Program-made: the position numbers and the translations under genes
The notes under the pieces: model-generated
What the model saw: only the letters and a program-made list of their open reading frames with translations
Databases searched by the model: none
What the model was told of the DNA's origin: nothing
Assembly: GCA_950295325.1 (NCBI GenBank)
Contig: OX485806.1
Span: 20,398,001-20,462,000 of the forward strand
Reading direction: 5' to 3'
DNA: 64,000 nt
Origin: Polytrichum commune
Lineage: Eukaryota > Streptophyta > Polytrichopsida > Polytrichales > Polytrichaceae
In this document: positions 1 to 64,000 of the stretch, in pieces
How positions within the stretch are numbered: the stretch's first letter is position 1
How the letters are laid out: each line of letters begins with the position of its first letter

Positions 1-715
1 GATCTTCATGATAGAGTTGATTTCCACACACAACTGGTCAATCCTAATAAATGTTGGTGATAGTAAGTTGAATTCCCCTCGACGTCAAGGGTGATACGCA
101 AGTGCCAAGTTTCATTGGAATGCAAACCGCAACAATCAAGGGCTCAATGAACCAACAACCAGTGTGAGATTCCTTTTTCCTCTAATTCTACCACCGCCCT
201 TTTTTAATATTAAAAAACACCCCTCACATTGGGACCCCTTTTGATGTAGAGTATATATATATATATATATATAAGTAACATCATCATGCTCACATGTGGA
301 GTCTAGCAAAGTGGATGGAATGGGGAGAGGGCGGCAAGATGTTGGATTAACATCATCCTAGATCTTTTTGAATGGACTTGGTGTCCACATCCAAGTGGCC
401 GATCATAACCCATGTTGGTCATAGTGAACCGAATCGCCCTCAGCATCAAGGGTGATATGAAAGCTCCCAGTTCATTGGAACGCACCCCGCGACCATAGAA
501 GGGTTAAACGAACTGACAACCCAATATGAGATTCTTTTTTCTGTCCGCTTCTAATGCTGCCCTCTTTTTTTATATCATAAACAAAGAAGCCATCACGCAT
601 TGGACCCCTACTACGACGATGATGTAGTAGATAATAATATCCCGCTAACATGTGGAGTGTAAGGGATTGGATGGAACACGGGGAGGAGGGCGGCATGATT
701 GGTTGGCTATTATGA
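1..715. repeat. Tandem direct duplication, period about 360 bp
   Basis: Bases 1-360 and 361 to about 715 are diverged copies of one unit. Both begin GATCTT, pass through 'tcaagggtgata', a shared 'ttcattggaa', a 'gagattc' tract, and end with 'acatgtggagt' followed by a purine-rich 'gggcggca' segment. The first copy carries a (TA)n run at about 252-273 that the second lacks. The window starts inside or at the edge of the repeat, so more copies may lie to the left. Short reading frames here are not convincing genes. Confidence 0.75.
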
Positions 716-3700
716 TACGTGAAGTTGAGGAGGGGAAGGTCCGCAAAGGTGCTTGAGCGAAAAATGCGACGTGATCATGTAAGTTAGTATTTGGACATTG
801 TCATTCAATCACATCCGTTTGGGCTCCCGGTGCGAGGCAAGACGGCAACTCCGTGGGGCCATGTTATTGAGCTAATTGAATCTTCTTTGGCACCAAAGAA
901 GGCCATGCAAGCAAAGGCCTCCACTCTACCCACCTACGAAGATGACCGGGTCCACAACCAATCAAGCCACTTGATCCGAGCTACCGATTACATGATTTGG
1001 AGGGAGCTAGTATACGTGTGTTGAAATGCTAGGCTCCTAGTTGAAGGTCGGGGGAGCATGTATGTGGGGCCTCACCGTGTGGAGATTGTGTACATTGTCC
1101 CCTCTTTTGTAACCCCCCTTTATTTGTTTTCGAATTATTAAGTTACGTGGTAGGGTTAATTTTTAAATGTAACCGGAGTTTTCATGGTTGGGAGTTGGTT
1201 GTTTTTGCATGCAAAACTTTTCATGTTCGATAACTTTTTGGTGCATGCTTGGAGTCAGTGTGGAGGTTTGAACGAAGATCAGGATTCTATATCGGTTTGT
1301 TGGGGGGCCAAACTCATTTTAACACCTCTTGACATTTCAAAATGAGATTGGTCCTCAATGACCCAATGTGGAAAGTTCTTTCTTTCAAACATCCAAGAAT
1401 GCACCAAAAATCCACCGCACTGTATGGAAAGCACCGTATGCAAAACAACCAAGTATTGACCAAAAGGCTAGTTGAATCAAAGCATAACTCTAGTAACAAA
1501 CATTGTTTATTTGCTATGAAATGAAGGGCGAATATTTCATAACACCTATTGAGGGGGAGGGCAAATTGGGGGAGAGGGAGGGTGAAAACACTGATTACTA
1601 TTGTGAAGCCTCAATTTTTTTATTTTTAACCAAATCAATCTCTAAATTGTGTATGAATCAACCAACATATTAAAAGGGGGGGGGGGAGGTTTTACTATTA
1701 TCCCTATAGTAGGTGTTATGAAACCAAACCCTATAATGAAGGTTGCAAGGTTGTAAGTAAATGCTTTGTGAAGCAAGCTTGTTGCATAACCTTATTCAAC
1801 CTTCAAAGCATCCTCCATGGGACTGAGAATATTTGGGAAATCGTGCCCCCACAATTCTTGGTGGATTCCCCATGGGACATGGGATTTATGCTTCCTTTCA
1901 CAATATAGGGGACATGAACATTTCCATTCTTGGCCCTAAACACCTCCATTTTGGCTATGAGTCTCATCACCTAACTTGGGTTGAGGGTATAAACGTAATG
2001 CAAAATTTTAAACATAGAGAACAAACATTTCAAGCTAAATAATGTAAAGTGATATTGATTGAACCATCATATCCGTGTGGTTGGCATTATCGAATCACTT
2101 GATGAACTCCATGTGAGCATTTTTTTTCGTTTCAAGTAACATGTGGACTTTGTAAACCAAGATTACCTATCTTTGAGTTGAAATTCTTTTGACAATTTGA
2201 GCACATGTAGGTGTATGATGTTTTAAAGGATGTGATCATAGAATACTTATTGATGGAGGATACAAAAGAACATCCTAGTTTGAATCACAAATATTAAATT
2301 AGGACACTTATGAGTGGTTATTTTATAAAATACACATTATTTCAATAAACGTCTATGTGTCAAGTTTCATTAGATTATGATTTGAGGTGCAATCCTTATG
2401 AATCGTGAGCATTTAAATCACTTTTGGGACATATTGGGGTTGAAATCATGCATAAATTTCATGAATGTCTTCTTTGAAAGCATACTTGCAATTTTGTTTT
2501 TGAGAAGTGACATTTGGGCATGGGAACCTTTCTTTTTCAAGGATTGCATGTTTCTATTGCATTCAACTAGTGAAAAGAGTCACCACTTGCACATAACTTT
2601 TGAGCACGGTTGTGACTAGTTTTATTGTTTATTTTTATAGGGTAGTTCATGTATGAAAATTTTGTAGTTTCAAATGGAAGCCATAAAGACATGTGTTACA
2701 ATGTGCTAAGAGTATATTAACCATTCTAGGGAGGGTTGCTATGTGATTATTTAAAGAGATAGGGAATCTTCACTTTGATATCTTATAGCTTTTTCAATTC
2801 AATTCCAATACTAAAACTTGACATGGCAATTCCCATTTACTAGCAATTTCCATCATGGAGTCAACCCTACATGAGGAATCAAAAACCATTGCACCAAAGA
2901 ACACATGGTTTAGTTCACATGCATCAACTTAATACTTACCTTAAAAATGCTAGCTTGCCTAGATTACCAATAGTTTAGAATGAAAGGTCAACATACCAAG
3001 ATCATTGAGATGCTATGTAATTGAGAAAGAAAGACCTCAACATCCAATGTCCAAGAATATGTTCAAATTAACGTTGGACAAGTGATACTTGAATGTTTGT
3101 ATTAAAGACTTATGTATAAAACAAATTTGAACTAGAGAGCTTCTACATCCGGACACACTATGTTATTGGGTCCCCTCATGAAACTTTTTTCATAACCACT
3201 AATACCCTTCTTCTATGCCAAAACACTTTAGCAAAGGAAGAGAAAAACACACATACACACATGCCACACAAGGAATCCACATTGTGATCAAAGCAACGTC
3301 TTCCCTAATCACATTTCTTAAGTTTTAAAAATAAAAATTGAAGTCCTCATATGAAGGGTTGGCCTTTTTAGATCTCAAAATACTATCGAAAGATGATGGA
3401 TAAACACCATCTTCCTAAACCGGGTACATTGTATACATGCTACACTTTGATGTCCGACTGTACTACAAAGCTATTGCAAGTCCATTCATAAGAGCCATGT
3501 TAGTTATGCCAAAAGTTTTCACCCACTTTTGTGTGTACAAATTGAGAGCTAAAGTCCACCTTGGAAAATTCTATAAGCAAAGTATGATGGATGCCATACT
3601 ACTTAAAGATATGTGTGTGTTATTCGGTTTGTTTTACATGTTCTCCACCTTCTACCAATAACATTCACACAACAAAACAAGCAAACCTACGATGAAGCAT

Positions 3701-3720
3701 CAACAAAAATCAGACTTTTA
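716..3720. other. Intergenic, no gene seen
   Basis: AT-rich sequence with only short open frames. One 77-codon plus-strand frame at 791-1024 is more GC-rich than its surroundings and could be an old element coding fragment, but no family motif is visible. A G-run sits near 1675-1688. No RNA gene or obvious terminal repeat was recognised. Confidence 0.5.
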
Positions 3721-4245
3721 GGGTCGCTTTACACCTAGAGGCTGGGCCAATTTCCCTTGAGGCTGATTGCATGAAATTTCAGCTCCTTTTGGGTTGGAGG
3801 CCGCCCTCAACTACACATTATAATAAGATTATAATGGGGGCCAATTTTTCCATATGTCAAGGCCTTAGGGCCAAGAAGCTAGGCCGATTCAATAAATTAA
3901 GCATAATTCAACGGATCTAGCATAATCTAGCATAGAGCCATTCATATTTCCACATAAACCAATGGTTCGCTAAAAAAATCATATTTTTATTTTTTAAAGT
4001 TTTTCTAATTGAAATGTGGCATTGGCCCTAAGGCCAAGAATTGGCTCTCCAGGGTGCACCCATTCAACAAGCTCGAGCCGTGTCATACCATGCATTTTTT
4101 GATTAAAAAAATCATACCACCAAATCGGCCCGGCCTCTAGGTGTGAAGGGGTTGGGGCCAATTTCAGCCTTTTGGCCAATCACAAGTGAGGATTTCAAGC
4201 CTCTTACACAACGAATTGGCCTGGCCTCTAGTTGTAAAGCGGCCC
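3721..4245. mobile_element. Tourist-like MITE (PIF/Harbinger type), copy 1
   Basis: A 525-bp non-coding element with terminal inverted repeats of about 33 bp. The left end reads GGGTCGCTTTACACCTAGAG; the right end is its inverted match, ending GTAAAGCGGCCC. It is flanked by TTA at 3718-3720 and TTA at 4246-4248, the 3-bp TWA duplication typical of PIF/Harbinger elements. A second copy lies at 52479-53022 with a TAA duplication. The interior holds two adjacent 'atctagcata' motifs, expanded to three in the other copy. No transposase is encoded, so mobility would need a partner elsewhere. Confidence 0.85.
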
Positions 4246-4544
4246 TTAGTTATGGTTATTTGAAATGTATGTTTGTTGATTCTTTAATTGTATACATAGG
4301 TCCTCCCGGCTAGGCATTCATTAGCAAGGTGAAAATGCAACAAACTGATTTATAGTATGAAAAAAAACTAGGTCATTTGACTCCAAAAATGGCACCAGAG
4401 ACCTATGATTAGTTTGGTGGACTCCAATTAGAATGAATATGCCCTCGACCATGTAGGGGATGTGTTTTTGCTAGAGCGCCTTTATTTATGATGGACGAGT
4501 GTACATAGTCGCCATGAAACTTTAAGTATGAGAGCATAAAGTAT

Positions 4545-4910
4545 GCATAAGGTAGATGGGTCTAAAATGGTTACTCTCTCAACTAGTCCACTTCTCCTAG
4601 GATATGAATTGTACAAGATGGTTAGCAAAATCCAAATTGAGGCCTCGGCTGCTTTTCTCATGATTTTTGGAGTTCATAATATGAACATCTCATTCATTAT
4701 CAAAGTGAAAATTGTAGTGCTCGTTTATGGTCATGTAGATCTCCCCTCCCCCAAAATGTGGACTACAAGTTTAGAATGATCATCACATGTTCAACATGCA
4801 TTCCAATTCCTTTTAAGCACATGTCTTTTCTGTATCTATTCTTGAAGCCACAACAGAGCACAATAACACTCAAATGTAGGTGTTCAATCAAGAAAAGTAA
4901 CCGAAAAAGA
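4545..4910 (+). repeat. Dispersed repeat family A, copy 1
   Basis: Belongs to an interspersed family with at least six recognisable copies in the window (also 15440, 23800, 26245, 28600, 33665 and a short piece at 51770). Shared landmarks in order are 'cacttctcctaggatatga', 'atggttagcaaa', a 'caaagtgaaaattgtagtgc'-like segment, 'catgtcttt' and 'ggtgttcaatcaagaaaagt'. All copies lie on the plus strand. No terminal inverted repeat or poly(A) tail was found, so the class is unknown. Confidence 0.65.
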
Positions 4911-5865
4911 TTGTCTACCTATATTCTACAAAACTATCTAAGCATGAATGCATAAGGCAGTCATACCCAAAACCAACACCTAACCTAGAACTAACATTTG
5001 TCATACATTTGGATGCATTGTCATACATTTGTAGCTCCCGATTATGTGGCCGTGCTACATACTATTGGTTTTATGTATACAAATCTTAGCGCTTATCAAC
5101 TCAATATATGCAAGTTTTGGATTCCTACCTTGAAGCTTGGTAAAAGATGACCAAAGTAAGGAAGAGCAGGCTCTCATTCACGCCAATGCATACAAGCATC
5201 AATGTTATTTTATTTTGGCTATTTGTTCAACTTTTAGATTCTCTTCCATCCAAGTTGTCACTCTGAAGGTAAACTTTTACAGATTTTTGTCTTCACTTGA
5301 CATCCTTCATAGCAATGTCAAGACTCAAGCATGATTTCTAAACATTTTTAAATAAATTTTCTGGATAATTGAAACCTTTCCATACAATGCCAAGTAACCA
5401 TATAAACTCACCGAGGACCTGAACAAGAGAATTTGGCAAGCTCTCTTGGATGCTCCCAGTGAAACCATAACACACCGTCTCTAGTAAACACCCTAAACAT
5501 GGTTGATAAAGTCCACATCAGGCGTTCTAATGTTCCAATGCATGGTTCTATTGTTGTCCCTATGGAAGGGAAGTTCATTCCCTCATGTGGTGTTGTGTAT
5601 GCTAAGCACATCATCATGAATTGCTGCTCTATTTGCCTCTTTGCGAGTAAGTGTCCCAAAGCAATTGTAGCAGCATACTCAAGAAGGCTTTGCCAAATCA
5701 TTTGTTGGGTTTTGTTGGGTTCACTCAGAGACTCAATCATGATTTGTTAGATGAAGAATGAAATTCCACATTAATTTTAATATGCTTCGGTCTACAGCTT
5801 GAATACGGGTTTGGGAGATGCTTGTAGTCTAGTGTAGATTGGAGTAGGTAAGTATGGTGTAACGT
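4911..5865. other. Intergenic, no gene seen
   Basis: Low-GC sequence. Open frames on both strands over 5408-5750 overlap each other and match no recognised family. Nothing else is supported. Confidence 0.45.
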
Positions 5866-6243
5866 AGCACACTAAATATGATATTTAGTGTCACCAATTC
5901 TAATCGTAAACCGCGGTGTAGTATAACCAACACTAAATGTTGACCCAATATTATTTGTCATTCCTTGTAAAGTTTTTGGGGGATTATAGATTTACTGCAT
6001 TGCAGCTATTGTCACTTATCAAGTGATTTCTCACCCAAAATTTAGTCATCCATGATGATATTTCATCACAAGTTGTTGACGAGAGAATGTAGGGTTTTGG
6101 CCAATGGATGAACTCGTCCATTATAATCCATGGCAGTATTTGGTCACTTATTCATAAGAAGTGTCATCCAAAAATTTACCATAGTGACATAGAATACCAT
6201 ATAACACTAAGTATCATATTTAGTGTAGTAACTCGATGCCTTT
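5866..6243. mobile_element. MITE-like repeat with palindromic ends, copy 1
   Basis: A roughly 380-bp repeat beginning with the near-palindrome ACTAAATATGATATTTAGTG and ending with 'gtatcatatttagtgtagt'. The same order of landmarks recurs at 61345-61664: 'gtcaccaattctaat', 'accaacactaaatgtt', 'ttgggggattata', 'ttgtcactta.caagtgatt', 'cataagaagtgt' and 'agtgacata'. Sharing of both ends and interior shows a mobile family. No coding capacity is seen, and the target duplication was not resolved. Confidence 0.75.
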
Positions 6244-8639
6244 CCAACCAAAACACTTCATGGCCCTTTGCGTTCATATATTTTGAGAATCTATAAACTT
6301 TCGCAATGGAAAGGGTCACTAGGAAAGGAAGCTGAAGTGCTTCATTAGTAAGAGCATTTTTCGTGTCCATATTTTTTGGATAGATAGATATAAACATCGG
6401 CTTTGTAGAAGGTGGAGTAAGCATAAATGAAGAGCCTCTTCATATATGGCCTATTGGTCCCTTTGAGGGTGAACTCCATGTCCATTTTTTAAAGATCAAA
6501 TGGGTGTCCATTGAGAGTAACCTTACACCGTCCAAAGCAAAGGGACTTTACTTTTATAGATTTGACATAAATGTTGAGTAATGCATTACTCAACATTACT
6601 TTTATAGATTTAACATAAAAAAGTAGATGATTTATTTTTCCCATCATATTTTAATAGCATAGCACTAAGTTTCACACATGAAAATGTAACTAGTGATAAA
6701 AATAAAAGTATGTGTTTGCATCCAAAGGCACTCAGAATGTGTACTTGGACCCAAATCTTCAATAACATGAAGATGTTCCATCGATTTGAAAAGTGCACTT
6801 GAGCAACAACTTAGTTTTAGATAAGGTCATGTTTGACACAATTACCTAGAAATGAGAGTTTGTAGCTCAAATGCATGCTTTTGTGCATATCGAGGCGTAA
6901 ATAGGACCACTTAGAGTCTTAGGGGTTAATAACAAATTTCATTGTATATATTATTGATGAAAAGGTAGGGTAGATTGTGTACAAGTGAGGATCCTTAAAC
7001 CCATGTAAATTTGGTAAATTCATGGTATGAAGAGCTTGACTATACAATCTCTATTTCATTTTCCCTTATTTGAGACAAATGACACATTCAATTGCAAAAA
7101 GGAAAAGACAAAATTATTTAGAAGATACAATCGGAAGTGCATCTTTGTTCTCTTATCCGCTCTTGAAGATGCTATCATATGTTGACGAGTGAATCCAATT
7201 ATCCAAATGAAGAACATGAGAGTTGAACTTGCTAGTTCTTCTTATTTTGGGAGTTAGATGTGAATACTTTTTCAGTTATTAGAATGTCGGTTGTACATTT
7301 TCTTGAGTGGTCTTCTAAGTTTGTACATTCCAGACTTTAACATATGCATGTATGCTTTGGAAACCATTCCATACCACTATTTATTCAAGGACTTCGCTTG
7401 ACTAGACACCATTGTTAGTTTGCTTAGTTCCACTAATCTTATCATGAAATTATTTAAATCATATGTCGGTGGGCAAATCCAAATGAGGAACATGAAAGTT
7501 GACCTTGTTCTTTAAAGATTATAGTTTATTCTCTTTAAATTATTGAAGTGCCAAATATATAAATTGTATGAAATGGTTTTCTTCAAGATATCTAGATTTT
7601 AGACTCAATCTTGTCACACCTATATATTTGGGAAGGTAAGACACACTGATTTTCTTTGTTCTTGGTGAGAAAATCACCAAGTTTAGTCCAAAGTTTAGGA
7701 AACTTGATAGTTTGTCACATTTTTTTCTTCAATACTAAATTTCAAAGACAATGATGGGTGCAAGCACGGTGAAGTGGACGACTCTTGGTCCTTGCACATG
7801 TGTAAGTGAGAGTGATTTTAAAAATATATGTTTACTTTGAATTTTTTCAAAAAAGATCATAAACTTTTAAGAACATATTGATCTACAAAGCCAAGCAATC
7901 TATGTTGGTGAAAACAATCTCAAAAAAAGTCTACATATTCTGAAAGACAGTGCAAGTGGTGTGCAAGTGGTGATATTGAACAAGTAATTGTCAAAATTTT
8001 GTTTAAAATATGATAAAATTACATCGAATTGATGATTTCTACAATTTTTTTTGATGATGACTTGAAGCATATAATGAATTCAAGGAATATGAAATTAAAA
8101 AAATTTCAAGTTCAACATAGTCAAGGTCATGAAATTTACGTCCAAACCAGACCTAGCCCATTTGCTTTTAAGCATTGCTTTTATGATCTCATCTCATCTT
8201 GGTATTCTACATTTGAGTACTAAACATAAAAACAGAGGTCACCATGAAAAATATTTAATTTAAGAAACGTTTTCCTATTATTTTAAAGCATTTGACAACA
8301 TAAACTATGGTTTTAGGATACCGGAACACTTTCTTAGTCCACTTTACCATGTTTGCACGTTGATATTGCCAAAATATTTATTGAACATGTGCATTTTCAT
8401 TCACAATTTGTTCTCCAATGGATGGATTCCATCCGTGTCTTTGAAAAAATAGAATTAAATATTTTATTTTCTTGAGACAATTGAAACAAGTGTTATGGAA
8501 TAACATCAAGGGCTTTCACCTCTCCAACTTCTTGAAGTGATTTGGCTTCCTTGTCACCATAGACTTGAAAAGAGTACCAATACGACATAACACCTTGCGA
8601 TTTTAATGAAGAAGGAATTAAGTCGTCTCCGATGTTGCT
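6244..8639. other. Intergenic, no gene seen
   Basis: AT-rich sequence with no supported gene. Short frames here lack family motifs and are bounded by frequent stops in every frame. Some weak internal similarity exists (for example two 'gaacatgagagttga'/'gaacatgaaagttga' stretches near 7212 and 7489), pointing to old repeat decay. Confidence 0.45.
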
Positions 8640-8815
8640 TGCCGCCAAAAAAATGGCGACTATTCAGAGCTCATGTAATTCGTCCCGGTAGCTTCTTCAA
8701 CTTTCATTTGACCCACTCTATTACTCATACTTAGTAGCCGCTTACATCCTAAGCAGTTCGGAGACTTGTTGCCAACGCATCGTGTCTAGTTGGAAATGGT
8801 GTGATGAACTATTGG
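8640..8815 (+). repeat. Dispersed repeat, inverted relative to 16158-16400
   Basis: This stretch contains 'gttgcttgccgccaaaa', 'ggtagcttcttcaacttt', 'tgacccactct', 'cttagtagccgctta' and 'ctagttggaaatggtgtg'. The same landmarks occur in the same order on the minus strand of 16158-16400. The two are diverged copies of one sequence in opposite orientation about 7.5 kb apart. They may be remnants of a coding element, but no family motif was recognised. A (CTTTTT)n run follows at about 8817-8842. Confidence 0.65.
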
Positions 8816-8842
8816 CTTTTCTTTTTCTTTTTCTTTTTCTTC

Positions 8843-10471
8843 CGAAGGTGATTCGGCATGCTTTTTGAATTACTAGAGTGCCGCTCACATTACTGTTGGA
8901 GAATTGCAATTCCTTATCATTGGTTCTCTTCCACTAGACAGGTTTGGAATATGTGGATTTATGAGCTGAAAATTCATTACAAACTACAGTTGTAGATAAC
9001 TTAAATTGGGTTTCAAGTAAAATCTAAGACATGTTCATGGATTTCAAACACATGAAAAATATAGACGTACATGTTCAATCTTTGGACTCTGATAAACATG
9101 ACAGGGTTTGGTCTTTAATTATGGATCAGTTCCCTTTGTTGTAGCATGTATCAATTACATGCACATCATGTTATTTGTGGAAAATAAACATATTAAGTAT
9201 ATAATATGACTAGGATGCTCCTCAAAGTATGTATGTAAGAATGTTTATCATAGTTTTCTGGTCTCTTTCTCCAAACAATTTATCTTGAAACAAGCGTGTC
9301 TTGATGGCACAAAAAAATACTCTCATATTCTTCATTAAGTTTGGATATTGGGGAGGTCACTAGCAAAAATTGTAGTAATAATGTGCAATAAAGAAATAGG
9401 GTCTAATATATTCATTGTGGATAAATTTTGTAAAAAATGTACATATCATATAGGGGTATTAAAATAATGAAACATGTTTACATGTAAAATATCATCACAT
9501 ATAATGGCCTCTTTTATCTAGTCAATGCATGTAAAATAACGTGGAAACAATTACTAGGGGTGGCGGGTAGGGTGTGTGCTAGTGGATGAAAAACATGTAC
9601 TTTTTTTGTTGAAAAAGCTTGGATGGATGACTTCGTAAGTTGGATGGCTTGAACGTTACTGAATCAACGTATCCAATGTGGAGTTAATGTTCTCTACCTA
9701 CGTGCCGGGAGGGAAAATTTTAGCGCATTGTTTGAATTGCAATCTTCTTTCCAATTTTCTTTGGCAGTATAAGTAAAACAAGGTATTTTTAAATGATCCC
9801 CCCCCCATTTTTTTTTTATAATTACTGATAAGGTGTATTGAAATACAAGCATTTACCTTTATTTTGAAAACATCATACCTTATAATCTTTTCTACAAGGT
9901 AAATAACCCCCCGATAAATAAGTCCTGAGCGCATGTGTATGCATTAATATAAGAGGGAGTGACCTCCCCGAGTTTTGGATAAGATGTTTTTCTTCCGAAT
10001 TTACTTAAACCCTAGTCGGATCATAAAACCATCTTGTGGTAAAGAAACCGTGATTCCCATAGTACGTGTTTCCTCAAATGATTTTCCTTCCAACTATGTA
10101 CATTAATTTCACACTCAAATATGTACCTAACATTTACTATAGAAAGCATTCGAGTTCAAGGACCACCCACCGCACCAATAAGCATTCTCCTCGTATCACA
10201 AAATGATTGAAATGTGGTGACCCGCTACTTTCCCAAGTTGTCATCCTAATGAGCATTCCGTGGTTAAAAAACATTATTTGGAAAATAAAATTTTTTTAAA
10301 AAGAAAAAAAAGTGTGGTGGGTACGTGGTCACTACTCACAAAATTTTGTCCTCGGGCAGCTCTTTTTCTCCCAATTCAATGCTGGCTACCTTTACAGGGC
10401 CTAAATAGCTTCTAAACGGAGAGCCTCCCAATCCCCTACGCCTGGCTCTCCACTATACTATTTGGTCGAAT
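8843..10471. other. Intergenic, no gene seen
   Basis: AT-rich, no supported gene. Homopolymer runs include a C-run near 9798-9806 and A/T runs. A minus-strand frame at 9698-9934 is short and crosses the C-run, so it is unlikely to be coding. Confidence 0.45.
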
Positions 10472-10753
10472 TAGTGTGGGTTACCATTTGAAATTACGCA
10501 TTACTATAACATTTTTTAAAATAATTATCTAAAGTGTATACTTCTGGAATTATTATCTTAATATTCTGTGCAGCTTGTTTAGCTGTATTGAGTCTTACCC
10601 GATTCTAGAGTATCATATTTTGCCCAAACAACACAAGTAGTTGTTAGTATGCACAACACAAAATACGATATAACTTAGTTGGTAAAAAATAAACAGTGTT
10701 AGTAAAAAGTTATAACAACACGTAAACTCCGAATGGTTACCCACACTAATTAG
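10472..10753. mobile_element. MITE, TTAGTGT family, long TIR copy
   Basis: Terminal inverted repeats of about 46 bp with scattered mismatches. The left end is TTAGTGTGGGTTACCATTTG; the right end, read on the minus strand, is TTAGTGTGGGTAACCATTCG, and both continue into a 'tataac..tttttt' segment. The interior is AT-rich and non-coding. The same terminal pattern, in the form AGTGTCACTTA followed by 'ttggagttac', occurs in the MITEs at 17648, 18576 and 58598, so these probably form one family. Confidence 0.75.
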
Positions 10754-11940
10754 GCAAACCCGGTTGAGTTTGAGAAGTAACCAGTTTAAGTTCAAGACTT
10801 CAGGGAAAACCACGCACTGGTCAGTTTAGAGGAATCTGTGGAATATGCCTTAAATTGCTCGAAGAAAAATAAAATGGAAGATTGCAACGTGCAATCCAAT
10901 GTTCAAGATTGAAGTCTTCAATGCCCTTCAAACACGATTTGGCCCCTTCAAAATATTATAACTCTCTCAAAACAACCCTTCCAAATGCAACCCCAAATTG
11001 AAAACGAAGACGTCGCTTGAAGTCCTCCATATAATTTGTCCGCCACAAGAACCGCCAACAAGCAGCGTAGGGCATTGCCAGTACAAGAAGTAGAGTTCGA
11101 TGGTTGTCGTCACATCGTACTGAAACCATGCACCTTACAATTCACACACAAGTTTTAATACGAGATTTGTATCTCATTTCTATATTCTTGGACTGACGTC
11201 TTGGATTTGAACCAGCCCTTCAACTGACGCGCTGAAATTTGAGAGCCCTTCAAAATGAAAACTCATACGAGGGCTTCAACCTTGATGCAACACGGATGCA
11301 TGCCACCGGTCGGAGTCCTCCGAGAAAAGTAGGGTTTGGACCGATTACGCCCAAAAATCTTCGGAGACGCTTGCTTTTCAATGCGTTAGTAGAGTAGTAG
11401 TGGCTCCCTTTGAGCTGGTGCGGCCTATGGAGGCCTAATGTGGCGACGAATGTGCTTGCAAAATCCCATTGGACTCGGTCTTCGCTCCAAATATCTTCAA
11501 AGCGATCGAAGTGGGAGAAGGCAAGGCAAGGCATGTGAGCCTAAAACGGACACGGATCGTAAAGTGCCCACGAGCTTCTAAAATGTAGCACGTCTCTTCA
11601 TTTCGGAACGAATATCTTGTGATGAGGAGAAGAAGAAGCACCACCACCACCACCACCACCCGCGTGCATTTGTGACCATTTGAGGAATTGGAAATATCCG
11701 TTGCTAGTGACTGATTTTTTGTTTGTTTTTAAGATTCCTTCCACCGATTGATGTGATTCCCTGGACGATCACACTCTCCTAAAGGTGGTTTGGAATCTGG
11801 AAATTCTGTTTAGGGTTTAGGGTTTTCAACATTATAAAATGCTTCTTTTAGAATGATGATACGTAGGTGATGATCGATGACGATGCATGTGCTTCATTCC
11901 ATCGTTCGGTTTGGGTTTTAATTCTAAAACTTATCCTCCA
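10754..11940. other. Unassigned higher-GC stretch, no confirmed gene
   Basis: From about 10900 to 11700 the GC content rises and minus-strand frames of 94 and 74 codons appear (11250-11534 and 11435-11659), overlapping in different frames. Neither has a recognisable domain. The region holds a (CAC)n run at about 11638-11659 and two telomere-type TTTAGGG units at about 11812-11829, a motif also common in plant promoters and leaders. It may be the remains of a gene or of a captured gene fragment; this is inference. Confidence 0.35.

Positions 11941-11980
<40 letters not shown>
11941..11980. repeat. (CT)n microsatellite
   Basis: An uninterrupted CT dinucleotide run of roughly 36 bases starting after 'ctccactcct'. 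It lies just downstream of the telomere-type repeats, an arrangement often seen in plant 5' leaders. No gene was identified next to it. Confidence 0.9.
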
Positions 11981-11981
<1 letters not shown>

Positions 11982-14169
11982 GAAGCTGACTCTAAATTAG
12001 GGTTGGAGGTTGTATGTTAGATACGCCTTTGGTACAATGTAGAAATCCTATGCTTTTTAAGGGTTAACCGAAAACAAAGTATGGCGAGATGGGGCTGTGT
12101 GTGCTGGAAAATGAATGTGTCGATCCCTTGTAAGTTGAGATCCTAGATTATCATCTTGATTAATTTTTGAAATAAATCCCCTTAATGTTGAGTTGGTGAC
12201 GATTGATGACAATATTCGTCATTCCAGCCGTATAGATAAAGTCTAAATTCCATCTTACATGAATTTTCCAAGAATCCAATTTGAAATCGAGCCTTCGGTT
12301 CGTGTTTCAAACCCCAAGGCCTTAAGGGGTCAACCCCCCTACAGGCCCCAAGCGAAGTCTTTCGAAATCAAACTAAAAAGTTCTCCCAACCATCAACATG
12401 TCTAAGAAATTTCGTAGATCTAATGGTACATCCAACCATGCAGATGACATCTTCGTAGATTCTAACGATTATTTACACAAAACCTTAGCCACCCATGTGG
12501 TCCCAAATCATAAGGTTAGAATATAAATGTGTACGTTGGCATGATCAGAGGTAGTTGCCCGGACACCAAAAAAAAGTCCTTCTCGACCTTTAGGAGTTAA
12601 CATCTATGAGACTCGCACCATGTTGTGTGCCCGGAATTAAAAAAAGGGGAAATCATACGTCAAATACCTCCTTGGTCGGTCCTTTCCTTTCCTTTCCTTT
12701 CCTTTCCTTATTACTTGCCGAGTATGAAGCCTCACGTACAGTTGGATACATACGTTGTGACTTTCTCTTTTGCCAAAAGCTCTCGAAAAGGGCACAATCT
12801 TTTGGACCGGCCACCACACTAATGCCAATGACACCCCCCCACACAGGCCCCTGCCTGGCCTTGCCTGGCCTCGCCTCGGGACTCCTCAATAATTGTCGCT
12901 GCCCTTCTTCGCATCTGAAGGGTAAATGAACATGTGTTGTTAGTAAGTAAGTAAGTAAAAATGAATTCTAAGGGGCCCGGGGTTTGGACCATGCACATTG
13001 TGCGAGGGTTGGTTTAGACTACGGTGAAGAAGTGCACCAGTCAAGAATTCGAGGGGAATGGAGTAATAATGATTGGTTATGAAATGGGTTGTTCACTCGG
13101 CTGGGGTTTATGTTATGGTCAAGGCTTCTCTGATATGGATGGAAAAATGACGTGGCTGCCAACATGGCAACACTTTTTGCTAGGGGGGGGGGGTTCACAG
13201 GAGGTCAAGTTTCTTGGGCAACCTCAAACCCTTGGACAAGAAGCTTGACCTCCGGAGAACTCCAACTTGATTTTTAATTTTTTGAAAGAAGAAGAAGAAG
13301 ATAAAATTCCTTTCCATCTTGTCTGCCATACCAACCATTGCCTCAAATAACCTTTGTCTTGCAGTCAAACTCTAGTGCACTTCATCACCATAATCTACTT
13401 CGGCTCTAAGTTTGGGCGACTTCACACTTGAGCTAGGCGGCCCTTGACCTGTGGTATACAAAATCATGTGATTGGTTGAGAAGTTGGAGACGGTCCAAGC
13501 TCACTTTACAGTAGACCCTGAGGGCTTGAGGGACCAAATTAATTTGAATGAATGGAAAATTCTACATGGCATCCTACATTGCACCAAGTGGATATTGTTT
13601 TTATGGTCTTCTGGATGTCATGTAAGGCTCATAAAATAGAGATATGGTAACGGAAAACTAGGGGTTGTGGCAAGCAATAAAATCATCATTAGTTCCTATC
13701 ATACTATATTGCCATGATGGGTTTCAGACAGCGTCTGGGGAGATTTTTGGGCATAATTGGTTGAAATCCTATTCTTTCCAATATATAAACATATTACATA
13801 TTGATATCTTTTGGTCTTCTTTTATAAAATTGAGGAATATTCTATAAATTCCTCTAAATCAATCGGTAACTTCCTAAAGTTTTGAATTCAAACCGGTTAC
13901 TTCTTAAACTCAACCGGTTCATCTATAAGTAGGTGTCCATTCTCTTCCCTGCTCATTGGTTCGAGAGTACCTACTAGTTTGGAATGTCCACAAATTGTGT
14001 TGCAGTCCCTCAACATGGTCCACTTTGACTTGACACTAAACTTGAAGGCCGAACAATAGCAAACTTGTATTTTTGTAAATTTCCATGGCATGACCTTTGG
14101 ATGATTTTCGGGGCCCTTAGATTCTTCATGGTCAGGGCTCTTGGGCCATGTGTAAAGCAATCTTTATAA
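11981..14169. other. Intergenic, no gene seen
   Basis: No supported gene. It holds a (CCTTT)n run at about 12678-12709, a C-rich 'gcctggcc' tandem near 12850-12880, a (GTAA)n run at about 12941-12958 and a G-run at 13181-13190. Sequence around 12515-12570, ending in 'ttgcccggacac', resembles 57905-57970, ending in 'attgcccggaca', so an old dispersed repeat lies here. Overlapping frames over 12606-12929 on both strands are driven by the low-complexity tract. Confidence 0.45.
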
Positions 14170-14571
14170 GGGTGAGTTTCCATGTAGGTTGCTCGCCCAC
14201 TAGATCCTAGATAATAGTGCATTGGAGGTGTTATCATGTAGATAGCACAAGCCACCAATCAACCACATTATGGTGACCTACTAGAATGTGGAGGGCCGTG
14301 GGACATGGGCCGCTAGACTTCCATGCGCCCACTTAAGCACTCTTTAACCTACAAGTGTTGATAACCAAAGGATTTGAAGACTCATGGTCTAGTACTCCAT
14401 CCTTGGTAACATGGAGGAGGAATTTAGTATGTGGGCCTGGATTTGAGAAGATGAGTGTAGCTAGTCGGCACATACAAACCCTACCCCACCATATTCCATT
14501 TACATTTGGAAGAGCTTGACCTTATTCCCACTAAAATCTGGTGGGTGAGTGGCCTACATAGAAACTCACCC
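14170..14571. mobile_element. GGGTGAG-type MITE, copy 1
   Basis: About 402 bp with inverted ends of roughly 31 bp. The left end is GGGTGAGTTTCCATGTAGGT and the right end, read in reverse, is GGGTGAGTTTCTATGTAGGC; both run on to 'gcccac' or 'acccac'. A related copy with a clean TTA duplication lies inside a DA1 intron at 30398-30682, and a right-end fragment lies near 62120-62160. Here the flanks (TAA and TCA) are compatible with a mutated 3-bp duplication. Non-coding. Confidence 0.75.
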
Positions 14572-14640
14572 TCAATAGACTGTAGAGCCACGCTTTCTTG
14601 CTTCTTCAATTGGATTTTAAATAAAATAAAAATAAATACA

Positions 14641-15118
14641 ATTCAAACTCCATAGTATCACACCTGTGGCAACCAAAGTGCACGTGATGTTACGTAGTTT
14701 TGTAGTGTTAACATGGATGTGTGATACTATAGAATTAGTGTAGCATGTGACATTATGGAATAACTTAAAGGAGATGTGAGGACAATTTGAATTCGTTCTC
14801 CCACCACCTACACTAGTGTATTCCACTCCACTTGACCTTCCCTGGAGATGTGACAGACGCATGCACCAACATTCAACAAGTGGCATATGAAGAAGAAGAA
14901 GAAGGTGACAAACACTCCACATGTTGACACATGACACAATGCAAGGGTGTGGGTTAGCTTCTTTGGTGATGAGCATCAAGGACAAAATTCGTGATATAAG
15001 GGAGAGAAATGTGACAATGAGGAGTGAGATTTGAACTGCAAACATGCGTTCCCTAGGGTTTTGGGATATGAGAGAGTGTGTGACATTATGGGGGTTGATA
15101 TTACGGAGGTTAGGGTGT
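14641..15118. mobile_element. Non-autonomous element with TIR-like ends, copy 1
   Basis: A diverged copy of the sequence at 58776-59114. Shared landmarks are 'gtagtgttaacatggatg', 'ttagtgtagcatgtgacatt', 'gagtgagatttgaactg', 'ttccctagggttt' and 'gttgatatta'. The ends are imperfect inverted repeats: the left holds 'aactccatagtatcacac' and the right, read in reverse, 'acctccgtaatatcaac'. The 175-codon minus-strand frame across it (14617-15144) is probably incidental, because the other copy does not keep it open. Confidence 0.65.
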
Positions 15119-15439
15119 GTTAATGAATGATTTTTTTTGGGCACAAGACAATCTCACATTGGTGAAGATAGTCCTCCCCAGTGTCAAACTGGCAGGGTTC
15201 TGAATACTAGAGGGACATGATGATTCCCTTCCGCAGATATAATTGAGTGCTCTTTCATAACTTGCGTTGGGGGTCACTGACAGCTCTTCATGTGTGGGGT
15301 TAGGTTCGGCATCGCATGTGGGCCTTATGTTGGGCACTCGTCTTAATTGGGCACCTATATTTGAATCCGGGCATTAAAAATGAACGGACATGAAAAAAGA
15401 CTTTGACACATGTCACAATGAGATTGGACTAAGGTAGGT
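15119..15439. other. Intergenic, no gene seen
   Basis: No supported gene. A 75-codon minus-strand frame (15110-15337) has no recognisable motif. Nothing further was seen. Confidence 0.4.
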
Positions 15440-15670
15440 GGGGTCTTAAATGGTCACTTTTTTCCCTTCCAGCTAGCTCACTTCTCCTTCTAGGATGTGA
15501 AAGACGGTTAACAAGTCCAAGTCGAGAGACGTTGTCACTCTCCTCATAATTTATGGAGTTTGTATGAATATCTTATTCATTGTCAAAGTGGAGGTTCTTG
15601 TGCGCATTAAATGACCATATAGCTTCCCTTCATTATATGGACTTTTAAGCCTACAATGACTCATCGTATA
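15440..15670 (+). repeat. Dispersed repeat family A, copy 2
   Basis: Matches the copy at 4545 through 'ggtcactttttt', 'cacttctccttctaggatgtga', 'ggttaacaagtccaa', 'tcttattcattgtcaaagtg', 'gaccatatag' and 'ttgaacatgca'. It is truncated before the 'catgtcttt' part found in other copies. Non-coding; class unknown. Confidence 0.55.
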
Positions 15671-16157
15671 TTGAACATGCATGTTGGATTAGGTATAATT
15701 TGCTGCCATGGTATCAATATAGTTTATGGCGGCATCAACCCCAAGCATAACTCGTGTATAGGAAGATCCTCTAACGCTAATATACCTCCCAAGTATCAAA
15801 ATATGATTGTTATTAAAACTTAGATTCTCACGGATAGGTTCCGACTTATACCATTATTTATCAATGTTGATGATCGATATCATGCATTCAACTATATATA
15901 CCGATCCACCATTCGTGACCGCCTTATAACCACCAAGTTGTAGAACACGATTGCTTTGCTAACCGAGCTTCACAGGATTAGGATGGACTAAGGAAAAAGG
16001 TTGCCTTCCTCCATGTTTGGGTCCCGGTAACTTGAACCCCCCCCCCCCAACTACCACCACCACCCTTTCAAGATAGTGGGAGATTTAGTCCGACCGGGTC
16101 ACACTAAGTTGGACTAGATCGGGGGTTTTTAATGTGAATTTGGGTGTCAAATCACCT
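15671..16157. other. Intergenic, no gene seen
   Basis: No supported gene. A C-run is present at about 16039-16048, followed by 'accaccaccaccc'. Nothing else was recognised. Confidence 0.4.
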
Positions 16158-16400
16158 TCGAAAAGAAGGCAATGACCCACACCATTTCCAACTAGACACA
16201 CACAATGCGTTGGCCACAAGTCTCCCACCCCCAACAAGCACCACCATCACCGCCTTCGATTTTAAGCGGCTACTAAGTTTAGAGTGGGTCAAATCAAAGT
16301 TGAAGAAGCTACCGTGACAAATTACACTATGTATGTTCTTAGTTCGGAAAAGTCGCCATTTTGGCGGCAAGCAACGTAATGAATGGATAAGAGTTAAATT
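16158..16400 (-). repeat. Dispersed repeat, inverted copy of 8640-8815
   Basis: Read on the minus strand it shares, in order, 'gttgcttgccgccaaaatgg', 'ggtagcttcttcaacttt', 'tgacccactct', 'cttagtagccgctta' and 'ctagttggaaatggtgtg' with 8640-8815. It is somewhat longer because of a GGTGGTG-rich insert. An 85-codon minus frame crosses it, but the other copy does not keep the frame, so it is not taken as a gene. Confidence 0.65.
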
Positions 16401-17647
16401 TTCTTCCAAATATTCTCGATTAAGTTATGAAGTTGGCATTGTTGTCAACTCGGCAAGGAAGCTTAACTGGCGATCACGTATGGGGCGACAAAGCAGTTAG
16501 TATCCTTAAGAGAGTGGAATATGATTGAAAACACATACAAATTTCATCCAAATACCAAGCGTTGTCGTTCACAATTTGGCGAATTCAATGTCCATGTCAT
16601 ATCGCAAGGGGTTTCCAACCACATGATGACATCTGGCACTAAATTCGCGCCTAGTCAGACCTGAATTATGTTGTCCAAATCCATTGTGTAACCATACCGG
16701 TGTACCAAGAAGAGCATAGTAGTAGATTTACCTCAAGCTCAAGAGCACCTTGCATTAAATGTCTGTGATTGGGCACATCTTCACCTAAATTCAATTTGCC
16801 ACATCACATTGCAAAAGGTCCCAACCAATCGCATGATGCCACGTGGCAAGAAATTACACCTAATCCAACATGGTGGATGATGTAGGCTCCCCAAACCAAA
16901 GCCTATATGTTAAAGCCTTGGCCACACTGGCTAGGATCAAGCCTCTCCTTTGATGCAAGGTGAGAAAAGCTTAAAAAAACTAAAATATGGACACCTCCGG
17001 CAATACATATATTCTTGTCGAGGCCCTATTTGCAAATTGCATGCGTGTGTTCCTTAATCCTTAATTTCCTGGAGCATATTGTGGTTTCATTATATCATTT
17101 AAGAAGTAAGCTTTCTAAAGTTTAGTTTTTAATGTATCTAAAAGAAAAAGTTGTTGCTAATGATATTAGGATCAAATCAATACAGTAGCAGTATTTAGTA
17201 CTTTTTAGAAGAAAATAAATAAATAAAATTAAGCTGAATTAAACTTCAAGAAATAGTGATAAATATATGCAATAGAATTATAGTATGAACTTTCAAGATT
17301 AAATTGAGTATAGATATTTACTTTCAAGTAAGAAAAAGAGTCGATAGAAAATTGACAATTTTGAATCAAAATAATATGAAGCCATTATATATAGTAACAT
17401 ATCCACAAAGGGAGAACTTAGTTCATTCTTGACTTTAAAAATTTCTTGTGAACGACCATCTTTTCATATTGGAATGGAATCAATGCCATTGCCAAGAAAA
17501 TTTCATGAGGAACTAGTATGCATATGTTCTTTTTTTCTCTATAAACTTCTTGTATATAGGGGGTTTAATAATGACCCATGCATGCCATTTAGGTTTCCAA
17601 TGAAGAGTCCAACACTAGGGGAAAAAGTACATTGTTTCTCGTATTAG
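16401..17647. other. Intergenic, no gene seen
   Basis: AT-rich with no gene. The segment 17555-17615 ('catttaggtttccaatgaag') is repeated near 41705-41730, indicating another old dispersed repeat. Confidence 0.45.
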
Positions 17648-17820
17648 GTGTCACTTATTAATTGGAATTATGCAAGGCTATAACTTCTCACTATAGATTT
17701 CATTTGTTAGCAACAAAGATTAAATAGATTGTATATATGGACAATATACTTTACTTGGTAAAAAATGACATTCTTAACAAAATGTTATGAGCACTACGTA
17801 ACTCCAAATAATAAGTGAGG
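17648..17820. mobile_element. TTAGTGT-family MITE, copy 2
   Basis: About 173 bp. The left end GTGTCACTTATTAATTGGAA and the inverted right end CTCACTTATTATTTGGAGTT match over about 35 bp with mismatches, and both continue to a 'tataac' or 'cataac' motif. Non-coding and AT-rich. It belongs with the elements at 10472, 18576 and 58598. Confidence 0.7.
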
Positions 17821-18575
17821 TATACCTTTCATAACACACATGAGTATATGAGAGTGCACAAAAGGGGTACTAATTTGAACTTTACTGTACTACGTATACA
17901 CGTGCTACACAATTTGTAGCAAATCGTAGTTATGTGCATGTATGAAGGACCTCTAGAAAATATACAACATTTGTACTTGTATGGTACTGTCACTTGACTT
18001 TATGGGATAAGTATTTAATATTGGATGGAACTAGGATGAATAATTATTTGTTAAAATAATTCATATGATCTTATTGGTCTTTTGGAACAATAATTGCATT
18101 AGCTTTTATGACATATATTATAAATTTAGATGCTTATGAGTTACATCCGGGGGATGAAAAAGGCTTCAATGATTTGATGATGAATGCTTGGTTTTGCATT
18201 TGACATATGATAGGGGTTCATTGTTATTCAAAAGAATATTTGTACACTTATTTTAATGGCTATATATGAATGTAATCTTATTATGTATACATATTATCAT
18301 CTGTATTTTTATCATTGAAATTGTACGTATACTGCTTGATCTTACAAAGAAAAACTTCTATATAGGGAGTTCATAGAGTATGTTGTGAATACATGTGGTT
18401 CTTGGTAGTTTTTAGTGAAAGATGCATCCCCGGGTAAGTGACACTAAATACCATAACAATGTAGCAATTGGAACCCATAGCCCTGCAAGTTCCTTTTGGT
18501 AAGAAAACGACTACTGTTATTATATTATTATCACTAGTCTTGAGTCCCTAAGTTACAATTACATGAAATATTATA
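17821..18575. other. Intergenic, no gene seen
   Basis: AT-rich. A 'gtaagtgacactaaatacca' end motif at about 18435-18455 matches the terminal motif of the neighbouring MITEs, so a further broken copy is likely. No gene. Confidence 0.45.
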
Positions 18576-18770
18576 TTGAGTGTCACTTAATGTTCGGAGT
18601 TACACAATGCTATACCTTTTTACTATGAATGTGAAATGCATTTTTACCTAATAGAAATGTTATTGTTCTATAATGTCCAAAGAACCAATTCGACCTTTAT
18701 TGGCAAAAAGTGAGATAGAGAGTAAATAGACATAACATTGCGTAAACCCAAATAGTAAGTGACACTAAAT
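18576..18770. mobile_element. TTAGTGT-family MITE, copy 3
   Basis: About 190 bp. The left end GAGTGTCACTTAATGTTCGG and the inverted right end TTAGTGTCACTTACTATTTG form imperfect terminal repeats continuing to 'gcaatg.tat'. Non-coding. The GC-rich island starts immediately after it. Confidence 0.7.
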
Positions 18771-18779
18771 ACAATTTAG

Positions 18780-20112
18780 TGAGTAGTGTCTCCGGACAGC
18801 CAAGGGGCTGGCTGCTTACCACCACCAGCCAGGGTAACTTTGCCTCGCCGCAACTTGCCGCTAACGGTTGCCCCCAACACCACGCTTCCAAAGGCGACCC
18901 CCGACGTAGACGCGCGTCTGAGTCATAATGCACCACGAATGCTGGACGTTGTCGGAGGAGTTGTCGTCGCTGCGATCGAAACGTTTTTACCGTTACTGCG
19001 CGTCCGCGTCCTCCAGCTGCCAAAGAGGAATCCGGACCCCTCCACCGGCCTCAGCCGCGCGCCTGCGTCCGCGGCCGCTCCCGTCTTGCAGCACGAATGC
19101 TGGGCGTTGTCGGAGACGGTGTCGTCGCGATCGAAAATGCTGCAAGCTTGTTTGTTGTTGCGGAGAGGTCGTCGCAATGGCGACGCCCAAGGAGAGGAGT
19201 CGTCGGACGGATGGGCCCCGCCGCTGACTAGTCCAGCAGGCTCGTTCGCGATCGAACGAAAGGAGCGAATGTGACGCTTGCTTTGGTGGTGTGCAGCACC
19301 GGCTCTCTCGCGCACGATGATGACTCGGCCTGCATTTTTTCTTCTCAATCTCTCCCTTCTCCTCTGTCCTGGTGTGCCGCGGGGAGGCGTCTAATCAATC
19401 CGTCCGCCAGGCCGCCCGCCCGCTTCGCCGTCCGTCCCCATCCCATCCCGTCGCAACAATGACAAAACAACACAACCCAACCGAACAGGACTTGTAACTT
19501 GGCCTTGTTTGTTGTTGTTGTTGTTGTTCGACGGGGATGGTATTGGCCGCTTGTAGCCTCGCGACAATTTCTCGGGTACAAGCTGCCCGGTACAACAAGA
19601 TTATAAGTCCCGAGCTGCCATCGTTTTTGTTTGTACAGGGAAAAATCCTTGGACTCCCTCCGAGGTACTAATTTCTGGGGTCCACCGATTGGTAGAATCC
19701 CTTCGACGGCCGGGGTAGTTCCATGGCGCTTGCTGTAGTACTCATACTTCGAGATGGATGATGTGAGCATCAGGATGGAGTAGATAACACGCCTGGCCGC
19801 CTGCAAGATGGTTCATGTTGTTTATAAAGCCCACCTGTTGATGTATGTGGGACCTCCTGCTCCTTGCTGTTGTTGTCGTTGTTGTTGGTTGGAGCGTCTC
19901 ATCGTGGACACTAGTGTACTAAGAAAGAGCTCGGGCCAATCCAACACCACCTTGAAGACTAGTTGTTGTTGGTGCACATCCGGCAGTGACCAAGTTGTTG
20001 CATGCCTTTCGACTACTAGACCATCTAGTAGCATACCTGTGGGAGGCTCAGGAATTTCATCCTTGCTCCATCGTGGTGGTGGTGGTGGTGGTGCAGTGTT
20101 GGAATCCCAGTG
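18780..20112. other. GC- and CpG-rich island, possible 5' end of DA1
   Basis: GC content and CpG density rise sharply compared with the flanks. Open frames exist on both strands (162 codons plus at 18786-19274; 141 and 153 codons minus at 18923-19348 and 19345-19806), but stops are scarce in GC-rich DNA and no family motif is visible. A segment of about 50 bp starting 'acgaatgctgg.cgttgtcg' occurs twice, near 18932 and 19089. A plus-strand TATAAA lies at 19823-19828 and a good splice donor (GTG|GTGAGC) at 20113. A non-coding first exon of the downstream DA1 gene is possible but unproven; a captured gene fragment is the alternative. Confidence 0.4.
19823..19828 (+). promoter_or_regulatory. Candidate TATA box
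   Basis: TATAAA within 'gtttataaagccc' on the plus strand, in the GC-rich island about 4.4 kb upstream of the DA1 start codon. It would place a start site near 19855. A long leader intron to the acceptor at 24234 would then be needed. Suggestive only. Confidence 0.3.
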
Positions 20113-20260
20113 GTGAGCATCGATTGCAATTCATGTCGATGAGGGAGCTGTTTCAGAGATAGATCAATGTTGTGGAGGAGGAGGAGGGGGAGGTTACTGA
20201 TGCTAGAGAGACGCTGCTGCTCAACTTAGGAGGGTCGAGGGAGGGTGGAGGTTCTAAATC

Positions 20261-20358
20261 CAAGGTCTTACCTCAATCTTATTGCCATCTCCAGCTTAAT
20301 GTTGAGTCTGATGAATTTGCCGTCATGTTGCCGTTTCTGCTGAATCTGTGTAAACCGC

Positions 20359-20427
<69 letters not shown>

Positions 20428-20900
20428 ATTCCGATTAAATGCAGGCAGGCCTTTGACGCCTCTTTGGTCCAAATTCAAGGTCCTACCTAATCCTATTGCA
20501 TCTCGAGTTTAATGTTGAGTTTAATGTTGAGCTTAATGTTGTCATCCTGTCGCCGTTTCTGCTGAAACTGTGTATATCATCATCATCATCATCATCATCA
20601 CTCATCATCATCGTTGAGTTACTAGACCGCACCTCTCTCTCTCTCTCTCTCTCTGAGATTAGGAATAAATGCAGCAGAAAGGTTTCGACTCCTCGTTGGT
20701 CCGAATTCAAGGTCCTACCTTATTCTTGCATCTCGAGCTAAATGTGGAGTCTAATGTTGTCATCATGTTCCCGTTTCTGTTGAATCCGTGTATCATCAAC
20801 ATCGAGTTGACTAGACCGCACTTCGTCAATCAATCTCTCTTTCTCTCTCTCTGAATCCGGGTAAATGCAGGCAGCGGTTTGACGCCTCTTTGCTTTGCAG
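20261..20900. repeat. Three tandem units with CT microsatellites
   Basis: Three diverged units of about 215-230 bp start at about 20261, 20476 and 20708. Each has 'caaggtc.tacct', a 'gcatctc.ag' stretch, 'aatgttgtcat', '.ccgtttctg.tgaa', 'gaccgcac', a CT run, and 'taaatgcag'. The CT runs differ in length (about 66, 22 and shorter). The second unit also has a (TCA)n run at about 20577-20600. Frames over the CT tract are artefacts of the microsatellite. Confidence 0.8.
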
Positions 20901-21955
20901 AGATTCTGTTGAATTGCGGTGTATGTGTGTATGTTGGTTGCGGATGAGAGAGAGAGGGAGAGAGAGGGGGAGAGAGAGAGTGAGCTAATTAGAACCAGCC
21001 ATGTGATCACTAGTGGGTAAAATTCTCGAATCCGTGGAGGAATCAGGTGGGTATTCGAAGTTCGTTGCGATGATGGGTTAATCTCTCCGAACTCACAGCA
21101 GAGGCAAATTGTTTTCGAAACATTTAAGGAAGAGGTCAATCTGCAATCCTATATAAATCCATGGGTTACTCAGATTGCTCCGTGCCCGTAATCTTGGAAA
21201 TCTGAGTCAGGCTTTCAGAAACAATCACGTCGGTGGTTGATTGAACCATCCAATATTATCCGTTGGGGTCCCTGGAGCAAGATTTCTCAATTGTGGCTCT
21301 CAGCGTTCTTGATAGGGGATCCATTGATGCATTTTGTGACGACTCTAACAGGTAGCTGAGTTGTAAATAGAACCGATTCAATAATGTAGCTTGAATAATC
21401 ATCCGAACTACCGTGTCTCAGAAGTATAACTCAGGCCGTGTAATTCCATCAGCTTTTTAGGTTAACCTCTTCAGATCACTCCTAAGATTAAAAGAACTTG
21501 TCCATTTAAAAATAAAATTTGTGACGCTGTATGAAGGTTGGAGAGATGGTCTGAGCTGCCGGCGGTTGATCGGTTGATTTGAGGTGGACTTGAAAGTGGT
21601 AAATGATCTGGAGAGACGATACATATGATGGAGGTAGGCGTAAGGCTCGGCTGTCCGTGGAATTTACACCATCACCTTAAGTTGTTACACTTGGAGCTAG
21701 CGCAACAACAGAGGATTCATTATTGATCATGCCATCCTCCTGCCAGTGCTGTGAATGTGGCCATGAATAAAGTAGTTGTTGTGGGAGTCGTCCTGGAGCA
21801 GCAGCCTGCTGCTTTTCATCAAGACTAGAAATTTATTGGTGAGTGACTCCCAAATGGTCCTAACCCAGAAGCAACTGATGATGATCTGCTCCTGTGGTTG
21901 TTGTGAGCTCGAATTTGATGAACACCAGATTCAATTGTGTTGCTATATTTGTTTC
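20901..21955. other. Non-coding, upstream of DA1
   Basis: A GA-rich run lies at about 20945-20982. The rest, to 21955, has no supported gene; an open frame at 21776-21982 overlaps the start of the next repeat array and lacks a motif. If the TATA box at 19823 is the DA1 promoter, this is leader-intron sequence. Confidence 0.4.
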
Positions 21956-23260
21956 TCGGCAGCTAGGCTCCCTGCAGATTGAGTTCTTGCGCTAATTAGT
22001 GAGCTAGAGGGCCTCCAAGAGTGAAAAATCTGGTGCCCACAACAGAGAACACACAATGAGTCTCCTCTAAATTAGCATACGATACCTATTTAGATTCATC
22101 AAAATAATGTGAATTTAGTCTCTCTGTGATCTAGGTAATGCCTCTATAAATGTCTTCAGGAGTCGATGTGTTATGCACTTCAATACAGATTACTAAAAAG
22201 AAAGTCTTGTGTAGTTCTTGTGTGCTCCTCTTTCCAAACAGCTTAGAATCTTTACTCTTAAATCTCCTCTATTCTAGCATTCTGGGACTTGTTAGATTCA
22301 TCAAAATACAGTAAGTTCATCCTGTCTGTGATCGACTTGGCTATTCCTCTATGGTTGTCCTCAGAGTTGCTCCTTTTATTGTTGTGAGCTCAATTAACAG
22401 TAGAATTCCAGTTGTTCATTTTGTTTTACATTTGCACTACATTCGCTCCACTTTGATGAATTTCGGTAGCTAGGTGCCGTGAAGATTGATTTCTTGCGCT
22501 AATTAGTATCCCAGGAGTCCTCCAAGAGTGTAAAATCTGGTGCCCAGAACAGATAACACACAATATACTTCTCTAAATTAGCACACTTTCCCTGTTCAGA
22601 TTCATCAAAATAGTGCTAATTTAGTCTGCTAGTGATCGACTTAATAGGTATTCCTCTAAAAATGTCTTCAGAGTTGCTCCTGTTATTCTTGTGATGTCGA
22701 CGAGCGATAGACCTGGGTCACATATATATTTTCTCGGTAGCTAGATTTCCTGCGCTAGTTAGTGATCTAAAAGGCCTCTCTCCAAGAATGATAAATCTGG
22801 TGCACACAATAAATCTGCTCCAAACTAGAATCTTGGTACTTCTTTAGATTCATCGCAATACAGTAGAAATATTCCATCTGTGATCTACTTGGGTGTTCCC
22901 CAGAGTTGCTCCTGTTATTTTTGTAAGCTTGATGAACGATAGATTGGGGTGTCAATTATTTTCTAGGTAGCTAGGTACCCTGAAGGTTGAATTTATTGCG
23001 CTAAATAGTGACCTAGAAGGCCTCCGAAGTGAGAAACTTGGTGCCTACAACAGATAACACACAATAAACCTGCTCTAAATTAGCAAACGGTACCTGTTTA
23101 GATTCATCAAAATAGAGCGAATTTTAGTCTGTCTGCGATCTACCTAGGTAATGTCCCTCAGTAAGTGTCTTCAGGAGTCCATGTATTTGCACTTCAATAC
23201 AGTTTCCTAATCAGAGAGTCTTGTGTAGATCATAATATGTGCTCCTCTTTCGACACAGCA
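21956..23260. repeat. Degenerate tandem array upstream of DA1
   Basis: Units start with 'tcgg(t/c)agctagg' at about 21956, 22463, 22734 and 22962. Each contains 'ttgcgcta.tagtg', a 'cctcc.aag.g' segment, 'atctggtgcc', 'aacacacaat', 'gattcatcaaaata', 'tctgtgatc' and 'cttcag'. The first unit holds an extra internal copy, giving five 'gattcatcaaaata'-type modules. Spacing is irregular (507, 271, 228 bp). No coding frame runs through it. Confidence 0.7.
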
Positions 23261-23799
23261 TAGAATCCTTACCTCCTGGAAAGACCGATTCAACCTTGGA
23301 TATTGTGATGACCTTCTCCAAATTAACCCAGCATGAAGAAACAAAAAACATATCCTCCGACCTCCTATTGTAATTTCTTAGCCCAAATCATGTAGAGTTT
23401 AGACTTAGAATCTAGGCTTTGGGAGACTTCTGAGGGCTAGAATTCCTCTAAACTTCCGTAGCTGTAGATTCCTACAACATGTGGAGGTCATATGGAGTGC
23501 TCTTTCGAAACAGCATGTCATACTTAACCCTCATTGCCCCCTTCAAAGACCGTTTCCTCGTACACTATGAAATAGATATCCTCTGACCTCGTCAATTTCT
23601 TTTGCCCCAGTTGTAGAGTGGTTGATTCTAGGGAGCTTTGGAGTTCCAGGAGACTTACTAGGTGGACGAAATAAAACGATGTTGCATCACAAGGTCGATG
23701 CCTGATTCCATCCAGAGCTTTCTTACACTCAATCAGATTGCTCATATTTCTTTCTTGTACACGTGGGTTATTTGAATTCTTTTCTCTCTGCAACCACTT
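23261..23799. repeat. Two-copy tandem duplication upstream of DA1
   Basis: The sequence from about 23245 to 23430 ('gctcctctttcgacacagc', 'cctgga.agaccg', 'atcctccgacctc', 'aatttctt') recurs in diverged form at about 23500-23660 ('gctctttcgaaacagc', 'ttcaaagaccgtttcc', 'atcctctgacctcg', 'caatttctttt'). It continues the array to its left. No gene; the 89-codon minus frame here has no motif. Confidence 0.5.
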
Positions 23800-24125
23800 C
23801 TCGTAGGATATGAAACAGGCATGAGTGCAAGATGATTAGCAAATTCAAATCGTGCCCGTAGCCATTTGCCTCAAACATTTCAAAGTACATGTGAATATCT
23901 TATTTATCGAAGTGAAGAATCTTGTGCTCATTCAGTCATGTAGAACCCCCAATCATGTTGACTATTGAGCCCAGAATCGTTAGCACTCTTTAGGAACATA
24001 GTCTAATGTCTTTTAATCACATGTCTTTGATAACCGTTTTGAAATCCACACCTAACCACATACCACTCAATATAGGTGTCCAGGTTATTGCTGTGTTGGA
24101 GTTAGGCACGTCTACCTTGAGAGTT
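23800..24125 (+). repeat. Dispersed repeat family A, copy 3
   Basis: One of the more complete copies: 'cacttctcgtaggatatgaa', 'gatgattagcaaattcaaat', 'gttgactattga', 'agtctaatgtcttttaa', 'cacatgtcttt', 'cctaaccacataccactcaa', 'taggtgtcc' and 'taggcacgtctacctt'. It ends about 110 bp before the splice acceptor of the first DA1 coding exon, so it lies in the leader intron or promoter. Confidence 0.65.
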
Positions 24126-24234
24126 TACCACTAGCCTAGGCTTGACTTTCATTCCGAACTCAATTCTCGGAAATCGGTTCGTTGAGCCCAAATCGACAAG
24201 GGTGGGAGCTCACATGTTATGTTCTTTTGTGCAG

Positions 24235-24252
24235 GGTGACGAAGCCATCAAG
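24235..24252 (+). other. DA1: 5' UTR part of the first DA1 coding exon
   Basis: 'cttttgtgcag' ends at 24234 as a strong splice acceptor, followed by 18 bases of leader and the ATG at 24253. This implies at least one upstream non-coding exon, whose position is not certain; a candidate donor lies at 20113. Confidence 0.6.
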
Positions 24253-27200
24253 ATGAAGTGGTTCGAGAAGCTGTTTGGGCCTGCTAATTACCGCCAATAT
24301 GGCGAGAATGAATTCTATGAGTACTCCAGGAATCGGTCCTCTGAACCGTCACGAAGTGACCGTGACTCTGGATGGCACAGTACTGGTGCTAGTTCAAGTT
24401 ATGGGGGATGGCGAGGACCCTCCATATTCGAGGTAGGCTATCTCACAAACAAATTCTGTTTGAAGTGCTGGCTTTTATGGTACATCAACCTAGGATTTTC
24501 CCCTTTTCTTACAAGCTTTGAAATTTAATGAATAAAAGAGAATCACTCACCCTCTTCCAATGATTGTCTTTATTGCATCTTGGCCTTCACAAAACCAGAA
24601 GGCAATAATACGCTGGTGAGAAAGGTCTATAAATAGAACTCTAGGGTAGGTTGTGTTTATATTTTGTAGGAATCATGGAAGATTTGTAGTAAACTTTCAG
24701 AATTGCCCAAACGCTTCCAGTTACTGTCTTTGTTGCATCTTAGCTTTGGAAAATATCCAGAAGGCAATAATACATGTGACAATTCTCTAGAAACAATAAT
24801 GTATTATTATAATGGTGAAGTGCGAATCTTTCATGAAAGATTGATTGCATGATGAGAAAGATTTGGGAGAAATCAAAATCTAGCGTATTAGTTGTGTTTC
24901 TAAGAAATTTTAAGAACTATGAGAGATATTAATGCACCATGGATGCTAGAGGGTGGCTGAAACCCACAGCCTTGAGTTGGATCCCATGGGAGCTCCAAAG
25001 TTAAGTCACCTATGGTTGGAATATTACTTAGATGGGTAACCTCCCTAACACTTGATTTCCGATGCACGTTGCCACCTATGGTCCACCCAATCATAGAAGG
25101 AGTATCCAAGGGGCAATCATTGAATAATTTCAACCAACCGTGTACTAAGAATCTAGGGGCTTGTCCTTGAGGGAGATAAGTGCCGGTGAGTTGGTCTGCA
25201 TCTGTTCAAGGTGTTCACCTTCAAAAAGAGGTAGTAAACGTCGGGAACCCTCTGATTCTTGTAATCCTGTTCCGGGATTACATATATATGTAGACCAACT
25301 CACAAGTGAAGCAACACCATATGATTCACTCCGATGGCAACATCAAAGTCGTCTTTCTTCCTTTGGATGCTAGTATTCATGTCGTGTCACCCGATTTATT
25401 CCTTTTGTATTTATATAATATTTTTTCTGATGGTTAATCTTCGAACTGAAACATCTCTATTCAGGATCCATATGCCGACATGTATTCCAACCAGGGAGGG
25501 AGCCATAACCCGTACCAGGACATGAAATTCTTGCACCAGGATGAGAGGTTTGCACATTCATACGCGGACCTGTATGGTGCATTGCCTAGTGAGTCCAACA
25601 CCACCGGTCGGCTTATAACCCAGCCTCAATGGCGGACAAGCACTGAAGAGGTTGGGCTCGCCAACAAGGATGCCAACAAGGTTGCCAACAAGGATGCTGA
25701 CTCCTCAGATGATGACAGTAGTACGTGCCACCACTTAACTCCTTTCTCACACATGGCTCTCACTTGTCAGTCATTTACCTGGGATGTGAAGAATCGAAGG
25801 AGGTCTATTACCGGAGTGAATGAAAGCGATTTTACTGCCGGTTAGGAGCTTAACATAGGTGTCCGATTAAGGAAGCTAACTGAATTAGTTTCATCTACCT
25901 TGCACTTGTTGAAACACTGACCTTGAAGGTTTCAATAAGACTTTGTAAAATCATGTACGTAGTGGTCAAGCCTTGCTTAGCGATTATGCTGACATGCCTA
26001 GTCTTGATTGGAGGAAGTACATTCTCACTTGTAATTGATGATCATGTCATGGCTTGAACATTATGTCTGGTAAATGGACACGTGCAGTCCAAACATCGGT
26101 TTTAGTAGGTCTTTAGTATCTAATGGATTATGATAATGATGAGGTAGGTTGGACGCTTATTACAACCCTTGGTAATAGGGCTCCTTGCATCCATCACCTA
26201 GTTCCCAAAGGTTTGCATCTAAATAGATATGTCTAATTTGGATACTTTTCTCACTCGACCCACTTCTAGTAAGATACAAAACATGCAATTAGTGCGAGAT
26301 GGTTAGCAAATCCAAATCGCACTCCCAACTATGTTGACTATTGAACCTAAATTAGTTACCATATTATGAGCACGTAGTCCAATGTCTTTTAAACATATGT
26401 CTTTTTGGTGTCTGTTCTTAAATCCAAACTTAACCACATACCATTCGACTTTAGGTTTCCAAATTACTGCTATAATGTTGGAACTAGGCATGTCTATCTT
26501 ACATCAATGGACAATATAGATGGCATATAATACTGGAGATAGCAGATCATCATCTAGGCTTGAGTAGCAAAATCTGTTATGAAACTCTTGCCAAATTCGG
26601 TCCTACTTGAGATTCCAACTGATTGTAACAAATGGAACCAATCTTACAATCAAGCAGGCTTGCTAATGTGTGGAAGTTGGTTTGTTCTCAGGCAGAGATG
26701 ATGATGAAGAGGACGAGTCTGATGAGGATGAGGATTTATCTAAAGCTTTGCATGAAACTTTGAATCTCAAATACCCACCTCCATATGGCACTTCCAACAT
26801 TGCACCCGCATACACCCCAAGCATGACACCTGCACTAAGGTTTGATAAATTAATAACCTTTAGTACAAAAAAAATTCCATGTGTTTGTTTGAAGTCTTGC
26901 AAATGTAATGATTTTTTTTAGCACATCACTAAACTATTTTATTCTAATTAAAGAATACCGTCAATGCATTCAAGTTCATCCGCTCCAGTCTTCAGATGGT
27001 GAAAATCCTGTGAAAAATTTATCTCCTTGTGCTGAATCCAATGAGCGCTGACAAACGAAGAGGTGTTATTATTCTTCAACACCAATCTGTTTATTTCATA
27101 TTAAAATGATGTTTCTGTTATGGTGTCCAGGTCAGCAGGGATTTCTTCATGTGCAGGATGTCATCGGCCACTTGGCTTTGGAAGGTTTTTGACGTGCTTG

Positions 27201-30200
27201 AACCAAAATTGGCACCCAGCTTGCTTCTGCTGCTGTCACTGCAGTAAAGCCATTGTAGACCGTGAGGTATGCAATTTACCTACTCATGTTTCCAATCACT
27301 CCAAAGATTAATGGGGTAATTGGATTAGTAAGTTCTTGTCAAAATTTCTGTGAAGATATCTGTTACAGATTTTCTAGTACACAGCATATGCTGCTGCTTA
27401 ATGTTTCTTCTATGTATCCTGGCTCTGAGTACCGTAGAGGCAGCTCTGTTTCATCTTTACTAATGCCCGAATGTAGTTTCCACATAGGATTCATACGTGC
27501 CTCAACCAATGTAAGATTGACACGTGAAAAAACTGGTGGGAAATCTAATTATATTTTGTCAGAATAGAGAGCCCTCTACATTAGTTTCAAGGTACTCAAG
27601 AGAGAGGATACAGACATTTTTTAAAGGATAGTGAGAAATCTGCACACTGGATGTGGATTTTAGGTAGGCTGCGTGACGGTATACAGCTAACATCATTTAT
27701 TCTGTTTCTGATTAGTGCACAAAGTATGAAATTGGATTAATGAGTTGTTGAGTTGCTAATCTACGTCCTTTTGTGCAGTTCTCTGTGCAAGGAAACGAAC
27801 CATATCATCGAGGCTGTTACAAAGCGCTCTTCCACCCGAAGTGCGAGATCTGCAATATCTACGTAATCCTCTCTGGCTTTCAATCTCTCATTTGTTTTTT
27901 GTTTTTAATTTTTTTTGGGAGTTGTTGTTGTTGTTGTTGTTGTAGCACACAACACATTTACCCGATAAGACTTTGAATTGATGCTGCTTGACTAAGGATA
28001 TGAAACTGATGTTTTATTTGAGTAGGACTTTAATGTGGTCTATTTACAACGCATTTTGAGTGACATGATAAAATGCTAAGTTTAAATATTGAACTGATTC
28101 ACATTCTCGTCAAGAGGCAAGATCAACTTGTACACTTGAAGTAAGCTGGCCAAATGATACCTTAGTTGGAAGCTGATTGAGGGTCACAAGTATTAATTAA
28201 TACTTTACAATATCTGACTGTAAATTTGTTCTAGTGATCAATGGTTGAAATAGCAGCAGCTTTAAAAATTAAAAAATCGGGCTGCTTGCAGATCCCTCCA
28301 AACGGTCAAGGGTTGATTGAGTATCGGTCGCATCCATTTTGGAATCAAAAGTATTGCCCCTCGCATGAGAAAGATGGCAGGAAGCGTTGCTGTAGCTGTG
28401 ATCGTATTGAGGTATGGTGTTCCTTGCCTATCTACAATGTATGTGGCCCATTTGTGGGCACTTCCGACTCAACAGAAATTTTTTTGTTGGATCGGATCAA
28501 GAATTGTCTCATGATCCAGTTAGCAATCGCGATGATTCATGAAGATTGTGGTTTCAAGAATCAAAATCGGAATTGAGATGCAAAAGCTATAAGAGGTCAA
28601 GCTGAAAATTCTCTTTTTCTCCTTGAGTGATCTCATAGGCACTCCCAATTGTGTCAATAACTCAACCTAGAATGCTTATATAATACTTCTGAGCACATCG
28701 CCCAATCTCATTGCAACACATGTCTTTTTGATGTCCATTCTTAACTGCAAGCCTTGCCATATACCACTTAAATAGAGATGTTCAATCAAGAGGAGTGACC
28801 ACAGAAAGACCAAATTAAAAATGTTCTAGGATATGCATGAAATTGTTTAAAGTATTTTCAGTTGTAGAATAAGAAACTTATTGAGCTGAGACGAGGGTAG
28901 GGATAATAGACATCTTCATTTTAGCTGGGCTCATAGCAACCGAATACGTAGCAGATTAGAAATTAGGAAAAGGATTAATAATTCTCCAAGCCCTAAGGAG
29001 ATTCTGGAAATTGAGCTGTTTGAGAAGGATGCCACCACTAAGTATTGAATTGAATTGAATTGAACATATTGCAGCCGACGCATGCAAAGTACATAGCCCT
29101 GGAAGATGGAAGGAGGTTGTGTTCAGAATGCAATGAAACTGCTGTAATGGATACCAAGGATTGCCAACCCCTCTTCAAGGAAATTCTGAAATTCTACAAA
29201 AACCTGGGCATGAACATCGAGCAGCAAATTCCCATGCTTCTGGTGGAGAGAGAAGCTCTCAACAATGCCCGAGAGGTTGAGAAAGACGTAAGTTGCCACT
29301 CTCCCTTCTCTGTTTTTCCTCTCGTTTACCCACTTCTTTTTCTTTAATGTTTTATTCTTAGTTACAAACGAATCGTTTTATTTCATTGCCAAAAACAACA
29401 TACAAGGTCAGTAGGACCTGAAACTGAGAGGGACAGCTCCGTGGGGTGCATGCGGTAAAATCAGAGAACCCAACTCCTTCATATGTCACATATCTCAATT
29501 GTGACACATGACCACCTTGGTAGCAAAGTTATTTCTTGGTTTTGTTATTCAATAGTAGGGCGAGACAAAATGGCTGAATATGAGTGTACCTCTACAGTAT
29601 ATAGCTAAAGGATACCTTTTTCAGTCAATTTTCAGTTGACACTAAGCCCCGAATTAGACTAGCAATTGAGATGCAATTACCGCAAACATATAGGGGGAGG
29701 CTTTCAACATGAATGGACAAAGATACACTTGTATGCTTTCCGAGTAGATTAAGGTTCTCTAGAGGTACAGTAAGATTGCGTTACATGTTTGTGATGGAGA
29801 AGTGCATTTAATCCTCAAGATTATGCATGGGACAAAATTTCTTTGCGATCTTGGTGACGATGGTTTCTTGTTATGTTTTGTGCAGGAACACGTTCATGCT
29901 CCAGAAACTCGAGGGCTGTGTCTGTCAGAAGAGCAAACCATCACTACAGTGAGTAAATTGTTGCAAACTTGACGTGTATGCGCGAGTAAAATCTTGTGTT
30001 CTTATTGTTGTGGCTTGAGTCAGAAACATGGCACCCTATCATTTCCATCAAGATAGACGTGGCTAAATCAATTCCCACTCAAATTTTAGAAATCCATCTA
30101 TCCAAATCAAGCAGTGTCTCTTGAGGTTTTAGGGATTACGGTTATGATCTAGATAGGTCCCATAAATTTACCACTGACGGTGGAGGGTTGGCTTGAAACA

Positions 30201-31921
30201 GGTGTTTGGTAATAGCCCAGATGCTCATGGAGGTTATCCCGAACATCATGAAACAGAAGTCAAGAAGTTGACACGGCATTGCGAGGTGACAGCCATTTTA
30301 ATTCTGTATGGCCTACCAAGGTAAGCTAACTTTCACTCAAATTCTCCAATTTGCATGACATTAATTAAGAATTTTAAAGAATGATATATACTACTTAGGG
30401 TGAGTTTCTATGTCTGTCAGTGATCCACTAGATTTTAGATAATAGTGAGTTGGAAATGTTCTCATGAAGATAACAAAGACAACCAACCGATCACAATCTA
30501 GTTGCCTACCAGGATGTGTAGGACCATGACCATGAGCCACCAGACTTCTATGGGACCATTATACACTTAATATAACAATAGTTGCTTGACACATACGAAC
30601 ACTACCCCATCAGATTTCACCTACATTTATCCCTATTCCCATCGAAGTTTGGTGGGCGAGCAACACACGTGAAAACTCATCCTTAGAGCCACATGCATAG
30701 GGATGCAAAATTGATCTCAATCATGTATTTTCCTCAAAAACAATTGGAATGATTGATCTCATATTGTGTAAGTTAGAGGATGTCCTCAAATGGTTGGTTG
30801 CTTTAAATTTATGTTGACAAGGATGTGGGTGTTGCAGGCTCTTGACAGGGTCCATTTTAGCACACGAACTCATGCACGCATGGCTTCGTCTGGATGGTAA
30901 GAATGCTAAACACCTTCTAGGTTGTCGTCTTTCCACACTCAGAATGTTATTTAGACTTTTGGTTAGGACACTTTGGAGGAAGACATGGATTTTTCATTTC
31001 CTATAGCAACTCCTCACCATGGACATCATCAAGTATAGCAATTTCTATGGTCACTTGAATGATTCTCTCAATAATCAGTTTTCAAAGTTTCTTTAGGTCA
31101 CTTTCAGATCATGCTCATGTCACACTTTAACCTACATACATATCATAAATCTTTATTTTCTACATTGTTGAAGCAAATTATCAAGAGAATTCTCAAAGAT
31201 TGACTTTCCAGGCATTTTCAAGGCAAGAACGCATGCCCATTCTGTCCACAAAGCCTATATGCTTTCCAAATCCTCATTGCCCACCAATTATTAAGAGAGT
31301 GAGGCAACTGATCTTTAAACCCCCTTTCTACTCTCAAGAATTGAGGGTTCAAGGATTTTAGAGTGGTGTTTCTCTCTCTCTCAAACATTTGTGGATAATG
31401 AAGATGTATGACATGGGGACTCTGTGAGAGGAGCATGTGGCATCGGCCCCATAAACCTAGAAAGCTTAATATTATTTAAAGAATGAACCTACAATGACCA
31501 TAGAAGTTGCTGTTAGATACTTAAAATTCACACATGAACATGGTTTGCATGACTTTCTTCTGATTCTATAAACATTTGTTTTTGTATACGTCCAGGCAAT
31601 TTTCCAAACCTGGAGAACGATGTAGAGGAAGGCATCTGCCAAGTGATAGCACATATATGGCTTCGAAGCGAGCTCGAATTTAAGTCCAGCCGAAAAACTG
31701 CAACTGCAAACGCAACTGCAAATACAAACACACACGCAAATGCAAATCTGTCATATTCTGCTGCCAGCAAACGCTTGGGAGAATTCTTCCTACACCAAAT
31801 TGAGACCGACGCGTCACCCGTGTATGGTGATGGGTTCCGATCTGCATACGCAGCTGCCTCTAAATATGGGCTTGTGAAAACGCTTGCACATTTGAGGAAA
31901 ACTGGCCGAATTCTCGGCTAA
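24253..31921 (+). CDS. DA1: DA1-type ubiquitin-activated peptidase, 11 coding exons
   Basis: Coding exons: 24253-24432, 25465-25717, 26692-26839, 27131-27266, 27779-27862, 28292-28411, 29075-29287, 29886-29948, 30202-30320, 30838-30896, 31596-31921. All introns are GT-AG and the joined frame gives 566 residues ending in TAA. The order is an MKWFEKLFG start, a Tyr/Gly-rich linker, an acidic UIM-like motif (155-171), a LIM domain (Cys201-Cys264) with a second Cys/His-rich half to about 310, and a C-terminal peptidase domain with HELMH at 448-452 and a downstream EEG at 469-471. Known family role: plant DA1 peptidases are activated by ubiquitination and cleave growth regulators, limiting cell proliferation in organs. 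The ATG at 24253 is chosen because it follows a good acceptor (24234) and matches the family N-terminus; the in-frame upstream extension is intronic. Odd points: one UIM, Thr at the usual Ser position, and an Ala/Asn/Thr-rich insert at about 490-510. Confidence 0.93.
24941..25067 (+). ncRNA. 5S rRNA-like sequence in DA1 intron 1
   Basis: Plus-strand similarity to plant 5S rRNA. GGATGC opens it, then GGATCCCAT, 'gctccaaagttaag' and 'tacttagatgggtaacctcc', in the order and spacing of the 5S core, with a 'gatgca' near the 3' end that could pair with the opening GGATGC. The internal promoter box A region (AAGTTAAG) and the box C region (GATGGGTAACCTCC) are the best kept parts. The stretch between GGATGC and GGATCCC differs from 5S. 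It may be a 5S pseudogene, a fragment of a 5S-carrying Cassandra-type TRIM or 5S-derived SINE, or a 5S mimic. It sits between DA1 coding exons 1 and 2 in the sense orientation. Confidence 0.75.
26245..26510 (+). repeat. Dispersed repeat family A, copy 4 (DA1 intron 2)
   Basis: Shares 'gatggttagcaaatccaaat', 'gttgactattgaacct', 'agtccaatgtcttttaaac', 'atgtctttttggtgtctgtt', 'aaccacataccattc' and 'taggcatgtctatctt' with the copy at 23800. It lies in the intron between coding exons 2 and 3 in the sense orientation. Confidence 0.7.
28600..28815 (+). repeat. Dispersed repeat family A, copy 5 (DA1 intron 6)
   Basis: A 5'-truncated copy with 'cactcccaattgtgtcaata', 'gagcacatcgcccaatct', 'acatgtctttttgatgtcca', 'ccatataccactta' and 'gttcaatcaagaggagtgac'. 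It lies in the intron between coding exons 6 and 7. Confidence 0.6.
30398..30682. mobile_element. GGGTGAG-type MITE in DA1 intron 9
   Basis: 285 bp between GGGTGAGTTTCTATG at the left and the inverted, slightly decayed 'gaaaactcatcc' at the right. It is flanked on both sides by TTA (30395-30397 and 30683-30685), the 3-bp duplication expected for a Tourist-type element. The interior matches the copy at 14170 ('actagatttagataatagtg', 'accaggatgtg', 'atttggtgggcgagc'-like order). It sits wholly inside the intron between coding exons 9 and 10. Confidence 0.8.
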
Positions 31922-33664
31922 AATCGTTCAAGGAAAAAGCCAACCACATGTGCCGACTCCTCAATGTGTCAAGTGATATTTGTATCTTGTAATCAATACC
32001 TTTCTTTCACACACTCAGCCTTTTCCCACAGAAGAAAACTTCCCTTTCTCTACTTATTATTTATCTGTAGTGAAGCAAATCCAGACAGTGTGTCATATTC
32101 GCCTGGTGGACACAGTACTATAGGTTTCTCACCTTCCAAATTACTACTTGGTGACATTAATTTAGACTAGATTAGGTTTTCAAGGATATCCTGGCCCCAT
32201 TATTTGTTGTGAACAATCAAAGCTTTCTGAGGGTCCACTTGACTCTCATCAAACTGAAGAGATGTAGGTACCTTGTAGCCTTGCCGAACTTTTGTGCCAG
32301 GCCGAAATCTTTACAATTATGCAATACAAGCATATGAGAGGTGACATTTAATTAGGCTATTAGGTGCTGTCCATCTGTTTAAAATGCTGGCTTTTCCGTA
32401 GACCCCATCTTCATAACTAGTAGCCCATGGACAAGGAGACTCCTCAATATTCAGGGCTTACTCCTTCAAGAAGCCGACATTTCGATCTATCTATCTAGCT
32501 AGAGTCTATTTAGGTGCGGTTTGCAGTAGGAGCAGGGCCACCAAAATGTAGGAGAATATTCACAGTGAATAGGCAGTAGAAAAGTGTGACATACTGCAAG
32601 TTTGGAGGAGTTTATGTGGTACAAATCACCCAACCATGAGCTATGGAGAGGGAGGCTTGACAGCAACAAACATGAAGGTGAAGAAGACATACCACTTAGA
32701 ATGACCTCTTGCTTCCCTCGTGTCCGCTTCTATAGCCCCTAAACCCTAAACCCCTGCCTCTAGTTTTTATTTCAAATTGGAGAATTTCTCAATCCTGTTC
32801 ACATTGGACCACTTCTACGTATTGTGGTTTAACCCCATTCACATGGAAGCTCTGCGTGTCACAAAAAGGAGAATTTCGAAGGAACATGCTGAAGGAATCC
32901 GAACTGCGACAACTTATTGTGCTTAGCATTTTCCTTGTGGAGTGCGTTCAAGTGGAGTGAGGCCCAAGGGACATTACTTGAATCCTGTTTATAATATGGC
33001 GTCAAGAGGAAGCAATATCCATTTTCAATCAGCTCAGACTAGGTGCTCTTTAGACTTCTCAAAGAGATTGGTAACATTACCGGACTCTTCCAATGTAAAA
33101 AGGTCAGAGGTGCATTCAAGCCTCACATTGAAACGTGTTTTTTTTTATTGAAAAACCTAAGAGCACTGAAATGCATCCAGTCACAATTTGAGACATTTTT
33201 CAGTTCTGCTAATTAGGGCTGCTTATGAACGTGAGAGACAACTTATGGCCGATGGAGTTGCCTACATAGTTATGACAAAGTGTTATCTGGTTTTATATAG
33301 TTCATGTCAGAACTCAATGTCAAGGTGCAAGAGAATTGTGAGATTGTGAAGTTGTTTACAAGAAATTGCAGTAAGTTCCAGATGTGAAATGCAAACAAAG
33401 ATCCTCCCAAGCGCTGCCACTCCCTAAGCCCTAAAAGCGAGGATTCTTTACCTGCTGTTGCAAACCTTTATGCAATCTTGTGAGGAACTCACTTGATGTG
33501 TAATATTTATGGGTGTTTATAAGGTATGTGTACTAGCCTTATTGTAAACACGTTCATCTCCACATACAACTTTCATCATTTGATCAAATTGAGAATTTTC
33601 TCAGCTGTTGAGCAATTGCAAATCACGAGGACTGGCATTTCAGGTTTTGAACTCGGAGTTCAGA
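31922..33664. other. DA1 3' flank, no further gene
   Basis: Begins with the DA1 3' untranslated region; no canonical AATAAA was seen within the first few hundred bases. Two telomere-type CCCTAAA units occur at about 32737-32752. No other gene is supported; a 69-codon plus frame at 32942-33151 lacks a motif. Confidence 0.45.
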
Positions 33665-33815
33665 TATGAAAGATATAGGAGGTCAATGTGAAGATGCTCT
33701 TTCTCTTCAAGTCATCACATAGACCCTCCCAATTGTGTTCACTATTGAATCTACAATAGTGTTTATATTTCGAGCACATAATCTAATCTCATTATAACCC
33801 TTGTCTTTTTTGTGT
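33665..33815 (+). repeat. Dispersed repeat family A, copy 6 (partial)
   Basis: Carries 'gaagatgctctttctcttca', 'ccctcccaattgtgttcact', 'gagcacataatctaatct' and 'cttgtctttttt'. The right part is missing. It is most similar to the copy at 28600. Confidence 0.55.
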
Positions 33816-34403
33816 ATGCAAACAAAACAACATTAGATAGGCATTAAGTACATTAAGATAGGCCATTTTCTTGGAAAATCTTTTTAGTATGACATTTGAG
33901 GCCAAAGTATCATATTACTGAAAATATAACATTCAGATAATACGACAAGTTCTTGTGTAACCAAACGCATCTTAATAAAAGTGGGAGAACAATAGAGTTA
34001 TTCATAAAGCAAAGTAGATGAAATCAAAGGTTTTGTCCCAAACCTTGGGTTTATGAGAATTAAAACAAAGTCACTCAAGTTTTCTTAATGTTTAAATTAT
34101 CATCCAAAAGGAGTGTTGTCAAGCTATTAGAAACCAATTTCTTTAGTTTGTCCTACTAAGATGAGTGAGCCAAGCTATCCTTGCATAAGCTGATCTAAGA
34201 TTTAGGTCAACAGGTCTCATGTGCGTACTCTTTTTTAAATCCTCAAATTCTCAAAGAGGAGGTCCCAAAACTTGAACCCAACTTTTAAAATAGGCTGCAA
34301 AACACAATGAGCTAGCAAGCTCTTAGTAGAAAGTTTCCTCAAAGAAGGATCAAACGCACGATTTGGTCCTTTACGGATAACCCTAGCATATCCCAAAAAT
34401 TGA
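33816..34403. other. Intergenic, no gene seen
   Basis: AT-rich; no open frame of interest, no terminal repeats seen. Confidence 0.4.
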
Positions 34404-35237
34404 TTAGATCAAAAGAAAATTACATCCCCACAATGGAGCTTGAGTTCTTGCAGTTTTTGCAGTTCATCATGCAGACTGCTCAAAGCTGAAAATGTTTGCA
34501 ACCGTAAAAATACAGAGATGGTCGTCGCAGAAGCATTTGGAATGTCGCTTAGCACATGTCAGTGTTTGAATGCCGCCGCAACCCCAACGTCGAAGTATAC
34601 TGAACTATGCACACCGCTGCTTTGCAGCTCAAAATCTTGTCTCTATGACTCGTTGTTGGACGGCAATGAATATCATGATCACAAGTCTTCCAGAGTATCG
34701 AAAATCATCACCGGTCCAAAATCGTTCCTAAATAAGTGATTTGCGCGATCTTTTCTGATGAATCCTCATCATTCTTTCTTTCTACTGTACATGGCAACAA
34801 TGCACATCAATAAGTTGATAAATGAAGGTGAATTTTGGAGCCTCGATCTGCCCCCGGAGGATGATTGTGAAATGTCATGTTCCTCGGTAATCATGTGTCG
34901 AAAAAATTCATGTCGAGGATGCAGACGACAGGCATCGATCGCTGCAAAAAAAACGACGAGAGATCATCACCCCGGGCGTCTTGGTAAGGAGTCTGATGTT
35001 GGCGTTGAAGAGAAAAGAGCATTTTGGTTTGACAGTGGCGTCGCAGAACTTGAGCTGGAAGGATTATGTAGTTGCTCTCCGAAACCTCCAGGCAAAAATT
35101 TTCCCGCCGTCAGGTCAAATTCCATTTCCTTTCGGAGGAGAAGCACGCAAAATACTCGCGTTATGGTGATTCAAACGTGTGAAGTCTGCTGCTGGAGTTT
35201 CTCAGGTCGGCTGCCAGACATAGAAACTGCGTGTTAG
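34404..35237. pseudogene. Unresolved coding remnant, strand uncertain
   Basis: The plus strand is open in one frame from 34404 to 35237 except for a single TGA at 34737-34739. The product is rich in Cys and Ser and has no recognisable domain. On the minus strand the last part (to about 34400) reads in one frame as a Leu/Gln/Glu-rich, coiled-coil-like end (FSALSSLHDELQKLQELKL) but is broken by several stops upstream. GC content is above the flanks, so this is probably a gene or gene relic, but neither strand can be chosen. It sits just downstream of the DUF688 gene. Confidence 0.3.
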
Positions 35238-35392
35238 TTCTAGCAAGGAGGATAATACGAATAGGATTTCTTTCCTCTCTCAAGTGTAAACTTAAAAGAC
35301 CAAAATATTATTAAGTATGCATGAGCACTGCTTTCTTTCTTTCTTGAAGTATTTTTGAAGGCGAAAGCTGTTAGCTGGATAACCTCATTACC

Positions 35393-35610
35393 TTGCACAA
35401 TAAGAAGTCTGTCGGGGGGAGATCAGCGTCGACATGGTACAGTATCTTTGGCTCGGAAATCTTGTCTTTCCTGCCAGTGATGCGTCGCACGGTGTTCCTG
35501 GCGAAGCGCTTCACACTCTGTTTCGAGAAAAAGTTCCTCAAGGCCTTGCTTACCGAAACCTGCTTGCCATACAGAATAATCTCAGTATCTACATCGTCGA
35601 AAAACTTCAA
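35393..35610 (-). CDS. Possible minus-strand exon, unknown function
   Basis: A minus-strand frame of about 70 codons with balanced composition (contains ALRNFFSKQSVKRF and RRITGRKDK), ending at a plausible donor (AAG|GTAATG) near 35393 and lacking an ATG at its open start. This fits an internal or last exon better than a complete gene. It could belong to an alternative 3' end of the DUF688 gene or to the remnant at 34404-35237. No family was recognised. Confidence 0.3.
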
Positions 35611-35637
35611 TACGCATCAAGAATGCTGCGAAGATGT

Positions 35638-35820
35638 GCGGAAGGAGAAATTCCTGAGAAGTCTTGGTAAACAACATTCATACATTTTTCATCGACAACG
35701 TGCGGAAGGAGATAATGCTGAGAAATCTTGTTAAATAACATTGATACGTATACATTTCAAGAAAACAGCGGAAATGTCCGGAAGGAGCAATTACAGAGAA
35801 ACTCTTGGTGAAATTCACCA
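35638..35820. repeat. Three short tandem repeats over the DUF688 3' end
   Basis: Three diverged units at about 35638-35686, 35701-35755 and 35776-35820, each with a 'cggaaggag.aat' start, 'gagaa.tcttg.t' and (in two) 'aacatt.atac'. They cover the last 45-50 codons of the DUF688 reading frame, so the C-terminus is repeat-derived and the true end of the protein may have shifted. Confidence 0.65.
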
Positions 35821-38590
35821 GGAACCGTGCTCGGACATGAACTCGAGCAGAGGGCCGTCTACTGGAGTGCGCCTTGTGCCGTAGCAGAGTCGACCTTCGC
35901 TTCTTCTTGTTCTTGGAGTTCACCGCAGGTGAGAAGAGCTCCAACGTCGCCGCGTACGCAGGCGATCGGTTTCCGGACTCTTCGTCATGAGGTAACGAAA
36001 AAACCGCCGCGGAGAGGCCGCGCTCGCAGCTCCCGCCATTGCTGCTTTCCTCGCCATAAGAGAATATCCTTAACGGAGAAAACCTTCCGCCAAGTCTCGC
36101 GGTGAAGTCAAGGCTCGCAGCAGCCTCCTTCCGCTCGTCGGTCAAAATAGAGCAAGAAGAAACCGCAGCGCTCGGAGACTCCATCTTCGTCTCCTCGGTG
36201 TTAAACGTGCAATCATCCATAAACATGTTCATGTTGTTTTTGTTGGAAGGCGCCCCCGCCTCCTCAAGCTCGTCGCTAAGCTCTGCAAATTGATCAGAAT
36301 GGTGAGACTTTGCGTCAAAGATCGGTAAAGACTGCGCAGGATGTTTGAACCATCGGTTGTTTTCAAGAAAAGACATGAGCGGCTGCACGCCTTCGTATGT
36401 CTCTTCACGTACAGCAGCTTGATCGCGTGACGGTCCGAAATCTCGGAACGACAAGCTTATCCGGTGCGCTTCGGCCTGGCTTGGGATCATGACAGCTGCA
36501 GGAGTAAGTCGATACGGACTTGTCACTTCCACATCCTCATCCTCACGCTCGTCTAAATTGTCGAACGGTGCATCAACATCAGCGCTGCTCCTAGAACTCG
36601 AAGTTGCTGGTGTCGGAGGAGCGCCGGCGCCATTCAACCCGGAGTCGGAGCTTACACTTCCATAGTCAGGACCGCATAGAATACTCGTCGGAGACGACGG
36701 CTTAGTTGCGTGATCATCTTTTGACAAGCTTCCCTTCACCAAAATCGGAATCGCTGCAGAAGTGTTGTTATGATCCGTGCTATCGGTGGTCGCCTCTGGA
36801 TCAGGTCTTCCCACTGTGCTGCAGAAAGTACCGAACGCTTTCTTGAGCTCCCCGACGGAGATTGATCTAACGAGCGTGGAATCAGTTTCATCCTGAGCCG
36901 CCGGGCTTCGCAGCCAAGAAGCTGGCAGAATTTTCGACTTCAAAGCCAACGGTGAATCTTGACCGCCGCATGGACTCGAAAATTTGACAGGAAGCGTATG
37001 ATACAGTCCATCGAGAGGCGCGCTCATCGCTTTCTTGATGTAGTGAATGCGTAACGACTCTTGCGAGATTTGTCGCTGCTGTCGAGGTGGAACTGCGAGG
37101 TAAGGCGGGAGCTGAAGATTGCAGCAACTAATTTCACCGCTCGTGGTGGTAGTGTCAGTAAATATTGCCTTTGGCTTTCCTGGCACTTCCTCCCAATTGA
37201 AAGGTACCGTTCCGGCGTTCTTGATAGGCGACGGAGCAGGCGGCGAGCCATTCGTCGACTGTTTGTCAAGGCCCAAGAATTTCGCTGCCGACGGCGCCAC
37301 TAGATCAATCACCGGCGAATCTTTTACTTTACTGCTCTCTTGCATGTGAAATCCGAGATTCCCTTTTTGCTTCACATCCGCATGCGGAGACATGCTTAAC
37401 TCCACATCGACATCACTTGCAGATTGGCAGCTTCGGAATATATCGTCCATGGAATACGACTTCTTCATGGACAGAAGTCTCCCAACGAAAGGCTCAAGAA
37501 GAGGCGAACGAGATTTCTTTGCCACCTCCGGTTGCTTCTCCTCAACCTTCAATGCAACCGAACTCTCCAATGAGATCTCCTCCATGGCATTGCCGCATGC
37601 AAGTTTCTCTTGTTCCTCAGGCAAATCGCTTACCGTACTCTCATCGAGTTTCGAAGCAATGTCCCAAGCGACAGCGGAAGTAGAGAACCTCGTGTCCTCC
37701 GCAGCGATGGAATGCGGGTCAGAAGAGATCTCCAAGCTCGATATCTTCTCTTCCTCTTCGTCGACATCGTCTTTTGGCAAGGGCTCCACATCAGGTTTCG
37801 CCTCCAATTGATCAGCTCGCTTGGAAGGGAAAACCGCAATTTCACCGCTTACAGATTGCGAGAGATTTGAAGGACTGAGCTCCCCGCTCTGATTCTTTCT
37901 AGATGAGCCTTGGTACCACGACTTCGATGAGGTTGATTCTTCTTTCCTGGATCCCATGAGATCTCGCCACGGCGACCGAGATCCTCCTTTGCGGTCCAAC
38001 GAGAGTCTCGCGCTCTCCGAAGAGCTTGACATCGTCTTCGGGTGCACAGGAGAGGAGCTAGATTTCCACGGCATCAACCGGTCTTTACCGCTAGCCACCG
38101 CGGTTTCCAGCTTCTTCACAGCTTGCGTGACAGATTCTCGCCATGGATTCATCCACCGAAGCTCTCCTGACAGGGAAACTTTGCCGCTTTGCTGCTCCTT
38201 CTCCTTCTCCTCCCATAGGGCGAGGCTCTCAGAGTCTTCCGACCGAAAACTTCCTCCATTGCAATCTCCTGCAAAAGCAAGTTCTCCGCCGTGAATTTTG
38301 TGCAGCTGGAACCGTTTCACAAGCTCTCTTCTCTCTGCTAACCCATCGCAGCATGCGGTGCTGTGACGAGGTGGGCTTGGGTAGAACCCTGGTGCAGAAT
38401 CCAAGTTCGGTTTGCAGCTCTCGGATTTGTTGGGGAAGTAGTAATCCGGTGATTCGTGGGATGCTACTTTCTTTGACATCGCTTTCTTCCCTATCAGCAG
38501 CGACCTGGACCCTCGCCTGCTCTTGGAGAAATTTGCTCCGTCCACACTAGAAGGATAAGTTGCCTGCAAGCTAAGGTGGTATCCTCCCAT
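35678..38590 (-). CDS. DUF688 family protein, single-exon, 970 residues
   Basis: One uninterrupted minus-strand frame from ATG at 38590 to TGA at 35678-35680. Its diagnostic part is GTVPFNWEEVPGKPK at residues 460-474, the conserved signature of plant DUF688 proteins, preceded by a KKSYSMDDIF motif. The rest is long, Ser-, Glu- and Pro-rich and probably disordered; an acidic run DVDEEEEKI lies near residue 265. There is no signal peptide or membrane segment, and the molecular role of the family is unknown. The last 50 or so residues coincide with three DNA tandem repeats and are unlike the rest. A TATA box lies about 370 bp upstream. The GC content (about 50%) matches real coding sequence. 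Nearly all overlapping plus-strand frames are shadows. Confidence 0.88.
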   Translation of the reverse strand: MGGYHLSLQATYPSSVDGANFSKSRRGSRSLLIGKKAMSKKVASHESPDYYFPNKSESCKPNLDSAPGFYPSPPRHSTACCDGLAERRELVKRFQLHKIHGGELAFAGDCNGGSFRSEDSESLALWEEKEKEQQSGKVSLSGELRWMNPWRESVTQAVKKLETAVASGKDRLMPWKSSSSPVHPKTMSSSSESARLSLDRKGGSRSPWRDLMGSRKEESTSSKSWYQGSSRKNQSGELSPSNLSQSVSGEIAVFPSKRADQLEAKPDVEPLPKDDVDEEEEKISSLEISSDPHSIAAEDTRFSTSAVAWDIASKLDESTVSDLPEEQEKLACGNAMEEISLESSVALKVEEKQPEVAKKSRSPLLEPFVGRLLSMKKSYSMDDIFRSCQSASDVDVELSMSPHADVKQKGNLGFHMQESSKVKDSPVIDLVAPSAAKFLGLDKQSTNGSPPAPSPIKNAGTVPFNWEEVPGKPKAIFTDTTTTSGEISCCNLQLPPYLAVPPRQQRQISQESLRIHYIKKAMSAPLDGLYHTLPVKFSSPCGGQDSPLALKSKILPASWLRSPAAQDETDSTLVRSISVGELKKAFGTFCSTVGRPDPEATTDSTDHNNTSAAIPILVKGSLSKDDHATKPSSPTSILCGPDYGSVSSDSGLNGAGAPPTPATSSSRSSADVDAPFDNLDEREDEDVEVTSPYRLTPAAVMIPSQAEAHRISLSFRDFGPSRDQAAVREETYEGVQPLMSFLENNRWFKHPAQSLPIFDAKSHHSDQFAELSDELEEAGAPSNKNNMNMFMDDCTFNTEETKMESPSAAVSSCSILTDERKEAAASLDFTARLGGRFSPLRIFSYGEESSNGGSCERGLSAAVFSLPHDEESGNRSPAYAATLELFSPAVNSKNKKKRRSTLLRHKAHSSRRPSARVHVRARFLVNFTKSFSVIAPSGHFRCFLEMYTYQCYLTRFLSIISFRTLSMKNV

Positions 38591-38961
38591 AGCTGCTCAC
38601 TTCCTAACCAACTCACCGAACAATCTTTCCCAAAACCTGAGCTACATCAGACATCAAACTGCCAATTCACCAAGTTCTCCTCTCGACCCACGCAGCCCTT
38701 TCACACAAGAATCCTTTGCAACGCCATCCCAACACCTTCAAAAACGTCTCAAAAATCCTTCAGTGCAATGCAATGCAATGGCGCACAATTTTAAAACTCC
38801 CAGGAAGGTCTGGATGAAGCAGTTGGTTGAACGTAATAAGTCAGGGATTTGGGGAGTAGGGAGATGTAGAAGGTGGAATTGGTCTGCGTAGCAAGTTGAA
38901 TGGGAATTGAATGCGGGAGTCGACGTACAGGATTGAAAGAAGGTGCAGATGAGCATCCAGG

Positions 38962-38970
38962 CTATATACC
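38962..38970 (-). promoter_or_regulatory. TATA box of the DUF688 gene
   Basis: Minus-strand GGTATATAGC, about 375 bp upstream of the ATG at 38590. It would start transcription near 38935 and give a leader of about 345 nt. No other TATA-like site of this quality was seen between it and the start codon. Confidence 0.5.
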
Positions 38971-39194
38971 AAAGCTGGGTTAAATGTGATGGATGATGAT
39001 GAAGGTGGCGAGGGATCGAGAGCCACAAAACTGCTGAAATTGGGGCGAGGAATTGGGGGGGAGCGGGTGGGGTGCAGGCGATAATAAGTCAAGGCGATCC
39101 CTTGCGGGCGGATGGGAGAGGGAAAAGGCAACCAGGGTGGCCGCATTCAATTCCCTCTTGAAAGATGTGTGACCAGCCTCAAACCCTTGTAACT

Positions 39195-42100
39195 TGTGCC
39201 CATCTCATCATCCACTTCTAATCAATGCCTTCACTGAATTGCGGAGGAGCTTCCAACACTTGCTCGAATCTCGATCCAGTTTTTGGCTACAGGATTTTCA
39301 TCTCCAGGCGCATCTGTTACACCGGTATCAAACGTCCAGGTGACATAAACTCATCCATTGGGAAGGTGAAAACGGAGTGAACTGTTGTTTGGTCTGAATT
39401 TCTATTTTGAGATGGTTTGATTGAGATGATTTTACTTGGGTCCGGAACTCGCTGATCAGAAAACTCAAATTACTCGAAGTGGATATAGTCGGCCAATTAC
39501 GGTTAATTAGATGCTTGCAGCTTGTTATTTAAATTTTAAGGGATTCATTTACTTTGGAAGGTGTTGTGCCCATCTCAACGTCCACGTCTAGTCAATGCTT
39601 CACGCAGTTGCGGAGCAACACTTGCTGGAATCTCGATACCTTTCCCCCGACGTCACTCCAGCAGCAAATTTTGCTCCAGAGTTTCATATCCAGCAGGTAA
39701 CTGTTACACCGGTATCGAATGTCCGAGCGAGCTTACATATAGAACTCATCCATTGGAAACCATGACAACCCAACACCATAAAAAATCACATGTGATGATT
39801 TCAAGCAGGCTTTTCTTGCTAAAGAATGAAACTATTTTCATCTCTTGGGAAGAAACTACATTATATCCACCTTAAAGGTTTTCTCAAATGCAATTGTGAT
39901 TTGTACTTGATGCAACCATTGACACCACCTCAATCCAAGATTGTTGTTGCTTACCCGCACTTCAAATCATAGACTTGTCATCAAAATTGGATAATGTTCA
40001 ACTATCCCTATTCCTAGAGATAATAAGTTGTGCCACTTTTGCTCTTATAATGTAGCTAAAAAAGGGGTACACTTTGTGTTGGAGTGTCCCCTATATAAGT
40101 CCATTAGGAATAAGTTTCAATTACTATTTGAGAATGTAGTATAACGGAGTCTCAAGTTTTTCTTTCAATTGGACCATCAAGTTAGTAGTGGCCTCTATCT
40201 CACAAAGGCTTACTGCACTCTGCCACTCTAAGGAATTAGCCAATCTGACACCATCTTGATGTATTTCTAGTCCCATAAGCGTTTTGGCTTCCCGAACTTT
40301 CAATTGATTTCATTTCGTTTCCTTGGGATGGTCGTTGGTGATAATGAATTGAATAGTTTTACAATTGAAAGTAGGCCTCTTTTTTATATGAATTTACTTT
40401 GGAAATGACACCAAAGGACCCACATTATTGGAGTGGGGTCTAGTCGTCCAATATTAGATGTTTTGCTCTTTGAATTCAAGGCGTTCATTTCCTTTTTAGA
40501 AGTTACATGAGATCTTCAAATTAACCTCGTGCCCATCTCATCATCTACTTCCCATCAATGTTTCATTGATACCATGCTCACATTAGGACAAACGACTAGC
40601 CCACACCAATGGGAGAGTTTCCATCTTGATAGGAGTTCTTGTCTTGTATGCATAGGCGAAGCTATTGTAATTTACATCCAGTGAGGTTACTGTGAGTAGG
40701 ACAAAAAATCCTTGATAATAACAGTAGATTTTAGAAAGAGATGCACTTTCCCTATCAAGAGGGATTCCTCCTACTATGTAGGACTAGCAACTGGCCCTAG
40801 TGTGGGCATGGTATGAATTGCAGAGAAACAACATTTGTTCCAATCTCTATCTCTTTCTCACGTGGTCACTCTATCAATATTTGGGGTAGAGTTTTTAAGA
40901 GAGAAAGAATTACGTATTTGAGCATACCTTTCATTCATCCAACATAGAAGCCCTAAAATAGTATATATTTTGGAGGTAAATTATATTATATTATATTGAT
41001 GCTATAATTAGCTTTATAAAGACCCCAAATCCCTAGGGGGTGGACTCTTCATACCGTATACAAACTAGCGTGAGTGTAAGAAGGGGTATTATTTGAGGCA
41101 CTAGCGTACATAGTCTACATAAGGGAGAGGTATCAATTTTCTCTAGTGTGTACATTTAAAAAGGCTTATTAAGATTTTTGAAGTAAAGGTAGATGTAAAA
41201 AAGGGGGCCCTAAGATTTAGTGAATTTTTTGACAATAGATGTGTTAGTTTCATCCACTTCACATTCACCATTGTTGTCATGTGGTAGTTTTCAATGACTC
41301 CCTTGTCCATTCTTGTTAGAGTTCGCATTTGGGTTCTAAAAAAAACTAGAAAATCTTGGAGAGCGCATGGGTTCCCTTGAGTTTTGCTCTCCATGTTGTG
41401 GCTAAGTTATTATGCTCTTGTCTTTGTTTGTTTGATGCAAACAATGAGTTATATGCTATGAATGAAAAACAAATCAATGACTTTCTCATTAGAGAATGAA
41501 CATGGACTTTACATGTAATAAAGGCATAATTAATTCATGAATTATATTTTTTATATGTAGTAGAGGCATTTATCACATTAAATAGAAAAGCTTAGTATAA
41601 ATACATGAGTCCATTTTCTAGCATGCTAGTAGTACATATACATTTGTTTTTCTCAAAAACCTTTAGTATCTAGGGGGCTTAATTTCATAGTAACCCACGT
41701 ATATCATTTAGGTTTCCAATGAAGAGTCCACCCCCTTGGCCCATAATTAGAGTACCCGAGATCATTTGAGATGTATTGGCAACAAACCTATAGGGGTTCA
41801 AGTTTTTGTGTTGGATGGTTGAGAGATACATTTGTATACAATTTATTCCCTCTCTATAAGTTTTTATCTGCATGTATTGTCACTTTGGATCAATTTTCAA
41901 ACATGGTTAGATGTATGAAAACGGCTTCCTTTTTAATTACATTTCCTTTGGAATTTGTGTGACCTTGTCCCCATCTTATCATCCACGTCTTGTCCACCAA
42001 TTGACCCATAACAATGAGAGAGTTTCACCTAATTGATAGGAGTTTCTACTTTGTATGTAGTAAAGTGAACGGGAAAAAATATATAACATGACATCAATGA

Positions 42101-43110
42101 GGATATTATGAGGAAGATGAAAAATCCTTGTTGATAGCAGTGAATTTTGAAGAGGAATTAATTTTCCCTATCAAGTGGGACTCCTCCTACTACCAAGGAG
42201 CAATGATTGGCCTTAATGTGGGCATGGCATGAATTGCAAGGCAACAACTTCCTCTGATTAGGAACTCTATCCCAAAGTCACTCCAACAACATTTCTTTGG
42301 TACATAATTTTCATCTCCAAGAACTATCACGTTGTTGTATGAATGTCCAAGTTTATGTAAAACCATCATTTGGAAATGTGAGAACACATTGAATTGAGCT
42401 ATAACTTGGGATTTTCTAATTTGAGACGGTTTGACTCCGAAAATGACATCTCTTTCCCTCTTTCTTTTATGAGATAGAAGGCCAACCAACCAACCAACCA
42501 ACTCCAAATGAATTAAGAATTAGGAAAACATGCCCACTTCAAAGGGAGGGGGGGGGGGAGGCTTGGGCGCAAAACACCAAGTAAAGAGTACTAACAAAGA
42601 CTGGATGTCACGAAGAACAACCCCCACCCCACCAACCAAGGGTAACCCCCAAACCACCACAGGGCCAAAAGAGGCACCGAACTACCTACATATGTTGCCA
42701 TTCCAGTTCCAGGTGATGTTTTATCTTCTAACTCCTGCAAAGAATGTTTCTAGCACCCCACACTTGGTCAAAGCCTTGGAGGAGTGCCTCGGCCAACAAA
42801 GCGCTAATCTTGACATACTTGACCACCCGCTCCCATGTTGCCTGAACATAGTACACAAAAAGGTCATCCCAGATCGCATATTTAACTTTGGATTCATACC
42901 ATTATTCTTAGACTGACAAAAGTATCAAGATTTGACATCTCAATACTCCGGAAATGACATTAGAGACCCCGAATTACTCTTCCGGGATCTAGTCAGCCAA
43001 GGCAAGAAGAAGCCTTGCTCTTTCATTTGAAAGTATTCATGTCCTTTTGAAGCTTAAGTTGGACTTTGTGCCCCATTTCACCATCCTATTCTCACAGAGA
43101 TATATGTGTG
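39195..43110. repeat. Array of diverged repeat family B
   Basis: At least five copies of a unit opening 'gtgcccatctcatcatccac' or a close variant begin at about 39196, 39566, 40529, 41965 and 43068. The first two share 'gttacaccggtatc', 'actcatccattgg' and 'ttgctggaatctcgat'. The third and fourth share 'tgataggagtt', 'aaaaatccttg', 'ttccctatcaag', 'ctcctacta' and 'gtgggcatgg.atgaattgca'. Related pieces recur at 54640-56680. The 128-codon frame at 42530-42916 is low-complexity at its start and lacks a motif. No genes are supported in this interval. Confidence 0.6.
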
Positions 43111-43599
43111 TGTGTGTGTGCGCGTGTGGGAACACGCGAACACCAAAATATCCGGATTGGCGGTTTTAAGTGCCTAATCCGGGTTGTCCGGATGACCCTA
43201 GTATCGTCCAGGGATTCTGTGAAGTGTAGGAGGTCTAAAACTCTCCGTACCTGCTTATTTCTTCTTCCTTAGCCAAATTTCCGGAAATCCTAATTTCCGG
43301 ATATTTGGTCTTTGGGGACATTCTTAGCCTTTTTCCGGAGTGTACCTCTCCGGATGTTATTTCTAGGTCCTTTTTATAATACTTACCCACCCCTTTACGT
43401 CTACCCTCTAGAATAATTGGTTTCTTCCGGTGAAGACGTCCTTGATAAGGTTTAGAATCCGGAAACTCCCTCACAACCAATCCGGATTGATTAGGTCCGT
43501 CCTGGCAGGTCACGCAGAGAGATCTGGATTGTTTCTTGGGACCATAGTGGCCAGAGGAGTCCGGATTCCGACCGGAGATCTAACTCGACGGAATGAGTA

Positions 43600-44085
43600 G
43601 GTGACCCGTACCACTTTCCGGATTACCCCGTCCAAAGACTGTGAGACCTCTTCAGAAGGTCGGATGGCGTAAGTCCGGCACCTTCCGGATCTTGCCCAGT
43701 CCTAACGACGGCTATCTCACATGGATGTTACCCAGGCATTCGGAACAATGAGGATCTCTTCCTACTGCACGTCGGAGGTGGCCTCCAATCCGGAATCCTT
43801 ACTGATCCGGACCTCTCCTTCTCCGTCCGACGGATCGGTCCGGCTACCTCTACCTTGGATTCTACTCAATCTGAGCTAACTGGGCGATCCGTACCACTAA
43901 TCCGGATAGGTCCGTCTAAGGACGGTGGGACCTCTTCAGAAGATCAGATTGGCGTAAGTCCGGATCCCTTCCGGATCTCACCCAATCTTCCCAGCGGCTA
44001 TCCCACCTAGACGTTACCCAACCTACCGGATGAGTGAGGTTTCCCTCCCACTACACTCAGAGAGGATCTACAAGGCGATAACCGG
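43600..44085. repeat. Diverged tandem duplication, offset about 283 bp
   Basis: Two modules starting at about 43601 and 43884 share 'cgtaccact', 'gacctcttcagaag', 'ggcgtaagtccgg', 'ccttccggatct', 'cggctat', 'ac.tgga/gacgttaccca' and 'gaggat'. Divergence is scattered, so the duplication is not recent. No frame runs through both. Confidence 0.7.
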
Positions 44086-44227
44086 ATCCGATCTGGGTTT
44101 CCTCTCTCATGTCCTATCCGGAACTCCTATCCCTCATGCTCTCTCTCTCTCTCTCTTCCACTATCGATCTACGGATCATTCACACAAACAACAATCAAGA
44201 GAAGTCAAGGAGTGAGAAGCAAAGACA

Positions 44228-44233
44228 TTTATT
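44228..44233 (-). terminator. Poly(A) signal of the element ORF
   Basis: AATAAA on the minus strand (TTTATT on plus), about 285 bp downstream of the stop codon of the 690-codon ORF. It directly follows two strong hairpins (44262-44282 and 44331-44353). Its position and strand fit 3' end formation of the leftward transcript. Confidence 0.5.
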
Positions 44234-44261
44234 CGGAATAGGAGTAATCGCAATACAACAA

Positions 44262-44282
44262 TTGAGAAGGAACCCTTCTCAA
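44262..44282 (-). other. 9-bp perfect hairpin, 3-nt loop
   Basis: TTGAGAAGG, AAC, CCTTCTCAA on the plus strand; the minus transcript forms the same hairpin. It lies between the ORF stop and the AATAAA at 44228. Confidence 0.7.
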
Positions 44283-44330
44283 GCTCCTTATTCAGCCTTA
44301 AGTAGAGGCTCAAAAATCCCTAAACTGAGG

Positions 44331-44353
44331 GCGGCGGCCCAAGCGGCCGCCGC
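44331..44353 (-). other. GC-only 9-bp hairpin, 5-nt loop
   Basis: GCGGCGGCC and GGCCGCCGC pair perfectly around a CAAGC loop. All nine pairs are G-C, so it should be very stable in the 3' untranslated region of the leftward transcript. Confidence 0.75.
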
Positions 44354-44515
44354 TTAAGAAAACCCTAACTACCCCCGGTCTCCCGGATTTCCCGGATCCA
44401 GATCCGGGTTTTCCGCTGACACTACCAACATAAAATTTTATTAATCTTCTTCAAAAACTCCTAAGTCCTACCTGCCTACCTCCATTCTGCCTAACTAATC
44501 TAGCTACTCCCCTAA

Positions 44516-46588
44516 CTAAGAAGACCGGTGCTTCTTCGGAGCCGATCCCTCCTTTGAGTGACTCCCTAACCCGCTGACGGCGGATGAGCCCCCTGCCGGC
44601 GACGCCTTCTGCAGCCGCGTGAGCATCCTCCTCATGTTCGGAGACGGAGCAACCTCGTCCTCCGAATCCGCTGCCCTCTCGGTCCGTGGGGTAGCAGTCC
44701 CTGGTGTCCCGGAGACTGTCCCTGGGGTTCCGGAAGCTGTCCCCATCCGGATGCTTCGGACTGGAGAAGGATCGCTTCCGGTGCCCTGCTCCGGATTCTG
44801 TCCGCCCGAGAGTGAAGCCGTCCGCGGATCCCTGTTGGAGGCCGCCCTCGAGTGTGGCGGAGGAAATGGACTCACCACTTGGCAGTCCCGTGGAGACGAT
44901 GGCGAGGCGTGGGTCATAGGGGCCTTGCCCCTACTCGGAGTGGCCTCCTGATCGGAAGTCTGGTGCCGGATCGGCGTCCTAGCCCTATCCGGAGTCCGGG
45001 ACCTATCCGAGTTCCGTGGAACAGGGGACTGGCCCCTTCCGGATCGGACTGACCCGGTGCTCTTCCGCCTCACCTGGGGAGAACGGACCCTTTCCGGAGC
45101 CCCTCCGGAACTACTAGGCCGAGAGCCGCCTCCTTGCTGGCTGGGTCCTGCAGAGGCCGGCGGATTATGAACCAGGGCTACTTCACCAACCACCTCGTAG
45201 AGGGTTCCGGTTGGTGACCCTGGCGGACCCGGATAGAGCACCCTCCGCGGTGTTCCGCTTGGCGGGACCACCCTCTGGATTTCCGCCAAGAGATCCTTCA
45301 TCGTCCGTGAATACTTCACAAGGATGGGGAGGGTCTGCCTGGCGGAAGCGGGATCTCCGGATTCCATCATCCGGTCGTAGAGATGTGCCTTGTTAACGAT
45401 CTCCGCCGGATGACCCACCAGTTCCCGGATCCGGCTGAAGAGCACTGCCTGCTCCGCATGGTACTTCCGGATCTCCTCGCTCTTCTGACTCGGCTCCTGA
45501 GTCATGGCCGCTACCTGGGCGGTGAGGTGGGCGTTCTCCGTCTTGGCCTGCTCCAGCTCCTTCCGATCCGCCCTCTTTGCCAATTCCCGGAGAATGTTTC
45601 CGGGTCCGCAGTCATCCAGAGCATGGTTCGCCCCCTTGACGATGTGCTCCAGTCGGTAGTACTGGGTCTTGAGGTCCTCCATCCCCTCCTGGAACCGCTT
45701 GAATGGATTCTCCGGGAAGTCCCAAGCGGATAGGTCCACATTTCGCCATGGGGTCTCCCGGCTGGGTCCGGCTTCCGGATGTTGGTGAGGGGGAGGGGGA
45801 GAGAGTGGCCTCGAGACGGTTGGTGGCGGGCTTCCGGGTGACGAGGGAGGTGCTTCCGGAAGAATAGGGTCGCTGGAGGTCTCCGTCTCGACGTCTCCGG
45901 CTTCCGGAAGCAGCTTGTAGGTGACCTCATCCGCCGCTATTGTGAGCAGGTCCTCCTCCTCTGCCGTGATGCAGTCGAAATGCTGGTAGAGGTGCAAAAT
46001 GAAGGGGGAGAGGAAGGAGGGTTTCCGGCCAATATGGGGGAGGGCCCGTCCGACTATCTCCTGGATGATCAGGCCCCAATTCACCGGCCGGACTCCGGAC
46101 ATTGCACCAAACAGCGTGTTAGCCATGGTGAGGCTAATCCGCTTCGGCTTGTCCGGATTGAGAATGGGCAGGAGAAACTCTAGCACTCTCCGCTCCCTAA
46201 TATTCCGGCAGTTCCCTGGGTGGAATCCGTCCTTTGGATCCGCGTCCCCTCTGAACTTCCCGGCGAACAGGCCGTCGCGGCGGCCGGCCCACCCCTCCGT
46301 GATTCCCCTGGGAAACCCGTAGACCCTGTTCCACATATCCGGAGTCCAATGTTCCGGATCCCTCCTCTTTGTGCCTAGCCACTGATTTCCCCTCTCGAAT
46401 TTAAACTCGCGGAAGGTATCTTCCGCTCTGAGATTCCAGGGTTTGGAGAGAAATCCCGCACAACCCATGACCCTGAGATCCTCTGCGAGCTCCTGCAGCT
46501 CTCTATCCTCCCTCGGAATTGCAGGGGTGAGGGCTTTCAGCGGAATCGGGATGGGTTCCCGCTGATCCTCTTCCCGTGCTTCCGGCAT
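44516..46588 (-). CDS. Element-encoded gag-like protein, 690 residues
   Basis: An uninterrupted frame with ATG at 46588 (purine at -3) and stop at 44516-44518. The N-terminal half (to about residue 230) is folded-looking, with many Trp, Arg and Pro (WTPDMWNRVYGFPRG; MANTLFGAMSGVRPVNWG; SFLSPFILHLYQHFDC), in the style of the plant transposon/gag-like proteins encoded by many plant retroelements. A Pro-rich hinge follows, then a probable coiled coil (about 330-430), then a Ser/Pro/Arg/Gly-rich basic tail. There is no zinc knuckle, protease or reverse transcriptase. It could be gag of a non-autonomous retroelement or a domesticated gene. An intact frame of this length next to badly decayed repeats suggests recent activity or selection. 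Confidence 0.6.
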   Translation of the reverse strand: MPEAREEDQREPIPIPLKALTPAIPREDRELQELAEDLRVMGCAGFLSKPWNLRAEDTFREFKFERGNQWLGTKRRDPEHWTPDMWNRVYGFPRGITEGWAGRRDGLFAGKFRGDADPKDGFHPGNCRNIRERRVLEFLLPILNPDKPKRISLTMANTLFGAMSGVRPVNWGLIIQEIVGRALPHIGRKPSFLSPFILHLYQHFDCITAEEEDLLTIAADEVTYKLLPEAGDVETETSSDPILPEAPPSSPGSPPPTVSRPLSPPPPHQHPEAGPSRETPWRNVDLSAWDFPENPFKRFQEGMEDLKTQYYRLEHIVKGANHALDDCGPGNILRELAKRADRKELEQAKTENAHLTAQVAAMTQEPSQKSEEIRKYHAEQAVLFSRIRELVGHPAEIVNKAHLYDRMMESGDPASARQTLPILVKYSRTMKDLLAEIQRVVPPSGTPRRVLYPGPPGSPTGTLYEVVGEVALVHNPPASAGPSQQGGGSRPSSSGGAPERVRSPQVRRKSTGSVRSGRGQSPVPRNSDRSRTPDRARTPIRHQTSDQEATPSRGKAPMTHASPSSPRDCQVVSPFPPPHSRAASNRDPRTASLSGGQNPEQGTGSDPSPVRSIRMGTASGTPGTVSGTPGTATPRTERAADSEDEVAPSPNMRRMLTRLQKASPAGGSSAVSGLGSHSKEGSAPKKHRSS

Positions 46589-46673
46589 TTTCCTCTCCTC
46601 TCACCCTTTCTGGCTTGCAACCTCTCTCTCTCTCTTCCGGAGTCCTTCTCTTCCGTCTAATTGCCACAAAGTC

Positions 46674-46731
46674 CCGGCAAGCCCACTGCCGGTGACTGAA
46701 AAGTGCAGAGTCCCAGCAATCCAACTGCTGG
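46674..46731 (-). other. Twin hairpins in the ORF leader
   Basis: Two hairpins 39 bp apart, each a 6-bp stem with a 7-nt loop: CCGGCA/TGCCGG at 46674-46692 and CCAGCA/TGCTGG at 46713-46731. They are tandem copies, and the one stem difference is compensated on the other side (G-C versus A-T). They lie 86-143 nt upstream of the ATG in the expected leader. Possible roles are packaging, dimerisation or translation control; none is proven. Confidence 0.65.
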
Positions 46732-46819
46732 CGGCTCGAAAGAATGAACACCTCACCACTCGTTCTCTCAACAGGTTGCCTTTTTCCAGAAAAGAGTGGG
46801 AGGGAGAAGGAAGGGACCC

Positions 46820-46826
46820 TTAAATA
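46820..46826 (-). promoter_or_regulatory. TATA-like box of the element ORF
   Basis: TATTTAA on the minus strand, in 'ggatatttaaggg'. It would start transcription near 46790, giving a leader of about 200 nt that includes the twin hairpins. Confidence 0.55.
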
Positions 46827-46854
46827 TCCTTCCTCCCTCTTCATTCCCCTGTTA

Positions 46855-47013
46855 CCGTTTGGTTTAACGGAAAACGGTTACCAACCGTTTTCCGGCGGTC
46901 CTCACCAACGGTTTTACTAACATTTTTACCAACGGCTTTCTTTTCCCCCAACCGTCATAAGGCCCGTTATAACCGCCACTTCCGGGCCGTTGGGTAATCT
47001 TGGCGCGTCCGTT
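46855..47013 (-). promoter_or_regulatory. Cluster of nine AACGG/CCGTT cores
   Basis: AACGG occurs at 46866, 46873, 46907 and 46931, and CCGTT at 46855, 46885, 46964, 46987 and 47009, all just upstream of the TATA box. AACGG is the core of the MSA element bound by three-repeat MYB factors at G2/M genes; the site at 46987 read on the minus strand (CCCAACGGCCC) matches the MSA consensus at 10 of 11 positions. Generic MYB binding is the alternative. Confidence 0.55.
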
Positions 47014-47302
47014 ACTTGGTCCGGACCAATGGTTTGGACCATGATTACATGGTCCGCCCATCCTATTTGACGGACCGGTCATAGTACTTATTTAGAGTCG
47101 TTTTACCGCACAAGGCGGGGTTAGAATACTCTATTTCCTAGTACCATTAATTTTTTCCTAATAGACCCTATTATCCTCAGATAAGCAAGGTAAAATATGG
47201 AAATTGAATCCGTATTTCCGTATTTCCGTCTTTCCGTCGAATTTGGACTCCCACAGCACGCGCGTGCTTCGTTGGTTTATATGCAGAGCAACAACACTTC
47301 TA

Positions 47303-49749
47303 TAGTCCACCCTCTATAAGTGTTAACAATTGGGAGTGGTAATATTGTTAACACTTATAGAGTGTTAACACTTATAGAAATATAGAGTTTAACAAATCAA
47401 AACATAACACGTATAAATGTAACACAAGTAAAATATTGTTATAATACCAAATGAAGTTCCAAAATACAATTGAGGAGTCTCACTCCTCCATTTCCACTCC
47501 TCTAGGATGGAAGAAGGCATCTATAGAGGTCTACTGGAGCTGATTCACATGTAGGTGATCAATCTCTTTCTCAAACTTTTTTAATTTCTTGACCAAATGC
47601 ATAACATCAGTAGACCTCTGCTCAAGATAATGACGTAAAGTTTGAAGAGAAGACTGCACATCCTTATAACACACAGGGGCTATAGGTTCAAATGCAAGAG
47701 TTACAGTGTCATCCTCCTCCTCAACAAAGGAATATGGGTTGAACATCTCCATCAATTCCTCATTGGATGGTTGGTAAGGATTATTCAAGTCAAATTCAGC
47801 TTCATAGTTGATGAATTCCTCTGCAGTCATATTAGGTGAGATCTCTGAGCTTGCTTGACATACCACACTAAGCCGCTCCAAAAGTGTGGTGATTTCTTGC
47901 ACTTCTTTTTGGTGAGCCTCCTGTAATGCTTGATTGGTGGTCATAATAGATAGTACTCCAGTGTGATTCCAACAATTATGAATGGTCTCATAACTAACCC
48001 CATGTCGCCAAGAATGAAGAAGCATGACTACTGCTTGATACACATCAAGCTCTAGATTCTGAGCAGACATCAAACAATTGATCTTGTGCTCAATCATTCG
48101 CTTGCGATATTGGGCTTTGAATGAGGCTATTATTCCTGTATCCATGGGCTAAAATCTGCTAGTGGTGTTGGGTGGTAGAAACTCCAATTGAGTGATACGC
48201 AACCTTGATCCTATGGTAGGAGTTTGGTGTCCTGAGAAGTTATCAACAAGAAGAAAAACCTTCTGCTTGCCCAATGCAACCATTCTTGCCTCAAAATCTA
48301 GCATAAACCTTTCAAATAATTATGTTGTCATCCAAGCCTTCTTGTTGGCTGCCCACAAAATGCCAAGGTTCTGAGGATTCACAATATTTCTTTGAGAGAA
48401 GGCTCTAGGCTTCACAAACTTGTTAATAACAAAAGGAGGTAGCTTAATGCTACCATCAGCATTACTGGTGAATGCAATTGTGAGCCTCTCTTTTTGTTTT
48501 TTTCTACCAGATAGGCGATGTGTGGCTAGTGTACGGTTTGGCTCTAATCGATAGAACAGCCCAGTCTTATCCATATTAAAAATATCATAGACTTGGTACC
48601 TTGAACATATGAGTTTGATCTGCTCCATGCGTTGTAAGGCCTCTGGAGAGTTGTCTGCTGAACCTGCTTCTCCATGTCAAGTGTGGCCTTTAATCTTAAA
48701 CCTCCGCTTGAAGCCCTCCAACCACCCATTAGAAAATTGTAGCTCCTTTTGAGATGGATCCTTCTGGCTCATGTTGTAGAATTTCTTTGCAACTGCTATC
48801 AAAAGATCATCTGTTATGGTAGCACCATGTTCCTGCATCAGTGTAAACCAAGAAAATGTAGCATTCTCAACCTGAGGGCAGTAAACCTTTCTGACTCTCT
48901 TAATAGTTAGAGGTGCTTCAACGTCTAAGTCCAGCAAATCATTTCTCTTGAGTAACCTGGAAATGGACATTTCAGATGAAGAGGCTTGGAATTTAGCATT
49001 TGCCCACAATGTTAGAGCTCTGTTGCTAATACGTTGCCCTGACTCAACGTGACTCTGCCGATACAACAAAATCTCTTTCTTCTGAGCCAAATTGAACTCT
49101 GAAGCCTTCCCCATCTATACTGTCCTAGATTAAATTGAAAGACAGATGCAAACTGACTCTAAACCACAAGGACACAAACCCTATCCACAAAAATAATACA
49201 GCACCCTCAAAATTAATCAGACAAAACTCGTCACCGCTGCCGCAGGAGACTTGGAAGGCAGATTTCGGCCAACCATAACTCACTCGTTAGAAGTCAGAAT
49301 TCGACAAAACTACTACCATTGGAATCGTCTCCTCAATAGCTTTCTAATGGTATGTAATTCGCCCTACAAGTCTGAAATTCGAAAACAACATTCTCAGAAA
49401 TTCGAACGCTGGTAGACTGGCTCAACCTGCTAGGGTAAACTGAGTTGACGAGGGAGGGACTTGCAGTCAATATCCTAAACCCTAATAATCTCTAAATGGG
49501 GGGTATGTTACAGTATGTTACAGTATATTACATGTGCTATGTTACAGTATATTGTATTGTATGGTATTATATAGTATAATAATAAGTTAACAGATATAGA
49601 GGGCAAAATTACAAAGAGGGGAGTAGCCAATCAGTTAACACTTAACACTTAACGTTATTGTAGTCTCCCCAAGTAGGGAGTAGAAAAAATGTTAACACTT
49701 ATGGAATTTTAACACTTATAGAGGTAACACTTATAGAGGGTGGATTGTA
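47303..49749 (-). mobile_element. Pogo/Tigger-like DNA transposon
   Basis: About 2.45 kb between inverted ends. The left begins after TATA at 47301-47304 with GTCCACCCTCTATAAGTGTT; the right end, read in reverse from the TATA at 49748-49751, is CAATCCACCCTCTATAAGTG. Both ends abut TATA, consistent with the TA target duplication of Tc1/mariner-pogo elements. Copies of 'ttaacacttatag' lie inside both ends (two direct at 47347-47376, three near 49691-49738), probably transposase binding sites. It carries one leftward transposase frame and so is an almost complete autonomous copy. Confidence 0.88.
47531..49114 (-). pseudogene. Pogo-like transposase with three nonsense codons
   Basis: One continuous frame of 527 codons before the final stop with no frameshift, broken at codon 146 (TGA, 48679-48677), 265 (TAA, 48322-48320) and 322 (TAG, 48151-48149). 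The N-terminus has a helix-turn-helix (about 5-55) and a CENP-B/Tc5-type DNA-binding domain (about 75-145). The DDE domain shows Asp182 in NMDKTGLFYR, Asp291 in VFLLVDNFSGH and Asp325 in PMD after FLPPNTTSRF, a DD34D triad; the last nonsense codon sits just before PMD, where the family usually has Gln. An acidic tail follows. The protein cannot be made in full, so the copy needs a helper to move. Confidence 0.9.
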
Positions 49750-49753
49750 TAGA

Positions 49754-51769
49754 GTTTCCATCTCCAACCAATAACTGCCACACCCGGAAAGCTTCAACAA
49801 CTTCCAAGCTTCCGGAAACTCACGTGATTGGTGGGCCAAGGTAAAAGAATTTTGACTTACAATGTGCCTGACCTTGGAACCCTAGGGAGCTTTGTTTCAA
49901 GGTCGATCCCGGAATAAACATTGTTGGGTATAAACATTTGTTTTCAACTCTAATACAAGGCGGTGGTTTTGCAAGGTTTGAAACCACCATATCTGTGATG
50001 GGGAAGCCACACACATTCAAAAATGCCCGTTTCAAACAACGAAATTTGGGTTAAAACCATCCATTTCGGTCTCCAATAGGAAATGTAGGCAGTGCTCCTT
50101 TTTGACGGGTCCACCTTCATTTCATGGGACTAGTTAGTTTTTTTTTGCCTTTCAATGCGACGAACAACATCAAAAACTACCTTTCAAATGACAGGTTGAG
50201 AAACTCTTAATCTTACATGCAAAATTGAAAATCAGATTATATTCTTCCAAAAGTAATTGTTGAGATTTGAACTTCTCACAAAATTTAGTCCGAACTAAGA
50301 ACTCTCTAATTCTTCATGTTGTGCAATCTTCTACACAATACCAAACCTTAAAAAAAATTGTTTGAAAAAATGGCAAAGTTCTTGAGTTCATCCAAATAGG
50401 GACAACCACCACCCCCAATTGCACTACCAAGTGTATATATATACACACACACACACACACACATATACATATGCTATATCTTTTGAATATTAATAAAAAT
50501 TTATGGGCAGCCCATAAAATTTCAATATTTTTTTAGGTAGCCTATCAAATAATCTATGGACTAACATGTGCCTAGAAATTGAGGGGATGATCTAAATATA
50601 GAATGGTGTACATGGTTAAGGGCCCCTTGCTCATGCTCATGTTATAGCTTCACTCATTCAAGATATCCAAAATTGCTTGCACATACATAGCTCCCATCAT
50701 TTGCATTCTTCTAGTGTATGCTCCCGATCAAATTTCATCCATGATGCATAGGATGAAATGTGCCAGTGGCAACCAAGAAGATGCAAACTCATAACTTGCT
50801 CAAGCTTTCTTTTCATCACATCTAACCGTTTTACAAATCAACCCCCAGTGGTACGTTTATTTTTACAACATCAATAGTTTTCCTTACATCATTACATCAA
50901 ATTTGTAGTGTTATGCTAGGAAAAAAGATTCATGAATAGAGTTGTTCTTTAAATCGTACTTACTTCCAGTCAAGAATCTCTAACAAAAACAATTTTTGAC
51001 CAAACCAGAATTTATGTTCAACTCATGTTTGTGATCACATTCACTAGCATCTCCTAAAATAGGTTGAGTTTGGAAATTGAAATTAGTCATTGTAGATATA
51101 GTTCAATCAAGCATGAGAGCATGTATCTCAAAAACTCAACACAAATCCAAATTGGGTTGAGTTAGGTGTTAGTTATAGTTGCAAAAGTTGGCTTGTATCT
51201 CCTAAATCACTATGAAATTGCAGTTTGGCTTATGTATCACATAATACAACATTGACCGCCCATAGTTACGAGATATGGGTGACGGGTAATGGTTGAGGGG
51301 ACCTTTCTTTTGACGTGCTAATTTCTTATTTTTTTGGCCTTTCCATGTGATGGGCATTTTTACATTTTCCAATCTTCTTTTCATGGGCAAGATCAACTTC
51401 AAACTTTATATGCCTTCCATTTCAATTGCTATCGAGGATCATTTCAAAAGAGAAAAGACCCACTTCAATAATAGGCACTATAATCAACAGTCAACGTGGA
51501 GGTTTTGGCACATCTACCGGACCTAAATTGCAAGGTGCAGGCCATGAGGGGGACTGGGGTGAACCAACCTGTAAACTAGTTCCTTGGAGGCAAGGGTTTA
51601 GGTATCCAACAAGGAACGAGTGTATGGGTTGGTTCGCCCAAATCCCACGAGAGGCATAAGAACACAAAAAACTACATCCTTCAATTATCCACGTCAGCCT
51701 TGCAAATTATGATCTACGGCTTGACTCTCGTCAAGGGAAACCACAACAATCCACTAAATACCATAAACA
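49754..51769. other. Intergenic, no gene seen
   Basis: AT-rich with no supported gene. An (AC)n run lies at about 50442-50462 next to a TA run. Short frames on both strands near 51200-51660 have no motif. Confidence 0.45.
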
Positions 51770-51880
51770 TTGTCATCTCTTCTAAACATGTGTATTTATG
51801 GTGTTTGTTCTTCGATCCTCACCTAACCACACACCAATCAACTATAGGTTTCCAATTCAGAAAAGTAACCAAATGAGACC
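51770..51880 (+). repeat. Dispersed repeat family A, fragment
   Basis: Contains 'atggtgtttgttctt', 'cctcacctaaccacacacca', 'caactataggtttccaatt' and 'agaaaagtaacc', matching the 3' part of family A. The 5' part is absent. Confidence 0.5.
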
Positions 51881-52478
51881 CGCATACCTTTGTGGTGATG
51901 AGATTGGAACTTCATGAATTCAAAGAAATGAAGTTCGAGGGACTCGCTTGGAAGAATTGTTCCAAATCGCTAAATTAAAGAGACACTTGATGATGGCACA
52001 TGCCCTTTGTCCTCTGCCATTGACACCATCCCCAATTTGGGCAATGCCTTCGGAACTTGATGCATGCATGCATGTATGTGCTCTATTTGATGACCACGTC
52101 ATAAAGCCGAGTGCGTTGGACCTCAACCCCCTTGTAATCCTTGTGCACTAAAAAGGCACAAAAATTTCTTGCACCCGGGGCCCAAATGTTCAATTGACAC
52201 AACAAATTTTCTTTAAAAAAAAAGGGTCCCAAAATACAAAATTTCAAATAGTTCACATCCCGGACATAAAAGTGTGCATCCCAAAGCCGATCCCCCCCCC
52301 CCCCCCCCCCATCCACTTTTATGCATCCATGTATTCTTGAACATTTTATGAATTTGTACGATGCCATGATTTGTCAGGTATCAAATATCAAGTTCTCTTT
52401 CAAAAAAATTACCCACTTAGTTTATAAAACAACGCAAAGGTAGATGTATCTAAACGTTTGGCTTACTTTGCGCTCTAA
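51881..52478. other. Intergenic, no gene seen
   Basis: No gene. A C-run of about 19 bases is at about 52292-52310; the assembly may be uncertain there. Confidence 0.45.
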
Positions 52479-53022
52479 AGGCCGTTTTACACCTAGAGGC
52501 CGGGCCAATTCCCCTTCAGGTCGATTACATGAAATTTCAGCCTCTTTTGGGTTGGAGGCCAACCTCAACTACACATTATAATAACATTATAATGGGGTCC
52601 AATTTTCCCACATGTAAAGGCCTTAGGACAAAGAAACTAGGCCGACTCAATAAATCTAACATAATCCAACAGATCTAGCATGATCTAGCATGATCTAGCA
52701 TAGAGCCATTCATATTTCCACATAATCCAATGGATACGGTTCGCTTAAAAAATCATATTTTATTTTATACTTTAAATTTATTGAAATTTGGCATTGGCCC
52801 CAATACCAAGAATTGGCCCTCCATTTTGGGTGCACCCAATTCAATGAGCTCGGGATGTGTCATACCATGCATTTTTTTATTAAAAAATTCATACCACCAA
52901 ATCAGCTCGGCCTCTAGGTGTAAAGGGGTTGGGGCCGATTTTAGCCTTTTGGCCAATCACAAGTGAAGATTTCAAGCCTCTTACACAACGAAGTGGCCCA
53001 GCATGTAGGTGTAAAGCGGCCG
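52479..53022. mobile_element. Tourist-like MITE, copy 2
   Basis: 544 bp, a full-length relative of 3721-4245. The left end is AGGCCGTTTTACACCTAGAG and the right end GTGTAAAGCGGCCG, flanked by TAA at 52476-52478 and 53023-53025. The interior follows copy 1 closely, with an expansion to three 'gatctagcat' units near 52673-52700. Different target duplications (TTA and TAA) show independent insertions. Confidence 0.88.
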
Positions 53023-53025
53023 TAA

Positions 53026-56000
53026 CAAATTTATGATGCATTATTGTCACAAATGAATGAAATTCGGATGAGAGTGACAATTGCAACATCGGAAACCCAT
53101 ATATAGTGCCCTATTTTGCATTTTTACAAGGAATGGCAATCAACATGTGGTATGTATTATATTTAGGGATGTTGACACTACGCGGATTGACGGTTTCCAA
53201 TTACTGTAGTACCGATCGAGCAAGGCAAATAATAGAACCATTGACACTGAATGCAAGATGAGTTAGTGCATGCAGTGACCTCGAAACTTCTGATCCAAAA
53301 TGGAGTTCCGACCAGGAGTTTTGGCTCCAGGAATTCGCATGTCCAGCACGAAGGACGCGCATCCAACTTGAGACAGCCCTGGCTATGGTGCCTCACAGTT
53401 TGTCACACGCCTTCCACGAGAAAGGCCACTTCTTTGCATGCTACAGAGGCATTTATTTGAATGTGAGATTCCCATCTCCGTACGTAACCGACGCTCATCC
53501 AAGAGGAGAAGGGTTATCATAATTTGTCACAACTTGCTATTCGTGGAAGAAGGTGCGATGTCATTGACAAATTGAGCTCATGACCATGCGCTGCTCGATT
53601 ATGAGTGATTTTCAACTCGAGTAGGTGAATGACTCGCTGCTCCTTCCCTGTAGCTTGTTGTTCAAGCTCCTCTCCTTGGTTCTCTGGTGTAGATGATGGT
53701 GCCTCTGTTGTTAGCGTCCTGAATCGGACACTTGTTATTTTGGCTCTTGATTTTCAGCGGTATATAATCAGTCTACTTTGGTGGGTGAGAAATACATGGT
53801 GATGTTTGGGTTTGATGGAACGTTCTCTTGGATGCCTCTCGGCCTTACAAGGAGCAGGCTTGACTGAAGGAGAGTTGCCGAGACCGCAGTGGAGGAGTGG
53901 GCGAGACCGGAATGCAATTTGTAGATGTGACTTATGATTTTCATGTGACTAAAAGGATGGCATGAAAGATGCAAATGAACTTCTATGATGAATGTACTTC
54001 TTTATTAGGCCATAGTCTTTGCACGTGTATCACTGGATTTGGTTAACATATCCATAAGAGCATTGTATCTTAAGTCAATCAAATTAAGGAAAACCGAAAC
54101 AAGAGAAATATGGATAAAGGAACCAAGACTATGGACTCTTAGCGTGAACGGTCATCTGGCCTATTGTCTCATGCAAGAGATACTCGATACTTGCAATCGG
54201 AGGTGTCCATGTAAAAAGACTATGGTTTGACATGTCAATTAAAATAAGAGGTAAGGAAGGGTGGGTACCCTACGTGGATGACTACTGCATTTTCAAGTTA
54301 CACTAAAGAGGATAATTAACACAAGATTATTGACAACACGAATGTGATTTTGGCTTTGGTAAAGAGACAAAAATGGGATACTTTATGCAAGACTATTGAA
54401 AAATGCACCGCACAAGGTCCAATGAAAATGAACTCAGTGCCAGACTATTGCATAGGTGAATAATGTGAGATTGAGTGGCTGTCAAATGCATGTATTATGA
54501 TCGAGGGACTTCAAACCCTTGTCCTTGAAGGAATATATGAATTGTCAATCAACATCCTAAAAAACATGAAGTAAACTTATTTGAAACACCTAGATGATGG
54601 ACAATCATCTTCAAAATCTTCCCTGAGTGTTACCTTGGGTTTCTTTCTATCCAAAATCTACACTACACTCCATAATTAGGAGTTCTATCCATTGAGCTAT
54701 GACACGCTTCATTTTTGTGGGCGAGGTGGGAAACTTAGGAGGGGGCATGTGGTTGTGAGGTGCCAACCAACTTGTATGGTGGGTATTCTACAGTGAAAAG
54801 CCAATTCGGCAACATTTTTTACCTTTCCCCTGACCACTTTAGAGACATGACGCATTGTTGGCATTAAACTTGATTTTCATTGGCAAATGACCCATCTAGA
54901 ATTTGCTATGATGTCGTCCACTTACACAACATTGAATAATAAAACACGCCTATAACACCAGATTGAGAAGCGAAGAATCTTTGGTTCCCTAGCCTAGATC
55001 AACACCTTCCTTAACTACAATTTCAACGATTTCATATCCTTTGGTCCTTTTTTTTCTTTTCTTTTTGTTGGCACGTCCTAATTTGTAGTTGCTAACACAC
55101 TCAAACTTCTATGGCTTGGATTCCGCATAGCTAGAGGTCTCCACATTAGCCTCATTTACCTTAGTCCATAAAGGATCTCAATGTGAGAGAGGGCACTAAA
55201 AGTAGAATAACATAAACAATCTCCCATTGCTCATTAGTCACTCATTGAACCTATGCGGTGGAAGGTGTCCGTGGTGAGTAGGGAAATTTAAAGGACTCTC
55301 GAGCATGCACAACACAAAATAGAGCATGCACAACACAATATTTTGCTCAAAGAGAGGGAATTGTCGAATTTGAGTGTATGCCTCACTTATCCAACAAAGA
55401 AGTCTAAAATAGTGTGCGATCCAAAGGTTACTTATTGGAATTGCAAGCTTCAAAGATCCCCAAATCATTATAGTCAAAATCATTTGAGATGAATCAACCA
55501 CAAGCCTATATGGTTCAAGTTCTTCTGTTGGATGGATGAGAGGTACGCTAGTATGCGATAACTCCCTCTCCCAAGTCGGTTACTCATAAAAGTTAGAAAA
55601 CCACATGTGAACAAATATAGGGCACCTTTTATTTATTTTATGAGGTATTTGTTTGAACATTTTTGAGGAAAACAAACCCCGAATAAAATGTGAAACTCAT
55701 GTGTAAAAAAAAACACAGGGGTCAAATTATTGCTCATAGTTTCTTAAATTTTGAAAATAAAAAAGGGAGGAAATTACATCTACATGTGACAATTGCTTCT
55801 ATGTACGCAGGTATATTCAAATGAAAATAGTTCATTTCTATCCGCTATCATGGATGACTTTGTAAGACATGTTTCTTCCTTGTCATTTACAAGGCTCGTG
55901 CCTCTATGTTTTTGTGGTCTAACGTTCTCTTTCCCATGGCGCTATGCGTTTCTGCAGTGAAGTTGAATGCAGCTTATAGGGGTCAGGAGGTTTTTTTAAC

Positions 56001-57067
56001 AAACACACCCCTCAGTAAATTCAATGCACAATTTGTTTTAATCAACTGCACAATATCATTAAATAAATAAATTCATAATTGAAGGGGTCCCATGCACCAA
56101 ACTATCACCCATTTAATTACCTTCTAAAAGCATGCCATACATGAACACACGCTAAGTGACCGCCAGGGTTCCCTCTTGGTGTTCTACACCAAATTTTAAA
56201 CTAATAAAGTAGTGAGCTTAGGCCAAATACTTTCTAAGAAGGTTACTAACGTATGACGCTTCTAGACGTGCATTCTAAATGAACAGATGTGATACATTTT
56301 AGAAGATGTCGACCACTTTACAATCGATGCTTGTTTTAGGCTCACGAACCTTTATTGGGTCTCTTTGGATTTAAGACACACAATTTCTATGCACCAAACA
56401 ACACGCAATAATCCAAATGTAAATAAATAAATTACTAGCTATAGAACCACTCATTACGCATCCACTAGGAAAGTGAAAACATATTGAACTATTCTAAAAG
56501 CTTTTTAAACTTAGGTTGTCGACGCTCCCACTCCAAAAATGACATCAAAGACCCATTAATTCAGCGGTAGGACCCATTGAAAAAGTAACGGCCCTCAAGC
56601 TATAGGTGAATTGTTTTTACTAGAGCTCCTTCATTCTTTTAATGAAAGAAAGACCATGAAGCTACCAACCTCACTTTGTCACATAATATGCTTCACATCA
56701 ATGTGAAGAGATTTGGTTAAAAAATCCCCTACTTAATTAGTTTATAGTTGACTCATCCCCAACCGGATCCCCCTACTCAAAGAAAGTAATTTAGAGTCAA
56801 CTAAGGTCTTAAGTTAGAAACTACGACCTCTAAGTTAAACGATTCCGGTGATTCTCATGCGGCATGTCGGGAAGCCATAGCCTTACTTTTTGTATGAAAT
56901 ACAATTTAAACATATATACTTCCATTGACTCCCTACGTGTGTGAACGGGTCTACAGTGGAGTATGTACGAAATCGGAGATCCTCTTACTATTTACAAGGT
57001 TAAATTATCATCTCTTTAGTACACCATTAGAAAAAAAAATAAAAAAAATTGCATATCAGCTCCACTA
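53026..57067. other. Intergenic, old repeats only
   Basis: No supported gene. The stretch 53230-53940 is somewhat GC-richer, but frames are short. Parts of 54640-56680 are diverged relatives of the family B array: 55490-55560 matches 41765-41835 through 'tggttcaagtt.tt.tgttggatgg' segments, and 56520-56600 has 'ccaaaaatgacatcaaagac'. No terminal repeats were resolved. Confidence 0.45.
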
Positions 57068-57483
57068 CACCGTTTATGGTATTTAGTGTCACATGCGTAA
57101 TAGTGTCATGTACCATGTTTTGAGGTGTATGATAAGTTACACGAATGACCAATAACTTCATTATTAGTGTCACCCTCATGACACTTGGTGTTCAAGTGCG
57201 CTTACTAATCTTGCTGCACATTGAAATGAGAACATATGACATTTGTAATTAGTTTGCTCAACGATATCTTCCTTTGCATACTAAAACATGTGACTATCAT
57301 CTGAAATGTCTCAATACGCAATGCTAATGTCATAATGTAAATAACTTTCACTTTGAAAGAATTACTTATGTTGACGAATAGTATTGTATTGGCAAATAGC
57401 GGACGTGACACTTTGCAACCTAGAGGGATCTAGTTTAGGCCCTTCGCAAATGATGTATGTGACACTAAATACCATAAACGGTG
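57068..57483. mobile_element. TA-flanked MITE with long perfect TIRs
   Basis: 416 bp with inverted ends identical over about 26 bp, starting CACCGTTTATGGTATTTAGT at the left and its exact complement at the right. TA lies directly outside each end (57066-57067 and 57484-57485), as in Stowaway/mariner-type insertions. Non-coding. The inner TIR part, TTTAGTGTCAC, is also the outer motif of the MITEs at 17648, 18576 and 58598. Confidence 0.8.
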
Positions 57484-57485
57484 TA

Positions 57486-58597
57486 TTGGTCCTTGTGTTT
57501 CTACTTGTTTAAAGATCACTATGGACATTGTTGAGTTTGGGTTTTGGGTGCCTAAGGGCATCTCCACCATCATCATCACATCTTCCTCCAAGTCTTACTC
57601 CAAAATGTGCAGTAGTTTGTGGAATGTTAAGTGAATTAGGAGGCCTAACCTTTTTGCTTTTTGTTTTTTTGGCACAAATTGAAAATTCAATTGCAATAAG
57701 AACCCAAAATACAAGCAACCCGGCCGAAACTAGGAGGCCTAACCTTTACATGCTACAGCGAAATCTTTTCAAACCGCCTAAAACACAATTGTCCGATTCA
57801 ACAACTCATTAAAGAAAACCGGCACCTCTTATGGTAAATATGGATGGCATTTTTGTAACGTTAGGATAGTCCACACATTTTTTTCAGTTGTCCACTTGTC
57901 CAAAATTAGGAGATTACAACGTGAATGTGTACATTGGTATGATCATGTATATGTGATTGCCCGGACAAAATTTCACCTCTGCCTTTGGAATTTAAATTAT
58001 CATGGTAGAACACCACGATTACAACACTAATTGTTACCTTTTGTATAATATCATAATCCTTAAATGTATTAGGCAATTAACATGTGTGATCTTATCAACA
58101 AATTGAATTGTGTAAGGGTAATATATATCATGTTTGAATCACGGCGTGATGTACCACTAAGGACTAAATAAGGAGTCCTCACATTTCAAAAAGATCCTTG
58201 TTCAACAATATTAATGATTATAGTTACCAACCATAAATCAAATTTGATGACCATAAATACAATTATACTATGTCTTGATTATAAACCAACGCAAAGTTTA
58301 AAAACAAAGCTTGATACCTATTCAAAGGAGTGTCAAGGACTGTGGGAAAAGGGCATTGTGACTTTATTTTGGTACACCTTATCATGGTTGGACCCAATGT
58401 GAGGAGAGTACTTCCAAACATTAGAAGATATTGGACTAGAATAGATAACCCTCTATATTGCCACATCAAAAGAACTTTCCCTCTTTGTTTTGATCCCTCT
58501 AAATTTACTATGGCTAATATGAAGGAAGAAATGCAAGTGGGTGAAGTAGTGATTATTATGCCTCCACTTCCTTTTAAAGTACATTGTTATGGTCCTC
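57486..58597. other. Intergenic, no gene seen
   Basis: No supported gene. Overlapping open frames on opposite strands at 57509-57812 have no motif. Sequence near 57905-57970 is a diverged copy of 12515-12570. Confidence 0.4.
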
Positions 58598-58770
58598 ACT
58601 ATCACTTACTATTTGGAGTTACCAATGCTATAAATTTCTGCTAAGAATATAAGTTATTTATGTTGGATAATGTTCATGCAACCTATTTGATCTTTGTTGA
58701 TAAGGAAAAATGAAATGTATTGCAAGAAGTTATAGCATCATGAAATTCCAAACAATAAGTGTCACTAAAT
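58598..58770. mobile_element. TTAGTGT-family MITE, copy 4
   Basis: About 173 bp. The left end is ACTATCACTTACTATTTGGA and the inverted right end is TTAGTGACACTTATTGTTTG; both run into 'ttac.aatgctata' or a close variant. Non-coding. Confidence 0.65.
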
Positions 58771-58775
58771 GCACA

Positions 58776-59114
58776 CTAAACTCCGAAATATCACACTATA
58801 TCACATGGTATTAAGGAGTTATGTAGTGTTAACATGGATGCACAATAAAAGAGAATTAGTGTAGCATGTGACATTATGGAATAACACAAAGTCAACATTG
58901 CAAGAATGACATAACTAAAATGATGACAACGTGATGCATGCAAGAGTGCAATTTGAATTCTTTGGTGGTTTGTTTTAATGTCACAACACATGATATATGC
59001 GAAATATGATAACAAGGAGTGAGATTTGAACTGAGAACACCCTTTCCCTAGGGTTTCAGGATATAAGAGAAGGAGTGACAATAAGGAGGTTGATATTACG
59101 TAGTTTAGAGTGTA
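58776..59114. mobile_element. Non-autonomous element, copy 2 of 14641-15118
   Basis: Shares 'gtagtgttaacatggatg', 'ttagtgtagcatgtgacatt', 'gagtgagatttgaactgag', 'tttccctagggttt' and 'gttgatattacg' with 14641-15118, and is shorter in the middle. The left end 'acactaaactccgaaata' and the inverted right end 'acactctaaactacgtaa' are imperfect inverted repeats. It lies next to a TTAGTGT MITE. Confidence 0.65.
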
Positions 59115-61344
59115 CCATAAACGATGTAGTGGTGGAGGGAGACATGGTGGCAATGGTGGAGATACCCTCATGTGTTACAACAAGCACAAGTTGTGATGTA
59201 ACTTAATGGAACTTTATAGTTTATGCAACCCTAGGGAGCAAGCATGGTTAGTCATACAAAAAAAATGCACCAGTACACTAAGACCATAATTTTTTTGGTC
59301 AAATGCCTAAAAGTAGAAACAAAGTGTTAATTTTTTTTCATGGCACCCTTTATTGTTGTGTTAAGTACTCCAATATAGAATATCAAGATGAGCTCTTCAA
59401 ATTTTATCATTAAAATACTGCTCAAAAGATGAGGAATACATATGGTTTTGGGCATAGATTTCATGACCTTAAATACTTTGAAGTTTTTTTTTTTTTCATA
59501 TTCCTTGAATTCATTATAAACTTGAGGGCGCCGTTATAAAAACTTGTAGAAAAACATCAATGCAATGTAATCTTATCCTATTTTTTAATTTTTTTCTAAG
59601 ACAATTATGTGTTCAATATACCTACTTGCACACTACTTGCATCCTTTTAAAAGAATGTAGACTTTTCTTGGGAAAAAAATTTCAACATAAATCCCTTGGC
59701 TTTGTAGAAAAATGTGTTTCTCAAATGTTTAAGATTTTTCCTTCACAAGATTCAAAGTTAGTATATAGTTTTAAATTACTTTCACTTAAATCTATGCAAG
59801 GTAATGGAGTTGTGTACTTGGCCGTGCTTGTGAATCCTACCTCTTTACTATGACATGTTTGGGAAACAAGAAAACCATTGTGTTATCAAGGTGTCACATA
59901 TTCAATATAATGACAAATTGGGCCTCTTTGTCATACTAACGAGGTAACTTTATGAAAACATACATCAGATTTTTTCCACGTATACAAAATAAATATTCTT
60001 TCAAGTGTCTTTACAAATACAAATTTCTCTCATGAAATTTGTGTAGACATGAAGAAGGAATCAATAATCCATTGACGTTGCCGCTTCAAACTAGCAACAT
60101 AAATCTTATTGAGCTTCTCCAATATGGCATGTAGTTTCATTACATCTACGGGAGTAAACTCTAATAAGTTGTCCATAGAAAAATGTAGCTAGCAATTGAG
60201 CATGATGTCGAGCATCTACTAGTTTCAGAATAGGTGGAGGTCTCTCATCAACATCTGAAACATCCAAGGGCTTTGTATGAAGATCAAACACTAGGTGGTT
60301 GTATTCTCTATCTCAAGGCCATGTCAACCAACTCTGACATGCAATAATGAACTTCAACGATGTCTTCACCTTTCATTATCTTATAATCTTCAAATGCCAT
60401 CTCATATTGTCCAAGCTACAATTTTGATGTGAGGAGTGCCAAATCTTCAGACTCCTTGGCCAATCTCGACTTTTCTCTCTAGTCCTCATTAGCAACGTTT
60501 GCACTCCAATCGTGCGGAAAATTTCATGGTTTTCTCCAATAGTTTCGGAGAAACTGTGGATCCACATATGTCCAAACCTAATGCTCTTAGGTCCCAAGTT
60601 TCAAGCTCATTTTACAGTTTAATTAATATTATCCACATTTCATATGTGAAAGTTACATAACTATAAATATTAAATTCATAATCATATGTAGAACCCGCCA
60701 TATATGCATTTAAACCTCTATAATATGACATGTTGGGGGTGCAAAGTATCGTATTAACAATGCCACGATCATATCATTAAGGTAGATTTCAACTACACTA
60801 GGAAGTTTGGCTTACAAAATTTGTGTCTTTATATTTAGGTTGTCGTATTATGTGTTATCGAGTGTCGTATTAAAGAGGTCCGACTGTACTCTCATAAACA
60901 CCCAAGCAGTAAAGACGGAAAGAGTTAATGAAGTTTGGATTTGGAAGGGCCTAATGTAGGCCTTGTATTAGAAAGACAAAGTTCTATCGTGATTGGTGGG
61001 TTTGTCATTCTTTGGATTGCACTTACCCCTTGGCAATCAACTGCTAATCCCGGCTCTACTAGATAAGGTCTCACGGTTGGGATTAATAAGGGAGGAGTAC
61101 CTTAAACCGAGAAGTTAAAGTATTTGGCATACATGTGGCAGCCATATGAACCAAACAAAAATATTCCTTAAGAGTAGAAAAGAACGAGAACATGTCATCA
61201 AGGCCATTAAGGGGTCTCGATGCTCACATGGTGAACATTCTCAAAGCACTATGTACTTATTGTGCAAGATTTCGAGGGTGTTGGTTTTGGGTGTTGTCTT
61301 GGTTTAAGGTGGCCCTTACCTTAAAAGTTGACATTTGTCTAAGT
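59115..61344. other. Intergenic, no gene seen
   Basis: AT-rich with no supported gene. A 97-codon plus frame (59560-59853) begins in a T-rich tract and has no motif. Confidence 0.45.
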
Positions 61345-61664
61345 ACACTAAACATGATATTTAGTGTCACCAATTCTAATTGTCTTGCTCAATACTAATT
61401 GTAAACCATGGTGTGTAGTGTCACCAACACTAAATGTTAACCCAACATTATTCGTCATTTGTTGTAGATTTTTTTGGGGGATTATATATAGATGTATGGT
61501 GTTGCAATTATTGTCACTTACCAAGTGATTTTGCATCTAAATTTCAATCGTCCATGACAATATTTGTTCACTTATACATAAGAAGTGTTGTACGAAAAGT
61601 TACCGTAGTGACATAAAATACATTATGACACTAAATATCATAATTAGTGTAGTTCAAGGCCTTT
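61345..61664. mobile_element. MITE-like repeat with palindromic ends, copy 2
   Basis: A diverged copy of 5866-6243. It begins 'acactaaacatgatatttag' and ends 'atcataattagtgtagtt', and keeps 'gtcaccaattctaat', 'accaacactaaatgtt', 'ttgggggattata', 'cataagaagtgtt' and 'agtgacata' in order. Confidence 0.72.
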
Positions 61665-62863
61665 CTTAACTAAGGTAGAGGGTTCTAAAATCAACACCTA
61701 TAAATGCCTCCCAATCACCAATACTCTACTAGAGTGGAGATGCCTATAACTAATCACTTGAGACATTTTGCACCATATCTAGAGAAGTATAAGGCGGTGC
61801 AAAAATTTTCCATGTAGGAAGATATAAATCATGAGGATTGCAAAAAGAATCGGTAAGTTTATTCCTTACTTTGAAAGTAATGTGAATTGATTGAAGCCAA
61901 AAGTTAGCCCCAACATATTACCAATGTCTAGAGTATGTCATACCTACTCATTTTGATTCATTTGGGACAAATTCCTCCCCACTTTGGCTGTCAAAACCAT
62001 GGACATGTGTCATGGCATTATTGACTCCATGATGATACCATACCCGAAGTTGGAGGTGTAGATTTTCACATGTGGAATTTACATATCCACTAGAACATGT
62101 TGGCATCTACATTTCCTCTAACATTTGGTGGGCAAGTGGCCTACATGGAAAATAACCCTTTGAAACATTAAAATGTGGAACTTTATTACTAACAACCCAT
62201 GAAATGGAATTACCAAAATCAGTCCCATCATCATTGAAATTATGGCACCCTATAGATCTATGATGGGGTCTTGATCGGGAATAGGTTCCTCTATTCTACC
62301 TTCAACCGTTCCCCATGGAAAGAAGTGCCTCGGCCCACAAAGTGACAGGTTTAGGTGTCATTAGTGGCACCACCACATACCGGCCTCCACTAACTCCATA
62401 TAGGGTAGGTAAGGGGTTCACTTTATCTCGAATCTCTTCAAATGGGTTTAGGGTGGCTTGTCAATGCCTATTCTAGCCATTCTCTTCACATAGAGGAATG
62501 GCTCAAGCCCACAAAGCCAAGGGGGTCGGTTATGGGTAGCAAGGGAGAGTTCTACAACCGAACCGGGTGGGATCATGGAGGTGGCCATGTTAGGCTTTGA
62601 TCTAGCTTGGGTCTAGTACCCAACTCTGTTGTGTTGGTTCTAGGCAATCTTGTGTTGATTTTGGGCAAGGAAGGTGGGGGTCCTCATCATATGCAAGATT
62701 GTCATACACAGGGCTTAGGGATTGGTTTAAGGAAGCTAGTGGTTTTGAATTTGAATATTCATCAAATATTCAATTGAGGCTAAAAATATATTTATCTCTT
62801 TATACCTATGTTTCGCCCAAAGGCTAATATGAATAAAAATATGTATTATATCAACCATGTAGC
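61665..62863. other. Intergenic, MITE fragment
   Basis: No gene. A right-end fragment of the GGGTGAG-type MITE lies at about 62120-62160 ('ggtgggcaagtggcctacat'). Confidence 0.45.
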
Positions 62864-63794
62864 CATATATACCGTAGGTTCATAGCTGGTTCGACACAAA
62901 ATAATTCTAAAAATAGATGCCAAAATTTTGGAATATTATTGGCATTTTTTGCCGAATATAAAATTAATTATTTTTCAAAATTGCTGAAAAGTAAGAAATT
63001 TTTACTTCTCACTAAAGTTGTACTTATAGTGGAAGCATATGTGAATTTTGAAAGAGAGAAGGTGCTCCTTTTGTAATCAAGCTCACTTACATTAGTCCAC
63101 AAAGAATATGGGTTAAGAAGTAGCAAGACTCTAGGTGAGGCTTTTCAAATATGTTGTACACAAATTTTTGGAGTCCAATTGAGCATAGAAGATGAAGATT
63201 TATAGAATTTTGTCCAACTAACAAAAGTTGAGAAATCAATCCTTCTTCCACTTCCAACAAGTTTTGTGTCAAAATAAGTCTTTATGCAAAAGATATGGAC
63301 AAAACATTGCAGCTTCCATAACAGTTTTTTGGAGCTCATTTGTGCATAGAAGATCAACTTTTTTGGAATTTTGTTGGTCTAAGAAAAGTTTAGAAATCAA
63401 GTAATCTTTCACCTCCAACAAATTTTATGTCATTTGAAGACTCTATGCAAAAGTTATGCGTGTTATAAAAATGAAGTCTAACTCGGTGCTTCACCTCAAA
63501 GTTTACATATCCCATATGCATTGTTGAACACAACTCCACTCTACTTGCATAAAGCACAGAGCATTCTCAACTCTTTACTCACATCCTACTTGTCATTCAA
63601 TGCAAGAGAGATGTACAAGATATAAGCTTAAATAGAAAATTAAAAATGAATTTAAGCCAAATTTTTAAAAATTAAAAGAGAAAATTGCTGAAAATATGAA
63701 TATACTATTTTAAGGTGCCGAACCTACTTTTTGAACTTTAATTAATTATTCGGCTAACATGTGTCGAACCAGCTATGAACCTACGGTATATATG
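62864..63794. mobile_element. Non-autonomous DNA element with perfect 35-bp TIRs
   Basis: The 35 bases at 62864-62898 (starting CATATATACCGTAGGTTCAT, ending TCGACACA) are the exact reverse complement of 63760-63794. A TA duplication inside the outer 'tata' is possible. The 930-bp body is AT-rich and non-coding and has an internal direct duplication of about 140 bp (63160-63297 and 63320-63462). Perfect ends in an otherwise decayed neighbourhood suggest a young insertion. Confidence 0.8.
63160..63462. repeat. Internal direct duplication in the TIR element
   Basis: Two copies of about 140 bp share 'tttttggag.ccaatt' or a variant, 'gcatagaagat', 'gaattttgt', 'gagaaatcaa', 'tccaacaa.tttt.tgtca' and 'tatgcaaaag.tatg'. 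They are diverged, unlike the TIRs that enclose them. Confidence 0.65.
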
Positions 63795-64000
63795 CAATAG
63801 CTTAAAGTGTTGGTTTAAGCACCACAAAAATTGGTACATATTTGATCATCAACATGATCCCTAGCATGACTAGGACGGTGGACAAACAACAAGGGTACCT
63901 CCTAGGAAACTACATGTTTTACTATTCCCAAGTATGGGTTCCGGCATGCTATGGCAAAGAAGTCACATTTATGTGGTCCATTCGGCACAAGGTGGTAGCA

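Follow-up and report, generated by a model that had tools for sequence, protein, structure and literature searches.

A probable SINE family with a 5S rRNA-derived head in the moss Polytrichum commune, and its decayed copy in a predicted intron of a DA1 gene

SINEs of the SINE3 type (zebrafish SINE3, AmnSINE1, and lepidopteran HaSE3 and its relatives) combine a head derived from 5S rRNA with a body of other origin, and they are found as dispersed copies flanked by target-site duplications. The hosts named in the accessible parts of the literature are vertebrates and insects (PMC7245038, PMC10886601, PMC3747384), with further lepidopteran SINE3 families described in PMC10886601, and a fungus, Aspergillus, for which 5S-related SINEs are reported in the accessible text of PMC5063351.

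Several systems described in plants and green algae share one or another of these traits. Cassandra TRIMs are plant retroelements that likewise borrow the internal promoter of 5S rRNA, and they possess two LTRs with the 5S sequence inside. The P5SM of the TFIIIA gene is also a 5S-like sequence inside a plant gene, and it forms a conserved exon. The tRNA-headed plant SINEs (TS, ZmSINE2, ZmSINE3) have the architecture of plant SINEs and terminate in a simple repeat on the 3' side, and tRNA promoters are given in Table 1 of PMC3747384, as far as that table is accessible, for its three SINE/LINE pairs from land plants. According to the accessible description in the same paper, SINEX-2_CR of the green alga Chlamydomonas ends in a (CTTT)n repeat, has the tail of the RandI LINE and has no assigned promoter (PMC3747384). 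The classification used by the plant tool AnnoSINE provides for 5S-headed SINEs, with no plant family named in its accessible text (PMC8825457), and the accessible part of PMC3095306 speaks of 5S-homologous SINE3 sequences 'including plants', the reference given there being its Cassandra one. Among the matches listed in the accessible open-licence literature, no land-plant SINE with a 5S head was found; such a family may exist in Repbase or SINEBase.

We analyzed a window of 64,000 nucleotides from the genome of the moss Polytrichum commune, to which all positions below refer. A moss origin agrees with a PsaD exon of this genome, which matches the PDB chains 6l35_D, 7ksq_D and 8htu_D, from the photosystem I of Physcomitrium, at 181-184 bits; the next match among the best 60 of 81 scores 160 bits, and the highest score (308.9 bits) belongs to 9vfj_D, a chain of 698 residues that is matched in three stretches. 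Seven chromosomes would be in line with Polytrichaceae. Very probably (with a probability of about 0.93), the interval 24951-25363 of this window derives from a SINE family of the SINE3 type that is dispersed in the genome and begins with a complete 5S sequence, and it represents an old copy that has since decayed. Like SINE3, the family has a 5S head that starts at about position +1, it is short, non-coding and dispersed, and it shows duplications of variable length and a simple-repeat tail. It differs from the described SINE3 families in its moss host, in the CTTT repeat of the tail, and in the body, for which no LINE partner was found. The 5S head distinguishes it from the tRNA-headed SINEs of land plants, and the description of SINEX-2_CR sets that algal element apart as well. 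The coordinates of the element and of its surroundings are collected in Table 1.

Table 1. Features of the 5S-headed element and of the DA1 intron that carries it (positions in the window)
Feature	Position	Strand	Basis or remark
Left target-site duplication, TGGATGCTAG	24940..24949	+	Perfect 10-bp match to 25364-25373; one base before element start
Right target-site duplication, TGGATGCTAG	25364..25373	+	Perfect 10-bp match to left flank
Whole SINE insertion (probable), 413 bp: 5S head, body and tail	24951..25363	+	Family profile match
5S rRNA-derived head	24951..25067	+	Alignment to RF00001 1-120; host 5S alignment with shuffles
Position of Pol III box A (5S 50-64), degraded	24999..25013	+	Register of host 5S alignment
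Position of intermediate element (5S 67-72), TTGGAA versus CCGGAA in the host	25016..25021	+	Host 5S alignment
Position of box C (5S 80-97), TAGATGGGTAACCTCCCT	25029..25046	+	Host 5S alignment
SINE body, no long open frame in copies	25068..25349	+	10-copy and 40-copy alignments
3' tail, CGTCTTTCTTCCTT, decayed CTTT repeat	25350..25363	+	Family tail comparison
Predicted DA1 intron carrying the insertion, GT..AG, phase 0	24433..25464	+	Reading of the sequence
Hypothetical cassette exon (unsupported), 66 nt	24970..25035	+	TGA is the second in-frame codon

The head is a degraded full-length 5S rRNA sequence on the forward strand, which covers the 5S from about position +1 up to its 3' end. With cmscan, positions 24952-25067 (+) were aligned to positions 1-120 of RF00001 at 17.8 bits (E = 2.6 for 2.5 kb), compared with a gathering cut-off of 38 bits for this family. 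This weak match was the only one over the 5S-like stretch when 4227 Rfam families were compared with the + strand at E ≤ 10, and no family exceeded its gathering cut-off in a scan of the entire 64-kb window. Insignificant when taken alone, the RF00001 score is overridden by the comparison at the level of the family, which gives strong matches to the 5S genes of the host: a profile of 40 family copies, built with no 5S gene included, matched four host 5S loci (L041-L044, in a scan that took in 16 loci) with E-values from 1.3e-16 to 8.7e-16. In addition, the alignment of the window head to a 5S gene from the same genome scored 68, whereas the best of 10,000 dinucleotide shuffles scored 35. The 5S origin of the head is thus established. 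The order and spacing of 5S-like segments pointed out by the sequence-only reading proved to be real, and the covariance-model search that it had proposed returned an end-to-end 5S alignment, though with a score that is insignificant by itself, an outcome which that reading had named as a refutation. Rfam searches at E ≤ 1 were run on 30 of the 40 copy loci (20 and 10). RF00001 matched three of the first 20 loci end to end (27.7, 27.0 and 23.2 bits, all below gathering), and no 5S match was obtained in the other 10 (L001-L010), among which is the locus of the window copy. A 5S-like stretch in a plant intron that falls below the Rfam cut-off may accordingly be truly derived from 5S rRNA, yet represent only an old insertion.

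The family was identified by searching the window's own genome (64 contigs, of which seven are large, with a total of 407.8 Mb) with positions 24940-25320 as a 381-bp query. Besides the window copy itself, the matches (at least 41) comprise 39 copies that are 73-76% identical to the query and a single short fragment. The 40 candidates scored were the best of 1492 rough ones, and all 40 copies were analyzed; among the matches listed, they are dispersed over contigs C1-C7. The window copy is itself one of the 40 copies inside the family profile, and the profile match at 24948-25376 (E = 8.6e-118) is the only one in the window at E ≤ 0.01. The copies have a common 5' end, 34 of the 40 starting at most 2 nt from the start of the window copy (about 5S +1). 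Full length is retained by 33 copies, in which the longest sense open stretch comprises 45-111 codons; the other seven (L007, L016, L018, L024, L029, L035 and L038) were left out of the flank and tail counts described below.

The sequence-only reading had also considered a mere 5S pseudogene. Degraded and partial 5S matches do exist in the genome outside the SINE family, and a lone 5S rRNA pseudogene or retrocopy could be one more of them. However, the repeat extends about 295 bp past the 5S part in the 33 full-length copies of the 40, and these copies have their 3' end in common. The shared body beyond the 5S sequence refutes such an origin, to which we assign next to no probability.

The median pairwise identity among the 40 copies is 75%. 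Heads and bodies deviate from the column majority by medians of 12.9% and 13.9%, respectively, which marks the family as old. With a mean identity of 0.719 to the others, the window copy ranks second lowest of the 40. Exact k-mers from the head and the body occur at 162 and 372 places genome-wide, respectively, with no occurrence of the reversed-pattern controls, and the same k-mers are carried by 9 (head) and 21 (body) of the 40 copies. Scaling the totals by these carrier fractions yields about 720 and 710 copies, which suggests a family size of ~700, a rough and probably low estimate since the 40 sampled copies are the best matches to the window. In the copies L061 and L065, part of the body is absent (about 50 and 120 profile positions, respectively) and the head adjoins the 3' part; these two loci perhaps represent shorter subfamilies. 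The body of the window copy contains a 16-nt inverted repeat, which is not evident by eye in the other copies of the 10-copy alignment.

Direct repeats in the flanks and the structure of the 3' end characterize the mode of insertion. Of the 33 full-length copies, 19 have a flank direct-repeat score of at least 16 and 6 a score of at least 20; when flanks were swapped to give 4000 control pairs, these thresholds were reached by 6.6% and 0.275% of them, respectively. The latter threshold and frequency also apply to the duplication that flanks the window copy. The 19 repeats that score at least 16 comprise 13 with lengths of 8-13 bp and 6 with lengths of 14-21 bp. The score stays below 16 in 14 full-length copies, and the best flank repeats of L012 and L027 are located 12-15 nt away from the element start; the decay of old duplications would explain both the low scores and the displaced repeats, which constitute weaker evidence. 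On the 3' side, the sequence found just before the head recurs behind the CTTT repeat. The tails of 25 of the 33 full-length copies contain at least two CTTT-phase units and those of 16 at least three, while a clear CTTT repeat is absent in 8. The common start, the CTTT tail, the target-site duplications and the shared body bear out a SINE insertion, which the sequence-only reading had named as one of its duller explanations.

Another explanation offered there was a TRIM insertion, which we considered as a TRIM of the Cassandra type, or a solo LTR derived from one, that contains the 5S sequence within the LTR. The length of the element is indeed LTR-like, and plant Cassandra LTRs contain 5S sequence (PMC10853983, in its accessible part). 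However, the element begins at about 5S +1, and its 5S part is not embedded between LTR parts, in contrast to Cassandra with its two LTRs and the 5S sequence inside. No LTR pair was seen at the ten loci analyzed with 1.5 kb of flank on each side, since each of these 3.4-kb loci (10 of 10) holds a single copy. Similarly, no direct repeat pairing the 5S part was detected within 24440-25475. The target-site duplication of Cassandra is about 5 bp, whereas the duplication in the window is 10 bp and the 19 better flank repeats of the family span 8-21 bp, and the 3' end of the family is a CTTT repeat. A Cassandra or TRIM origin is thus extremely unlikely.

As read from their sequence, the family heads appear to carry the boxes of a type 1 Pol III promoter in the correct spacing. 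With box positions that we take from the 5S literature (A 50-64, IE 67-72, C 80-97), the majority of 34 heads was compared with the host 5S. The promoter core (5S 31-96) is the best-kept part, with identity between the majority and the host at 55 of 66 positions; the corresponding values are 28 of 49 in positions 1-49 and 8 of 22 in positions 98-119. Agreement is complete in the intermediate element (6/6) and high in box C (15/18), and box A is poorly kept (9/15). Taken together, the boxes agree with the host at 30 of 39 positions versus 45 of 80 in the remaining 5S sequence (one-sided Fisher p = 0.022), a modest signal suggesting that the source copies kept their promoter. TTTT runs show no depletion among the copies, with 39 counted versus 40.5 in mononucleotide shuffles, as would also be the case under neutral decay.

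These features are consistent with the following course of events. Pol III would have used the internal type 1 (5S) promoter of source copies to make transcripts that began at about 5S +1 and continued beyond the 5S 3' end, through the body and on into the CTTT/T-rich tail. Such RNA would then have been copied at a nick, by target priming, by the reverse transcriptase of a LINE, with target-site duplications of varying length as the result. The window copy would have been inserted in sense orientation into the DA1 intron long ago, and it would have decayed since then without visible constraint and be inert today.

Alternatively, the inserted SINE could still drive Pol III transcription inside DA1 and thereby interfere with the gene. 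Its sense position in the intron and its boxes, which are in register and aligned from A to C without an indel to the host 5S, agree with this possibility, and Polr3e, which is affected by a MIR lying antisense in its first intron, provides a comparable case (PMC5358760, in its accessible part). On the other hand, both the intermediate element and box C of the window copy are altered relative to the host 5S, and this copy is among the most diverged of the family. We consider ongoing interference very unlikely.

A LINE sharing the 3' end of the SINE was found neither among the tail matches, nor behind truncated fragments, nor in eight LINE loci. The tail search gave the best 40 places of 974 rough candidates; 5 of these places were already among the copies, and a further 20 were examined. 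The SINE profile matches all 20 examined loci, some of which are truncated or internally deleted. Two 5'-truncated fragments were extended by 5 kb upstream, and of the 15 sense open stretches found there with 70 or more codons, 13 were scanned against Pfam; these gave no reverse-transcriptase match and one Zein match (E = 0.0034) below its cut-off. None of the eight LINE loci, two from each of four RVT_1 groups, contained a SINE-profile match at E ≤ 1. Among the four groups, one has an endonuclease match and the other three have RVT_1 together with zf-RVT (one locus each). The partner LINE may be extinct, decayed or unsampled. LINE-like open frames are present elsewhere in the genome, for example at C5:33409097-33411394, where a PF14529 endonuclease is combined with RVT_1 (frames over 2300 codons).

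The assignment of the surrounding gene to DA1 by the sequence-only reading was confirmed: downstream open stretches match the PF12315 DA1-like family (E = 3.7e-10 and 2.2e-6) and LIM (E = 4.2e-7), while the two exons adjoining the intron matched no Pfam family. The SINE lies in sense orientation in the predicted intron at 24433-25464. This intron, called the first in that reading, is the first coding intron if the methionine of MKWFEKLF is the start, but an acceptor-like AG at 24233-24234 precedes the MKWFEKLF exon. A second direct repeat was noticed in the same intron upstream of the SINE (24539-24611 and 24699-24773, with ~160-bp spacing). A plasmid blastn search with the intron as query gave no match.

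The possibility that had been given most attention was a regulated cassette exon, that is, a 5S-mimic switch exapted from the insertion and controlling DA1. The splice-like motifs on which it was built are present, but their coordinates required correction: the AG is at 24968-24969 and the GATGG/GTAACC junction falls after 25035, so that the imagined exon is 24970-25035. The AG and the donor-like GGGTAACC lie 66 nt apart within the head, and the in-frame TGA would turn an included segment into a poison exon. However, among the 40 copies, one contains the acceptor-like CCCACAGCC and two contain the donor-like GGGTAACC. Being nearly private to the window copy, these motifs look like changes acquired through decay rather than features of the element. 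Visual inspection showed no pyrimidine tract ahead of the AG, and the match to the 5S model is weak. Furthermore, 21 of 117 positions in the window head (0.179) and 51 of 273 in the body (0.187) depart from the family majority, which places the head/body divergence ratio of this copy at rank 25 of 40; since the head has diverged like the body, there is no sign that the 5S part was preserved. Such an exon therefore deserves hardly any credence, and the SINE in DA1 is most likely an inert old insertion. Whereas the P5SM of TFIIIA is a conserved exon, the moss element is a decayed repeat in an intron.

The 5S-headed SINE family of the moss can be regarded as a modestly new member of SINE3, the locus itself being ordinary, and it would extend SINE3 to land plants. 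In the accessible part of PMC10886601, it is speculated that Cassandra derives from the insertion of a SINE3 element into an LTR, and the moss family supplies the type of element that this idea needs. A scenario in which the moss family is the remnant of an ancient land-plant SINE3 lineage, one relative of which jumped into an LTR and founded Cassandra, nevertheless remains a long shot.

Other 5S-like sequences in the genome fall into several kinds. About a dozen near-intact 5S matches, single or kilobases apart, are located on C1, C2, C3, C5 and C6 (best candidates), and no tandem 5S array was found among the best-scoring candidates of the 5S searches. Of the four host 5S loci matched by the family profile, L041 and L042 have a duplicated neighbourhood in common, while L043 and L044 share the 5S gene alone. 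A segment of several kilobases, with main pieces that are 91-97% identical, is present at L090, L091 and L092 (C2:59.43, C4:54.35 and C7:14.29 Mb) and contains two 5S-like units about 184 bp apart. The tandem 5S-like units at L077, L078 and L082, considered as a possible SINE, were rejected as such, being part of this segment at its three places. Finally, a 900-bp stretch with a degraded 5S sequence is shared by L079 (C2:70.175 Mb) and L081 (C5:52.874 Mb) at 95.6% identity; their distances to the respective contig ends are about 115 and 69 kb, and the pair is perhaps a subtelomeric duplication.
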